From Owenia fusiformis (taxonomy: Eukaryota; Annelida; Polychaeta; Sabellida; Oweniidae), in NCBI GenBank assembly GCA_903813345.2, contig CAIIXF020000005.1, positions 19,657,375 to 19,721,374 on the forward strand: a stretch of 64,000 nucleotides of DNA, read 5' to 3'. Numbering within the stretch: position 1 is the stretch's first letter; every line of letters begins with the position of its first letter. The notes beneath the pieces were generated by a model that ran no database searches, was not told the DNA's origin, and saw only the letters and a program-made list of their open reading frames with translations. Below, piece after piece: positions 1 through 64,000 of the stretch. Position numbers and translations under genes: made by a program.

Positions 1-242
1 CTCATAAGTTAGTTTTTAAGTAGAAAATTATTTAAACTATTTCTAAGATATTAAATTAATATCATATGGGTTATGAAAAAATATCTAAGGTTAGCCTTCT
101 ACATTTTATTGTCATAGTTTTATTTTGTAACAAAAGCCATAATTTATAAAGTTATCACACTTTTCAATATAATTCACATTAGCTCACGAAAAAAGTTTTT
201 GTTCTTTTTATCAATCTGATGATGTAATAATGCCTCCTATTA

Positions 243-885
243 CGAAGCTTTAAAAGGGACATTTTTTCATTTCTATTTTTGAAAATCATAATTAACTTTT
301 AAAAACTCACAAAATACTTATTGAAAATTTAAAAACTTTAATAAAAATAAAAATAGTTTTTTAAAATCATAATTAACTTATAAAAACTCACATAATACTT
401 ATTGAAAATTTAAAAACTTAAATAAAAATGTAAATAGTTTTTTAAAATCATAAATAACTTTTGAAAACTCGCAAAACACTTATTTAAAATTCAAAAACTT
501 TAATAAAAATTGAAGTAACTTTTGTAATTTGAAAATTTAATTTTTTAATTTCAAAATATATATAAAAAAATTAAATAAATTGATTTAAAAATCAATTTAA
601 AGATTTAAAAACACTTTTAGAAAATCCTTAAAACTTTAGACTCTATTTTAGGATTTCAAAAATCAAATATGTAAATGTAAAATGATTTATAGAAATTATA
701 ATAATTTTTTAGAAATATTTTTGCAATTTTTTTTTGCAAAACTGATTTTGGAAATTCATAAGTCAGTTCAGATTTTTAGATAAGTCTGAAATTTTTTAAA
801 AGTCTTCTGTAAAGGAAAACTTTATGTGGCGTGTCACGGTTGAAATTAACGGAAGTGAAGGAAGCGGGAATTGTCAAGCAGAAAA
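243..885 (+). mobile_element. Truncated end of the integrase-type DNA transposon (same family as 21-30 kb)
   Basis: This AT-rich segment matches, in the opposite orientation, the non-coding 5' end of the transposon at 22.98-30.27 kb. Shared landmarks are the outer motif around 243-265 (AAGCTTTAAAAGGGACAT, reverse complement near 30248-30266) and about three tandem copies of a 77-bp AT-rich unit at 283-520, with two diverged counterparts at 30040-30240. Near 790-838 the segment CTTCTGTAAAGG followed by GGCGTGTCAC matches the reverse complement of 22995-23050. No transposase coding sequence follows, so only one end is present. Bases 1-242 are AT-rich with nothing recognised. Alignment was by eye. 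Confidence 0.6.
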
Positions 886-1060
886 GTGAGTATATGTAGG
901 CCTAGTCACAGGATCTTGTAGCACGTTTATGATGACTGATATGCTGCCTGATGATAGACTGATATGTGGCTTTATATAGAGAGAAGGAGTATATCGCCGA
1001 CAAATTTCAAAAACTGGAAGTAAAAAAAATATATGAATTATTGGTCAGATTTTTATAATT

Positions 1061-1956
1061 AGGGTCTCATTTTGAAAAAAAATCTTTCTTCTGTAAGATA
1101 AATGTCACTGCCTAACATTTAGATAAATTTAAATAAAAAAGTTTCTTTACTTTCTGATACCCATGCTAACGACCGTTATCTGTTCTATAGATGTCTACAA
1201 CCAAAACTCACCTTTATAGCGATTTCTCCCCAAATCTTTCGCCAATTAACTTGTCCTTTACTCGTAGAATCCTTTAACCACTAGAGATTTGTAGGGATGC
1301 TGCGCTTATGCTGTTCAGCCTGTAAAAATATGTTATTTTGCCGTTTTAAAAATGAAATTTGATTTTGTTGATATTTTGGCAATTCTAGCGGCCATCTTTG
1401 TGAATAATTATGACGTAAATTTTGAACCAATCAAATTGCAGAACCCCGGAGAAGAGCGAAATTCATAATATCTATTTATGATTTAAAATATATTTGGGCA
1501 GTTAAACATTAAAAAAAACAAAAGATAAATATATATTTTTGTTTATTAACTATTTACATAATTTTTAATAGCCCCTTTCTATATAGAATTATGAAAGGTC
1601 AGACGGGTCAAGTTTACTACGTCATTATTTCAAGATGGCGGCAGAGAATCGTTCCAAACCGTATTTTTAAAATTAGTATGCTTTTACACATTTTTGAACA
1701 ATAATAGTACAATTGGAACAGCGTATACCATTGCGTATGTGTGTATTACAACTGGATAAAACCAGAGATCAATCGACGAAACATTGAGGGAGAAATCGAT
1801 CGATAAGGTAAACTATGAAAAATGTCTGTATAGAAGTAATCATGGTCTGATGCTAAGGTAACAGATAAGACGAAAAAATCATATTTGCAGCGTGTCTACA
1901 AGTAATATAAGACATGTATGTTGCCGCTAAATAATTTTTCTTAAAAATGAGACCCT
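1061..1956. mobile_element. Non-autonomous inverted-repeat DNA element (896 bp)
   Basis: The segment opens with AGGGTCTCATTTT and closes with the reverse complement AAAAATGAGACCCT. Similarity continues inward over more than 100 bp as imperfect long inverted repeats. The centre is also inverted-repeat: a GCGGCCATCTTTGTGAATAA stretch near 1389 pairs with TTATTTCAAGATGGCGGCAG near 1624. No coding sequence is visible. It resembles a MITE or fold-back derivative. The superfamily is not assigned because the target duplication is unclear. Confidence 0.6.
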
Positions 1957-2409
1957 TATTGTGGAATTCTGAGCAATAGTTTTTTTATTTTTTCATTTAC
2001 AGAACCCGGAAGTAGTGAAGTGTTATTACCCTTATTACTTATACTATACTAAGGCCTATCATAGTGCTCATCTCATATCATAGTGCTACATGTCTCTGTG
2101 GGCCTAGTTGTCTATACTAGTGGACTATCTTTTATATATTTTACCTTTGTAAGGCAATCTGTTTGTTCAAAATAACGTAGATGTTGCACTTTACAGATAA
2201 ACCATTCAAAAGCCAGACATGACGTGAACCACGTGTGCATCACCCCCCCTCAGACCGGCCTGGACAAAAATTCATTCAAAATCATGCAGTTTTTCAACAA
2301 TTTAGAACTCAGTTCAAGTGATTTTTGGCCAAAGTTGATCACCCTGATTTTTTTTAATGGGATGGTTAGCTAGAGCAGGGGTTTCACTGACTGAATACTA
2401 GACACAGGG

Positions 2410-3595
2410 CCAGGGCTCCTAGCCTGGGGTGTTCACTGTATATAAACCTTGACGGGGGGGATCCTCGGCTCATGTGGGGTCCCTTTTTTGACATTTGGTA
2501 TGGCAATGGACCCAATTTTTAGGATCTGGAATGAGAATGCCCCCTAAATTATGATTTGAGGTATGGCAATGGTCAGATTTTTCCACTCCTGGTATGAGAA
2601 TGGTCATGGAAAATACATTGCCTCTCACTTGTGTATGGCATTGGTCTAGTAGTTACACATATCCTTAATTATCCCAACGAACGAAGTTCTGTAGGGATAT
2701 AGTGAAGCCCTCCGTCTGTCAGTCCGTCCGTCCGTCCGTCCGGAAGATAACTCAAATACCAGTTGACGGATTTTCTTCATATTTGGTGGAACGATGTATA
2801 TTGGTGAATAGTTTTACCCAAAAAAAAATTTTCCATGATGGCCGCCGCTTTAAAAATGACTAGACTTTTTCGTAAAAATCATGAATTTTTCATTCGAAAC
2901 CAAAGTAATAAATATTTTTGTTTGAAATTTTGGTAGTATATTCACAACATCTATTTATTTCACATATATTCCTTGTTTTTCATGCTGACCCCCTGGGGCC
3001 GTGTATGGGGGGTCAGGAAAACAGAAATATTCGTTAATTTTGAGGTATTTCTGAAGTATAGCTTTATTATACTCAAATGAAAGGCAATTTAGAGTTGATT
3101 GTATCTTTTTTCAGATTCAGACCTCGTGAAATTCAAAATGGCCGCCTAATGTTGGTATTATTTTTCAGATTTGTACCTCAGAAAATTCAAAATGGCTGCC
3201 TTTCAGGAATTCGCAATCATAAAATCTAAATTTTTCAATTCTATGACTGATTGGAATTAATTTGGTAATTGATATATTGTTCGTTGGGATTTGCTACTTC
3301 GCGGAGTTGCAGTTTTCTAGTTTGAGGTTGTTTTGGATCGTTTTCCTCAAAGATCTGCCTTCTTCTCGGGGCTTTAGACATTTTAAATGGCCTTAGTCTT
3401 ACATCTGGACATGTGGTATGGCAATGGTCTTATATTTGGACATTTGGTGTGCTTTGGGGCATTATTTTTGTCAGTATGGGAACACATTGAAATTTAACAG
3501 ATTGGTATGGGAACATATTGATCATATTTGAGGGTTCAGCCTAGGAACCCGCTGAATTTTGTATACAGTGAACCTCCCGGGCCTAGGGCACTCCC
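2410..3595. mobile_element. Inverted-repeat element interrupted by a GTCC-family repeat
   Basis: Sequence near 2417-2455 (CTAGCCTGGGGTGTTCACTG) is repeated in inverted orientation near 3540-3590 (CAGTGAACCTCCCGGGCCTA), giving imperfect terminal repeats. Between them lie G-rich stretches with TATGGCAATGG motifs in several copies, and a nested repeat at 2668-3322. No protein-coding frame is supported. The bases just before it (2220-2400) resemble part of the CAGGCCCGTAGCC family seen complete at 63.23 kb. Confidence 0.5.
2668..3322 (+). repeat. Interspersed repeat, ATCCCAACGAACGAAGTTC / GTCCGTCC family, copy 1
   Basis: The copy starts with ATTATCCCAACGAACGAAG, then a (GTCC)n run, then GATAACTCAAATACC. 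It ends with GTTGGGATTTGCTACTTCGC and GCAGTTTTCTAGTTT. The same start and end recur at 12105-12300, 17418-18093 and, on the other strand, 58885-59187. The internal length varies greatly between copies (about 0.2-0.68 kb), which suggests a non-autonomous element family. The ends are partly complementary (ATCCCAACGAAC and GTTCGTTGGGAT). Confidence 0.75.
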
Positions 3596-3779
3596 CCCAG
3601 TTTTCCGTGAGTTAAAATACTGAATTCTGCAAGTGAAATTAGTGAATTCTGCAAAGAAAAAAGCCAATTCTGCTGGAATTCTGCGGGGTTCCTCTGAGTT
3701 TTTTTTGTGAAAAATAAGACATGGATAATAGGCTAAGAGTTAATGACCCGCTATCAAACATGTGAGAAATGAAAGTACC

Positions 3780-3788
3780 AGATCTTCG

Positions 3789-3823
<35 letters not shown>

Positions 3824-3830
3824 TCTTCGA
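3780..3830. repeat. Poly(A) tract flanked by a perfect 10-bp direct repeat
   Basis: A run of about 33 A is bounded on both sides by the identical 10-mer AGATCTTCGA. Poly(A) between short target-type duplications is what a reverse-transcribed, target-primed insertion would leave if only its tail was inserted. A slipped microsatellite at a short direct repeat is the alternative. Confidence 0.6.
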
Positions 3831-5331
3831 TCGTTTTCATTGCAAATTCAGTTTAAAATCAACACGTAATCGCGTGGCGTTATATGTGGCACGATCACAG
3901 GAATTGTAAATCTTATCCAAATATGACATTGGGTCTGAAAAAAGAATGTCTGATTGAATATTTTCCAAAATATTTTGTCTTGCGTTGCCTTTGCCTATAG
4001 ACACATTTCACCATGCAGCATATCAGTGCACCAGTAGGTGTTACCCCAGGACCGGGTGAATATCATACTGGTGACCTATACACAACAAATGCGTTATTGT
4101 TGATTATTTCATGCACTGCTGTCATGTAAAAATACTCTGTTCGGATTGGCTGGAATCTGACACACTTTGCCTAGCTATGTGTGAATTGATGATTAAGTGA
4201 GTTGAATGAATTGATATAATTTACCGGTGATTAGGCAAAATTTACATTTGCCATGTAAAGTATAATTGACTGGCTATGATGACAATGTACCATATATTTT
4301 GAAATGACCAATGACATTTATACTTTAATTTATGGTACTAATACATGCTTGGAAGGATGTACCATTCTCGGTAGTTTAGAAAATACATCACTAATAAAAT
4401 GCATTTTGGGGTTCCTGAAGGGTAAATACAACATATACAATTTTAAATTACCAATTTTTATTCACATTTTCTAAAATACTAGTAAACATGCAGTATAAGC
4501 AGCATAGGCCTGGAAGCATGCATAAAAATAGAGTAGAATACACCATGACCATGCAGTAAAGCTTTGTTACGTAACCAATTATCACACTCAAGTAAGATTG
4601 AGTCTGATCGACCCTTTGTTCAACTTTTGTGCATACTGTATACACATTAATTAAATTTTACACAGACCATCATTAGCTTTAATTCACAAACAAATACCGT
4701 GAATTAATACAAACTCCCTCCATTTTGAATTCTATCTGGACCTGCAGCCATCTTGTTTTGGCAATACCATGGATGCCAATTACGACCAATTACATTTGAA
4801 TTTCGAATGATTTAGGGTTTTACTGATACCAGAAGTTAAATCAATCATTTAGATGATTGCCGGTAAAATTGTAAATGTGGCTAGAATCTAATAAAGCCGT
4901 TTATTTAATTTGGTAAATCCCAATCTGGAAGTTCAGGATTTTCCATGACACAAATAAGAAACTTTATCTCCAATGACATTTAAACTTTAAATTAGCTCGA
5001 TTTGTGACAACCACATCTGCTGACATTATTTTATTTTAAGATATTAAACCGTTTGAATTAAAACGTCCAGAATAAGTGATTAAATTTGCAAAGTTTTTCA
5101 CGATTTCAATCGGGGGCCCCCTCAGATTTCGAAACAGGGTTTTCTCGTCTATGGTCCTAAATAATGCAAAGAAATAGTGAGCATATTCGCATATATGTGG
5201 AAATGTGATTAGAAATAGGTAAATTGTGCATGCTGCAATTATCCTACGGGAGCCCCATCATGCATTTTATTGGTGATGTATTTTCTAAACTACCACTATT
5301 CTCAGATTAATGAAATTTTTGTTTTACAGAC
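3831..5331. other. Non-coding stretch upstream of the HECT gene
   Basis: AT-rich sequence with no supported coding exon. It ends in a pyrimidine-rich TTTTTGTTTTACAG acceptor immediately before the AC-ATG start of the next gene. The first coding exon of that gene is therefore probably preceded by a non-coding 5' exon somewhere in or upstream of this stretch. I could not identify a promoter element with confidence. Confidence 0.4.
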
Positions 5332-8300
5332 ATGTTTTGCACTGGCTGTGGGAAACCAGCTGTGGGAAACTTTTGCTGTCACTGTGGTGTAAAATGCCAA
5401 CCAACACCAAATACCAGTCCAGGCACTAGTAGTGGTAGTGTGTCTTCAGGTATTTATTATTTATTTGGATATACAGGTACACTGTACACTTTTAACAGTA
5501 GCACTTTTATAATTTGTATAGAAGTATTTGTTTATAATCAATGTCAAATGAGTGTATTATTTTGCACCATTCACCAGTTTGGAGTAATTGGGGGTTTGGG
5601 TACTTTGAACCATCTTTGCTCAAGTACTTTTTAAATGGCTGTGTACTCTGTGTAATTATTTACCATAATTAAACTAATGGAGTATTAGTTTCACATTATG
5701 CTGCACTGGAATTACCCAGATGCAAGTAGGTAGTAATAACTAGTAACCAGTTTCACCACCAGGTGGCTAATTCGGCGTAAATAGCATGGCAGGTATAGCA
5801 GAAAGTGCCCTTAAACTTAAATATCCATCTGTTCTGGTCGAATAATTTTCATATAACCCTTATGTATCTGATAGTTATACAAATGAAAAAAATGTCAAGT
5901 AAAGCAAAATATTATCTGTCCACTATCTGTCCACTAAATGAAAAGACATCATTCACTTTTTGTGATTTTATAACATGGGCTCTATGGGGAATCTCCCCGA
6001 CCTAGAAGTCACATTTTCAAAGAAAATTAAATTTTGAAAGTTGATTAACTGTTTTTGTTACCACATGTAGATTTCAATATGGTATCACATCGACTGAATT
6101 TTGAATATTTAATGATGTAAATCAAGATTATTTCTACTTGCATGTAGGCTAATAGGTTACATGCTTCCGAAAGTGGACTAGTCATATTAACAAATACTGA
6201 ATTACATGACTATTACATATTTTGCACCAGTATGGAGTATTTAGGATTTTGAGTATGTACTTTAAATCTGTGTGTTTGAGATGTTTAAAATATATCACAT
6301 TACACCTACTGATCAACATGTAAAGTGGTGTTACATATATGTAATATTACCTGTACCATCTATGTTGTCTCCTTGTAGTAGAACTGGGACAAGGTAAATT
6401 CCTTTGTCTGTGTTTTGAATTCTTCTATCTTTGTTTGGACTTTTGTAATGCTTTTTAACTTATCCTAACTAACTTATGACCTATATTTAAATGTGCACAT
6501 TGACTGAATCTATATCATATCCTTTGAAAAGAACTAAATTCTATCTGAGTTATAATTTCATAAAATACCATAGCATCAATTCATAACTTTGATGTTCATT
6601 CTATAAAAACTTGGGCTCAACTGCCAGCTATTTGGCTTCTGTAGCATAGTTAGCCCTTTTTAAAAACGTGTATCCTTGAAATAACATAGCAATCAAGCAA
6701 TTCCGCCCTTGCAATAGATTTTCTTACTTATTTATATTACATGTTAAATTCAAGAAATGTGCTCCAGCTATCTATTTATCAACATGCTGCAACAGCTGCT
6801 CTGAAATTGGGTTACATGCTTCCAAAAGTGAACTGGTCATGTAAATTAATGTTAAATATTTGAATTATTTTGCACCAGTATGGAGTATTTAGGGTTCTGA
6901 GTATGTTTGAGATGTTTAAGAGATATAATCAGATCTAGTGTTACATATTGAAAGGGAAACTGATCATGTAAATTGATGTGAAATATTTTGCACCAGTTCG
7001 GAACTTGAGGGTTGTGAGTACTTCAATTCACCATCACTTAGATACTCTGTACATTGCCACACGCTCCAGATATGATAGATATCTGTTACCATCATAAGAC
7101 TAATGATCATTGGTAACACATTAAACTGCTCTGAAATTAGATTACATGCTTCCAAAAGTGAACTGATCATGTAAACAAATGTTAAAATATGTGATCTATT
7201 TTGCACCAGTATGGAGTATTTAGGTTTCTGAGTGTTTACTTTAAATCATTTCATTTGAGATCTTTAAAATATATTACTGCTGTAATCAGGTAATAACTTG
7301 AACTGATTGTGCTATTACCAACATGTATATGTTTACAATATTACATCAATACTAGTTGATTTTCTAGCGAATATACCAATGGCTAATCTGATACAATCCT
7401 TCAACCCTATGATTTAAAAATTGTTATGCATACCAAAGTGAACTGATCATGTATGTTTTAAATACAAGAAGTATTTTGCACCAGTTTGGAGTATTCAAGG
7501 TTGCGAGTACTTTAAATTGCTTAAGAGGTCAGGTCAATGTTTCAGTGTGCGTCAAAAAACGTAATTAATTATGTAAGGGGGGAGGGTGTAAATCCCTGTT
7601 ATGACACCACCAAAAAGTGTTGACATATTGTTATGGTCTCCGTTTTTTTTGTGATGGCGGTTGGTGGTTGGAGTCTGTAACAGATTCTTACAACTTCCAA
7701 TAACTTAACAAATACTGTTTAGACTGACTTAAATTGTTTTCTAAATCATATACAAGTTCTCAGAAGTTCAAATCTGACTTTAGATTTGAGATTTGACCTT
7801 CAATAAAGTTCTTAATGTCAAAAAGGTCTTTTTTTAACTTGCTTCAAAATTTCAAAGTCATCTACAAGACCTCAGAAGCTCAAATCTGACTTAAGATTTC
7901 AGATTTGACCTTCAATGACCTTCCCAAGGTCAAAACGGTCTTTTTTCAACTTGCTTTAAATTAACCAATTTTTTAGGTGGTGACATTTTGCCATGTTAAT
8001 GCCTTGTTTAATTAGGTGACAGACATTGATTTCAGAGTTTCATCTTCTGCAATGGTATGATCATTTAATATACAACAGATATGATAGAGAATTTGATATG
8101 TGTTTATAGCAGAAGCAGATATTGTGTGCTGGGGTTGTACTTGTACACTGCATGCAAATCAACATTTTGATTCTTTAACACTGTACACGAAACAACATTT
8201 TGACTTTTGTGAGAAGGGGGAGGGGGGTTAAAACCTTGCTAAATCAATTACGTTTTTTGACGAACAGTGAAATATTGACCTAACCCAACAACACTATTTA

Positions 8301-11300
8301 CATGGCCAAGTGCTCCTGCTATTTACTTAATATCAATCAAATAAAGAGAATAAGTAAAACATTATGCTGCACTTGAATTAGGTTACAAGCATCCAAAAGT
8401 GAACTGGTCATGAACATTAATGTTTTATACTTGAATTATTTTGCACCAATAAGTTTGGAGTATTTAGGGTTCTGAGGGTCAGTACTTTAAATCACCATTA
8501 CTTGTGAAAGTGAACTGATCATGTAAATTAATGTTTAATTCATGGGTCATTGTCCCCTAACCGTCCCCATAGTATTCATAACTAGTAAAGAATAAATGAC
8601 CTTTAATAAAGCTAAAATAAGTTATTCTTTGTGGTAAAAGTATGTATCCTACTTTCCAGATGATAGGCGACAAAAGTTGCTGAAGATGATGATGAGCAGC
8701 ACACAATCCAAAACTGAAAAAATGGGAAGACCGTTGAAAAGTTCGAGAGTGGTACAGTTTGGTCTTTATGTAGCCTCCGCATCAGAAAAGTCAAAGCTTA
8801 CATTAGTGAAGTCTCCATTAGGAGATAAAAACTTTATTCAGCTAACTTGTGGAACACAAGACTCTTACCATGATATTCTTCAACAGGTGAAAGCTGCATT
8901 ATTTCCCAAGGGTCTAAATATAATGATTGGAAATGTAAACTGTTATAATCTAACACTGACAGACATTACTGGGCGAAGTGTAGAGGATGCAGTGGATGGT
9001 GTTTTTTCATTACGAAAATATCTGGATGCTAAATTAATACCAGGACAGATAAGACTTTTTTGCAAGTGTATTCCAGTGAATGATGAAGAAAGTGACAGTG
9101 ACAGCAATAGTGATATTGAAGTGATGAAGACTCGCTACCCATTCAGGTAATTAATATTCTATAAATAACAACATACAAGGTGATCCAGAAGTAATGTCAC
9201 TACTAGACCAATCTTCTTGAAACTTGGCACAGATGTTCCCCAAACATTATTTAGTTAATACCTCAAGATTAAAGCTTCTACTATTTGATTGGTTCTGGAC
9301 TTGATAATTCAATATAATTATCTATTTATTTCATTTTACCATGGGAATCTAATGTCAGTGATTCAATGTAGGATCATATATAATCTCAGACAATATTTAG
9401 TCAATTATTTTATTTTCTGAGAAAGCACCACAGTAGCAATTACATGACTGGGATAGATGATTCTTACAGCCTTCACTGGGAAAATGCCCTAGGACATAAG
9501 GCCATCCTCATAACCAAAAGCTCAGTGGAATCAGTTTTCAAACTTCTGATGAAGGAAATATGTCATGGGAGCAATCCAAGAAATGAGGAATGAGGCATTT
9601 TAAACGTGGAATGCTTCACTCCATATCCTTCAGAATTTAAAGAGTACCACCTCCCTGATCAAAACTACATGGATAAAATTAATGCCAATGCAGATTCCCT
9701 CTAAAATAGTCATTTTTTCCATGGGGAATTCAGATGAGACTCTTCATTAATATTAAGTCTCAAAAGAGACATAACAGAGTGATTTGCAGGGGTGGATCTT
9801 GAATTTGACAATTTTAGTGCTAAATTAGATTTTCCCAATTTTTGAAAATTAAATTGAGGTGCAAAGAAGACACTTAGAATGGTATAAAACAAAGAATAGT
9901 ACCCTAACATCAAAGAATATGAGAATTGGTATAAAAATGACACCTCTTTAAATTTTCATTTTAGCTCAGCAATGACTGATGAAGAGGATCTCAATGGTTC
10001 GAGTGCAGACATTACGACATCGTAAGTACATACATGCACTATATGCGCATGCAGTATCAAAAGTAATAATCCATACTTAGAACTCCATATGTCTAAATGC
10101 TCTAACTGCCTGAATACATATTTGCCTTTTTCTTTTATTGTTATACCAATTTTTCAGACATTTACAGAAAAGAATGTTTTTAGTCACCGCCAAAAAGACT
10201 TGAACACATAATATTGTGAGCAACAAGGTGGTGACATTTTGTCATGTTAATGCCTTGTTAGAACTTGATGGTGCAATTTTGAGAGAATATTGTGAAAAGT
10301 TTCAGTTAATTTTGGTGTTTTCAGTTCAGGTGTATATTGTGTTACAGGCTGAGCCACTTTATTATTATGGGATGGAGTAAGATCAACTAGAAAAATCTGT
10401 AATCCAATGCAAATTTCCACATTTAGCCAGTCATCTTACAGTTTACAAAGCATGCCCAAAAGTAATCAGGTCTAGAATAATAAACCCAGAACCATTGGTA
10501 AAAAGTATTAATTAATTTTAGTTTACCTGTAGATATGTTAACAAAACGTGGCAGAAAATATTTAAGCATTTGTTTGAATTTTCAGGAAAGGGGATACCAT
10601 CAGAAAGACAGTTGAAGCTGCCAGTGAAATACAGTAAGTTCATTAGAAAGCATTGTTATCTAACAGAAATAGTTAGGAGCAAAGATTTGAATAAGATTTT
10701 AAAAGTAATCGGTCCATTCAATCGTACAGTATTTGATCCATCCAATTTTTGTCCATTTATCCCAGAAGCACTCATTGGCATAGATTGCACCCTCAAAACC
10801 AGGTTTGCTGCTCTCCAAATTTACCTTTGCAAAAAACCATGTCATCTTTATATGAAAACAGGGTCCAATCTTGAATTCTGGGATTTTTCGACTTCTCCCC
10901 TGCGTGCAGAGTCTTGTTATAAATTCCAAAGACAAAGCTCTCTTTTAAGAGGCGAAGTCGAACAAATGCAAAGGGGACTCCTCTTCCATTATCTAATGTA
11001 GAAATAGAGACAGAATGAGTATAAGGGGTCTTCTAACTCTGCCTATTTTAGACCACTCATAATAAGTACTATTTCATATTTGTTTAATGTCTTGGTAGAT
11101 AACACAAACAATTTTCTGATTAAGCGATTCTTTTATATTTTATGGCCTGGAATAGCCTCGAACCCTGGTCTGTGATACGAAAATCTAATAAGGGACTAGC
11201 AAACCTGGGTTTGACTGTTAACCTCCTGTTCATTGTGGTATGGATTACGAATGCAGTTTTGCACAGGTGTCAACAGAAACAAACAGTAAACCTGGTTTCC

Positions 11301-14300
11301 TGAAGCTGGGTTTACTGGATTTGCCAAGCACATCTTCGACTCTCTCAGTTATCCAGCCATAATGTGTACATCTCTTGATTAGAAAGATTTTTAAAAAATG
11401 AAACAGTTGTAGAAAAGCTGTTATTTAATGAAGCATTTGTTGAATTTTCAGGAATGAGGATACCATCAGAAAGGCAGTTGAAGGTGCCAGTGATATACAG
11501 TAAGTTCATTCAGTGTCATTAGAAAGTATTATTTAGGAGTGAACCTCTCAACAGGACCCTCATATGAATCTTCACTTAAAACAAATCCACAAATACATGT
11601 ATTCTGATGAGTGGCAGTAGGTTTATGATGAGCATTACCTTAGATTAACCCACATATACATACATGTACAGGCCCGTAGCCAGGATTTGCCAAAGGGGGG
11701 GGGGTTGCTTTTTAAAAATTCAAGGGGGGTTCACTTTTGACAACTTTGGCCCAAAAATGCCCAAAATCACTTGAAAAGTGCTCAGAATGGTGAACCAAAA
11801 ATGTAATTTCAGTATGGATTTAGCAAACCTAGATTTAACCAAAAAAGGTCCCCTTATAGGCTTGGTACTGAAAACAATTTGAAAGATACAACATTATACA
11901 AGCATTTCGAACAACATTGTATTGTAACTGTCTTATATTAGACAGTTAGAGTCTTATAAGAATACTATACAATACAATCAGTAACATTTATAACTTTTTA
12001 CCTTGTAGGATGGACTATTGCCTTTCAAAAGAAGAGATGGAGGATTTTATATTCAACATGTAAGTAGAGCAGACTTCCTTTAAAGACAGAAATATATTTG
12101 GTAATTATCCCACCGAACAAAGTTCGAGGGGATATAGGAAAGCCGTCTGTCCGTCCGTCCATCTGTTTGTCCAGGAGATAACTCAAATACTGGTTGATGC
12201 ATGGGGATAAGGGAGCTCTGTTCAAGAGGGCTGCTATTTATCGAGACATGTTTTGTTTGGTGGGATTTGCTACTCGGTGAAGTTGCTGTTTTCTAGTTTG
12301 TATATTTGAGGAAATAAAGCCCCACAGAGCAAGAATGACCATGGATTTTGTGTTTTGTATATTTAATATACAGTATGATCACAAAACCATGATTCTCATT
12401 TAAACATAAAAAGATGAACATATTGGAGCTTTTCAGAGGCATAGCCAGGATCTTAAATTTGACGAGGCAAATTTTATTTGGCGAGGCAAATTTGAGGCAC
12501 TAGCGAAATAACACTATAAAGATAAAAAGAGTTCATTTTCACAACTTCAATTCAAAACAAATGTCTGAATTGATATTTTTCTATTAAATTTTGGCGAGGC
12601 AGTTGCCTCACCTGCCTTATGCCTGGCTAGTAGTGGCTATGGCCATGGTTTCACAATGAGGTTAGTGTTTATCAGGTTGACAGTATAGGGCATAAAAATG
12701 GCAGTAGTTCCCATCATTTACATCTATAGGAGTTAAGTGAATGTGCTTTCAGTCAAGGTGAGATTAAAATCCAATAACCCATATTTAGGCAGCATTTCGA
12801 GAAGACCATTATATCACTTTTGGCTGACAAAACAAGCCCATGGGATTGACTATACATTGATTGGTCAGTCATTCTATCAACATTGTTGATTTTTTAAATA
12901 AAATGATTGATGAAAGACATTTTCACTGCCTCTTATAATATCTATAATGGAACTGCCATGATAATAGAGATTTCGCAACTCACTTATAACTCACTTATAT
13001 TATTCCCGTCTAATTATGTCACCACCAAAAAGGGGTGACATATTGTTATGGTCTCCGTTTTTTTGTGATGGCGGTTGGTGGTTGGAGTCTGTAACAGATT
13101 CTTACAACTTCCAATAACTTAACAAATACCGGAGTTTCTCGCGAATAGGCCCACGGGCGTTTATTTTGCACTGGGCGTTTATTTGAAAGAATTTTTAATA
13201 AACGCACATGGGCCTTTATTAAGAGGGAAAAAACATTTTTCCAAGGGGGGTGGGCGTTTATTTAGAGGGAAAATAGCTCTCCCAAGCCAGTGGGCGTTTA
13301 TGTCGAGGGATATTATAGATCGCAAATATGACACATGTCCTTCATACTCATGCACTAGTATCATGAACGCGGGCAAGAACGTTGACCAATATGTAACCTC
13401 TTGTCATATTTTTATTAATTATTTGTACTAGAATGACAGTAATCACCTATTACCTTACATATGTACTGTTCGCAATTTCATTCCTTTTCTCGAATAATTC
13501 GCCCACTGGGCGTTTATTTGAAATCATTTTTAATAAACGCCCATGGGCCTTTATAAAGAGGGAAAAAAACTTTTTCATTCACCCCTCTTTCAAATAAACG
13601 CCCATGGGCCTATTCGCAAGAAACTCCGGTACTGTTAAGACTGACTTCAATTTTTTCTGAATCATCTACAAGTTCTCAGAAGTTCATATCTGATTTTAGA
13701 TTTGACCTTCAATGACCTTCTCTAGGTCAAAAAAGGTCAAAAAGGTCTTTTTTCAACTTGCTTCAAATTGACTAAATTTTGTTTTCAAAATCAGCATTTG
13801 ACTAAATTTTGTTTTCAAAATCATCTACAAGATCTCAGAAGCTCAAATCTGATTTAAGATTTTAGATCTGACCTTCATTGACCTTCTCAAGGGCAAAAAG
13901 GCCTTCCAACTTGTTTTAAATTTACCAAATTTTTTTAGGTGGTCACATTTTGTCATGTTAATGCCTTGTGTATAACTTATGAAGCGTTTGATTACGTCAT
14001 CATTTACATGAATTGCGCAGGTCTGTAAGTACATAGTGTGATATTCTTATAAATCGTTGTCTATGTAAGAATATCACACTTATGGACGTATAGAGCTGCC
14101 CAATAAATGATGACATAATAAAACGCATCAAAAGTTATACGTTATTTGGGAATAATAAACATGCTATAAGTGAGTTGCAAAATCTCTTTAATAACATTCA
14201 ATAATGCTTTATTTCAGGAAAAATGAAATAAATCCAGTGATTGTGTTGAAATCGTACCGTATCATGATTCTCAAGGGAGATGAAATGAACAATATGGATG

Positions 14301-17284
14301 ACAATGGATTCGATAGAGGCAAAGAGACAGATGCTCTAATATGTGTGACTAGATTGACTGGAGATGATGGGAAAATCATTTTTGATGATTTTGATGAGCA
14401 AGTGCGAACATGGCCTCCTACACACTTTAGGCAGAGAATAGAGGTGATGTACGATGGTGAAAATGCCAAAGATCTTGGTGGGCCACGTCGAGAACTTCTT
14501 ACAGATTTAATAAGGTAATATTCTCTCAATAGATATAATGTATGTGTAACTTGGAGCAAGTGAAAATATTATGAAGGAATTAATATTGTAACCTTTGCAA
14601 GATTTTTCATAAGGGGTTGGATTTTCATTCTTAAAATCTCGTCTGAAAAGTCTTGTCTGTATGTTTCAAGCCAAACCATTTGACCTAAATTTTTTAGCTC
14701 AATTATTTATTGAAAGTCTAGTAATGATTAGTTTTTGGTCATTCTGAGTAAATGTTAATATAGCCATTTTGGACTTTTCATTCCAAAAACTGTCTATTCT
14801 ATTCAAGAGTGCAGTATTGTTTTCCTAGTGTCTTGTTTCTTTTTGCTACTGTATAATATTTTTTATGATATCTGATTTTCATTCAGTTTCAATGCAGATA
14901 TAAAATTGGTCAAACAAAAAGCTGTATGTATGAATGTTCCTCCAAGAAAATCTTGGATTAAGATGTATATGGGAGGTGAGACCAGTACAAGTTATGTTCC
15001 CAGACTATTTTGTTTGTTTTGGGTTTTCTGAAAAACAACAGTGGATTGAGCATACTGTAATATAGAATTAGATAATGTAATATTTAAAGGTTTTACTGAG
15101 ACTTGATTTCAACAAAATAGAAAATGGGCTGCCAAATTCCCCATCTATGTAGCAATCAAGTGAGTTAAATTCCCCATCCTGGTAACAATAATAGCTGGTC
15201 AAATATAGTTGAAATACATGAAATACCCAGGAGGAATTCACATTTCAGAAGTTCCTACTCCCAGGAAACAGTATGATGGCAGTATCCCACCTCCTTGGAT
15301 GCTACTGTGATAATTTTCTACCCTTTTGTGGGGTGTCTCATGCAAACATTTGAATGGTACATAATGCATTATTTAAACTTATTGAAGATTCACGAAGATA
15401 AATTATTGCAGGTACATCAAAGGCGATGATTCACCATTCCTAAATGTGATCAACAATGAGTGCTGGATCAGTACTAGTGAAAGAGAACACATAGGATATT
15501 TTGCTGCTGGTGTTGCTGTTGGTGAGTAGCTGTCTAAACTAATATTAGGCCTATGGGCTCTTTAATTTTTGCTTCTAAAGTTAATTATCCCATCCAGTGC
15601 TTGCCTTAAGGACTAATCCGTTGTCAGACATTTTGGCTGGACATAATTTTTTTCACCAGGCATTTTCAAATTTCCAAAGACATTTTAAATGGAAAAACTT
15701 TTCTAAAAACGTTTTAGAGTATTGACTTCCGCTTCAAAATAAGTTGAATAGTTTTCGTCATTTCGTCACTCTGATCTTTGATATGAAGTAGCCTTTGTAC
15801 TTTCCATTAGATTCAAATGAAAGCTAAAAATATGTAGGGGTCATAAATGTTTTCTTTGAAGAAAATAAATGAAATATTTTTTTTAATTTAAGCTATGACA
15901 TTGCTTTTTGAGGGACCACCTGTCAACTTCCTGGCAGAGGGGCAGATGGATAGACTCTTAAATAAGGAAAGCTTAGAACTAAATGGAGGAGAGCGAGAGT
16001 TTTCAAGAGGAATGAACATGTATGGTGTGCTTGAGGTAAATATATATTTAAACCCAACAAAGTTCAGAGAGAGTACCCATCAATCCATTTATTTGAGTAC
16101 CCATCAATCCATCTATTTTTTCATCTACATGTATTTGTGTGTTTGTGCAATAATTCAGGAACTTGTTCTCAAAAATGTTAAAACGGCAGCATCTGTAGCT
16201 AGACTTTGATTACAATGTCAGATGGGTTTTCTGAGAATCGTAAGGATATATTACAATATGGTTGCATGCACTTGTAGCATAAGATAAAAACTTTTCTTAC
16301 AAATCCAAATGTTATATTAATTTGCCACTTGCATTCATTGAAACCTCTAACTGTACTTCAATCATTTTGTTTTAGCTTGTAAGGAAGAAGCCCGTTATGC
16401 GGTATCTGCTTCGCCCAGGAACCCAGGCAGTCATGACAATGCGCAAGTTGAAGAGTCTCGTAAAACCTGTGTTTTCCGAAGCGGGAACCAACAGTAAAAT
16501 AAAAGAAGAGAAAATATTTCGAATGTTCAACAAATACTTAATAGAAGTACAGCGTAAATAACAATTTTTGATAATTATCTTCTATTTTTCATTTTTATGT
16601 CAGCACCCAAAGTGATGACATATTGTTATGGTCTCCAACTTTTTTGTGGATGGTGTTCGGTGGTTGGTGTTCAGTGTTCGGCAGTTTGTGTCTATCACAA
16701 ATAGCTGAATGGCAGGTGGTGACATTTTGCATGTTAATGCCTTGTTGTACATGCAAGCGCAAGTAATGCTAATTAGAAGTATAAAACACTAAGTCTGACT
16801 TACATCTTCTGATTACAGTATATGGAATAAATATAAGTGCTTTAAAGAGGTCTCGTTTAAACAAAATTATCAAAGTGTCCTCTATTTATCAATACAGGTT
16901 AACTGTACTCACTCAATTATTTACTTTATTTGCTTTTCACATAATATTGCTACTACTAGTATAGTAACTTATGAATTACAAGTAAGTCTCTTTTGGAATG
17001 AAAATAAACATGTGTTTCACTTTTCATATTTTGTATTTTCAGATGGCAACAGGCCAGTTGATATCCCAATGATACTTAAATTCATAACAGGCTCTGAAAC
17101 GGAACCCATAACAGGGTTCGACCCGGGATTAACCATTGAATTCTATGACAACAATGATGATATCCCAACATCTTCTACATGCACAAATACTTTCCGCCTT
17201 CCATATTATGATGGGATCAAACAAGATAGTGTATTTGCAAAATTTGATTATGCATTTAGTAATAAGTACTTTGGCAAACATTAA
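5332..17284 (+). CDS. Zinc-ribbon and HECT-domain E3 ubiquitin ligase (G2E3-like), 11 coding exons, 592 aa
   Basis: Exons read from splice sites: 5332-5449, 8660-9146, 9965-10021, 10586-10633, 11452-11499, 12009-12059, 14218-14514, 15412-15521, 15893-16035, 16376-16553, 17043-17284. They sum to 1,779 nt, and every junction keeps frame to the TAA. Residues 1-22 form a zinc ribbon (FCTGCGKP, then FCCHCG). Residues 40-201 are a conserved-looking region ending in an acidic run, of no domain I can name. From about residue 270 the protein is a HECT domain: an N-lobe motif YDGENAKDLGGPRREL, a GEREFSRG-like segment, and the C-lobe ending SSTCTNTFRLPYY, which places the catalytic thioester cysteine near residue 559, 34 residues from the C-terminus as is usual. 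HECT ligases take ubiquitin from an E2 onto this cysteine and pass it to a substrate. The substrate here is unknown. The start was chosen because the ATG follows an acceptor and opens the zinc ribbon. Invertebrate genomes carry many G2E3-like HECT paralogues, so exact orthology is not claimed. Confidence 0.85.
7531..8281. mobile_element. Inverted-repeat element carrying a nested repeat
   Basis: The left end AGGTCAATGTTTCAGTGTGC with CGTCAAAAAACGTAATT is matched in inverted orientation by AATTACGTTTTTTGACGAAC with AGTGAAATATTGACCT at the right end. A purine-rich G run follows the repeat on each side. A copy of the GGTGGTGACAT repeat family (7601-8008) lies inside, so this element is the older host. 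No coding frame is present. Confidence 0.65.
7601..8008 (+). repeat. GGTGGTGACAT repeat family, copy 1
   Basis: The copy begins with GACACCACCAAAAAGTG, TGACATATTGTTATGGTCTC and a GATGGCGGTTGGTGGTTGG segment. It contains two AAGGTCAAAA-type internal repeats and ends with GGTGGTGACATTTTG and ATGTTAATGCCTTGTT. The family recurs at 10186-10258, 13016-13975, 16602-16746, 20101-20636, 58105-58403 and 59302-59429, in both orientations and with different internal deletions. The start can form a hairpin (GTCACCACC / GGTGGTGAC). This fits a non-autonomous DNA element, but the superfamily is not resolved. Confidence 0.7.
9176..9960. other. Intron 2 of the HECT gene, possible transposon relic
   Basis: The intron contains ACAAGGTGATCCAGAAGTAA at its start, which resembles the terminal sequence of mariner-type elements (the reverse complement reads CTGGATCACC). 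No matching opposite end or transposase motif was found. The rest is unassigned. Confidence 0.25.
10186..10258 (+). repeat. GGTGGTGACAT repeat family, very short copy
   Basis: Only the two ends remain: AGTCACCGCCAAAAAGAC at the left and GGTGGTGACATTTTGTCATG with TTAATGCCTTGTT at the right, separated by about 25 bp. It shows that the family tolerates near-complete internal deletion. Confidence 0.6.
11669..11800 (+). mobile_element. CAGGCCCGTAGCC MITE family, one-ended copy
   Basis: The left end CAGGCCCGTAGCCAGGATTT with its following G run and TTTAAAAATTC matches the inverted end of the complete copy at 63228-63435. The right terminal repeat is not seen before unrelated sequence begins, so the copy is truncated. 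It lies in an intron of the HECT gene. Confidence 0.6.
12105..12300 (+). repeat. ATCCCA / GTCCGTCC repeat family, copy 2 (internally deleted)
   Basis: It starts with ATTATCCCACCGAACAAAG and a GTCCGTCC run and ends with GGTGGGATTTGCTACTCGG and TTGCTGTTTTCTAGTTT. At about 0.2 kb it keeps only the two ends of the family compared with the longer copies at 2668 and 17418. Confidence 0.7.
12436..12650. mobile_element. Short inverted-repeat element (GGCATAGCCAGG ends)
   Basis: GGCATAGCCAGGAT near 12438 pairs with GCCTGGCTAGTAGTGGCTATGG near 12620 in inverted orientation. Inside, the motif GGCGAGGCA recurs three times. It resembles the CAGGCCCGTAGCC family but is more diverged. Confidence 0.4.
13016..13975 (+). 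repeat. GGTGGTGACAT repeat family, copy carrying a nested MITE
   Basis: The left end reads GTCACCACCAAAAAGGGGTG with TGACATATTGTTATGGTCTC. The right end reads TCACATTTTGTCATGTTAATGCC. The body is split at 13129 by a 501-bp element. Compared with the copy at 7601, the sequence AACAAATA...CTGTT continues across the insertion, so the order of events is clear. Confidence 0.7.
13129..13629. mobile_element. MITE with CCGGAGTTTCT ends and TA target duplication
   Basis: The terminal inverted repeats are CCGGAGTTTCTCGCGAATAG with GGCCCACGGGCGTTTATTT, and the complement ending AAGAAACTCCGG. A TA dinucleotide lies on each side (13127-13128 and 13630-13631), and the uninterrupted site is visible in the copy at 7601-8008. 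Internally the motif GGGCGTTTATT occurs repeatedly in both orientations. Two overlapping reading frames here are by-products of this structure. Confidence 0.75.
16602..16746 (+). repeat. GGTGGTGACAT repeat family, short copy
   Basis: It has the family's left end (TGACATATTGTTATGGTCTC) and right end (GGTGGTGACATTTTGCATG, TTAATGCCTTGTT) with only a GGTGTTCGGTGG-type core between. It sits in the last intron of the HECT gene. Confidence 0.65.
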
Positions 17285-17417
17285 AAGTCTTGTCTACATA
17301 CTGTACATGTTTCCTGGCGCACTGTCAGGATTTACATTTTTTAGTGGACATTGCCTGAAGCTTAAGATTTCTTTAGCATTAGCATTTTAAAGCTATCATC
17401 TGAGAATTCATTTCTCT

Positions 17418-18093
17418 AATTATCCCATCGAACGAAGTTCGGAGGGATATAGGGAACGCCTCCGTCCGTACGTCCTTCCTTCCGTACATCCGTCTGTCCG
17501 GGGGATAACTCAAATACCGTTTGCCCGATTTTGTTTTGAGAGTAGAAGTTCTGCTCGAAAGCCGATTTTCAAAATGGCCACTCGTTTCAAAATGGCGGTC
17601 ATTTTAGTGCCGATTTTACAGTAATTTAGGTACAATATATAAAACTGTAATAGCAATGTGTTTAAAATGTAAAAAAATTATATAGGACATTGATAAAGCA
17701 AGAAATGTAGATATTTAAGAAACACATGGCAGCCATCTTGAAAAATGGCGGCTTTTACACGCTACTTTACAATTTTTGCTGTAACTTCAAAAGTAGTGGA
17801 GCGATTTTGTTCATATTTGATATGTGAATACTCATAAGCATGGCACACTGTTTTATGACACTTTAGGTAGTAGGCAGCCATTTTGAAAAATGGCCACCAT
17901 TTACATGTTTGTGTGTGTGATTTTGCTGAAATTGTATATGTGCCTACTTAGAAACATATATTACTCTTGGCTAGTGAGCGACCATTTTTAAAATGATGAA
18001 TTTTTGCTATAACTGAAAAAGAAGAAGGATTTTGTAAAATGGCTGTTCGATGGGATTTGCTACGCTTCGGCGTTGCTCAGTGTTGTCTAGTTT
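17418..18093 (+). repeat. ATCCCA / GTCCGTCC repeat family, copy 3
   Basis: The longest copy after 2668. The left end is ATTATCCCATCGAACGAAG followed by a GTCC-type run. The right end is CGATGGGATTTGCTACGC with TTGTCTAGTTT. The interior carries several short AAAATGGC and GCCATTTT motifs in both orientations (near 17570, 17715, 17740, 17880, 18040). It lies just downstream of the HECT stop codon and may be included in the 3' UTR. Confidence 0.7.
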
Positions 18094-18439
18094 GATGATT
18101 AGTTTGAAGGCAAAGGAGACTGCAGACGCTTCTATAACATAGTGGATTAAAATGGGGCTGTTTTGTGAATAGTGGACAGTGGAGGGTACAGTGAATATGT
18201 GTCAGGCATAGTGTCAAAAAGATTTAACATGAGAGAGCACTGACTATGACGTAATATTATTCTTGTGGTCTAATAAAGTTGACTATGGAGTAGTTCTACA
18301 GTGTAAATAGGATAGCTTTGGGTCCAGTCTCACACAATCTCATTAGAACTCCAGCAAAATTGAAACAGTTGATGACCAAACATTGTTAATTTGTGTATTT
18401 TCTTAAAATAGGATATATTTGGATGACGTTCATCATGTA

Positions 18440-19046
18440 CAAGGGTGACGCAAAAAATGACACCCACCTTATGCTGCATAATTTATTTGTCCATTACCAT
18501 ATAGACTTGTCCTTTAGCACATTTGAAGTAGACATAATGCGTAAGCACCTCGAGAAATTTCAGATATGTAGCTCAAGTGGTTTAAATTTTATGAGCATTA
18601 CAATAAATTCTCACTTTGGAGACTTTCTCATTAGCCGCAGATCTGAGATTGAGTGGGCACCCCATTCCCCTGATATTAACCCACCAAATTTTTACCTCGG
18701 GGTATTTAAAGGACCATATGTATGAGACAAAACATCCCCAAAACAGCTGACTTAAAGAGAGAAATTACAAGGAAGATCAGGGCCATATCTCAATGTGTAA
18801 GGGTAATCAACAACTTTGCCTGTAGAATTCATGTTCGCCTACAAAGGAATGTACGTCATATATGTCATATGGAACAAATCTTGTAACGCTCATAAAATTT
18901 GATCCATTTGAGCTACACATCTGAAATGTCTTGAGGTCTTTACACATTATGTCTTCTTTAAATGTGCTAAATGACAAGTCTGTATGACCATAGACCAACA
19001 AGTTATGCAACGAAAGGTGGGTGTCATTTTTTTTTGAGTCGCCCTG
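18440..19046. mobile_element. Mariner/Tc1-type deletion derivative with about 200-bp inverted repeats
   Basis: The ends CAAGGGTGACGC and GAGTCGCCCTG are inverted repeats that continue inward for about 200 bp (for example ATGACACCCACCTTATGC against CGAAAGGTGGGTGTCAT). TA flanks both sides (18438-18439 and 19047-19048). Between the arms at 18640-18720 a short frame reads WAPHSPDINPPNFYL. This is the carboxy-terminal DDE motif region of this transposase group, where PHSPDxxPxxFxLWG is the usual pattern. Only this scrap of transposase remains. Confidence 0.75.
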
Positions 19047-19049
19047 TAT

Positions 19050-20100
19050 TTATCATTCCTAAGAAGAGAAATGCAATCAAAATTGTGACATATGTTATTG
19101 ACTATGAATACTCAAATGTGATTGCTATTTTTATAGCTAAAATGGATGCATGTCCAACACATTGTGGGACCACTTGTAGTCTGATTCTGAAAGCTTTTTA
19201 AAAATATTTATTTAGTCATGATCAATATACCTATAGCATTAGCTTGCCTATGAAAAAGGTACTTGAGAAAGTTTGTTTTAAGATATTTTTAAGTGTTCCT
19301 GTACAGTACTTAGTATTAACAATTAGACGATTCTATACAAACTTTGATTACTAAATTTTGATGACTGTATGAGAGCTGTTATTAGGTATATCATATACAT
19401 TCCTGAATAATTTAAGATGTTGATTATTGTTGCTATGGATTGTGTGATGTAATACTACTAGATGCTGAAAATGTGAATTTACATGTAAGTGTGAATTGTG
19501 GATAGAATGTGGAGATTTCTGTAAGTTGTATTGCCAATTAAGAAATCGGTTCAGTACTTGATTTGTGCATAATTTAAGCTGAAGTTTATCTGTTGTAAAT
19601 TGATTGCTGTTACATCATGTTAAGAATTACTCTTCGAAGCATGTAAAATATTGCCAATATTTTGAACATGCCAAACATCATTATACCATGTCATTTTTAT
19701 ACCATATTTAGAAAGAATGAAGCAAATTTTCTTTAAATCTCTGATTTATAATTGTAAACTAGAGTATCTGACACTTGTATCAAAATAACAAGTACTTTTT
19801 AGTTTATAAGTTAAATTTCTTAAGATGCATTCATTATCCCAAAGAACGAAGAAGAACAATATTTGCAGTTGCAAAGAATTAAATAATGATGTTACTTTTT
19901 AAGGAATACTGAGTCCTAGTGCATCTTGGTGTGTATAATTCAGAAATACCTTATTCTGTGTAATATTAGTTATGAGAAATATAATGAGATACTAAAATGC
20001 TAAGTGTTTTTATTTCATTTTATTTGTCCCACAAGTATAATGGCATATTGTACAGGGTGGCCACAGTGGAAAAGTAAAACTCCAGTGCATCCCAATAGAC
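19050..20100. other. Intergenic AT-rich stretch
   Basis: No exon, inverted-repeat element or named repeat is recognised here, apart from a short CATTATCCCAAAGAACGAAG fragment near 19830 that looks like the left tip of the ATCCCA repeat family. Confidence 0.4.
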
Positions 20101-20636
20101 TGGAATAAGAACAAGGCATTAACATGACAAAATGTCACCACCTAAAACAATTTGGTCAATTTAAAGCACGTCAAACCTTAAATCTAAAGTCTGATTTGAA
20201 CTTCAGAAAACTTGTAGATGATTTTGAAAAAAAAATTGTGCAATTTGAAGCAGAGTAAAAAAGACCGTTTTGACCTTGAGAAGGTCATTAAAGGTCAAAT
20301 CGTAAATCTAAAGTCAGATTTGAATTCCTGAGAACTTGTAGATGATTTGGAAAAAAATTTTGTCAATTTGAAGCAAGTTGAAAAAAGACCTTTTTGACCT
20401 TTTTTTGTTGATCTTGAGAAGGTCATTGAAGGTCAAATCTCATATTTTAAGTCAGATATGCACTTCTAAGACCTTGTAGATGCTTCAGAAAAAAATTGAA
20501 GTCAGTCTAAACAGTATTTGTAAAGTTATTGAAAGTTGTAAGAATTTGTTACAGACCAGATACCAGACACCAACCGCCGTAACAAAAAACAGACCACGAG
20601 ACCATAACAATATGTCACCACTTTTGGTGGTGACAT
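20101..20636 (-). repeat. GGTGGTGACAT repeat family, copy in reverse orientation
   Basis: Read on the plus strand it begins AACAAGGCATTAACATGAC and AAAATGTCACCACC and ends ATGTCACCACTTTTGGTGGTGAC. The interior has three tandem-like blocks with AAGGTCATT and AAGTCAGAT, each about 120 bp. This is the most complete internal region of the family in the window. Confidence 0.7.
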
Positions 20637-21112
20637 AAAAACTGGAAATGAATGAACATTATCAATATATTCAATACGATTATTATCCCACCGAAAGAGG
20701 AGCTCATGTTATGCAAGGAAAGGTGTCCAATTCCAGCTAATTACACAGTATTTCATATAATTGCATTGCATAATACTAGTCTAATGCACCCAAAGTCATT
20801 TTTTATAACATCCATTTAACAATTTCAAATTGGCTGTTCACTCACTCACCTCTTGTATTTTCAACAAAAAAACAGATGGATGCACTGACATAGAAATGAA
20901 AGAATTGCAATTCAAAGTAGGAGTTAGCCATTTGGTGATATTTTGAAAAAACCCTTGCACCGACAAACTACCTGAAAACTTCCAACCACTTGAAAAATCA
21001 TTACAATTAACAGCTTTACGACCAAATTATACAGAATTGTAAAACATCAACACTTCAGGCTTGATTCAAAAAATCTGAAAGCCTACTGATGTGAATAAGC
21101 TTATTCAATGGA

Positions 21113-22980
21113 TTATTGTTGCAGTTCATGATTAATTTTATCTAACAGAAAAACCAGCAACTCTCTTGCCTCCTCTAATGTGTTAGGGGTTGATTTTCCA
21201 CTTTCCTCCATAAGCATTTGGAATAATTCTTTGAAGTGTTCCTTGTTAGTTTCTACAACACAAGTATTGTCAGATTCTAACTGAGCAAATATTTCTTGGT
21301 CAATCTTTTGCAACACATCCTTATGTCCAAATTCTTCAGGGGCAAAGTACAGAATATCTGGTTTCCCATTAACTGAACTGACAGATTTTGATTTTTGAAT
21401 ATGGTGTGTATTCAACATTCTTTGCGTTGTGTCAAGTTCTCTTTGCAGTAGATCCATGTAACAATATCTCATACACTCAATGTCTAGTATGTTTGAATTG
21501 TCAATAATGCCAACATCTAACAGCTGGCGGCAGTGAGATATCCACATTGCTGCTCCATATATTGGAAATTTACTCCAGAAACTTTCTATTCTCTGGTTTG
21601 CAGTTGATTTTCCATACAGAAATGCAACTTTACATGAACAGTCATCATTTACAGAGCGTAGAACAGTTTGAAGCAGTTCAACCTTGACATTCTCAGTCCC
21701 CCGATCTGCGCGAACAATCTTTGGAATACCATTTACATTTTTAACACAATCGCAAAAGTATTTGCAAATTAACATAGAGTTTTTATTTGAAGATCCTGCT
21801 TTGAGCCACAATATTCTTCTACTGAATCCATCCAAGCATCCATGGACAGTTAAACCATATGGAGTTAGTTTATCCCAGCCATCAATATGCCATATATAGT
21901 TGCTCCCTTCAGATGTATATTGTCGCCTTTGTAAGCGTCTCGTTGATCGTTTGTGTACACCTTCTGGGTCAAGAACTGAGAGCAAACGGCGAATTGTTTC
22001 ATGATCTGTTTTCAGCCTGCAATTCACAAAAGCTGTCATACTTTATTTTATGCCAGAAAAAGGGGAGATAAAATAGTGAAATACAGTATAATGGTAAAGA
22101 ACTTTATGAGTATCTTATTGGGCGGGATGACAGGTACAAAACTGAGTTGACGGGAACAACTGAATTGATGGGTAACAGAAAATGAAACAACAGCACTCTG
22201 AGGTGACATATACCAGAAAATGAGATGACGAGGACCAAAAAGGGGAAAATACATGTACTGAGATTAAGATACGACACAACTTTTTTAACTTATGCCACAA
22301 GTGGCAACGGTTTCAAACGTCATGATGACATCTTTTTAATAATTGAGTTTGCCTTCAATGAAAACTAAGCGACAGGTACAGGTACTGAGATGACCTAGGT
22401 AACATGTATTGAGTACTGGTGTATGTTGAACTGACTTGATGGGCAGCATACAGTAGGTATTTTCAAGAAAAGTATTCAGTTGACGGCAGAATAGTTGCTG
22501 GCCTTAAAGTGATCTGATTGGCGGAATCACATTCCAGCCTATGCCTTCCCATACATGTACCTCATAAATGTGGGGCTGATTTTTCAAATCCAATCTCCAC
22601 AATTTTACAATCGGGATTCGGGGTACCAGATACTATTCTCGATTCCGGAATCAGGACATTGATACTTCCCCGATGGTAAAATTGTGGAGATTGATCAATC
22701 AATTGACTTACCCATGGACTTTTGTGATTTTGCCATGCATACTCCGGTATCCCATTGCTGACCCACTGCCATGATCTATCTCTTGAATGATAGCGTCAGC
22801 AACTGTGCCAATGGCAGTTTTATCGAATTTTCTTGAGAGCCCCATCTTCTTTAAATCCCTCTTGATCTGTCTCTCCGAAAGTGTAATTCCATGACGGAAC
22901 TTTAACAACATGCCGATCTCCTTGTACGTAAAACCGTCTTCAAAGTATGTGGCTATACATTCATCTCGATCTGACTCCAT
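21113..22980 (-). CDS. Integrase-type transposase, two exons, about 390 aa, apparently intact
   Basis: Exon 1 is 22980-22712 and ends CATGG before GTAAGT. Exon 2 is 22016-21113 and follows TTGCAG. The join restores KVHG-LKTDHETI in frame. The N-terminal 60 residues form a helix-turn-helix DNA-binding region (ECIATYFEDGFTYKEIGMLL), followed by a GSGSAMGYRSMHGKI segment typical of this family. The catalytic core is rve-like: first acid in WHIDGWDKL, second in RADRGTEN, third in NQRIESFW, with 39 residues between the second and third. The C-terminal 110 residues are family-specific. The enzyme would cut and join transposon ends. The 695-bp intron carries degenerate GAGATGAC/CTGAGTTGA motifs. An alternative start at 22039 inside the intron is less likely, because it would drop the DNA-binding exon. 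Confidence 0.8.
22590..22695. repeat. Hairpin-forming inverted repeat in the transposase intron
   Basis: CAATCTCCACAATTTTACAA near 22591 pairs with the reverse complement TTGTGGAGATTG near 22683, and CGGGATTCGGGG / CCGGAATC lies between. It may be a very small MITE or a folded RNA element in the intron. Confidence 0.55.
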
Positions 22981-24188
22981 TTCTTCTTCGATTATAAGTC
23001 ATGACACGCCGCATCTAGATTCTACAAAATCTCCTTTACAGAAGACTTTTGTAAAATTAAAATACTTAGGGTTAACCCAACTAATTGTTATAACATGCGT
23101 ATTCCCATACAAACGATCTGTCTTCAAGAGAAAACTAAGATTTGTGGACATGTTTTGCTATCATTGCATCATACCCAAGTATGTCCCCTGTCAGTCAAAA
23201 AAGTTTGAATCAAAACTCCCCACGAAAATCAAAAGATCTCACCTGTTGAAGACGCCATCTATAGAAAATGTCAAAAAATGTCATTCTGATTTTGACAGAT
23301 GGAGGCAGGTCAAAAAGGTCAAATTTTTTAAAGAAAATGCACCTTTATCACATCAAATCATGTCTCAGAGTTGGTCCACACATACACTTTTTCATTCATG
23401 TACTTACCAAAATCCAACCACTGGTGATGCTAATGTAATTACAATAATTGGACTATATTTTTGTTTTTATAATGCCATCTATTCGTCTTCCCACTCGGCG
23501 GAAGGATCTAATGGTTGTGTGTCTCCTAGTAGTCACCCATCCTTTAAGTTACAATTGTAATTTCCTCCAAAATGTAACCCCAAGTTGTTTTCTAGTAAAA
23601 TAATACAAACCGCAAGCAGATTCGACTATTTTTCCCAGATATATGAATGATTAAAGTTACCCATCCCCTTTCTGCAATTAGATGTTTTCCTGGGATATTG
23701 ACTAAAATTGGAACCTATGGCTAGATGTGTTGTGAGGTGTCTAGTTTGAGATGGGGAGGTAGTACAGAGCTGAATGAGCTATATCTGGAAAGCACATTTT
23801 GCCTAGAATCAATTTTTGTAATTTAAAGAAATAGGCAATTAATATCTCTTATTTATGCGCATATTTAATAACACAGGGTAGATTTTTGCGAAAAAATGCT
23901 TATTCGACACTTTTGGGAAATAGTACAGACCATCGTGACATTAAACTTTGTCAAATGATAGAACAATTCATGTGTTATCAATTACATAAACAAATTGTAA
24001 TCATTATTATTGCTTCTGAATGTTTACAGAGAAATATTTAGTATGGAGGATACAGAAAAATTGGTCATTTTCTCCAGTTGTTGTTCTACCCTGGGGAATA
24101 TTCATCAAAGAAAACCAAAACAACACACATTTCCAATTATAGGTCTCCCAATTGATAAATGATCATTCTGAACACTGTATTTGATTAC

Positions 24189-24692
24189 TTAGGGTTAAGT
24201 CAAGGTTAGGATTAGGGGTTAGGGTTAGGCTTGGGCTTAGGGTTAGGCTTTAGTTAGGACTAAGGGTAGTGTTGGGGCTAGGGTTAGGCCCTGGCTTAGG
24301 GTAAGGCTATAGTTAGGGTTAGGGGTAGTGTTGGGGTTAGGCTTAGGCTCTAGCTTAGGGTTAGGCTATAGTTAGGGTTAGTGTTGAGGTTAGAGTTAGG
24401 GGTTAGGGTTAGGCTCTGGCTTAGGGTTAGGCTATAGTTAGGGCTAATGTTGGGGTAAGGGGTTAGGGTTAGGGGTTAGGGTTAGACTCTGGCTTAGGGT
24501 TAGGCTGTAGTTAGGGTTAGGAATAGTGTTGGGGTTAGGGTTAGGGGTTAGGCTCTGGCTTAGGGTTAGGGTTAGGCTATAGTTAGGGTTAGGGGTAGTG
24601 TTGGTGTTCAGGTTAAGGGTTAGAGTTAGGCTCTGGCTTAGGGTTAGGCTATAGTTAGGGTTAGAGATATTGTTGGGGTTAGGGTTAAGTCA
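24189..24692 (+). repeat. Degenerate TTAGGG (telomere-like) repeat, first of three copies
   Basis: G-rich on the plus strand. It consists mainly of TTAGGG mixed with TTAGGC, TTAGGGG, CTATAGTTAGGG and TAGTGTTGGGG blocks. A higher-order period is visible as repeated GGCTCTGGCTTAGGGTTAGG and CTATAGTTAGGGTTAG. The same segment recurs at 26270-26773 and 28351-28854. Metazoan telomeres are usually perfect TTAGGG arrays, so this is interstitial, telomere-derived or merely telomere-like satellite DNA, not a chromosome end. Confidence 0.85.
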
Positions 24693-26269
24693 TGGCCAAT
24701 GATTTAGCCTTCTAGAGCAAAATTTGTGAAAATTCCAATAAAAATCATGGAAACAGTGGAAAATATGACCAAAGTAAAAAAAAGTTGACTCCTGGTTGGA
24801 GCCTATGACGGATGTGTTGGGAGATGTCTAGTTTGAGCTGGGGAGGTATTACAGAGCTGATTGAGCTATATCTGGATAGCACATTTTGCCTAGAATCAAT
24901 TTTTGTGATTTAGAAAAATAATCAATAAATTTCTCTAATTTATGCACATATTTGAATAACACGGGGTAAATTTTTGCGAAAAAATGCTTATTCAGCACTT
25001 TTTTGGGAAAAGCATGGACCATAGTGACATGAAACTTTGTCAAACGCATTGAGAGAGATGAAATTAATGAAAGTCCCAATAAAAACTGGAAATAGTTGAG
25101 AAATATGACCAAATTAAAAAAAAGTGGTACTCCAGAATGGGCGATAATAGGGTTAACCCAACTAATTGTTATAACATGCGTATTCCCATACAAACGATCT
25201 GTCTTCAAGAGAAAACTAAGATTTGTGGACATGTTTTGCTATCATTGCATCATACCCAAGTATGTCCCCTGTCAGTCAAAAAAGTTTGAATCAAAACTCC
25301 CCACGAAAATCAAAAGATCTCACCTGTTGAAGACGCCATCTATAGAAAATGTCAAAAAATGTCATTCTGATTTTGACAGATGGAGGCAGGTCAAAAAGGT
25401 CAAATTTTTTAAAGAAAATGCACCTTTATCACATCAAATCATGTCTCAGAGTTGGTCCACACATACACTTTTTCATTCATGTACTTACCAAAATCCAACC
25501 ACTGGTGATGCTAATGTAATTACAATAATTGGACTATATTTTTGTTTTTATAATGCCATCTATTCGTCTTCCCACTCGGCGGAAGGATCTAATGGTTGTG
25601 TGTCTCCTAGTAGTCACCCATCCTTTAAGTTACAATTGTAATTTCCTCCAAAATGTAACCCCAAGTTGTTTTCTAGTAAAATAATACAAACCGCAAGCAG
25701 ATTCGACTATTTTTCCCAGATATATGAATGATTAAAGTTACCCATCCCCTTTCTGCAATTAGATGTTTTCCTGGGATATTGACTAAAATTGGAACCTATG
25801 GCTAGATGTGTTGTGAGGTGTCTAGTTTGAGATGGGGAGGTAGTACAGAGCTGAATGAGCTATATCTGGAAAGCACATTTTGCCTAGAATCAATTTTTGT
25901 AATTTAAAGAAATAGGCAATTAATATCTCTTATTTATGCGCATATTTAATAACACAGGGTAGATTTTTGCGAAAAAATGCTTATTCGACACTTTTGGGAA
26001 ATAGTACAGACCATCGTGACATTAAACTTTGTCAAATGATAGAACAATTCATGTGTTATCAATTACATAAACAAATTGTAATCATTATTATTGCTTCTGA
26101 ATGTTTACAGAGAAATATTTAGTATGGAGGATACAGAAAAATTGGTCATTTTCTCCAGTTGTTGTTCTACCCTGGGGAATATTCATCAAAGAAAACCAAA
26201 ACAACACACATTTCCAATTATAGGTCTCCCAATTGATAAATGATCATTCTGAACACTGTATTTGATTAC

Positions 26270-26773
26270 TTAGGGTTAAGTCAAGGTTAGGATTAGGGGT
26301 TAGGGTTAGGCTTGGGCTTAGGGTTAGGCTTTAGTTAGGACTAAGGGTAGTGTTGGGGCTAGGGTTAGGCCCTGGCTTAGGGTAAGGCTATAGTTAGGGT
26401 TAGGGGTAGTGTTGGGGTTAGGCTTAGGCTCTAGCTTAGGGTTAGGCTATAGTTAGGGTTAGTGTTGAGGTTAGAGTTAGGGGTTAGGGTTAGGCTCTGG
26501 CTTAGGGTTAGGCTATAGTTAGGGCTAATGTTGGGGTAAGGGGTTAGGGTTAGGGGTTAGGGTTAGACTCTGGCTTAGGGTTAGGCTGTAGTTAGGGTTA
26601 GGAATAGTGTTGGGGTTAGGGTTAGGGGTTAGGCTCTGGCTTAGGGTTAGGGTTAGGCTATAGTTAGGGTTAGGGGTAGTGTTGGTGTTCAGGTTAAGGG
26701 TTAGAGTTAGGCTCTGGCTTAGGGTTAGGCTATAGTTAGGGTTAGAGATATTGTTGGGGTTAGGGTTAAGTCA
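26270..26773 (+). repeat. Degenerate TTAGGG repeat, second copy
   Basis: This is the same sequence as 24189-24692, displaced by 2,081 bp, within array unit 2. No difference was seen by eye. Confidence 0.85.
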
Positions 26774-28350
26774 TGGCCAATGATTTAGCCTTCTAGAGCA
26801 AAATTTGTGAAAATTCCAATAAAAATCATGGAAACAGTGGAAAATATGACCAAAGTAAAAAAAAGTTGACTCCTGGTTGGAGCCTATGACGGATGTGTTG
26901 GGAGATGTCTAGTTTGAGCTGGGGAGGTATTACAGAGCTGATTGAGCTATATCTGGATAGCACATTTTGCCTAGAATCAATTTTTGTGATTTAGAAAAAT
27001 AATCAATAAATTTCTCTAATTTATGCACATATTTGAATAACACGGGGTAAATTTTTGCGAAAAAATGCTTATTCAGCACTTTTTTGGGAAAAGCATGGAC
27101 CATAGTGACATGAAACTTTGTCAAACGCATTGAGAGAGATGAAATTAATGAAAGTCCCAATAAAAACTGGAAATAGTTGAGAAATATGACCAAATTAAAA
27201 AAAAGTGGTACTCCAGAATGGGCGATAATAGGGTTAACCCAACTAATTGTTATAACATGCGTATTCCCATACAAACGATCTGTCTTCAAGAGAAAACTAA
27301 GATTTGTGGACATGTTTTGCTATCATTGCATCATACCCAAGTATGTCCCCTGTCAGTCAAAAAAGTTTGAATCAAAACTCCCCACGAAAATCAAAAGATC
27401 TCACCTGTTGAAGACGCCATCTATAGAAAATGTCAAAAAATGTCATTCTGATTTTGACAGATGGAGGCAGGTCAAAAAGGTCAAATTTTTTAAAGAAAAT
27501 GCACCTTTATCACATCAAATCATGTCTCAGAGTTGGTCCACACATACACTTTTTCATTCATGTACTTACCAAAATCCAACCACTGGTGATGCTAATGTAA
27601 TTACAATAATTGGACTATATTTTTGTTTTTATAATGCCATCTATTCGTCTTCCCACTCGGCGGAAGGATCTAATGGTTGTGTGTCTCCTAGTAGTCACCC
27701 ATCCTTTAAGTTACAATTGTAATTTCCTCCAAAATGTAACCCCAAGTTGTTTTCTAGTAAAATAATACAAACCGCAAGCAGATTCGACTATTTTTCCCAG
27801 ATATATGAATGATTAAAGTTACCCATCCCCTTTCTGCAATTAGATGTTTTCCTGGGATATTGACTAAAATTGGAACCTATGGCTAGATGTGTTGTGAGGT
27901 GTCTAGTTTGAGATGGGGAGGTAGTACAGAGCTGAATGAGCTATATCTGGAAAGCACATTTTGCCTAGAATCAATTTTTGTAATTTAAAGAAATAGGCAA
28001 TTAATATCTCTTATTTATGCGCATATTTAATAACACAGGGTAGATTTTTGCGAAAAAATGCTTATTCGACACTTTTGGGAAATAGTACAGACCATCGTGA
28101 CATTAAACTTTGTCAAATGATAGAACAATTCATGTGTTATCAATTACATAAACAAATTGTAATCATTATTATTGCTTCTGAATGTTTACAGAGAAATATT
28201 TAGTATGGAGGATACAGAAAAATTGGTCATTTTCTCCAGTTGTTGTTCTACCCTGGGGAATATTCATCAAAGAAAACCAAAACAACACACATTTCCAATT
28301 ATAGGTCTCCCAATTGATAAATGATCATTCTGAACACTGTATTTGATTAC

Positions 28351-28854
28351 TTAGGGTTAAGTCAAGGTTAGGATTAGGGGTTAGGGTTAGGCTTGGGCTT
28401 AGGGTTAGGCTTTAGTTAGGACTAAGGGTAGTGTTGGGGCTAGGGTTAGGCCCTGGCTTAGGGTAAGGCTATAGTTAGGGTTAGGGGTAGTGTTGGGGTT
28501 AGGCTTAGGCTCTAGCTTAGGGTTAGGCTATAGTTAGGGTTAGTGTTGAGGTTAGAGTTAGGGGTTAGGGTTAGGCTCTGGCTTAGGGTTAGGCTATAGT
28601 TAGGGCTAATGTTGGGGTAAGGGGTTAGGGTTAGGGGTTAGGGTTAGACTCTGGCTTAGGGTTAGGCTGTAGTTAGGGTTAGGAATAGTGTTGGGGTTAG
28701 GGTTAGGGGTTAGGCTCTGGCTTAGGGTTAGGGTTAGGCTATAGTTAGGGTTAGGGGTAGTGTTGGTGTTCAGGTTAAGGGTTAGAGTTAGGCTCTGGCT
28801 TAGGGTTAGGCTATAGTTAGGGTTAGAGATATTGTTGGGGTTAGGGTTAAGTCA
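28351..28854 (+). repeat. Degenerate TTAGGG repeat, third copy
   Basis: This is the same sequence as 24189-24692, displaced by 4,162 bp, within array unit 3. The partial fourth unit stops before reaching this segment. Confidence 0.85.
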
Positions 28855-30871
28855 TGGCCAATGATTTAGCCTTCTAGAGCAAAATTTGTGAAAATTCCAA
28901 TAAAAATCATGGAAACAGTGGAAAATATGACCAAAGTAAAAAAAAGTTGACTCCTGGTTGGAGCCTATGACGGATGTGTTGGGAGATGTCTAGTTTGAGC
29001 TGGGGAGGTATTACAGAGCTGATTGAGCTATATCTGGATAGCACATTTTGCCTAGAATCAATTTTTGTGATTTAGAAAAATAATCAATAAATTTCTCTAA
29101 TTTATGCACATATTTGAATAACACGGGGTAAATTTTTGCGAAAAAATGCTTATTCAGCACTTTTTTGGGAAAAGCATGGACCATAGTGACATGAAACTTT
29201 GTCAAACGCATTGAGAGAGATGAAATTAATGAAAGTCCCAATAAAAACTGGAAATAGTTGAGAAATATGACCAAATTAAAAAAAAGTGGTACTCCAGAAT
29301 GGGCGATAATAGGGTTAACCCAACTAATTGTTATAACATGCGTATTCCCATACAAACGATCTGTCTTCAAGAGAAAACTAAGATTTGTGGACATGTTTTG
29401 CTATCATTGCATCATACCCAAGTATGTCCCCTGTCAGTCAAAAAAGTTTGAATCAAAACTCCCCACGAAAATCAAAAGATCTCACCTGTTGAAGACGCCA
29501 TCTATAGAAAATGTCAAAAAATGTCATTCTGATTTTGACAGATGGAGGCAGGTCAAAAAGGTCAAATTTTTTAAAGAAAATGCACCTTTATCACATCAAA
29601 TCATGTCTCAGAGTTGGTCCACACATACACTTTTTCATTCATGTACTTACCAAAATCCAACCACTGGTGATGCTAATGTAATTACAATAATTGGACTATA
29701 TTTTTGTTTTTATAATGCCATCTATTCGTCTTCCCACTCGGCGGAAGGATCTAATGGTTGTGTGTCTCCTTATGCATTTTCAATATTAGTTTTGTAAAAT
29801 TATTTTTTATTTTGCAAAATTATTTTTATAATTCTATACTTTTGGAAAATTATTTTGAAAATAATATTTTGAATTGCAAAAGTCCCATCGTATTTTATAA
29901 AACTATTTTTAAAATCTGTAAACTAATTTGATTTCTTTAAAGTAATCTAGGTATTTTTCCATAAATATAAAAAATAAATAAATTGAAAAATGAATTTCGA
30001 AATTACAAAAATCAAATCCTGTTTCATTCAAGTTTTTAGATTTTAGATAAGTATTTTGTGAATTTTTATAAGTTTTTTAGATTTAAAACAGAAAAATCGA
30101 TTTTTCATTTAATATTTTGATATATTACAAAACTAAAATTGTGTTTTATTAAAGTTTTTAGATTTTATATAAGTACTTTGTGAATTTTTATAAGTTTTTT
30201 TGAGATTTGAAAAATTAAAATTGATTTTTTTTTAATTTGAAAAATATGTCCCTTTTAAAGCTTCGTACTCCTATAATCCGTTATCAGGCTCTCGATATGA
30301 CTTCTATTGATACAATAAGTCTAACATTTATCATTTGAAGTTGTCGAAAAAGTCAATAAATTGGGTCAACATAAATATATTTCTATCAGCTTTAGAACAG
30401 TATATGGAGTATTGAAATGATTGCATTATTAATGAAAATATTAACATTAGAGGGATATAATGGTAGTTACTCCAAAATCGAAGTGACATTACAAAAGTCC
30501 CGTTTATCGATTGAAATAATTGAATTATCTACTCATTTGTGTATCATCCATGCATAGTTCGAGTAGTATTTTAAAGTAAGACTTACTATAAAAGTTTTCT
30601 CCTTTTGGGCCGTCCTCTATGTTGGTTGTCTCTTATGATATGTGATATGTAGAATATAGAGCCAAGGTCAGATCAGATGAGATCACCGAGAATTAATTCG
30701 CCTTCGGTACTTGCCCAAGAAAATCTGTATAAGAATGTATTTTAAATGTGATTTAATTGATTACATACAACATTTTCATCATGCGAACTTACCTTTCAAT
30801 CCTTTTCGGAGTATATGTTTTCGAAAGAATTGAATTTAATGTTAAATATGTTTATCATAAATGTTTAAGAG

Positions 30872-30950
30872 TACGATGGTACATCAGGGCCTCTGCAACT
30901 ACCGGCGGTGATCGAATACACAGAATAGATTAAAGTATGTTTATCTTTTA
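30872..30950 (+). pseudogene. Relic of a GMC oxidoreductase exon
   Basis: Read in frame it gives YDGTSGPLQLPAV, matching the start of the real GMC exon at 35511 ([13 protein letters not shown]). Nucleotide similarity continues to ATTAAAGTATGTTTA at 30929-30943, the counterpart of 35565-35580. The frame meets a TAG at 30926 and the spacing differs by a few bases from the functional copy, so it is decayed. It lies immediately upstream of the fold-back at 30962. It may be a duplicated exon of the same gene or a piece of a lost paralogue. Confidence 0.55.
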
Positions 30951-30961
30951 CAGAATACTCT

Positions 30962-33900
30962 TGTATCAGATGCTGGCACAGTTTTGCCGGAAGTTTGCAA
31001 GAAGTAACTTTTGGCAATGCAGTATGTTAGAGTAATCTAGTAGGTGTAAGAAAATATTAGGTGATGGCCTTTAAAGTGGTAAAAACAAATTTCACGGCCG
31101 AATTGGACTTCAATTCCTGCGATTTCAGGGGGTACTATAAGACTATTTCATAACATAAAGGATATAGTTGCTATTGTTCTGCTTTCTACAGCACACATTA
31201 CTAGTCCAAAGGTGAATAATATCCTAAAGTTATAGGCCAATATCTGTATTAGTCTCAGAAATATTGCAATTAATAGGAAAAAAATACGCAATTTTAGTCA
31301 TTTTTAAGTCTCACATATCTTATATTTGTAGCTTCCAGCAAAAGATGGCAGCTTAAATAGCTCAGTATTGTTTTCTAAAAACTAATTCAAGCTTTGTTTG
31401 ATATTGTAATACAATTATAATAATGATAATGTACTATTTATGATTTTTAATATGACTTTATAGTACCCTACCCCTGGAAAGTGGGCGTGGTCAATGTTAT
31501 CATTTTGCAGCATACAATTAAAAACTTGTATTGATAGAAAGCAAATCAATGCATATAAAACATCTTCACTTGTTACTTGACAATGTAATTCATTTATTAT
31601 TAAAATATAGGACTCTTCATATTTTATATATACAATTCCAATTTTGTACAATGTATCATAATGAAATCTAATAGGCTGTTTCAATTTACAAACTTTTTCT
31701 CGGATCACCCTTACCTTTTGACAAAATGATCTACTATATGACCAATAGCCACAAAAAACAGCTGAACTGATCAACGTTTAACCCCCCCCCCCTACCCCTA
31801 TGTTTGTTTTGTATGGGGTCCGCCACAATGCAACAAGTCCATTTTCAGTGTTTACTATCACATGGAATATAAGTCACAATGTTTCCACAATATCTGGGCA
31901 ATGAGATTAATTGCCATTAAGAATATGTATGCCCAGATTCAAGATCATGGTGTAAATGTTTGCCGATCTATCAGCTTTCAAAAATGAGGAAAGCTGTCGT
32001 GAGTGCCGTTTCAACTAATTTTGAATTAAAACTGCTACTTATGAATTTTTTTCTCATTAACTGTGATTTGGTTAGAGTCCAAACACAGGATATCAAGACA
32101 TAGTGCTACCAAATTCTGGTATTGAACATTTCAGAGCTCTAGATCAAGTATTCATATCTGCATGGACTCTTAAAAAGACCCAAAAGACACAAAATGCAGT
32201 CAGATATTGCGAAAAAATGTGACAAAATGCACTATTCAGAACAATTTATCTCTTAAATTTTACTTTTATTTACCATAATTTCTGATTCTGCCTCTAGTTA
32301 GTAATACCAATAATACATATGAGTAGACTTAAGGTCATAGTAAGTGTAGTTACAGATTTATTAGCATCTAAAAATGGGAGAAGCAGTGTAGCAAGTGCAA
32401 TTTTCACCTATAATTCATAATATTAAACTGCAGCTTTCAGGATTTTCTTCTCTAAAACAAGAATTCCGTGAGACCCAAAAGACAGGATTCCATATCACTG
32501 TACCACCAAATATATATGAGAGTAGTTTCAGGAGGTTATATCAAAGAATCATTGAACCATTGACACCTAAAAATATGCAAAATACAGTCAGAAATGGTGA
32601 AATTGTGATTGTGAAAAAAATGTATGTATTCTTAACAATTTTTTAACTAAACTGTATTTTATTTAGAACTGAAACTTGAAGTGCTTACTAGGAGTTACAT
32701 CTAGTTATTATTTATTAAGTGACTTCAGCATCCGGATTGATATAATATAGGAATATCCTATGGTTTTGAAAAAATATCATTTATATCCATGAGTGGATAT
32801 TGATATTTTCATGAGTGATTTATCCCATGGGAAATCATCATCAGTGAAAAAATGTGAAAAATATAAATCGAGAAAAAATTTGTAAAAAAATTGTGAAAAA
32901 ATTTCAAAAGTGATATTCGATGGTTTGTGAATTTTTTGCTAAAATATTATAACTTGATCCACATATTAAATATATATTCATGTGATATTCGATCTATATC
33001 CTTGCAACCATGGGATAATTATAGGATATCCTATGATTTTGAAGAATATCATTTTTATCTACGAGGTGATATTGATATTTGCACAAGAGAGCGAAGCGAA
33101 TGAGTGCATATATCAATATCACCGAGTAGATTAAAATGATATTCTGAAAAAAATCATAGGATGTTCTTATTATCCTACACTTACAAGGAGTGTACTGAAT
33201 GTATAATGTCATTGTAAAATGAATTTCATGCCAAATAGAGTCAATTTGGCGGGAAATCAACAAGCGAAGTATATCGTCACAATATCCTCCGCATATTGGG
33301 TTTTCCGGAGTATATCGTCATGATATCCTCCGCCCGGAGTATATCGTTACGATATCCTCCGGTTATTCATTTTGCCAATAAATATCAAATTTATTTTTTC
33401 ATGTTATTATACACTTAGTACACTAAGTGTAGGATAATCACTGATATTTTAAGACCAAAAAACCTATAAAGAATGTTATTATTGAATACTGAGAATATAT
33501 TGTTTTTACATTACGGAGCTTTATTTCTACCTGAAAGTATTTTGGAACATATCTCTTGCTTAAATATTTCATGCAATGTTACTTTCAAAAACTTTCTTAG
33601 AACAATTAGTCCATCCTATACTTTCACATGTTATTCTCCATTTCGTTTTTAAAAATTGTGGGAGCTTTAAACTCTAGAAGAGCTTAATTACATATATATG
33701 TACCAATTATACCATGCACCCTCTTTGCCCTCTGTCGCATTTTTCTTAGAATGGCCAGGCATATTTCAAATTGAAGAGTAAAGTCAGTTAAAGTGATATA
33801 TAGCTGTATATAACAACGTATCTTTCACTTGATACTGTGATGTCAAGCTTAAGCATTCAAACAGTGTATTTTGTACCAAGATACAATAAAGTACTGATTT

Positions 33901-35362
33901 CATTTATTTATCAATTCAGATGCCTTGGAATTAAAGTAAACACTTGGTATATATTACCAATATTATTTTTACCTATTATTGGTGGTACAATGACCAGGTT
34001 TCCTTTAATGTCTTTGGTCTTACTGTGCAGTTTGTAAAAAGAAAATTCAGAAACTTGCAGTCTTGATGAAAAACTGGTGAAAATCATACTTGCTACAGCT
34101 TTTCCCATTTTCAGAAGCCAATAGATCTGTACTTCCACTTACTTTGACGTTAAGTCTTCTCATATGTATTATTGGTGGTACTAACTGGAGGCAGAATCAG
34201 AAATTATGTCAAATAAAAGTAACATTTAAGAGATAAATTGTTCTGAATAGTGCATCTTTCATATTTTTCACGATATCTGACAGTTTTTTGGTCCTTTTGC
34301 CTCTTTTTAAAAGTACATTCAGAAGTGAATATTTGATCTAGAGCTCTGAAACTTCCAATATCAGAACTTGGTAGCATTATGTCTTGGTATCTTATGTTTG
34401 GGGTCTAAAAAAGTCACAGATGTTGAGAAAAATAATCATTTAGCACCAGTTTCAGTTCAAAGTTAGTTAAAACTGCACTCACGACAGCTTTCTCTATTTT
34501 TGAACGCCGATAGATCGGTAAGTATTAGTATTAAGACCTTGAAACTGCTCATATTATGTAGTCTTTGTGGTACTTTCTCATTGCAAAGGTAATTTGGAAA
34601 CACTGTGACTTACATTTCATGCGTTAGTGAACAATGAAAATGAACCAGCCTATTAGATTTCATCATGATACATTGTACAAAATTGAAAACGTATATATAA
34701 AATATGTAGAGTCCTATATTTTAGTAATGAATGAATAACAATGTCAAGTAACAAGTGAAAATGTTAAAAATGCATTGATTTGCTTTCTATCAATCTAAGT
34801 TTTTAATTGTATGCTGCAAAATGATAACATTTACCACGCCCACTTTCCAGGGGTAGGGTACTATAAAGTCATATTAAAAATCATAAATAGTACATTATCA
34901 TTATTATAATTGTATTACAATATCAAACAAAGCTTGAATTAGTTTTTAGAAAACAATACTGAGCTATTTAAGCTGCCATCTTTTGCTGGAAGCTACAAAT
35001 ATAAGATATGTGAGACTTAAAAATGACTAAAATTGCATATGTTTTTCCTATTAATTGCAATATTTCTGAGACTAATACAGATATCGGCCTATAACTTTAG
35101 GATATTATTCATCTTTGGACTAGTAATGTGTGCTGTAGAAAGCAGAACAATAGCAACTATATCCTTTATGTTATAAAATAGTCTTATAGTACCCCCTGAA
35201 ATCGCAGGAATTGGAGTCCAATTCGGCCGTGAAAATTGTTTTTACCACTTTAAAGGCCATCACCTTATATTTTCTTACACCTACTAGGTTACTCTAACAT
35301 ACTGCATTGCCAAAAGTTACTTCTTGCAAACTTCCGGCAAAACTGTGCCAGCATCTGATACA
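30962..35362. mobile_element. Giant fold-back (inverted repeat), arms about 1.4-1.6 kb
   Basis: TGTATCAGATGCTGGCACAG at 30962 is the exact reverse complement of the sequence ending at 35362. The arms match almost continuously inward: 30962-32530 pairs with about 33950-35362. Examples are TACCCTACCCCTGGAAAGTG on one arm against CACTTTCCAGGGGTAGGGTA on the other, and GAGCTCTAGATCAAGTATTC against its complement near 34330. The arms have small indels and substitutions and are clearly more diverged than the 2,081-bp array. No transposase is seen. It could be a fold-back transposon or an inverted duplication. The loop holds further palindromes. Open frames in the arms are not conserved between arms. 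Confidence 0.75.
32745..33430. repeat. Palindrome-rich segment in the loop of the fold-back
   Basis: GGAATATCCTATGG and ATAGGATATCCTATGATTTT recur with their complements near 33160. Around 33075-33125 a near-perfect palindrome pairs GGTGATATTGATATTTGCAC with GTGCATATATCAATATCACC across an AGAGCGAAGCGAATGA loop. At 33300-33362, GGAGTATATCGT and GATATCCTCC alternate as two hairpins. TACACTTAGTACACTAAGTG near 33410 is a perfect palindrome. This looks like one or more snap-back MITEs. Confidence 0.6.
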
Positions 35363-35532
35363 TCTACAAGTATTAGCTTTTAATAGGTACGGTGTGAAGC
35401 TGTGTGATCTGTTTATGATTTGTAGAATACCATGGTACCTCAGGGCCTCTACAAATATTAGCTTTTAATAGATACTGTGTGAAGCTGTGTAATCTGTTTA
35501 TGATTTGTAGAATACCATGGTACCTCAGGGCC
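35363..35532 (+). repeat. 85-bp tandem duplication of a splice acceptor plus the start of a GMC exon
   Basis: Two units, 35363-35447 and 35448-35532, each end with an intron 3' end (GTTTATGATTTGTAG) and the first 29 bases of the GMC exon (AATACCATGGTACCTCAGGG and on to CTACAA). The downstream unit runs into the intact exon. The upstream unit is a decoy acceptor with only a fragment of exon. The first unit begins exactly where the fold-back ends. Confidence 0.75.
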
Positions 35533-38500
35533 TCTACAAGTATCGACTGTGGATAATGTTGAATGCATAAAGTATGTTTACGACGCAGCGGTTGAAGTAG
35601 GGCTTAAGACGACAGAGGATTATAATGGCGAAGATCAATTGGGTAAATCATTTTCAGTTTCATCCAGTCTTATCTTTAAAGATATATTTGAAGTAATACT
35701 GAAAAAGTGAAAAGACTTGTGGATTGTTTTTATCGCACTTTGAATAATAAGTGTGATATTTATCATTGTTTGTCTTGTTGATATAATGTTTTTAGTGTTT
35801 GCAATATCATATATAGCAGTGTAGAGGATCAAATGTATCATTTGACTTTAACTTGTTCCACAGTAATATTCACAGTATTGACTAAGTGAAACGTCCACAA
35901 TTTGAATAAACCATGGACTTCAAAGATAGTTTCACTGGCAATGCAGTTGTTTTCAATTGTACACTTGTTCCCAATACAATTGCATTTACAACCATCAGTA
36001 AATTCCAATCATTCTCATCGGAATATACATAAAGATTTATTGTTATTATTTCAGAAACGAGTGTACCCCTTCCCCGATTGTACGGGGGTTGTCCAAAGAG
36101 TTTTTTAATCAAAAGGTTTTATTTCATAAATACAAACAAATATACAATGAATAGACAGGGTTGGGTACAAAGAGTCTTGAATTTTTTGCTCTCATACAGG
36201 GTGTTAAAAAACGCAACCCAAAGAAATCGCTATATCTTGGAAAATACTAATCCAATTGTGTTTATTTTTCAGGAAAAGAAAGAAACTATGAATGTATAGC
36301 TGTTGTTATTTAGTTGTAAAACATGATGCCTTGGCTACCTGCTCAAAAGACATTAGTATTAAAAAATACGAAAGACGCGAATGGAAAATCGCTATATCTT
36401 GGAAAATACTAATTCAATTATGTTCATTTTTCAGGAAAAGAAAGAAACTATGAATGTATAGCTGCTGTTAGTTAGTTGTAAAACATGATGCATTGGACAA
36501 CTGTTCAAAAGACAGTTGTACTAGGAAAATACGAAAAACGCAGTCAGAGACACTGCCACAGCAATAAAACCAGATAACTTTCTAACCATATTGTTTTGGT
36601 ACTTCAGATTTGACACAAATTATCCTCATTCTATATGTGGTGAATTTGTAGAGATTCATCAAAATCACTCCAGGGACTTTACAGTCATGGTCAAAATGCC
36701 TTCTTATGTCTGCCTGAATCAGGGCGTTTAACTGCAATTTGAAAGCATTTCAACTATGACTGTAAAGTCCCTGAAGTGATTTTGATTTCACTCTTCAGAT
36801 TTACCATACATTGAATGAAGATGATTTGTGCCACATTTGAAGAGCCAAAACACTATGGTTTTTGTATTTTCCTAGTACAACTGTCTTTTGAGCAGGTGTC
36901 CAAGACAACATGTTTTTCAACTAACCATCTGCAGGAGCTACTAGTATACATACACAGTCTCTTCTTTCTTTCCTGAGAACAATGAACATAATTGAACCCA
37001 AGGAGGATTGGCTCCCAGAATCGAAGTCGATATTTTCCAACAATGAAAACGCCGAGATGTCGTTATTTTCTGAAATTTTAACCGATTATAAATTCAAAAT
37101 AAACAGTTCAGAAGATTCGAACCAATATCTCGATCATTTCCTGTGAGTTTTGGAATTTTTCGTTAGGAAATAAGACCAAAATTCACGATTCAAATGTTGA
37201 AGTGAACAAAATGGCGGCTGTTGGAATTCAAATTTTGTAGCACGACATGCCCATATATGGGACAGAATATCGATGTTGCACTCTGGGAGCCAATCCTCCT
37301 TGATTGAACCAGTATTTTTCAAGATATAGCGATTTCTTTGGGTTGCGTTACAACACCCTGTATCATCAATTTTTATATATCATATTTCAAATGGATGATC
37401 TTTGAACAGTTGTAGTTCACTTTCAGTTTTTAAAGTTTGAAGTAATTACACCACATTGTGTATTTTCATGAATATCATCAATCCTATGTATACAAAACTT
37501 ATTGATTTTGATGTTACATGAATTCACCGAAACAACCTGGCAGCGATTTTCATTTCATGGGACCTTTCATGGTGTATTATAGAAAATCCCAATTTCGATC
37601 AAATGTGGTCATGAATCGCTACAATGTTCTATCTACCATATCGTCAATTATAACGGAATCATGGGAATCTGATCAAATACTTAATAGAGACAACGGCACA
37701 TGGTAAGATGTGAAAACGGACTAAGGTGGATGTATTGCATGGCAACATAGGAGCATGATGCGCTACTGCCCGCGATGATTTTGAATCTGTTGCAAAAATG
37801 ACTGCCATTCTGAAAATTTGTTGAAACAATGTCTCTGGTTCAAATGTATCAACTGTTCCTTCAAAGTCAGGACCATTTTGATAATTTCCTTTCGCCATTC
37901 AGGGATATTTCTACGAGCTTTAATGTTGCATTGAATTCAATGGAATCGATGTTTTAGTTGTTTTTCATGAGCCATGTGTGTAAAGGTGATGGTGAATCCC
38001 TTGGTTGCTATAGCAACCATACCACACAAGATCTTACATATTATATTATGAGGGATGTTTTTGTAAATGAACTTACAACTTACAGTTTCAGCAAGAATCG
38101 ATAAAATCTGATGAAATGAGAGCAAACAATTCAAGACTTTTTGGACGACCGTCGTATTAATGAATACTGCATTTCCAGCGAGAAAAACATTGTGGGTGTT
38201 GTTGGCATACTCTATACTTATTCTATTCTGTGTTTTGTCTTTTCCCCAGGCTGGAACTCAGCCCAGGTAACTGTAGATGCCAATGGAGAGAGGTCTAGCA
38301 CTGCAACTGCCTTCTTAGAGCCAAATATGGACAGAAAAAATCTACACGTAGCAACACAAGCTCACGTAACAAAGGTCAGTATCATCAGAATCAATTTGTC
38401 GAAACCAGTACAAGGCACATATCATTAAATGCAAATCGAAACAATAATTCCCAAACTTGCCCCCAAAGGTTCTTTCTGCAAGAAAAGTGGTGGCCATTTT

Positions 38501-41500
38501 GAATTTTTTCAACTGAAGACTTTTTGTTCTGACTTTAAAAACCTCATTGGTATTTTATATGAGTACATACTTTGAGGTTTTAATGCAAATCAAAGCAATA
38601 TTTTCGAAGTTATGGGTCTAAATGTGACTTTTCCGCTGTAAAACGACTAGGCGTATATATAATATATAGAGGACAGGGGCGGATCTGGGAACCAACAGGG
38701 GGGGGGGGGGGGAAATTTCAGGTCAGATAAAAAAACTTCCGCGCTTGGGCGGAAAAAAATTTGAAATTTGAAATTTTGAGGCCCATTTTCATCAAAATTT
38801 GGCCTGAAATTAAAAAAATTTATGACCAAAAAGGCCCACTTTTTGGTGCATTAAGGCCTTTTTTGCCCAATTTCTTTTTTCTGGGCCCATCCAAAGGGGG
38901 TGGAACGCCAGTGCAGGGTAATCATAATTCTGGGAATTAGTCTGCCATTTCAATATTTCTCATGATTTCTCATAAATTCACTAGGCTACTATAGCTAGAG
39001 GACATAGCCTACCTTCCTAGAAAGTTAAGGGAATTGATGTCCATCTTTTTGTAGGTGCTTTAAAGATTTCCCGCATATTTTTTTGGGACTTGCTTGTGTC
39101 TCGAAGTCTGATGAATGATAAATGAAAAAAACAAAGTATACTTTTACATAACAATACGGATGTTATCTTGGAAACTGCATTTAGAAATATTCGAAAACAT
39201 AAAAACACTATATATCAACCAAATTATTTAACCATCTCTTTTTTCAAATAAAAAAGTTTCTACATTTTGTTTGACCCGCGACTCCGTTTGTTATTTTGTA
39301 CTAGCAATAATCCATTGTGACGGAATATAACATGAACATTTTTATTTTATGTCGTTTATAATTTCATTTCCCATTCACCCTGGAAATTTTAAATAAATTG
39401 GTTTGAATATAATCAAATGACAGACATATTCCCAGAACTTAATGATCACACTGTATTCTTTCAAAATTGATGTTTTACCCAGATTTTACAATACAATTGA
39501 TATTGTTTTTATATTGATAACAGGTTCTCCTAGAAGGCAAGAAAGCAGTGGGTGTGGCTTACGTGAGAGACTTGGTCAAGAAAAGTGTGAAAGCAAGAAA
39601 GGAAGTTATACTATCAGGAGGTGCCATTGGATCACCTCACATTCTCTTACTCTCTGGAATAGGACCTAAGAAACACCTTAAAGAGATGGGAGTAAGTTTT
39701 GAAGAATCATACAAATTCAACCAGATGTCATTTACATAACTCTGTCCAGTTGTATTGTAAAAACGACACTTGTTATTTACCACAATGTGAAGTTTTGTAA
39801 TGAGAACGATATTTTTGGTAATACCTCACAATGTGTAGTTGCATAGTGAGAACGAAACGTCACTGGTACTCTTTAATGTCAAGATGTGTAGTGTAGCGTG
39901 TAGTAATGATAAACCACAATGTGGTAGTTGTGTGGTGGTAACGACACTTTAGTAATTACCACCCACAATGTGCTCTAAGGCAGTAACGTTTACCCTAGCT
40001 TATGTGAGATTAAGCAGCGACCCTTGGTATTCTTAGCTTTTGAAATAATCAAGTGGTAACTCTTTCTAGGAAGATATTTTTAACACTTTGAAGGTGTTGT
40101 ACTTTTTGGCTCACACAGTGAGCCTATGGGATTGACCAGGCGTCCGTCCGTTGGTCCTTCCGTCGGTCCGTCCGTCAACATTGGCCGCACAAATTAAAAC
40201 TGCTATTCGGATTGAGTCATATCCACAGTCATTTTATGCATATCCATAATGCCTATTTTGTTATGCGGTAAACACGATACAAAAAAATGTCATATTCCGC
40301 AACGAATATGGCATATTCACTTGCGGTGTATGACAGATTCACCTGCGGTATATGGCATACACACTAACCAATGAGAACGCGATACGGAAGTACGCAATTA
40401 TCAATTGCATCGATTGAACGAACAAGTAAAACGTTATAGATTATTATTATGATTAATGAATCAACAGTACTGTGTATCGAATATATTAACTTAGCAGAAG
40501 TATCAGTCACCAATCTCGCGTAATAAACTTTCTCAATCAATCCAGGATTCATATATTAGTACTCGACGCACTAACTATATTGGTAATCCAGCGCAGTTAT
40601 ACATTTAGAGTCGATTCTCGCAACCAATCAAATCAAGGCTTTCTGTATCACGTTTTCACCTGCGGTATATGTCATATTCACCTGCGGTATATGGCATATT
40701 CCGCAAGTGAGTATGACATATTCCGCAGGTGAGTATCGGGTATTCACTGAAATCAATGTATCGCATATTCACTGCGGAATATCGCATACTCACCTGCGGA
40801 ATATGCCATATACCGCAGGTGAGTATGGCATATTCACCTGTATCACAAATACCGCGCAACCATGAATGTATGCCATATAACGCGTAACATATTTGACCTA
40901 TCATTGCCATTTCCCAAGTTCGCCCGGTTTCTGAGAAATTGCTGATTTTGACGTCAAAAAGTCAAATTTTCTGTAAATACTGGACACTTTGTTGACACTT
41001 TCAAATAACTTGTAGTAGTTGCTGTATATGGAACTTATGTCCTCTGAAGATTTCAAAGCTCTTGGAATTACAGTTTTTGGTGTTTACTCTATAAAATTTG
41101 ACAAAAAGTAGGACTTAATCATTTTCAGGAAACTTTCTTATGTATAAAGTCAATGGCAGGTTTTGTGATTGACAAGTTTCTCAAAGTTTGCCTTATACTT
41201 GATCATTTCTTGCAATGAATTACATCATAACTAGATTTAAGCATTCCCTACATATTGCTCAATATGTCAGCATCAAATTTTTACCATTTTTGAAATATTT
41301 GACATCAAAAAACAGTAAAAATAAGATATTTTTCAACTTGCTTCAATTTGACCAATTTTTTTTTGAAAATCATCTACAAGCTACCAGAAGTTCAAATCTG
41401 ACATTAGTTTTAGGATTTGACCTTTACTTGACCTTCAGCAGTGACCTTTGAAAGGTAAAAAAAAGTTGAATTTTCAAATTGATTTTTGGATGTAAATTTT

Positions 41501-44500
41501 GGTCAGCTTAATCACATAAGACCTTACTGAGCTCTAAATAAGTAAAATTTCAAGGTCAAAGGTCATCAAACTAGGTCACACAACTGTGCTGTCTAAGTTT
41601 CTCAAAGTTCGAGACTACAAATCCAAATCAATATTTTTGTTTGAAAGTCAGGATATACATTACTCTGAAGGTTCCAAACTGTGTGAGCACAGGACCGTGG
41701 GTCCAATTTTTGTATAATGGCTGACTAAGGAAATTATCATTTTTTAGAAGAAGTTATAATTTTTTATTAAGGCACGGCCACTGTGTTATCATGGCATGGC
41801 CAGACTACAATTATACAAACAACATTTATACAGTTACGTTGCAGTTACATTGATCTACAAAGATGTTAGAAGAGTCCTTATTTAATGTTTGAATTTTATC
41901 TAATGATACAGTGTGCGGCCACTTTCGTAGTTATTGCATCTCATAACAAAGTGCAGTTCATCTTTAACACAATCAATTATCTGAAGATTTTGTTCATTTG
42001 CGTTCATTTACATCTTTATTTTTGTATCTTCCCGCTTCAATCTCTAATTTAAAGTTATTTTCAGAAGCGAGATATTCTTCAAGATGTATATTATTTTTGA
42101 ATTTTACATAGGTTCTCATTTTGCTATTAGTATTTGGTTTGCTATCAGCGCTTATTTTCACCTTCCACTGATCATTGCATTTAATGATAAGCTTTTCATT
42201 GACACATTTCAAGAAAGCATTTTTTAGGATGAATCGGGAAGTTTCACATCATTTATATCAATGTCAATACTTTACAGTGATTTTGGAATGTAATAGTATC
42301 ACAGACTGTATTTTTTGTATTTCATGTAGTGTGAAAGTAATTTGCTCATTAGAGAAGTCTTTGGTACTGCATGCTTATCATGTGTGTCCAGTATATTAAA
42401 TTGCACTCAAATGAATATGATATGACATTGGTAGTCTGCCAATCTCATTCAGTATTGCAAGGTTACTGCAGTTGTGTTTGACATCAAGAATCCATCTGCA
42501 GCACTTTATTTGTATATTTTCAATTTTCTTCTTAAAATTCTTCTTAGATACCCGTAGTTGCAGACCTACCAGTTGGAGAAAACATGGAGGATCACCCTTC
42601 AACTGACATTCTGACATTTTTTACAAAAGTTGATGCTATTACAGAACACCAAGCGTTCTCTTTACTTGAGACCTGGAAATATAAACTGTTTGGAACAGGT
42701 AAGTTTCTTAAATGTGTTCATTCTGCTGATACTCATCACAGCTTTCTGTCTTCAACGAGAAATATGATCATACTAGTGTGAAGCAAGGGCTTATTTAATA
42801 CCCGGGGCATAGTTGTGTACCAAACGAAACGAGAAACGACACGACATCCGGGGCTTTGTTTGGTCTTCATTAGACAATGGTGTATAAACAAGGAGGATTG
42901 GCTCCCAGAGTGCACCACCGATATTCTGTCCCATATATGGGTATGTCGTAATACAAAATTCGAATTCAAACAGCCGCCATTTTGTTCACTTCAACATTTA
43001 AATCGTGAATTTTGGTCTTATTTCCAAACGAAAAATTCCAAAACTCACAAGAAACGATCGAGATATTGGTTCGAATCTTTTGAACTGTTTATTTTGAATT
43101 TATAGTCGGTTTTAATTTCAGAAAATAACGACATTTCGACGTTTTCATTGTTGGAAAATATCGAGTTTCGATCCTGGGAGCCAATCCTCCTTGGTGTATA
43201 AAGGGGTAGGATTTCTCAGACCTAGATCCCTTTTTCTGTACCGTTTTGCAGTTATTTTACTCTATGGCATTGCAATCCGTTCACATCATTAGCTACATAA
43301 TTGATTAACTTAAATATATGATATGTAAATAAGGGTTAACACTAACAGAATAAACAGGAAAATGTACTTGAAGTGGCGATTGTGTTTTCTGTCAGTCAGT
43401 CTTACCCCCCTTACCCAGCTCTATAGCGCAGTATAAGGTGACCTGATTATGCAAATGAGAAGACCCCGTTGGTTTCTCGTCAGCGCAATCAAAACGGATG
43501 CGGACAATCTTCGTTTTAACTGTTGTATCCGAACGGTTGGTGACCGTAATTCACTAGACTATCTAAAATAGGTTACGTTATAGGGATAGATTGTTTTTAC
43601 TTACCAATCATCAACATGTGCTGACATATTCAGCTCTGGACTTTATGTCCAAAGGGGGGTAAGACACATCGTCAGAAAAAATTTCAAGTTATCACACCCC
43701 GATCATTTATTGGCTAATTCAAATCGGATGCGGTAAAAAACCGAACGCCAATTTGCGAACGATCCGGGTATTACAATTCGCCCTTGTGTGAAGCTAATAG
43801 AGCCATGATTTCTTATGATGCATAGTGTCTAGTCTAGCTCATAGTCAAGTAGAGGGGGGGGGGCACAGAGCTAGACTAGATGGTTTTTTCTCAGTTCTTA
43901 AATGAGATCCTTTTTAGAAAAATGATCTTCTTCTTAGGCCTTAATGTGGAACATATAAACTAGGTGAAATGAACCATTTCATGTTTGTTTGCCAAAGGTG
44001 TATGGAAGAATCCACTGGCAAACCTGATGTACTTTATGAAATCTCCTTACCAGCAGGATGATCACAAATTCCCATACATCCAGTTTCATGTATTTTCAAC
44101 ACTATGGGGAAACGACAAAGGAACAGATTATGTAAAAGACAACGTCGGATATACTGATGAGGTACATGAATGTTAAAATATAGTTTGCAACATACATTGT
44201 GCCTTACACATCAAATGGTTGTAGACGGAGCTTTTGCATCAATTTATATATCAAGGTGCATTCAAATATGGATGTATTTTAAGTTATACAATGGACTGTT
44301 TCAATAAAATTCCAAATATGAAATGCAATATTTCAATGCATTTTCAGTTATGGAATGCAAATATTTCACTTCACTATCAGTTATGAAATGCAATGTTTCA
44401 ATGCATTTTCAGTTTGGAATGTGGAATTTCACTGCGCTCTCGGTTATGGAATGCAGTACTTACATGTACTCTCAATCATTGAATACAATATTTCAATGCA

Positions 44501-45615
44501 CTTTCAGCTATGTAATGCACTATTTCAATGCATTTACAGTTATGGAATGAACTATTCCAATACAATTACAGGTGTGGAATGCATTGTTCCCAGATGAGCA
44601 ACTCGATGGAAAAACTGGGATCAGTTCCATTATCACATTGCTCCATCCAGCGACAAATGGTACAATTAGACTTCAGAGCAGGGATCCATTTGATCACCCA
44701 CTGATTGAGCCAAACTATCTCAAAAATCCAGTTGATGTGAAGCATTTGATGGCAGGTTAATGACAAATATATTTAATCATATGATAAAGTTAAAGAAATT
44801 ACAAAGGTTATATGTAAAAGATTATACATAGTTACATTAATATTAAAAAACAGTGAAAACACTTTCATTGCTAGCCTATTAGTTTTTCTGGAATTATTTA
44901 ATGTTTTGTAAATAGGAATAAAGGTTTGGACAGAAAAACTTGCAAAAACAGATGCATTCAAAAAGGGAGGATTTGAACTCAATACAAACCATCACCCTTT
45001 ATGTAAGACTCACCGATTTAGCACCGATGCTTACTGGGATTGTTTCATTAGAGCAAACTTGTGGACATTATACCATCCAACATCAACATGCAGAATGGGA
45101 CCAACGAGTGACAAGAACTCAGTTGTAGACCCACAGTTACGGTACGTAAAACCCCGATTTATGATTCTGTCATAGCTTTAGTTATCGCCTCCCAGTGTTC
45201 GAGAAAACTGGCAAAAGTAAAATTCTTCAGATTTTCAGTCTGGAATTCTAGAATAAATTATAAGAACATCCCGAATTACAGTGTGCTACTTTAATTTATA
45301 AAGGTGAATCAATGCCTTAGGCCATATAGGCCATAGAAATCCGATTGATACATAAACTCTTAAGTCATATATTTTCCACAATTTGAAGTAAGCCCACTTT
45401 AGATTTTCCATGGCAAGATGAATGACAAACATTGCGTAACATTGTCATCCATAGATTTTGGATTTGAACCTTGTAATATTTTTTGCAGAGTGAAAGGGAT
45501 TGAGAATCTGAGAGTGGCAGATGCATCCATCATGCCTCATGTCATGTCAGGCAACACCAATGCGCCATCTATTATGATCGGAGAAAAAGCTGCAGATTTG
45601 ATCAGACAATCGTAA
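35511..45615 (+). CDS. GMC-family FAD oxidoreductase (choline/glucose dehydrogenase-like), C-terminal two thirds, 8 exons
   Basis: Exons: 35511-35642, 38250-38374, 39524-39691, 42548-42698, 43998-44161, 44572-44755, 44916-45141, 45489-45615 (TAA). All phases agree and give about 425 residues. Family landmarks in order: [30 protein letters not shown] with RSSTATAFL; the GMC signature 2 region [27 protein letters not shown]; the C-terminal active-site region [12 protein letters not shown] with the catalytic histidine; and [18 protein letters not shown]. Such enzymes oxidise an alcohol group using bound FAD. The substrate cannot be inferred. Full-length relatives have about 550-620 residues. The missing N-terminal part should hold the GxGxxG FAD-binding fold, and I find no exon for it between 17.3 and 35.5 kb. 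The gene may be 5'-truncated (hence non-functional) or its first exons may lie beyond long introns. The introns are loaded with mobile elements. Confidence 0.85.
36197..37360. mobile_element. Mariner-type non-autonomous element with long inverted repeats
   Basis: The termini CAGGGTGTTAAAAAACGCAA and TTGCGTTACAACACCCTG are inverted, with TA on both sides (36195-36196 and 37361-37362). Inverted similarity extends inward (GAAATCGCTATATCTTGG against CAAGATATAGCGATTTC). A block near 36220-36310 is repeated in direct orientation near 36390-36480. The centre (36550-36850) is itself an imperfect palindrome. No transposase frame is seen. A hAT-type MITE is inserted at 36999. Confidence 0.8.
36999..37302. 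mobile_element. hAT-type MITE (304 bp), copy 1, nested in the mariner-type element
   Basis: The terminal inverted repeats are CAAGGAGGATTGGCTCCCAG and CTGGGAGCCAATCCTCCTTG. An exact 8-bp target duplication ATTGAACC lies at 36991-36998 and 37303-37310, the length typical of hAT transposition. A second copy lies at 42889-43193 in the opposite orientation. Confidence 0.88.
37361..38249. other. GMC intron 1, distal part
   Basis: No exon or mobile-element ends were recognised. Two short open frames here have no family resemblance. Confidence 0.4.
38640..38900. repeat. Diverged G-run element in GMC intron 2
   Basis: GGGGCGGATCTGGGAACC is followed by a run of about 15 G and AAATTTCAGG, and later AAGGGGGTGG. 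The layout resembles the CAGGCCCGTAGCC family (G run, TTAAAAAATT, CCAAAGGGGG), but the terminal repeats do not match well. Confidence 0.3.
39765..39990 (+). repeat. Degenerate tandem repeat with CACAATGTG cores
   Basis: Four to five imperfect units of about 50-60 bp carry ACCACAATGTG, a GTAGTTGTG-type segment and GTAACGACACTT / GAGAACGA blocks. It lies in GMC intron 3, just after the exon. Confidence 0.5.
40102..41704 (+). mobile_element. GGCTCACACAGTGAGCC interspersed element, copy A (with a 631-bp insertion)
   Basis: It begins with the palindrome GGCTCACACAGTGAGCC and a GTCCGTCCG run and ends with GTGTGAGCACAGGACCGTGG and GTCC. Copy B at 52236-53193 is closely similar throughout, which defines both ends. 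The interior has AAGGTCAAAGG-type stretches but no supported reading frame. A 631-bp element absent from copy B interrupts it. The superfamily is not recognised. Confidence 0.75.
40259..40889. mobile_element. Insertion with TGTTAYGCG ends and palindromic CCTGCGGTATATGGCATA repeats
   Basis: Copy B of the host element shows the empty site: one TATTT at the position where copy A has TATTT on each side (40254-40258 and 40890-40894). The insertion starts TGTTATGCGG and ends CGCGTAACA, a short inverted repeat. Both ends, and especially 40655-40840, carry about ten copies of a roughly 24-bp motif (CACCTGCGGTATATGGCATA and variants) in both orientations. One minus-strand reading frame here is a by-product of the repeat. 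Confidence 0.75.
42889..43193. mobile_element. hAT-type MITE (305 bp), copy 2
   Basis: The inverted ends are the same as in 36999-37302 (CAAGGAGGATTGGCTCCCAG). The internal sequence is shared in reverse orientation, including CCCATATATGGG and GCCGCCATTTTGTTCACTTC. The flanking duplication reads GTGTATAAA (9 bp, or 8 bp plus one chance base) at 42880-42888 and 43194-43202. Confidence 0.85.
43383..43685. mobile_element. Inverted-repeat element with CTTACCCCCC ends
   Basis: TTTTCTGTCAGTCAGTCTTA followed by CCCCCC near 43387 is matched in inverted orientation by GGGGGGTAAGACACATCGTC near 43655 and AGAAAA. It lies inside the larger hAT-type element. Its exact ends and target duplication are not resolved. 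Confidence 0.5.
44290..44571 (+). repeat. Minisatellite made of splice-acceptor plus exon-start sequence
   Basis: About eight or nine imperfect units of 30-35 bp read TTTTCAG, TTATGGAATGCAATATTTCA, ATGCA. The array runs directly into the true acceptor ATTACAG and exon start GTGTGGAATGCATTGTTCC of GMC exon 6. The unit matches this exon boundary, so the array looks like repeated duplication of the boundary. Several units keep a usable pyrimidine-AG. Two overlapping open frames here are repeat artefacts. Confidence 0.75.
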
Positions 45616-46723
45616 AAACTCATTTGCATTTACAATTTAGATATACGTGCTATGATTGATTTCAAACTCCATAGTTCAAGCAGAAATGTACCATCCTTTA
45701 TAATAGGAATGTAAGGCTGCAGATTTATTTTTACAATCGTAAAAATTCATTTTGCATTTAAAATATACGAGCTATAATTGATTTGATTTCAAACCCCATG
45801 CTTCAAACAAAAAATGATAAGAGGGAACGCTGCAGATTTGATCAGAATCTGCATTGTATTTTCATATTTTAATATAGCTTTCATAATTAAGATATATGAT
45901 CCGTAAATATGGAAACAAAATTGACTTCAGACTCTATGCTTGAAGCACAAATGCACCATTTTGATGGGATTGCATACTTGTATATGTATCCTCCAACACA
46001 TGCTTTACACTTTCAATTAACTAAGAAACTACATATACTTGACAATTCATTTAAATAATACATTGGATTAGTTTTATTTCTCCAAATACTTATTTGAAAT
46101 CGTATTGTTGCATAACTGGAATCTTAATGTTTGGAGGATACAAAATATTGGACAGCAATCGTTGTCTGTCATTTTAAAGGTAACCCCTACACAGTGCCAG
46201 CATCAACAACATTAATTTAACCAGTGCGTTGTAGGATACAAATCATATGGACATAATAAAAGTATTCTGTTTTATGAGCATCAAATATCAAACTATTCCC
46301 TTTTGAGAGCTGGTTGCAAACATACTTTATTAACAAGTTTGAAATTATCGCACATGATACATTATTAATTATGTTGTCTGAGTTAGTATTAGCAAACTTT
46401 GATTTTTGTCAACAAATCATCATTAAAGCTTTTAAAGAATAAATAAGCAATATTTTCAGTATATATCGCATGGACATGAAACCAGTTGTGTTGACATTAA
46501 AATAGTACACATTAAATGCCGTTCACATTAAAACACATGACGCAGGCTTTGGCAGAATAACAGAATTTGAATATATTTGAAAAAATCAATTATCGTAAAG
46601 GTTCAGGTAGGTTATCGCAAACAGTTTCAGACGGTTATATCTTGGATTATGACTTTTCTCTGACCATGAAAACAGGTATATCTTTTAGATCCATTCATTA
46701 TCTCAAAGAAAAGTATACATACA
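45616..46723. other. GMC 3' flank
   Basis: A diverged direct repeat follows the stop codon. ATTTGATCAGA and CTGCAGATTTGATCAGA-like segments with CATTTGCATTTA recur near 45590, 45720 and 45830, apparently repeats of the last coding bases. The rest is AT-rich with no supported gene. Confidence 0.4.
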
Positions 46724-47705
46724 CAGGGTGTCCAAAAAACAGGACCGTAAGAAAGTTGAATAACTCGGTCAATTTTGCATATTTTGCCTTGAAATTTCAG
46801 AAATATTTAGTTCATTCAATGTGAAAGTTTGATAATAATCTACCAATTGAGTCAAAGACTAAAGCTCTTTACAAAACATGCCCCAAATGTGCAAATCTCA
46901 TCTCTATGCACAATTCAATCTGGCGAACAAAGCTGTTGATGATCCTCCTACACACATGTCTTTCTGAATGGACAAGTTTGTTCCAAGAACAATTGCTACT
47001 GGGGCTTACATCCTCCTGATGAAGTGTTACAGCATCCGTTGCATTCTGAACAATGCACTCCCTGGGTGGCAATGAGGAAACATGGAATCATCAGTCCCTT
47101 TTGGTTCGAAGGTGACTGGGGACTTGCTATCACCATGAACAAGGACCAGTAAGTTCTCACCAAGTTTTGGAGGGCACTAAGCACCAGAAGGGACATCTAA
47201 GGAGATAATTAAGCAGTGGTTTCAACAAGCCAATACCACCCCAACACTGCAAATGATATGCTGAAATGGTTTAGGCAATGCTTTGGTGGTCAGCTCATCA
47301 GTTGCAGAACGCAAACCATATGGGCAGCTCATTCGCCTGATCTAAATCCCCCAAATTTTTATCTTTGAGGATTTCTCAAAGCCAATGTGTATACTGACAG
47401 GCCCCTAACAATCTTAAGAGGGCAATAACTACCCCAATATTTACCATTCACATTAATGTGTATAGGTAAGGGTCATTGACAACTTTGTTCGCAGGATTCG
47501 TTTGTGCATAGAGAGGAGAAGTGCCCACTTTGAGCACGTTTTGTAAAGGACTGTAGTTTTCGACACAATGAACAGATTATCATCAAACTTTCAGAACAAA
47601 ATTCACATTGAATGAACTAAATAATTCTTAAATTTCAAGGCAAAATATGCAAAATTGACCGAGTTATTCAACTTTCTTACGGTCCTGTTTTTTTTGGACA
47701 CCCTG
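46724..47705. mobile_element. Mariner/Tc1-type relic with about 85-bp inverted repeats
   Basis: The ends CAGGGTGTCCAAAAAACAGG and the complement ending GGACACCCTG match, and the match continues through CGTAAGAAAGTTGAATAACT and GCAAAATATGCAAAATTGAC. Inside, near 47323-47400 on the plus strand, a frame reads IWAAHSPDLNPPNFYL, the C-terminal transposase motif also seen at 18.65 kb, interrupted soon after by a stop. Only parts of the transposase remain. The flanking bases do not show a clean TA duplication. Confidence 0.75.
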
Positions 47706-48572
47706 GAGGTAAATGATAACAAAGTCAATCGGACTCGGAGATATTTAGCTAGCAATCCACCAATTAACATACTTTTCCACATGTTTACCAAAATGCAATC
47801 ATTTTTACAATGTTTAATACAATTCTTTAATTTGATATGTATCAATTAGTTCTTGAAAGGAAAACTAAGATTAGTGTTCCCCATGTTATTTTCCCATTGT
47901 AAAAACTTATTCTATCCATGGTTTCAGCTTATTTTGGTCATCCAAATTCAATATCTTTAAAGTCCCCGGAGGAATCTACTTTTCCTTCTAGAAAATAAAA
48001 CATGTCTCAAAGCACATTCTACTTACACTTTTAGTGAAAATTAGATCAACATTTTTGAGATGTTGAATCGTCAATTACCCCTTTAAATCACTTAGTCTGA
48101 TTAACTTAATTATCATAACACATATTACTTTTCCTGGAGGTTATGAATGGGTCTAAACGATACACCTCTTTGTTTATGGTAAGAAAATATTCATAAGTTA
48201 GAATCGTCTGAAATTGTTTGCGATAACCTCCCTGCTCCTTTGCCCATATAGGATAAATCGGAATCGGTATCCTAGAACAATACAGCCTCGTTCTATTGCA
48301 AAACTGAACAGAAAATATTACATATCAATAATGTAAAATATAAAAACTGGAAGAAAGCAAATATGTTCTAGTTTTAAACCATTTTTGAGACTCGTATTCA
48401 AAAGGTTACTGATTTACTAGAGTGACCTATATGCTGGAATCCTTACATAACCTTACATAAGTACATCATTCACAAATACATCGTAATTATGAATTGATAA
48501 AAATACATGTTGTAGTGCGAGTTTCATTAGATGAGTGTTACATGCTAAGTTGCATGGCTTCAATTGTTCCAG

Positions 48573-48690
48573 AGTTTGTCCTATATCATAGTTCTTGCTG
48601 CAGTTTATTTCTATTTTACAAAGGAAAAGGCTGAAGACATTAATTCAAAAATACAAGATGAACTAAATGAAGAATATGACTATATTGTTG
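48573..48690 (+). CDS. Orphan N-terminal exon of a GMC-type oxidoreductase
   Basis: After an acceptor-like TTGTTCCAG, the frame reads SLSYIIVLAAVYFYF, a hydrophobic signal-anchor-like stretch, then TKEKAEDINSKIQDEL and NEEYDYIV, stopping at a GTAAGT donor in the middle of the next codon. Acidic residues followed by YDYIVVGAGSAG is the standard start of the FAD fold in GMC enzymes, so this is very probably the exon just before the GxGxxG motif. No ATG is in frame within the exon, so an earlier exon is needed. No following GMC exon was found downstream to 64 kb. It may begin a second GMC gene, or be the displaced start of the gene at 35.5-45.6 kb. Confidence 0.6.
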
Positions 48691-49990
48691 GTAAGTAAAA
48701 TGATGAAGTATGCAATAATAGAGAATGCGAGGGCAAATCCTAGCTACGAGCCTGAAGTCATTCATATTATATCTGTGGTATTTAAAAGTGGTATTTAACT
48801 TGTTTTGAAAGCGATTTGTACAAATGTATACAGATATACACACTATATGTCTATTTGAAAAAAACATTTTAGAATTTTTTTCACTTTTTAACAAATTGAT
48901 TTCACACTTTTTGAGTGGTTTTGAGTGTCATACCATGTGGGTTAAATGTCTTCTTGTTGAATGGATCGCCAATTATTTTCAACTTTTCAACAATTGCATC
49001 TGGGTCGTTGAATTCAAATAGTTGTACGATGGGGATTCATAAGAAGTGGGACTTTTCTGAGGCAGCCAGTCCCCGTGTACATATCTCAACCAAATTTGGC
49101 ACATGAACGGACTAGGATATAAAGCATTGTTTGGTGAAATTTCAATTTAACTCATGTTGTTCCCCAGCAACAACGGTTGCTATGGTAACCAAAAGTAGGG
49201 GTTAACGGAGCAGTTGAAAAATGAAGGGCTTGATTAACATAAATATGCTCATAAATATTTCAAAATGACAGTTAGTTTCAAATATTTAGTTTCATATTGT
49301 CTCAAGCCTTGTAGCCTTGAAGAAGTTTTCAGTATTAGAGATAGAACTGCATGTAAATAAGTATATCTATAGCTAGTAGAAACCCAGGGTAAAATTATGT
49401 TCTGCATGCTGAAGCTATATACAGTAATATAGATTTTCTTGCGTCCAGTACATTTTCATTGCGTCCAGTATTTTTTCGAATTTCTGAAATTTCGTCATTT
49501 CTCTTATATCAACCACTCCGAAGCTAAACTTTGCTGACTGGATGGTGTATTTTTGATTAATAATTACTAACTACTGGGATTCGTCTCCCATCGACCAGTC
49601 ACCTGAACTCATTGTAAATACTTTGAATGACACGTGTTTTTCCGCATCAATAAGACAAAATTGTGAATGCTTCATAAATATATCAAAAAAATCATATGTA
49701 GTATTGTATTGTATTCTTTATTTACCTCTTATATGTTTTGAGCTCAGCTTCATGTTTTGATTTATTAAAGGAAACAAAATAACTATGCATTTTGTTCTGT
49801 GACACCTTTCTCTGATATAAATAAAATGTTTCATTTGAAAACATGCTAAAAATGTATAACTCGATTCTGTCCGCGTGACAGTCATTTACAGAATTGTCAC
49901 ACGAATTCAATTTCAAAAATGACTGTTGGTTCCTCATCGCGAGCATGATATTCGCACCGAGCGTTTTTTCTTGAGAAGACATCGTCATAG
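48691..49990. other. Non-coding stretch after the orphan GMC exon
   Basis: I searched all frames by eye for the FAD motif GAGSAG or the GGSS and YNG segments of GMC enzymes and found none. A minus-strand frame at 49722-50003 has no family resemblance. Confidence 0.4.
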
Positions 49991-49995
49991 TACCT

Positions 49996-52112
49996 CGTCG
50001 CATGAGAATAACTTTGTACTATCTCACATTTTTACGGAACTGAGAAATCAAGGTTTGAAAGTTTAGAGGTCTGTATCCTACTTAGTATTGCTATGTGAAA
50101 CTTGATTTTTTGTTTGTCACCTGGTCTCACCCTAGAGATATCTTATATGAAATATCATACCTTGAAACAATTTACAAGATCCTTTTTTAAAACTATGGAA
50201 ATGGAGTTGATACAATTTCCCACCGGAATAACAGCTTATTTCTAATTTCAAATTGTCATATCTGATATCAACTGTTTCAACCAATCAACTCTCTAAGAAT
50301 TGGTCATGTGACTTGCAAAACTTGGAGTTATAACAATCTTATATTAAAACAAAGTATGCCAATATGCATGTTATTGTATCTAGAATGAAAAATAATGTTT
50401 TTTAAAATCAATTTCTCAAATAAGTACAATTATTTCTTAATTTTAGAATCTCAGGACACCCTTCAAAAATAATTTATTGCCTTTGAAACTAAGGCAGAAG
50501 TACAATGCATTGAAACCAATGATGCCAATACAGTCCCCCACATATTTCCCTCGGTATAAACCCTGTAGCCTAAACCTCCCAGCACATTACAATGTAGCCC
50601 CTAAGGGCCGGTCCGCTGGTCATTATCAGGTTATTTTTGATACAGACCAGTTGATTTTTTCACTGGGTAAAGGAGAATAACTTTGCAACTGGTCCGTAAT
50701 TCCATTTTGACCAGCAGGTTTCAGATCCTTAGGGCCTAAGGCATAACCAAAGAAAAATAATTTCTAATTCATTTTAGATTAATGAAAGTGATGAAACCTC
50801 GATTTAGGTAATCACATTTTGTTCATTGGGATGCAGCTATCATTATCCATTCATTTTCTGTTGTTTGCTACTCTGTGGAGTACAATTGGGAATTGAAGCA
50901 ATTGTAGAAGTGGAGACTAAGAGTGGCTCTTTGTAAAGAAATTGAACCAATTTGTTACTTTTCCAAAATAAAATGTAGATGATCTAAAAACAATGATCCC
51001 AAAAATGCAAAAGAAAGGACAAATCTGAAAAACATATTAGTAATAAAATAACTAAAAAGATCCCAGATGTTCATTGAAAAGCGCAAAGTAAATCATAGAT
51101 GAAGAGAAAATGAAATAAGTGTTTTAAGGGACTATACTAACATAAAGATAACTCCTTATTGATATAGTGTATGGTCAGTAAAAGTTAAAGCTAGTTTAAA
51201 TAGATTTAGCTTTTTTCCACAAACTATAAAACATCATTTTGAAAGAGATTTCAATAGTATACAGACAGTGATTGCCTTTGAGCAATGTAGTTCAAAATAT
51301 GACAGTTACTATTTGTTTTGATCACTATATCTAGTAGTATAACCTATTATTATGTACTATATTTGAAGAAACAAATAAGTAGTCTTTCATTTTCAACATT
51401 TAATGATGACAGCTTCGTATATGCATTTCTATTGCATTTGGCCATTCAAACCCCTATAAGATCTGGTAGCAGGGAAGATAAAGGGTACTTTTGACTGCTC
51501 ACATGATCTAATTAACTGGTCTTTTGCACTTTTCATCTTCCCTGGTAGCAAGGATTTAGGTTTCGAGGAAATTAGTAATTCTATTTCATATCATGTGGCC
51601 ATGAATAATCCAATGAGCATCCATGATACAAAGAGTAATTGAGGGCATATAATTTGAATATGCATGGGATTACACATACTGTATCATTTTATTTTTTTGA
51701 TCTACTTGTAATAGTTCTAAAACTAAAACATGAAAGGCCAGGCATGCAAACTGGCATGGTATTGTGTTACAAAACATTATTTCATTCTAGATACAATAAC
51801 ATGCATATTGGGCTGGCATACTATGTTTTAATATAAGATTGTTATAACTCCAAGTTTTGCAAGTCACATGACCAATTCTTAGAGAGTTGATTGGTTGAAA
51901 CAGTTGATATCAGATATGACAATTTGAAATTAGAAATAAGCTGTTTGTCTGGAGATGGTACAATTTCACACTGAATTCTAGCTTAATGAGAGGGAATTGA
52001 GATGGGGCATCTATCTGAGATGAAAGCCTGTGTTTCAAATAGTAAAATTCCATGTCTATCTCATTTTTTTTGAAAATGGCAGTTAGTACAAAGTTATTCT
52101 CACGCGACGACC
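49996..52112. mobile_element. Second fold-back element, arms about 0.4 kb
   Basis: GTCGCATGAGAATAACTTTG at the left is complementary to CAAAGTTATTCTCACGCGAC at the right. The inner arms match well: 50250-50405 pairs with 51757-51950, for example CTTGGAGTTATAACAATCTT against AAGATTGTTATAACTCCAAG. The loop of about 1.3 kb has a short repeat around 50600 (CTAAGGGCCGGTCCGCTGG) and AT-rich sequence with no supported gene. Confidence 0.65.
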
Positions 52113-52235
52113 TGTTTAATGAATGCCTTTAATAAAACTGACAATGGTAAATCATGTTAGTATATGTTATTAAAATTTTTCTTTGAATTAACACTACATT
52201 TTTCTTAGATTTGAATGAATGTATCATTTTGCACT

Positions 52236-53193
52236 CCTTTTTGGCTCACACAGTGAGCCTATGGGATCGACCAGGCGTCCGTCCGTTGGTCCGTCGGTCG
52301 GTCTGCCGTCCGTCCGTCTACATTGGCCGCACAAAGTAAAACTGCTATTCGGATTGAGTCATATCCACATTCATTTTATGCATATCTATAATGCCTATTT
52401 GACCTATCATCGCCATTTCCCAAGTTCGCCGAGTTTCCGAGAAAAGGCTGATTTTGACGTCAAAAAGTCAAATTTTCTGTAAATACTAGACACTTTGTTG
52501 AAGTAGAACTTTCAAATAACTTGTAGTAGTTGCAGTATATGCAACTTATGTCCTCCTAAGATCTCAAAGCTCCTGGAATTACAGTTTTTGGTGTTTACTC
52601 TATAAAATTTGACTATCATTTTCAGGAAACTTTCTCATGTATAAAGTCAATGGCAGGTTTTGTGATTGACAAGTTTCTCAAAGTTTGCCTTATACTTGAT
52701 CATTTCTTGCAATGAATTACATCATTACTAGATTTAAACATTCCCTACATATTTTCTCAATATATGTCAGCATCAAATTTTTACCATTTTTGAGATATTT
52801 GACGTCAAAAAACAGTAAAAATAAGTTATTTTTCAACTTGCTTCAATTTAAGTTTTCAAGTTTTTTTTGAAAATCATCTACAAGTTGCCAGGAGTTCAAA
52901 TCTAGGATTTGACCTTTACTTAACCTTCAGTGACCTTCGAAAGGTCACAAAAGTTGATTTTTCAAATTGATTTTTGGATGTAAATCTTGGTCAGGTTAAT
53001 CACAAAAGACTTTACTGAGCTCTGAATAAGTAAATTTTTTAAGGTCAAAGGCCATCAAACTAGGTCACACAACTGTGCTATCTAAGTTTCTCAAAGTTCG
53101 AGACTACAAATCCAAATCAATATTTTTGTTTGAAAGTCAGGATATACATTCCTCTGAAGGTTCCAAACTGTGTGAGCGCAGGACCGTGGGTCC
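52236..53193 (+). mobile_element. GGCTCACACAGTGAGCC interspersed element, copy B (uninterrupted)
   Basis: It matches copy A at 40102-41704 from the CTTTTTGGCTCACACAGTG start to the GGACCGTGGGTCC end, apart from small indels and the 631-bp insertion in copy A. It has the same GTCCGTCCG run and the TTTGACGTCAAAAAGTCAAA palindrome-like segment. It serves as the empty-site reference for the insertion in copy A. Confidence 0.75.
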
Positions 53194-53283
53194 TTTATTT
53201 AATTATACGATTTAACTAGAGTGTTTGACTTGACATAATTATTTATTTATATGAGTAACTATAAGTATAAGTAACTATTTTAG

Positions 53284-53426
53284 GAACACGACCGTTCCCT
53301 AAACGTGGCTCACTTTTGATTAAGGCCTTAAAACTCTCTTCCCTGTGCCTTGCCCTAAGTGAAATCGTGACAATAGTGAAGAAAATCAAGAGCAACACAT
53401 ATCCATTCTTAGAGCTTGCCAGGTAA
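53284..53426 (+). CDS. Possible isolated coding exon of unknown gene
   Basis: Between an acceptor-like CTATTTTAG and a GCCAG|GTAACA donor, one frame is open throughout: TRPFPKRGSLLIKALKLSSL, then CLALSEIVTIVKKIKSNTYP and FLELAR. It is basic and hydrophobic, and I do not recognise it. It is the nearest open exon upstream of the 431-codon frame, but splicing it to the acceptor at 54714 would enter a different frame that stops soon. It is therefore either unrelated or joined to an unseen exon. Confidence 0.25.
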
Positions 53427-54780
53427 CAATCGATCTATTCCTACAATCCCCTCTAAATGTTTGACAACCCTTTGTTTCTTATTGGACATTATGCAAAGCC
53501 TGTACATATTTGACAAATTGCAAAAAAATATCAAAGTCACAAATTTCCGACCTTTTTGTCATTGACGGTTTTATCAAGTTTCGGGCCGGTTTAAATTGAG
53601 TGAATGTCTATTCGAAGACATTTGAAGCGGGAGTTTGTTTATACGGGAAGTCAACCATTTTACACGTTATTGATAGGAGTATCAATTAAGACATTCTCCA
53701 TCCATTAATTTCTCTCATGTGCATTCCGTTCAAGTCTGTGTGGGGAAAATCCAGTTGCACTATATTAAAGAACATTTACACACTTGTATTAATCGTTTTC
53801 ACTGAGCAATGATTATTATGTACTTTATAATTCATAATTTCATGAAAGAAGATATATTTACATTTTATGTTAAAGACCTTATTGTTCAGTACCTTTCCCC
53901 TCAAAATCCAATATATCGATTTACTAACCGCAGAGGTAAAGGTAGAAGACCAATTTGTGTCTTGGAGAATGCAATTGATCAAGTAGGGGATTGTGGGACG
54001 TGACCCATCAATAAAATTGCATTTCCAATTGATCAGTTTACGTGAATTACCCAAAGACATATAATCGAGGAATAACAAAACCAGTTGATCAGTAAATTGA
54101 AGACAAGTCTTTTAAATGAACCACCTTCCTAATACAGTTCTACGTACATTAAACTATAAAACGTTTATGTTTGTAGTGAATCTTTTGAGGGAGAATGTAC
54201 ACACCTGAATGTTTGATCAGTGTGGTTGTTATGTATATGGCACCTGGGTTACGGCAAACTCAGTCCTCAAGCTAATTCAGTAATTCACCTTAGAATGCTA
54301 CTGGATTAAGAGAGTTCATATAAAAATGTTGTTAGGAAGGATTAAGAAGTCAAGAAAAATTACGACCATGAGGAATAGAGATCAAGAAGGATAATAAGGG
54401 GGATTAGGATTAAGGATTATCTTAATCAGGTAAATCGGCATTTTATTGATATAATTACTCGTATATTGAATCATTAGTATAAACCTAAAATAAATTCAAT
54501 GAGAGCAAATATCATTGAACATATAACGAACATCATGATTATCAAAATAATTATATTGTAATTGAAATAATTTGTTTTTGACAACACTGCTTCCTTCATT
54601 CAATTCCGAATATCAATAAAACCAACTTTTGTAAATTTGACGTTGAAAAGAAAGAACGCTACTTCTTAACTTGGAAGACATCATATTTAACAAGTTTGAC
54701 TATTAACTTTTTCAGAACTGTATACGGAACTGTCTCCGTCCTCTCTCCGTCTTCTTGTTTTATCACGGATCAGCCCGATC

Positions 54781-56076
54781 ATGGGGACAGAAATTGGAGG
54801 AAGAATACACGATGACGTCCATAACAAGGTTCGCCTCATCTCCATATCAGACTCAAGGTTTACCCGACAACGGGAACGTCAATATTTAACAAGATACAAT
54901 GAAGAGCAGCAACTTCAAATTCCCCGTAGAATCCTAGCACGCCATAGTCTTTGTACAAATCTTAAAAAACGCATTTCAAAAACAGAATTCACTTTATCAA
55001 AATCATTGACAGAAAGCAAACTTGATAGGTATAAAAGTGTTTGTTTCGGATTGAACTCCCCATGGAAAACACGTTCTGGTACCCAGTGGGAACATTTGTA
55101 TGGGAAGTCAAAAAGTGCGCCGCTGAAAAAGAACGGTAAGCTAAGTGAACCCATTTTGCGAACTGCTGATTCTCGACCAAACACCATCGGAAATTCTCAA
55201 AATTACACTACGGATACTCCAAGTTACCAGCGCGAAGCAACTTTATCGGAGAGTGTTTCACCACCAAGACTTCACCGCGAGACAACCATAGCAGACAGTG
55301 TTGCTCTTCCCACGCTCCGACCCGATACAAGGATGGTTACTCTCCGACAACTCTCGGAGATCCTCAATCAGTCGGATAAAACAGACAAAGACCACATAAA
55401 GGTGAACATCAACCATATACCAAACGGATATCCAAATATCACGGTGAACCTGAACAATGATGTGCGAATTGCGAGGAAGCCCCATTGGTTCGAGGATTCT
55501 AAGTCAATGGAAAAGCCTGGAAATGACAACGATGATGTCTCGTCCATACATAGCTCCATACTTGAAGAGCAACTAAACAAAGAAAGACACGAGAAATTCT
55601 TAGTAAAAACTGAGCTTAATACTGCGTCTTGTTTTGTACACCCCCTGAATAAGAAGTACCTAAAGGAATTGGACAGAAAGCAAATGGCAACACGAACGAG
55701 GGTAGAACATTGGATGGCTAACAATCCAGTTGGTGAGCAAGCAAATAACAATGAGATTGCGGAAGATGGTTGGCTTGAAATAACCACAGAGGAACAGAAA
55801 TATCATAACGAATCTCAATGGATTTATCAAATTGAAGAAACTCCAGACTACTTTGAAAAATTTCGAAAGGAACTCAAATTGGAACGAAATGAAACAGCTA
55901 GTGAAAGGAGCGCTAAAAATAGGGCAGCCGAGAGAAAAAAGTTACTGTATTATATGAGGCTCAAAAGAAAACAGCGAATGGGTAAACCAAACGAAACAGA
56001 CGATAAATCTGAAACATCAAAAACTCCTGCTAAAAATAAGAATGCTAAAATCGTAAATAAAACAGATATAAAATAA
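54781..56076 (+). CDS. Uncharacterised protein, 431 aa, no intron in the visible frame
   Basis: A long frame with ordinary coding composition in a region where other frames are short. The protein is hydrophilic and rich in K, R, E, N and T. The N-terminal third is basic (DSRFTRQRERQYLTRYNEEQ). The middle is serine/threonine-rich with a repeated LRPDT/LHRETT-like pattern near residues 150-185. Residues 320-345 contain EDGWLEITTEEQKYHNESQW. The tail is strongly charged (RAAERKKLLYYMRLKRKQRM, then lysine-rich). No signal peptide or membrane segment is seen, and helical or disordered structure is likely. The frame is also open upstream of the ATG to a TTTTTCAG acceptor at about 54714, so coding may start in an earlier exon. 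An AATAAA polyadenylation signal lies at 56146-56151. I do not recognise the family. Confidence 0.7.
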   Translation: MGTEIGGRIHDDVHNKVRLISISDSRFTRQRERQYLTRYNEEQQLQIPRRILARHSLCTNLKKRISKTEFTLSKSLTESKLDRYKSVCFGLNSPWKTRSGTQWEHLYGKSKSAPLKKNGKLSEPILRTADSRPNTIGNSQNYTTDTPSYQREATLSESVSPPRLHRETTIADSVALPTLRPDTRMVTLRQLSEILNQSDKTDKDHIKVNINHIPNGYPNITVNLNNDVRIARKPHWFEDSKSMEKPGNDNDDVSSIHSSILEEQLNKERHEKFLVKTELNTASCFVHPLNKKYLKELDRKQMATRTRVEHWMANNPVGEQANNNEIAEDGWLEITTEEQKYHNESQWIYQIEETPDYFEKFRKELKLERNETASERSAKNRAAERKKLLYYMRLKRKQRMGKPNETDDKSETSKTPAKNKNAKIVNKTDIK

Positions 56077-56145
56077 ACTAAAACACGCACAAGATTGTAA
56101 ATTGGTGATCTACCAGTATTATTTAGTTTGAATTAAGTGATTTCA

Positions 56146-56151
56146 AATAAA
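56146..56151 (+). terminator. Polyadenylation signal AATAAA of the 431-aa gene
   Basis: A canonical AATAAA lies 70 bp after the stop codon, followed within about 40 bp by T/G-rich sequence (GTGTTTTGGTATTTTGTG). Confidence 0.6.
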
Positions 56152-56199
56152 AACTGTGATGTAGACATGAATAATTTACTGTGTTTTGGTATTTTGTGA

Positions 56200-57080
56200 G
56201 CCCTTTAGGAGGCTAAAAGGTGACAAAAATGACACCCCACTATTAAACCTCCAAATCCCTGTTCTGAGGTCCAGGGTTTGAAATGGTACATCAAGCCCTA
56301 GTGCACCACCCCCACTAATACACACCTACCTACGGGTGTGGGGATTAGAGAGGGGGGGGGGGGCAAACGTCCATGCAAGATATATGGACTTGATTAAAAA
56401 ATATGTATCGGTCGATGGTAATTATTGTAAAGAACCTTGACGGGTAGTTAACTTATAAATAAACGATGTTTGACTTAAAAGACCGAATGGTAGAGCTACA
56501 ACATAACATCTGTAATTCCAAAGAATGCTGTTCAATTCTAATGTTTTATTTGGTTTTCTCGCTGATAATCTAAAAAGCAACCAATTCTACGAAAGTAGAA
56601 GCTATTGTCGTTGAACAATAAATCGATTTTCACCCATGTTTTTATATTCTGAATATTGTACTTTCTGAATATACTTGCGAATAAGTGCTTGCAGCACACT
56701 GTTACAAAAACACAAAGGCAAATAATACGTTTCATTTAGCGATCAGTAATGATAACAGGGGATGGCTATTAACCTGGAGAACCTACCCTGTGACTCAGAG
56801 GTTGGTCTCTCTCTGACTAAGAAAGACAATATACAGTTTTGATGTGTCCAGATCTTTATGACCCCTAAATAGCTGTTATGGCCTTTCATGGCAATTTGCT
56901 AGATGAAGGCGGAAAATACATTTAATGCAATCCTGATTTGATAACTGAATTTAGATGAGCCTCCATAATAATAGGTTATTTTGCTATTAGAATAACGGGT
57001 GTCCAGATATCAACAGCGGTGGAAAAAATCAACTTCAGTTTATTTTCATAATCCACCCTTTAAAAATTGAGAAATCATGG
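56200..57080. other. Intergenic stretch
   Basis: A G run near 56350 and the CACCCCCACTAATACACACC region look like simple-sequence or MITE remnants. Nothing else is recognised. Confidence 0.35.
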
Positions 57081-57329
57081 TATTTACAGGGTGGGCCAAT
57101 AAAAATTGGAACATTTTTCTATTTATTCAATTTTCTTTTTTATTGCAGTTCAGTCCACAAAAACTCAGATAACACTAAAATGATTATTTGTGAAAATGTT
57201 AAAGATAAAAATATGTATACAGCTGTATATGATTAATTTTGGCTTGTCATGGTCTTGATCTGTATACAGAGTGTGTCATGAAAAATTTCCATATTGTCTC
57301 TGCTTGAGACATCATTGCTCAAAATACAA

Positions 57330-58153
57330 TATCTCACACCATACAATATATGCCTTGTGTAAGGGTGTCAAACAGAAGTTTTCTTTCTGTTGTATTTTTC
57401 TTACACATCATGTTAAAGTGTTGTTCATCTTCTAAAATACCACACATATTACATAAACGTTCATCCAAAGGTCTTGGCTTAGGCTGCAAATGACAACCAA
57501 TTTCTAGATGTAATTTGTGTGAACTAAGCCTAAATCTACTAATTGCTTGTCTGTAATTTTTATTTTGTCTAACCCTCTCTTTCAAAGACATTTTTGAATG
57601 TTATGTAAGTTCTTAAAAGAGGATATTTGAAAATATCTTTCTGCCACTGAGACTTATAATTCTGATACAGTTGTTTTGTTATCTTCTTGATAAAAATATA
57701 ATCATCATCAATCTTTTGAGTTTCCCCAATATGAGAATAAATCACATTTTTTCACAATATCTGTGATTTTGTTTGACCAGGTGCCTTTAAAACCCAGTTG
57801 ACTCATTTCACCGTCATGAGTATGTGTTTTATGAAGAATGTTTCCATCAGGTGATAGATAAATTAAACGGAGCCAATATTTAATTAACTTAATTTCAAAA
57901 CGTATTTTTAATGGGTAACGTCCTAATTCTCCATAGACTTCTGGTGTTGCTGTTGATTTTCAACACCTAATAAACTTTTAATAAAAGATAAATGCATTGT
58001 CTCTATTGTCTTAAGATGTTTTTCATTGATCCACACCTCTGAAGCATAAGTTAGGATAGGTTCAACTAAAGAGTCAAAAAGGTGCAATACAAGATTAACT
58101 GATAACTGATAACTTGTATATGATTTTGAAAAAAAGAATTCAATTTGAAGCAA
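57330..58153 (-). mobile_element. LINE (non-LTR retrotransposon) 3' fragment
   Basis: The minus strand, read 5' to 3', holds three pieces of a reverse-transcriptase C-terminal region. 58153-57923 gives LVLHLFDSLVEPILTYASEV and a HLKTIETMHLSFIKSLLGV segment. Then KLIKYWLRLIYLSPDGNILH lies around 57890, and YRQAISRFRLSSHKLHLEIG with RLCNMCGILEDEQHFNMMCK lies at 57334-57591. This order (thumb, ikYW block, RFR...C..C...DEqHF block) is typical of the ends of invertebrate LINEs annotated as endonuclease-reverse transcriptases. The frames are interrupted, and the endonuclease and RT palm are missing. A TACAGGGTGGGCCAATAAAA segment at 57086 resembles a mariner-type end. Confidence 0.75.
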
Positions 58154-58403
58154 GTTGAAAAAAGACCTTTTTTAACCTTGAAAAGGCCATTAAAGGTCAA
58201 ATCTTAAATATAAAGTCAGATTTGAACTTCTGGAAACATGTCGATGATTTTGAAAAAATTGAAGTCAGTCTAAACAGTATTTGTTAAGTTATTGGAAGTT
58301 GTAAGAATTTGTTACAGACACCGATTGCCAGCGCCGATCGACAACCGCTGTTAAAAAAAACAGAGACCATAACAATATGTCACCACTTTTTGGTGGTGAC
58401 ATA
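58105..58403 (-). repeat. GGTGGTGACAT repeat family, partial copy, abutting the LINE
   Basis: Internal AAGTCAGTCTAAACAGTATT and the terminal ATGTCACCACTTTTTGGTGG with TGACAT are present. The AACAAGGCATTAACATG end is missing, replaced by LINE sequence. Either the LINE joined into it or a deletion fused the two. Confidence 0.65.
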
Positions 58404-58884
58404 AAAATGCGGTGTTGACCCCCTCCCTGAAATTAATTCCATTAAGTTTTTTTCCAAAATCTAATGTTGTAGAGATACGAGATAGATATATTGCACTCTT
58501 TTTAGAATCGATGTTTCCAGTTAAAGGGGACTAGAAAAGATTTGGATGAGTTGAGAGTAAATTTTGAAAAATATAATTTTTTTTATTTGGAAAACCCTTG
58601 GTATGATATTTAATAGGATTGATGTTGTTCAATTATGAACCACTTTGAAAAATTCAATAATACTTGGCAACATAAGCACAACACACTTGCATAACCTCTA
58701 ATTCCAATTTACACAATGTAAGATGATTTAACGCTTTTTAATTTTTTTTCTATTTTTTATTTCTACTTAATGGGACTAGTGTTGGACAAAACATAAAAAC
58801 AGTACTAAATAGAACAATTACACTCTGTTGTGTAATCACAGTACAATAGAGGAATATACACGGAAAAATTGTACAAAAATGTAT

Positions 58885-59187
58885 TTTACTAAAACTGTAC
58901 AGCTCCACAGGGTAACAAATCCCAATTAACATAAAATTCATAAATCTGAAAAACTATACATCTTTCCACCAAATATGATGAATATGTGTTCACTAGTATC
59001 AATTTATTTTCCCACAGTTGTGAATGGACGGCAAGACATCTGGAGGGAGGATTTGCTATATCCCTACTCAACTTTGTTCATAGGTGCTTCCTGGGTAATA
59101 TGAGTGCAAGGCCCCTGCAGAATATTTGCAGGGACCTCACACTCTTATTACCCAGGGAGAACCTGTGACTTTGTTTGTTGGGATAAT
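58885..59187 (-). repeat. ATCCCA / GTCCGTCC repeat family, reverse copy with an inserted hairpin
   Basis: On the minus strand it starts ATTATCCCAACAAACAAAGT and ends GGGATTTGTTACCCTGTGG with AGCTGTACAGTTTT. It keeps the CATATTTGGTGGAAAGATGT segment of copy 1. Near 59089-59158 it carries a strong hairpin: CCTGGGTAATATGAGTGCAA pairs with the later ACTCTTATTACCCAGGG, and CCCCTGCAG / CTGCAGGG-type bases lie at the loop. Confidence 0.6.
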
Positions 59188-59301
59188 AACAATATAAGAA
59201 AAAAAAAGCAGAATCATTGATTGAACTCTATATGCTTAGTAAGGAGTTAAGGTGTGATATCAGTTATAAGATTAAGTATTTGTTTAAAGGTAATACTTAA
59301 A

Positions 59302-59429
59302 ACAAGGCATTCACATGCAAAATGCCATCACCATTTTTTACAGACCCCAACCGCCGACATCCGATCACCAACCGGCATCACAAAAAGTGACAATAACAAT
59401 ACGTCAATGCTTTTTGGTGGTGACATAAA
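59302..59429 (-). repeat. GGTGGTGACAT repeat family, short reverse copy
   Basis: It starts AACAAGGCATTCACATGC with AAAATGCCATCACC and ends AATGCTTTTTGGTGGTGACA. The core is CCAACCGCCGACATCC. Confidence 0.6.
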
Positions 59430-60639
59430 ACCAAACTGATATACCCTCCTTTAAATTGTGCAAATGAAAGGTACATCATATTAATTGAAGCAAATTCCTC
59501 AAACCCTCCTGAGGTAGCCCATTTTGTCCTAATAGGTAATCAGAGCATACATTAACATCACTTATACATGTAAGATCTAAACTTTATAGTACATGTCCTA
59601 ACACTTGGTTTAAATAAATTACAAAGTCACTGATCTAAAAAACTCATAACTAACCATTACATGCATTACCAATATAATAATAGTCTGACACTTATAATGA
59701 CAGATGAGTTAATTAATTGGGACTGTCTTATTCATATGAATATCAAGAGAAAGAATACAACTCTATAATACTATATATGGTCTAGCTACAAGCTTGTTTG
59801 ACCCCCACTACTTGACTACACACCTTCTCAGTACAGTGGGTAAAGAAAACAGGAGAGGGGGGATCCAGAGCCTTAAAACAAGACTGGTGATACAACCACT
59901 AAAAATATTAGATCACAATACATACATGAATTATACCATGTAAAAGTACATCATGTCCTGTACACACACGTCCTACATTTCCTACTCCTTTGCAAAAACT
60001 GGTGAATATACTTTAGTGTCTATCAGTCTATTTATACAATGAAAGATCATAATATAATATTTGAGATCAACCCTGTGATGGAATGAATTACATGCAAGTT
60101 CAGTGGAGTACAAGTTGCTCCATGGAGCATGTCAGTATTATTGCCTGTAACAATGTCTATCAAATAATACATTTGTACATTCATTTATGTATCTACATGT
60201 ACTAGTCTTGACATTTTTTTACCCTCAATTTAGAGGACACAAGTGCAATACGAAGTGCACTCTTACAAATAATGATTGTCTCATTTTTCTCCTCATTAAT
60301 TCAAACATGAAACAAAAAATGTTATCGTTACTGAACAACAGTATGACATTTAAAATGTTTACACTTGACAAATGTTCATAAATGCAACAATTTAACTATA
60401 AGTAAAACCACAACACAACCAAATGATATAAGGCTAATGGACATTGATTTCATTCACTAGGCCATTATCAATAAATATCATTCCTTTTGTAGATTTGTGG
60501 TTTGGACTCAATATTCTACATGAACTGCACTGTATTGCACCAACTACTAACACCTGTAGGTGTCACTAACTAAGAAGAGTTCAAGACTCACTGTAACAGC
60601 TGTTATATTAAGTACAAATCGTTCCTGTATTAAGAGGAG
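59430..60639. other. Probable 3' UTR and flank of the CCDC142-like gene
   Basis: Located downstream of the minus-strand stop at 60640. AT-rich with no supported coding exon. Several TTTATT motifs could be minus-strand polyadenylation signals, and none can be singled out. Confidence 0.4.
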
Positions 60640-63600
60640 TCATTCTTTGACAGGGAAGCAAGTGGGAAGCTTAGGCCAATTACGTGCCCCTCCATGTACT
60701 CTCAGTGCTAACCACTGTTCCATATTAGTCAGTTTATAGTGGAGATCTCCCTCTTGCTCCGTAGAACCTATGTTATTATCACTAAGACCATATGAAGTGT
60801 TTTGGTTACTATGCCGAGGGAGACTAGATTGGGACGAAGCATATGACTCGGTTGTACTCATACTGTACTCATTGTTGCTTGTCTCTGTAATTGATCCTCG
60901 TGATTGTCTGCCATGCGGTTGACGTTTCAGAAGCAGAACAGCTCCATGGAGCTTCTTAAAGGCCTCAAGAGCAAGTATACTCTGTCGGACTTCATCGTTG
61001 GTGATGTAGGCTTCCAGGAATGTGCTTGCGTAGCCAAAGTCCAGCTCTAGCTGACATGCACCATAGTAACTGAAACAAAGCGATCAGTGATCAAATCATA
61101 TGAATCATGCCAAATCATAATACACATACTTTTGCAGATAATGATATTCCTTTGTGAATAAATATGATTTACTCATTGTTTAATGCCTTTAGCCTTCGAT
61201 TATGACAGTTGCTAAAGTATGTGTATATTTAGTCAACATCCTTTTACATAAAAGATAAAAAATAGGTTCAATACAAATTCATGGCTTCTAAAATTAAATA
61301 CCTAAATCTGAGCCTCTCTTTGAGAATCTGCTGCATCCACATGTCACAAATAGTTGTCACGGTAATACTGATGATGCTGATCTGGGCTGTAGAGCGCAAC
61401 TTAGCAGCACCTTCGACTATGGGTTCTAAAAGTGTGTCCATGGCAGTTTGGGCATATTCGTTACACTCTGTAGGTAAATCTGTAAAATAGAGGTCAGTTA
61501 TAGTCAGATACAAGATACAGAATGAGGGCGTTTCATATGTTAACAAGTTTCCATAAGTTTATTCAAAATATTTCTTTACAATGATTAAAACTTCATTTTC
61601 CAATACACCATTTCATTCATTTATCAAAGAGCTCCTAAAAGTTAAACCCCTTGATTCATATATGAAAGAATGCTATACCTTGGTTACTTTTCTTGCGCCA
61701 AACTCGTCCAACAGGAACAGTTTCTTCAAAGAAATCCGAACACTGTACTGCAAACTTCTCAGAGAAACTCTTCAAGATGATCCCTGATAGAGCCTACAAA
61801 TATATACAAATGTACTTTATGTCCTTCAATGACAATAATAATGTAACATTATGCATAGTGAATATTATGAAATTAAAAACAGTGAATAATTTCCCTTGCA
61901 TAGTCCCCGTGGCATAGTTTAAAGTTTAGGGAAAACAGTTTGCTTTCTAATCTAATTATTAGGACATTGCAAAACCTTTTTTTCATACTTGAAAATGAAT
62001 TTAGACTTTAAGGGAGATGTATACATTTGGAATTTTTAAGCAGTCCTCATTGGAGTCACATGTTATTTGCAGGAATACAACTCATTTCATATACCGTCTA
62101 CATCTTTCCCATTTGTATCCTTTCTATCTTAGAGTTATTATTGTTGTTTTTAAAGGTTTTTTCTTGCAATTGAATTTTGTCTAATCTTTACATCTTCATT
62201 ATCACATTTTGATAACAATGTTTTTAGCTTGACAGTAACTGAGTCTCCCATTTATTTGATCTTGGCCCTTTCAAAGGAAAATCATTTTCAGGAAAGTAGA
62301 TTCTACCTGAAGTTTTGATGCGACATCATGGAGATTATCCCAGCATGCATCAAGGAGCTTTGCTCTGGGGAGGTCAATTTGCATTCCAGGGGTTCCAGAC
62401 CTCAACAACTGACTTAACTCCAGGATGTGTTTAATTTCATCACATAACAACTACAAAAGTCATTCAGACAATTAAATGCAACAAGTCTTCATAACAATGT
62501 GAATTCCATTTTATTTGTGAAACAATTTAATCAATCATTCTATAATAATAGTTTAATGCACTTACATGTACTTGGCATTCTTTCATATATCATATATTAA
62601 ATTCTCCTATACAGAGCAAAATGTAATGTGCTCTGACCCAAAGGGTATAAAAACGTTGGCGAATAGAATTCTCTATGAGAAATGATTGCAATAAGGGGTT
62701 TGGTCATCTTTTTTTAAACAAGAAATTTAGCTCTAACCCCAAAGTTGGAGTTAGATTCCCATAACTGAGGTTACTTTTTTGTAAAAATATCATTGACTTG
62801 AGCCATACAGGCTCACCAAAATCAAATATAGAATATGTGAATCTAAGTTACCTTACCTTCAAGTCACTGTGTGACACCAGGAGAAAAGCTCCAATGGAAA
62901 AGTTAGCCAGATAGTGTTTACTCTTACTGTGGCACCATCTATATGAAGTTTCACAGACTAAGATTATACGTTGGAGGGTCTGGATGAGAACTGACACTTG
63001 GCTGGATTTAAATTGTGCAGCACCTGAATTTACATTATTATTATTTGAATGTATTTGATTACATTCAGATTGACTATCCTCTTCTTACCATCATCTGCCC
63101 TCAATGAATGTAAATTGGACATTCATTGAATTGTAGCAATTCAAAGGCCCTTTTATAATGCTATGTACCCTAATAAATTGTGATGGACTTTTGCCCTTTC
63201 CCCAAATGTAATAATAATCAACAATGTCAGGCCCGTAGCCAGGGGGAGTTCGCAGGGTTCAGGCGAACCCCCCCCCCCTGGCCAAAAATTCTTTCAAAAT
63301 CATGCAGTTTTTGACCATTTTGAGCATTTCTCTAGTGATTTTAGCCTTATTTGGGCCAAAATTGTCAATTGTGAACCCCCCCTGGAAATTTTTTAAAATT
63401 GAACCCCCCCTTGGCAAATCCTGGCTACGGGCCTGAATGTGAACATTGATTTCTCATATGACTAAGTCAGATTCAGCCACCTTCATATAATAAAGATAAA
63501 GCAGTTGATAGATACATGCACATGTAGGTGTCAATTAACTGCTAATTTCACAATGCCTGATGTCGAAGATGAGCCCTGCATTATCAAGCACATTTACACA

Positions 63601-63976
63601 TAGGGCCAACTATGGATGGAATGTATTGAAACTTCAGTTAATTCAGTAATGAATGTTTTGTTTGCAAATCAAGGATTTGGCATCTTATCCTTTATCATTT
63701 TCTTTTCAACTTTTTGCATTTAAAACAAAACAAATGTACAATTCTTTGCTTTTGCAAGGTCTTTCAACAATTACTTTATTTACCAAAGCCTAAAACGAGA
63801 CATACCTTTGGTTTGGCTGCTAGGTCTTCTTTCTGCAATAAGCGAGGCAAGAATTGCCGCCAGTGGTTGGAAGCTATCTTTTAGGAGTTTGCCTGTCTTT
63901 GTACTGGAGACACCATCAGCTAGGGGGACAGGATAGCATTTGTCACTCCATGTAGATGCCAGAGCATCACAGAACA
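60640..63976 (-). CDS. CCDC142: CCDC142-like protein, six C-terminal exons; the 5' part lies beyond the window
   Basis: Exons in transcript order: 63976-63806, 63023-62857, 62450-62307, 61793-61679, 61479-61302, 61069-60640 (TGA). All have AG/GT borders on the minus strand and agree in phase, giving about 400 residues. The match is to the end of vertebrate CCDC142 as I remember it. ICDMWMQQILKERLRFSYYG, then CQLELDFG, corresponds to the WLDHIL...RFSLQGALQLKQDFG block. VRQSILALEAFKKLHGAVLL corresponds to the block before the low-complexity region. The ending MEQWLALRVHGGARNW corresponds to the WLALRQHQRPRW ending. A serine-rich linker (TESYASSQSSLPRHSNQ) separates these, as in the family. The protein is poorly characterised. 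The DFG block looks like the helical rods of vesicle-tethering subunits, which is inference. The recall was not checked against a database. Confidence 0.72.
63228..63435. mobile_element. Complete MITE with CAGGCCCGTAGCCAG ends (208 bp)
   Basis: The terminal repeats CAGGCCCGTAGCCAGGGGGA and TCCTGGCTACGGGCCTG are inverted. AATGT lies on both sides (63223-63227 and 63436-63440), a possible 5-bp target duplication. The interior has C/G runs (GAACCCCCCC) and AAATTTTTTAAAATT. It lies in the first visible intron of the CCDC142-like gene. Related partial copies occur at 2220-2400 and 11669. Confidence 0.8.
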
Positions 63977-64000
63977 CTAGAATTAAGAAAATATTAAGTT

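Follow-up and report, generated by a model that had tools for sequence, protein, structure and literature searches.

A telomere-like tandem array in Owenia fusiformis is very probably a non-autonomous KolobokP-type DNA transposon inserted into another transposon

The window analysed here, a stretch of 64,000 nucleotides from the annelid Owenia fusiformis, contains a tandem array with telomere-like DNA inside a DNA transposon, which raises the question of whether this array arose within its host or came to it as a mobile element. The sequence-only reading had described it as 3.2 units with an exact period of 2,081 bp and indistinguishable copies. The period and the identity are confirmed, as positions 23067-29770 comprise three 2,081-bp units, identical letter for letter in the window assembly, and a 461-bp tail that matches the unit start without difference. 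The assembly has three units plus part of another, and the tail is not an incomplete unit. The true element span is 23069-29769, bounded by the 3-bp duplication TTA on each side, and a 458-bp module, GGG...TCC, marks both of its outer limits, the tail being the diagnostic part. The '0.2' is the terminal repeat closing the element, with no ragged end. In the following, LTDR denotes the long terminal direct repeat (458 bp, GG...CC ends), INT the internal region (about 1.62 kb) and TSD the target site duplication. The element at this locus can be written as (458 bp + 1.62-kb internal)3 + 458 bp, and the features are as follows.

21113-22039, minus strand: host ORF with an integrase core domain (PF24764, Pfam 2e-31)
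21160-23065, minus strand: host transposon left of the insertion, 0-2 mismatches to siblings where compared; 21160 is the end of the compared loci only, not the limit of the transposon
23066-23068, no strand: left TSD TTA, same as 29770-29772; all six empty sites read in siblings have one TTA
23069-23526, plus strand: LTDR copy 1, outer left end, 458 bp, GGGTTAACCC...GTGTGTCTCC; its ends recur at dozens of loci with a 3-bp TSD
23527-25149, plus strand: INT copy 1, 1,623 bp, TAGTAGTCACCC...GCGATAATA, without recognised coding capacity; tips resemble the C10 INT
24189-24687, plus strand: degenerate TTAGGG block, unit 1
25150-25607, plus strand: LTDR copy 2, no difference from copy 1
25608-27230, plus strand: INT copy 2, no difference from copy 1
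26270-26768, plus strand: degenerate TTAGGG block, unit 2
27231-27688, plus strand: LTDR copy 3, no difference from copy 1
27689-29311, plus strand: INT copy 3, no difference from copy 1
28351-28849, plus strand: degenerate TTAGGG block, unit 3
29312-29769, plus strand: LTDR copy 4, outer right end, no difference from copy 1
29770-29772, no strand: right TSD TTA, pairs with 23066-23068; sibling empty sites hold a single TTA
29773-30267, minus strand: host transposon right of the insertion, to terminus TACGAAGCTTTAAAAGGGACA; sibling alignments end at 30267-30269

A weak, putative terminal inverted repeat of the LTDR matches at 11 of 19 positions; of 20,000 random pairs drawn from this sequence, 0.6% score as high. 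For the single ORF tested, which runs across INT-LTDR-INT at 25096-25641, Pfam gave no match.

The host belongs to a young repeat family, and its integrase-core ORF lies to the left of the array. Its 21-bp right terminus is found in the window only at 30247 and, as a recurrence, at 241 (allowing up to 3 mismatches); its left terminus was looked for and not found. All six sibling host copies that were read (L086-L091) carry the site AAAATAC-TTA-TGCATTTT exact and uninterrupted, which indicates that the insertion was precise and, as had been proposed, recent. The loss of about 40 bp that had been reported at the junction did not take place, since the siblings carry the intact site without it; this seeming gap is due to comparison with the copy at 243-885, a diverged relative with 68% identity over 29892-30267. 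The placement of the array inside another transposon was correct, but its origin within that host was not, because the TTA duplication and the empty sibling sites show that the array was inserted into one copy of the host transposon. The host left flank (22660-23065) occurs with 100% identity at 17 loci, and the list of perfect element starts places none beside the other 16. This flank is also absent from all other fetched loci of the element, so that the other array copies at these loci lie outside the host family and share no flanks with it. The host family, which had been suspected of bearing the array elsewhere, does not spread it. The term 'mobile satellite' is broadly apt, with the correction that the array is the transposon itself and the host is not its carrier.

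The copies of the element across the genome were represented by 37 distinct loci, which are part of 157 places. According to the author's sorting, they comprise 24 solos, six monomers (2,545 bp at L042 and L045), two trimers, three LTDR dimers, one broken and one rearranged copy. Of a further 20 chosen loci, which stand outside the 37, the reading covered parts of the C12 trimer and of the C7 array, the left-hand part of C1:8067609 and stretches contained in search output (e.g. L034, L037, L038). An exact 3-bp TSD was found at 34 of 38 outer pairs, one of which is a duplicate locus, and thus at 33 of the 37 distinct loci, the exceptions being L044, L052, L064 and L054 (where the right end used is internal). 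The duplications comprise 21 different triplets, and a 4-bp duplication fits none of the 38 pairs. As a control, left and right triplets taken from different loci agree in 59 of 1,482 pairings (4%). Both larger arrays read at two ends also have exact 3-bp TSDs, namely the 63.6-kb array on C9 (TAC/TAC) and the C12 trimer (GTA/GTA). It is unlikely that the window locus in fact holds one unit, or another number, and that the trimer is an effect of the assembly. Identical units are indeed hard to count in an assembly, but trimers with different variants and TSDs occur on C1 and C12, and the limits, the TSD and the empty sites are independent of the unit number.

Within a locus the units are identical or nearly so, and they differ between loci. 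LTDR pairs are likewise mostly identical within one locus, often with variants private to it, as reverse transcription would give, with one RNA rewriting both LTRs in each round. This identity prompted the reading of the element as a TRIM or another non-coding LTR retrotransposon that was tandemised by LTR-LTR recombination, leaving solo LTRs. LTR retrotransposons have TG...CA ends and a tRNA primer site of the TGG type after the left repeat. However, the element ends in GGG...TCC, has a TSD of 3 bp and shows no TGG-type primer site, as TAGTAGTCACCC comes after the left repeat in the window, and TAGTAGTGACCC elsewhere. Bivalve TRIMs (biv-TRIM) and other TRIMs, as far as described in the available part of PMC6934838, share direct terminal repeats, solos, tandem arrays of the form TDRx_I(x-1) with shared repeats, and the lack of a clear tRNA primer site with the Owenia element. 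TRIMs differ from it in being Class I elements; the same part of that source gives their terminal repeats as 100-250 bp and their whole length as below 1 kb, and no partner with a DDE transposase is named there. This reading, which is now very unlikely, was dropped once a partner was found on C10 that has nearly identical ends and ORFs for a DDE transposase domain and for a homing-type nuclease.

The partner element (C10:31646890-31651211) is 4,322 bp long and has TAC on each side. Its two LTDRs show 0 differences over 447 positions between them and are 97.4% and 97.5% identical to the window LTDR. The INT tips of the window and C10 elements are 86% identical over the first 151 bp (up to where the fetched piece stops) and 80% over the last 107 bp. 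The 266-aa transposase fragment that was read matches PF20700 at 9.2e-35, a DDE transposase domain that is named Mutator-like and is not enough to tell Kolobok and MuDR apart. The fragment has CCHC at residues 130-151, following the first D, but does not show the C/DxxH motif or the third catalytic residue. The nuclease ORF lies on the opposite strand and adjoins the right LTDR (L094:57-452, minus strand); it is of the His-Me type, with matches to PF05551 at 1.1e-9 and to I-PpoI at 0.004. Given the LTDRs, the 3-bp TSDs, the precise empty site and this partner, which combines near-identical ends with a transposase domain and a His-Me nuclease, the window array is very probably a non-autonomous DNA transposon of the KolobokP type, in the form of a trimer, (LTDR-INT)3-LTDR.

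KolobokP elements are composite-like DNA transposons with the plan LTDR-INT-LTDR, reported from Owenia fusiformis among others (Kojima & Bao 2022, PMC9587614). Their LTDRs of about 450 or 660 bp have 5'-RR and YY-3' ends and carry their own perfect or imperfect terminal inverted repeat of 11-18 bp, and the TSD is 3-4 or 4-5 bp with weak target preference. Solos, (LTDR-INT)n-LTDR multimers, INT-INT and INT-LTDR forms have been described, and autonomous elements of 4-5 kb encode a DDD/E transposase (CCHC after the first D) and a His-Me finger nuclease on the opposite strand (PMC9587614). The Owenia element shares the plan, the LTDR of about 450 bp, the RR...YY ends (here GG...CC), the 3-bp TSD without fixed target and all of these forms, and the C10 partner agrees with the autonomous elements in length, CCHC transposase, nuclease and the opposite strands of the two genes. 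In contrast, the 4-bp TTAA duplication of the generic Kolobok superfamily is absent here, the 3-bp TSDs having many sequences; for KolobokP solos, 3-4 or 4-5 bp are given (PMC9587614). Further differences from KolobokP are the degenerate telomere-like block in INT, one array of up to 63.6 kb, LTDR-TAATA-LTDR dimers, and INT-INT junctions that lack 5 bp instead of 3-4. The words 'telomer', 'satellite' and 'LTDR-LTDR' do not occur in the main text of PMC9587614. The Owenia element is a further member of the already known KolobokP type, and its family may already stand in the KolobokP catalogue. Less expected for this type are the TTAGGG block, the mostly identical and often locus-private end pairs and the reciprocal 5-bp footprints.

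An ordinary tandem repeat that grew in the host transposon, or was recombined into it, without a transposase would also account for units that are alike within a locus and unlike between loci, as after local amplification, and for the satellite-sized arrays on C9 and C478. This origin deserves hardly any credence in view of the precise empty sites and because, whether a copy is a solo, a monomer or an array, its outer ends are constant and bear 3-bp TSDs. As an account of the insertion itself it is refuted by the TSDs at 33 of the 37 loci, whereas a later change in unit number may have come about in this way. Two other candidates were rejected. For a hammerhead or other known RNA (retrozyme), Rfam gave three matches far below the gathering scores on 22900-25800 (E 2.9-4), and the hammerhead core CTGANGA is absent from both strands of one unit; for a tRNA-related origin, ARAGORN (bacterial code) found no tRNA in the window.

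The estimate of about 500 bp of degenerate TTAGGG per unit was accurate, as the block measures 499 bp in each of the three units. Perfect rotated hexamers cover 302 of the 499 bases, with at most two of them in an unbroken run. In copies aligned from several chromosomes the block has constant INT flanks, which indicates that it was inherited with the element and not added site by site; most likely it is passive cargo. Long perfect TTAGGG runs do exist in the genome (among the matches listed, near one end of C7), but with the block fixed in position within INT across chromosomes, it is scarcely conceivable that telomerase or break repair added it as an interstitial telomeric sequence and that it causes the array. 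No title or abstract opening in the literature listings, each of which was narrow or incomplete, describes telomere repeats inside DNA transposons.

In the proposed mechanism, the partner transposase would act in trans at the outermost ends, GGG and TCC, and thereby move the element. Exchange between LTDRs, for which the nuclease may be the trigger, could then alter the unit number, as could the insertion of LTDR-INT circles, and either route would yield solos, trimers and satellite-sized arrays. The trimer in the window may have been inserted as such or have grown from a monomer at the site. The INT-INT junctions (GCGATAGTAGTG, at least 21 among the matches listed) fall 5 bp short of two INTs placed end to end, the spacing in the C9 array being 2081 versus 1618, and LTDR dimers have the form LTDR-TAATA-LTDR, containing the same 5 bp. 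These reciprocal footprints fit a circular intermediate. It is possible, if doubtful, that KolobokP moves and multiplies via a DNA circle in which the LTDR 3' end (TCC) is joined 5 nt upstream of the 5' end (GGG). By analogy with IS3/IS256 copy-out-paste-in and IS26 translocatable units of bacteria, which are discussed in PMC9587614, circular intermediates whose abutted ends have a few flanking bases between them would give such a spacer and footprint. A circle spacer typically equals the TSD in length (PMC9587614), whereas here the spacer is 5 bp and the TSD 3 bp. For KolobokP, micro-deletions of 3 or 4 bp at INT-INT junctions and of 1-5 bp at other excisions are reported (PMC9587614). The INT-LTDR copy on C4 fits a loss of 2 bp and not of 5 bp. 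Recombination at the common TA could yield the same junctions, and a deletion by TA microhomology could make both LTDR dimers and INT-INT junctions, but the same inner TA would need to be hit every time. INT as an independent element inserting at TA was rejected: among the matches listed (100 of 105), the base in front of INT is the one expected from an LTDR (C) or from another INT (A), with the sole exception of C4:25971464 (T), which agrees with an INT-LTDR form that has lost its left LTDR.

What seemed to be a satellite in a transposon thus becomes a clean composite-like eukaryotic DNA transposon soon after its insertion, and one genome offers a series from a single end to a 63.6-kb array, together with the empty site and the coding partner. 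If the circle reading is true, LTDR or INT circles would be released, leaving TAATA-joined LTDR pairs and INT-INT junctions without TAATA; a single LTDR would serve as the template for the two ends of a new copy, and ready-made tandem arrays with telomere-like DNA would spread across chromosomes. The element shows a route for scattering telomere-like DNA to chromosome-internal sites, and such DNA from transposons matters wherever it is read as a trace of old telomere fusions.

The array in the window is composed, as assembled, of three identical 2,081-bp units followed by a 461-bp tail matching the unit start, which bears out the exact period without copy differences described in the sequence-only reading. 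When the 498 Mb and 525 contigs of the same genome, including the window, were searched for the unit, the best matches were found on C1, C2, C4, C5, C6, C9 and C478, and the first ~460 bp recurred alone after several of them (best 12 of 269 candidates scored). A genome search with that part alone identified it as a separate 458-bp module, from GGGTTAACCC to GTGTGTCTCC, next to which the internal region (INT) is often absent. A 25-base probe from the start of this long terminal direct repeat (LTDR) matched 157 genomic places with up to three mismatches, and the reversed control matched none. The window trimer may have been inserted as such or enlarged afterwards. The TTAGGG block of its INT is degenerate and most likely passive. 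A perfect TTAGGG run, seen among approximately the first 100 of 18,626 matches, lies on the minus strand of contig C7 (39760219-39760860 of 39776147), ~16 kb before the right end and opposite in orientation to that expected of a right telomere.

Outer boundaries were read from the flanks of fetched loci, giving 38 pairs and, with one locus duplicated (L035 = L074), 37 distinct loci. A 3-bp duplication is exact in 34 of the 38 pairs, corresponding to 33 of the 37 distinct loci; a 4-bp duplication fits none of the 38. When a left triplet is paired with the right triplet of another locus, the two agree in 59 of 1,482 pairings (4 %; 39 loci, including L073). The pairs without an exact duplication are L044, L052, L064 and L054, the right end used for the last being internal. 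Loci with an internal left end (L037, L038, L059 and L073) were omitted, and L047, L048 and L078, which are fragments lacking the right end, yield no pair.

Forms of the 37 distinct loci, according to our own sorting
Solo LTDR: 24, one of them interrupted (L077)
LTDR dimer: 3
Monomer (LTDR-INT-LTDR): 6
Broken monomer: 1
Trimer: 2 (window and L040)
Rearranged copy: 1 (L056)

In the interrupted solo, ~600 bp of other DNA splits the LTDR (L077:1287-1887). The borders of larger arrays carry TAC/TAC on C9 (30369443-30433012; 63.6 kb with 33 INT starts) and GTA/GTA at a trimer near the start of C12; for the C7 array, a single end was read. Judged by eye, the LTDR insertions in L065, L071, L074 and L075 apparently lie in copies of a single other repeat family, in either orientation, which hints at a preferred target or a merely abundant one.

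Inside the window, the array interrupts a second transposon, hereafter the host.

Features of the window
21160-23065 and 29773-30267: host element, with an ORF containing a PF24764 integrase core
23069-29769: trimeric array, flanked by TTA on both sides
54781-56076 (+): ORF of 431 aa without a Pfam match

The host flank at 22660-23065 is shared by 17 loci with 100 % identity, which indicates a very recent burst of the host element; its left terminus was sought and not found. The empty site AAAATAC-TTA-TGCATTTT is exact in all six siblings, that is, other host copies, that were read (L086-L091). Left of the site, a comparison over 736 to 1,909 bp shows 0-2 base differences between these siblings and the window host copy, L090 having ~0.5 kb of additional sequence there. 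Right of it, four of the six differ by 0-1 base over ~500 bp, and L088 and L089 by four bases and one gap. The host copy in the window is older than the array insertion. All four window LTDRs carry three variants that occur nowhere else in a table of 50 young LTDRs, and therefore the donor most likely held them already.

LTDRs of the same locus are identical in the window (four), L040 (four), L042, L045, L060, L063 and L065, as are those of the two ends of the C9 array and of the C12 array. The pair in L076 differs by three bases and a 29-bp gap, and the pairs within dimers by one (L058), one (L070) and four (L055) differences. Since LTDRs within a locus are mostly identical, a single end seems to serve as the template for both, often or at every move. 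Local gene conversion may also account for the identical pairs. The pairs are not all private, as some LTDRs are identical across loci: L060 matches three solos, L065 one LTDR of L070, and L040 one LTDR of L058. The nearest LTDR elsewhere is 0-3 bases distant for the tabulated copies and 7 for L054. The window INT shows 10-27 differences per ~1,113 bases from other loci, the telomere-like block being excluded.

INT starts with TAGTAGTG (TAGTAGTC in the window) and ends, where it adjoins LTDRs, with GCGATAATA. The INT-INT junction GCGATAGTAGTG, present at at least 21 places on at least six contigs and read out in L056, is 5 bp shorter than plain abutment. An exact search (spacer 0-14), blind to mutated junctions, returned three LTDR-LTDR junctions, all of which read TCC-TAATA-GGG. 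Because the 5 bp lost in the former equal the 5 bp kept in the latter, both junctions are reciprocal. At least two dimers bear different LTDR variants, which argues for a repeated origin. TA microhomology could be another source of both junctions. The left side of an INT-LTDR copy on C4, GAATTAGTAGTG, fits a 2-bp and not a 5-bp loss, and thus counts against a fixed 5-bp rule. This copy (C4:25971464 and C4:25988170-25989390; L079 and L059) has no left LTDR, carries TTA at both outer sides and is apparently split inside its telomere-like block by ~16.7 kb of other DNA. A deviant INT-INT junction at C9:30426769, GCGATAATAGTG (also given as GCGATAATAGTGACCC), could reflect a single substitution, or else the right-hand rather than the left INT may have lost 5 bp.

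Searching the genome for PF05551 gave 54 matches. An LTDR of the window family precedes one of them, at C10:31650310 (L092), and a right LTDR follows it (L094).

Coding partner of the window family
C10:31646890-31651211: 4,322 bp, TAC at both sides

Its two LTDRs agree throughout a 447-bp comparison, and both deviate from those of the window by the same 11 differences. Its INT resembles the window INT at both tips, with identities of 86 % in the first 151 bp (at which point the fetched sequence stops) and 80 % in the last 107 bp. On the forward strand, an 801-bp piece from the middle forms an uninterrupted reading frame that matches PF20700 (9.2e-35); it contains, from first to last, TDAMYD, a CCHC pattern and TTDGDA. 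The nuclease is encoded by an ORF on the other strand. We read TDAMYD and TTDGDA as containing the putative catalytic aspartates.

According to the part of the KolobokP description considered here (PMC9587614), these composite-like DNA transposons share the features of the window family, namely the LTDR-INT plan, solos, multimers, and a transposase together with a nuclease. The same part records KolobokP in Owenia fusiformis, and the window family may already be catalogued in the supplement. His-Me nuclease domains on C313, C513, C443 and C418 recur at spacings of ~3,345 and ~3,820 bp, over tens of kilobases on C313 and C513; such spacings of domain matches would suit a further autonomous KolobokP family present as multimers (INT-INT and LTDR-INT spacing).

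In the proposed mechanism, a transposase supplied by autonomous copies would cleave the element at its outermost GGG and TCC ends and insert it with a 3-bp stagger. The unit number would then be altered by LTDR-LTDR exchange or circle insertion. The nuclease may provoke this change, a role as trigger that the KolobokP authors propose in the part of their work considered (PMC9587614).
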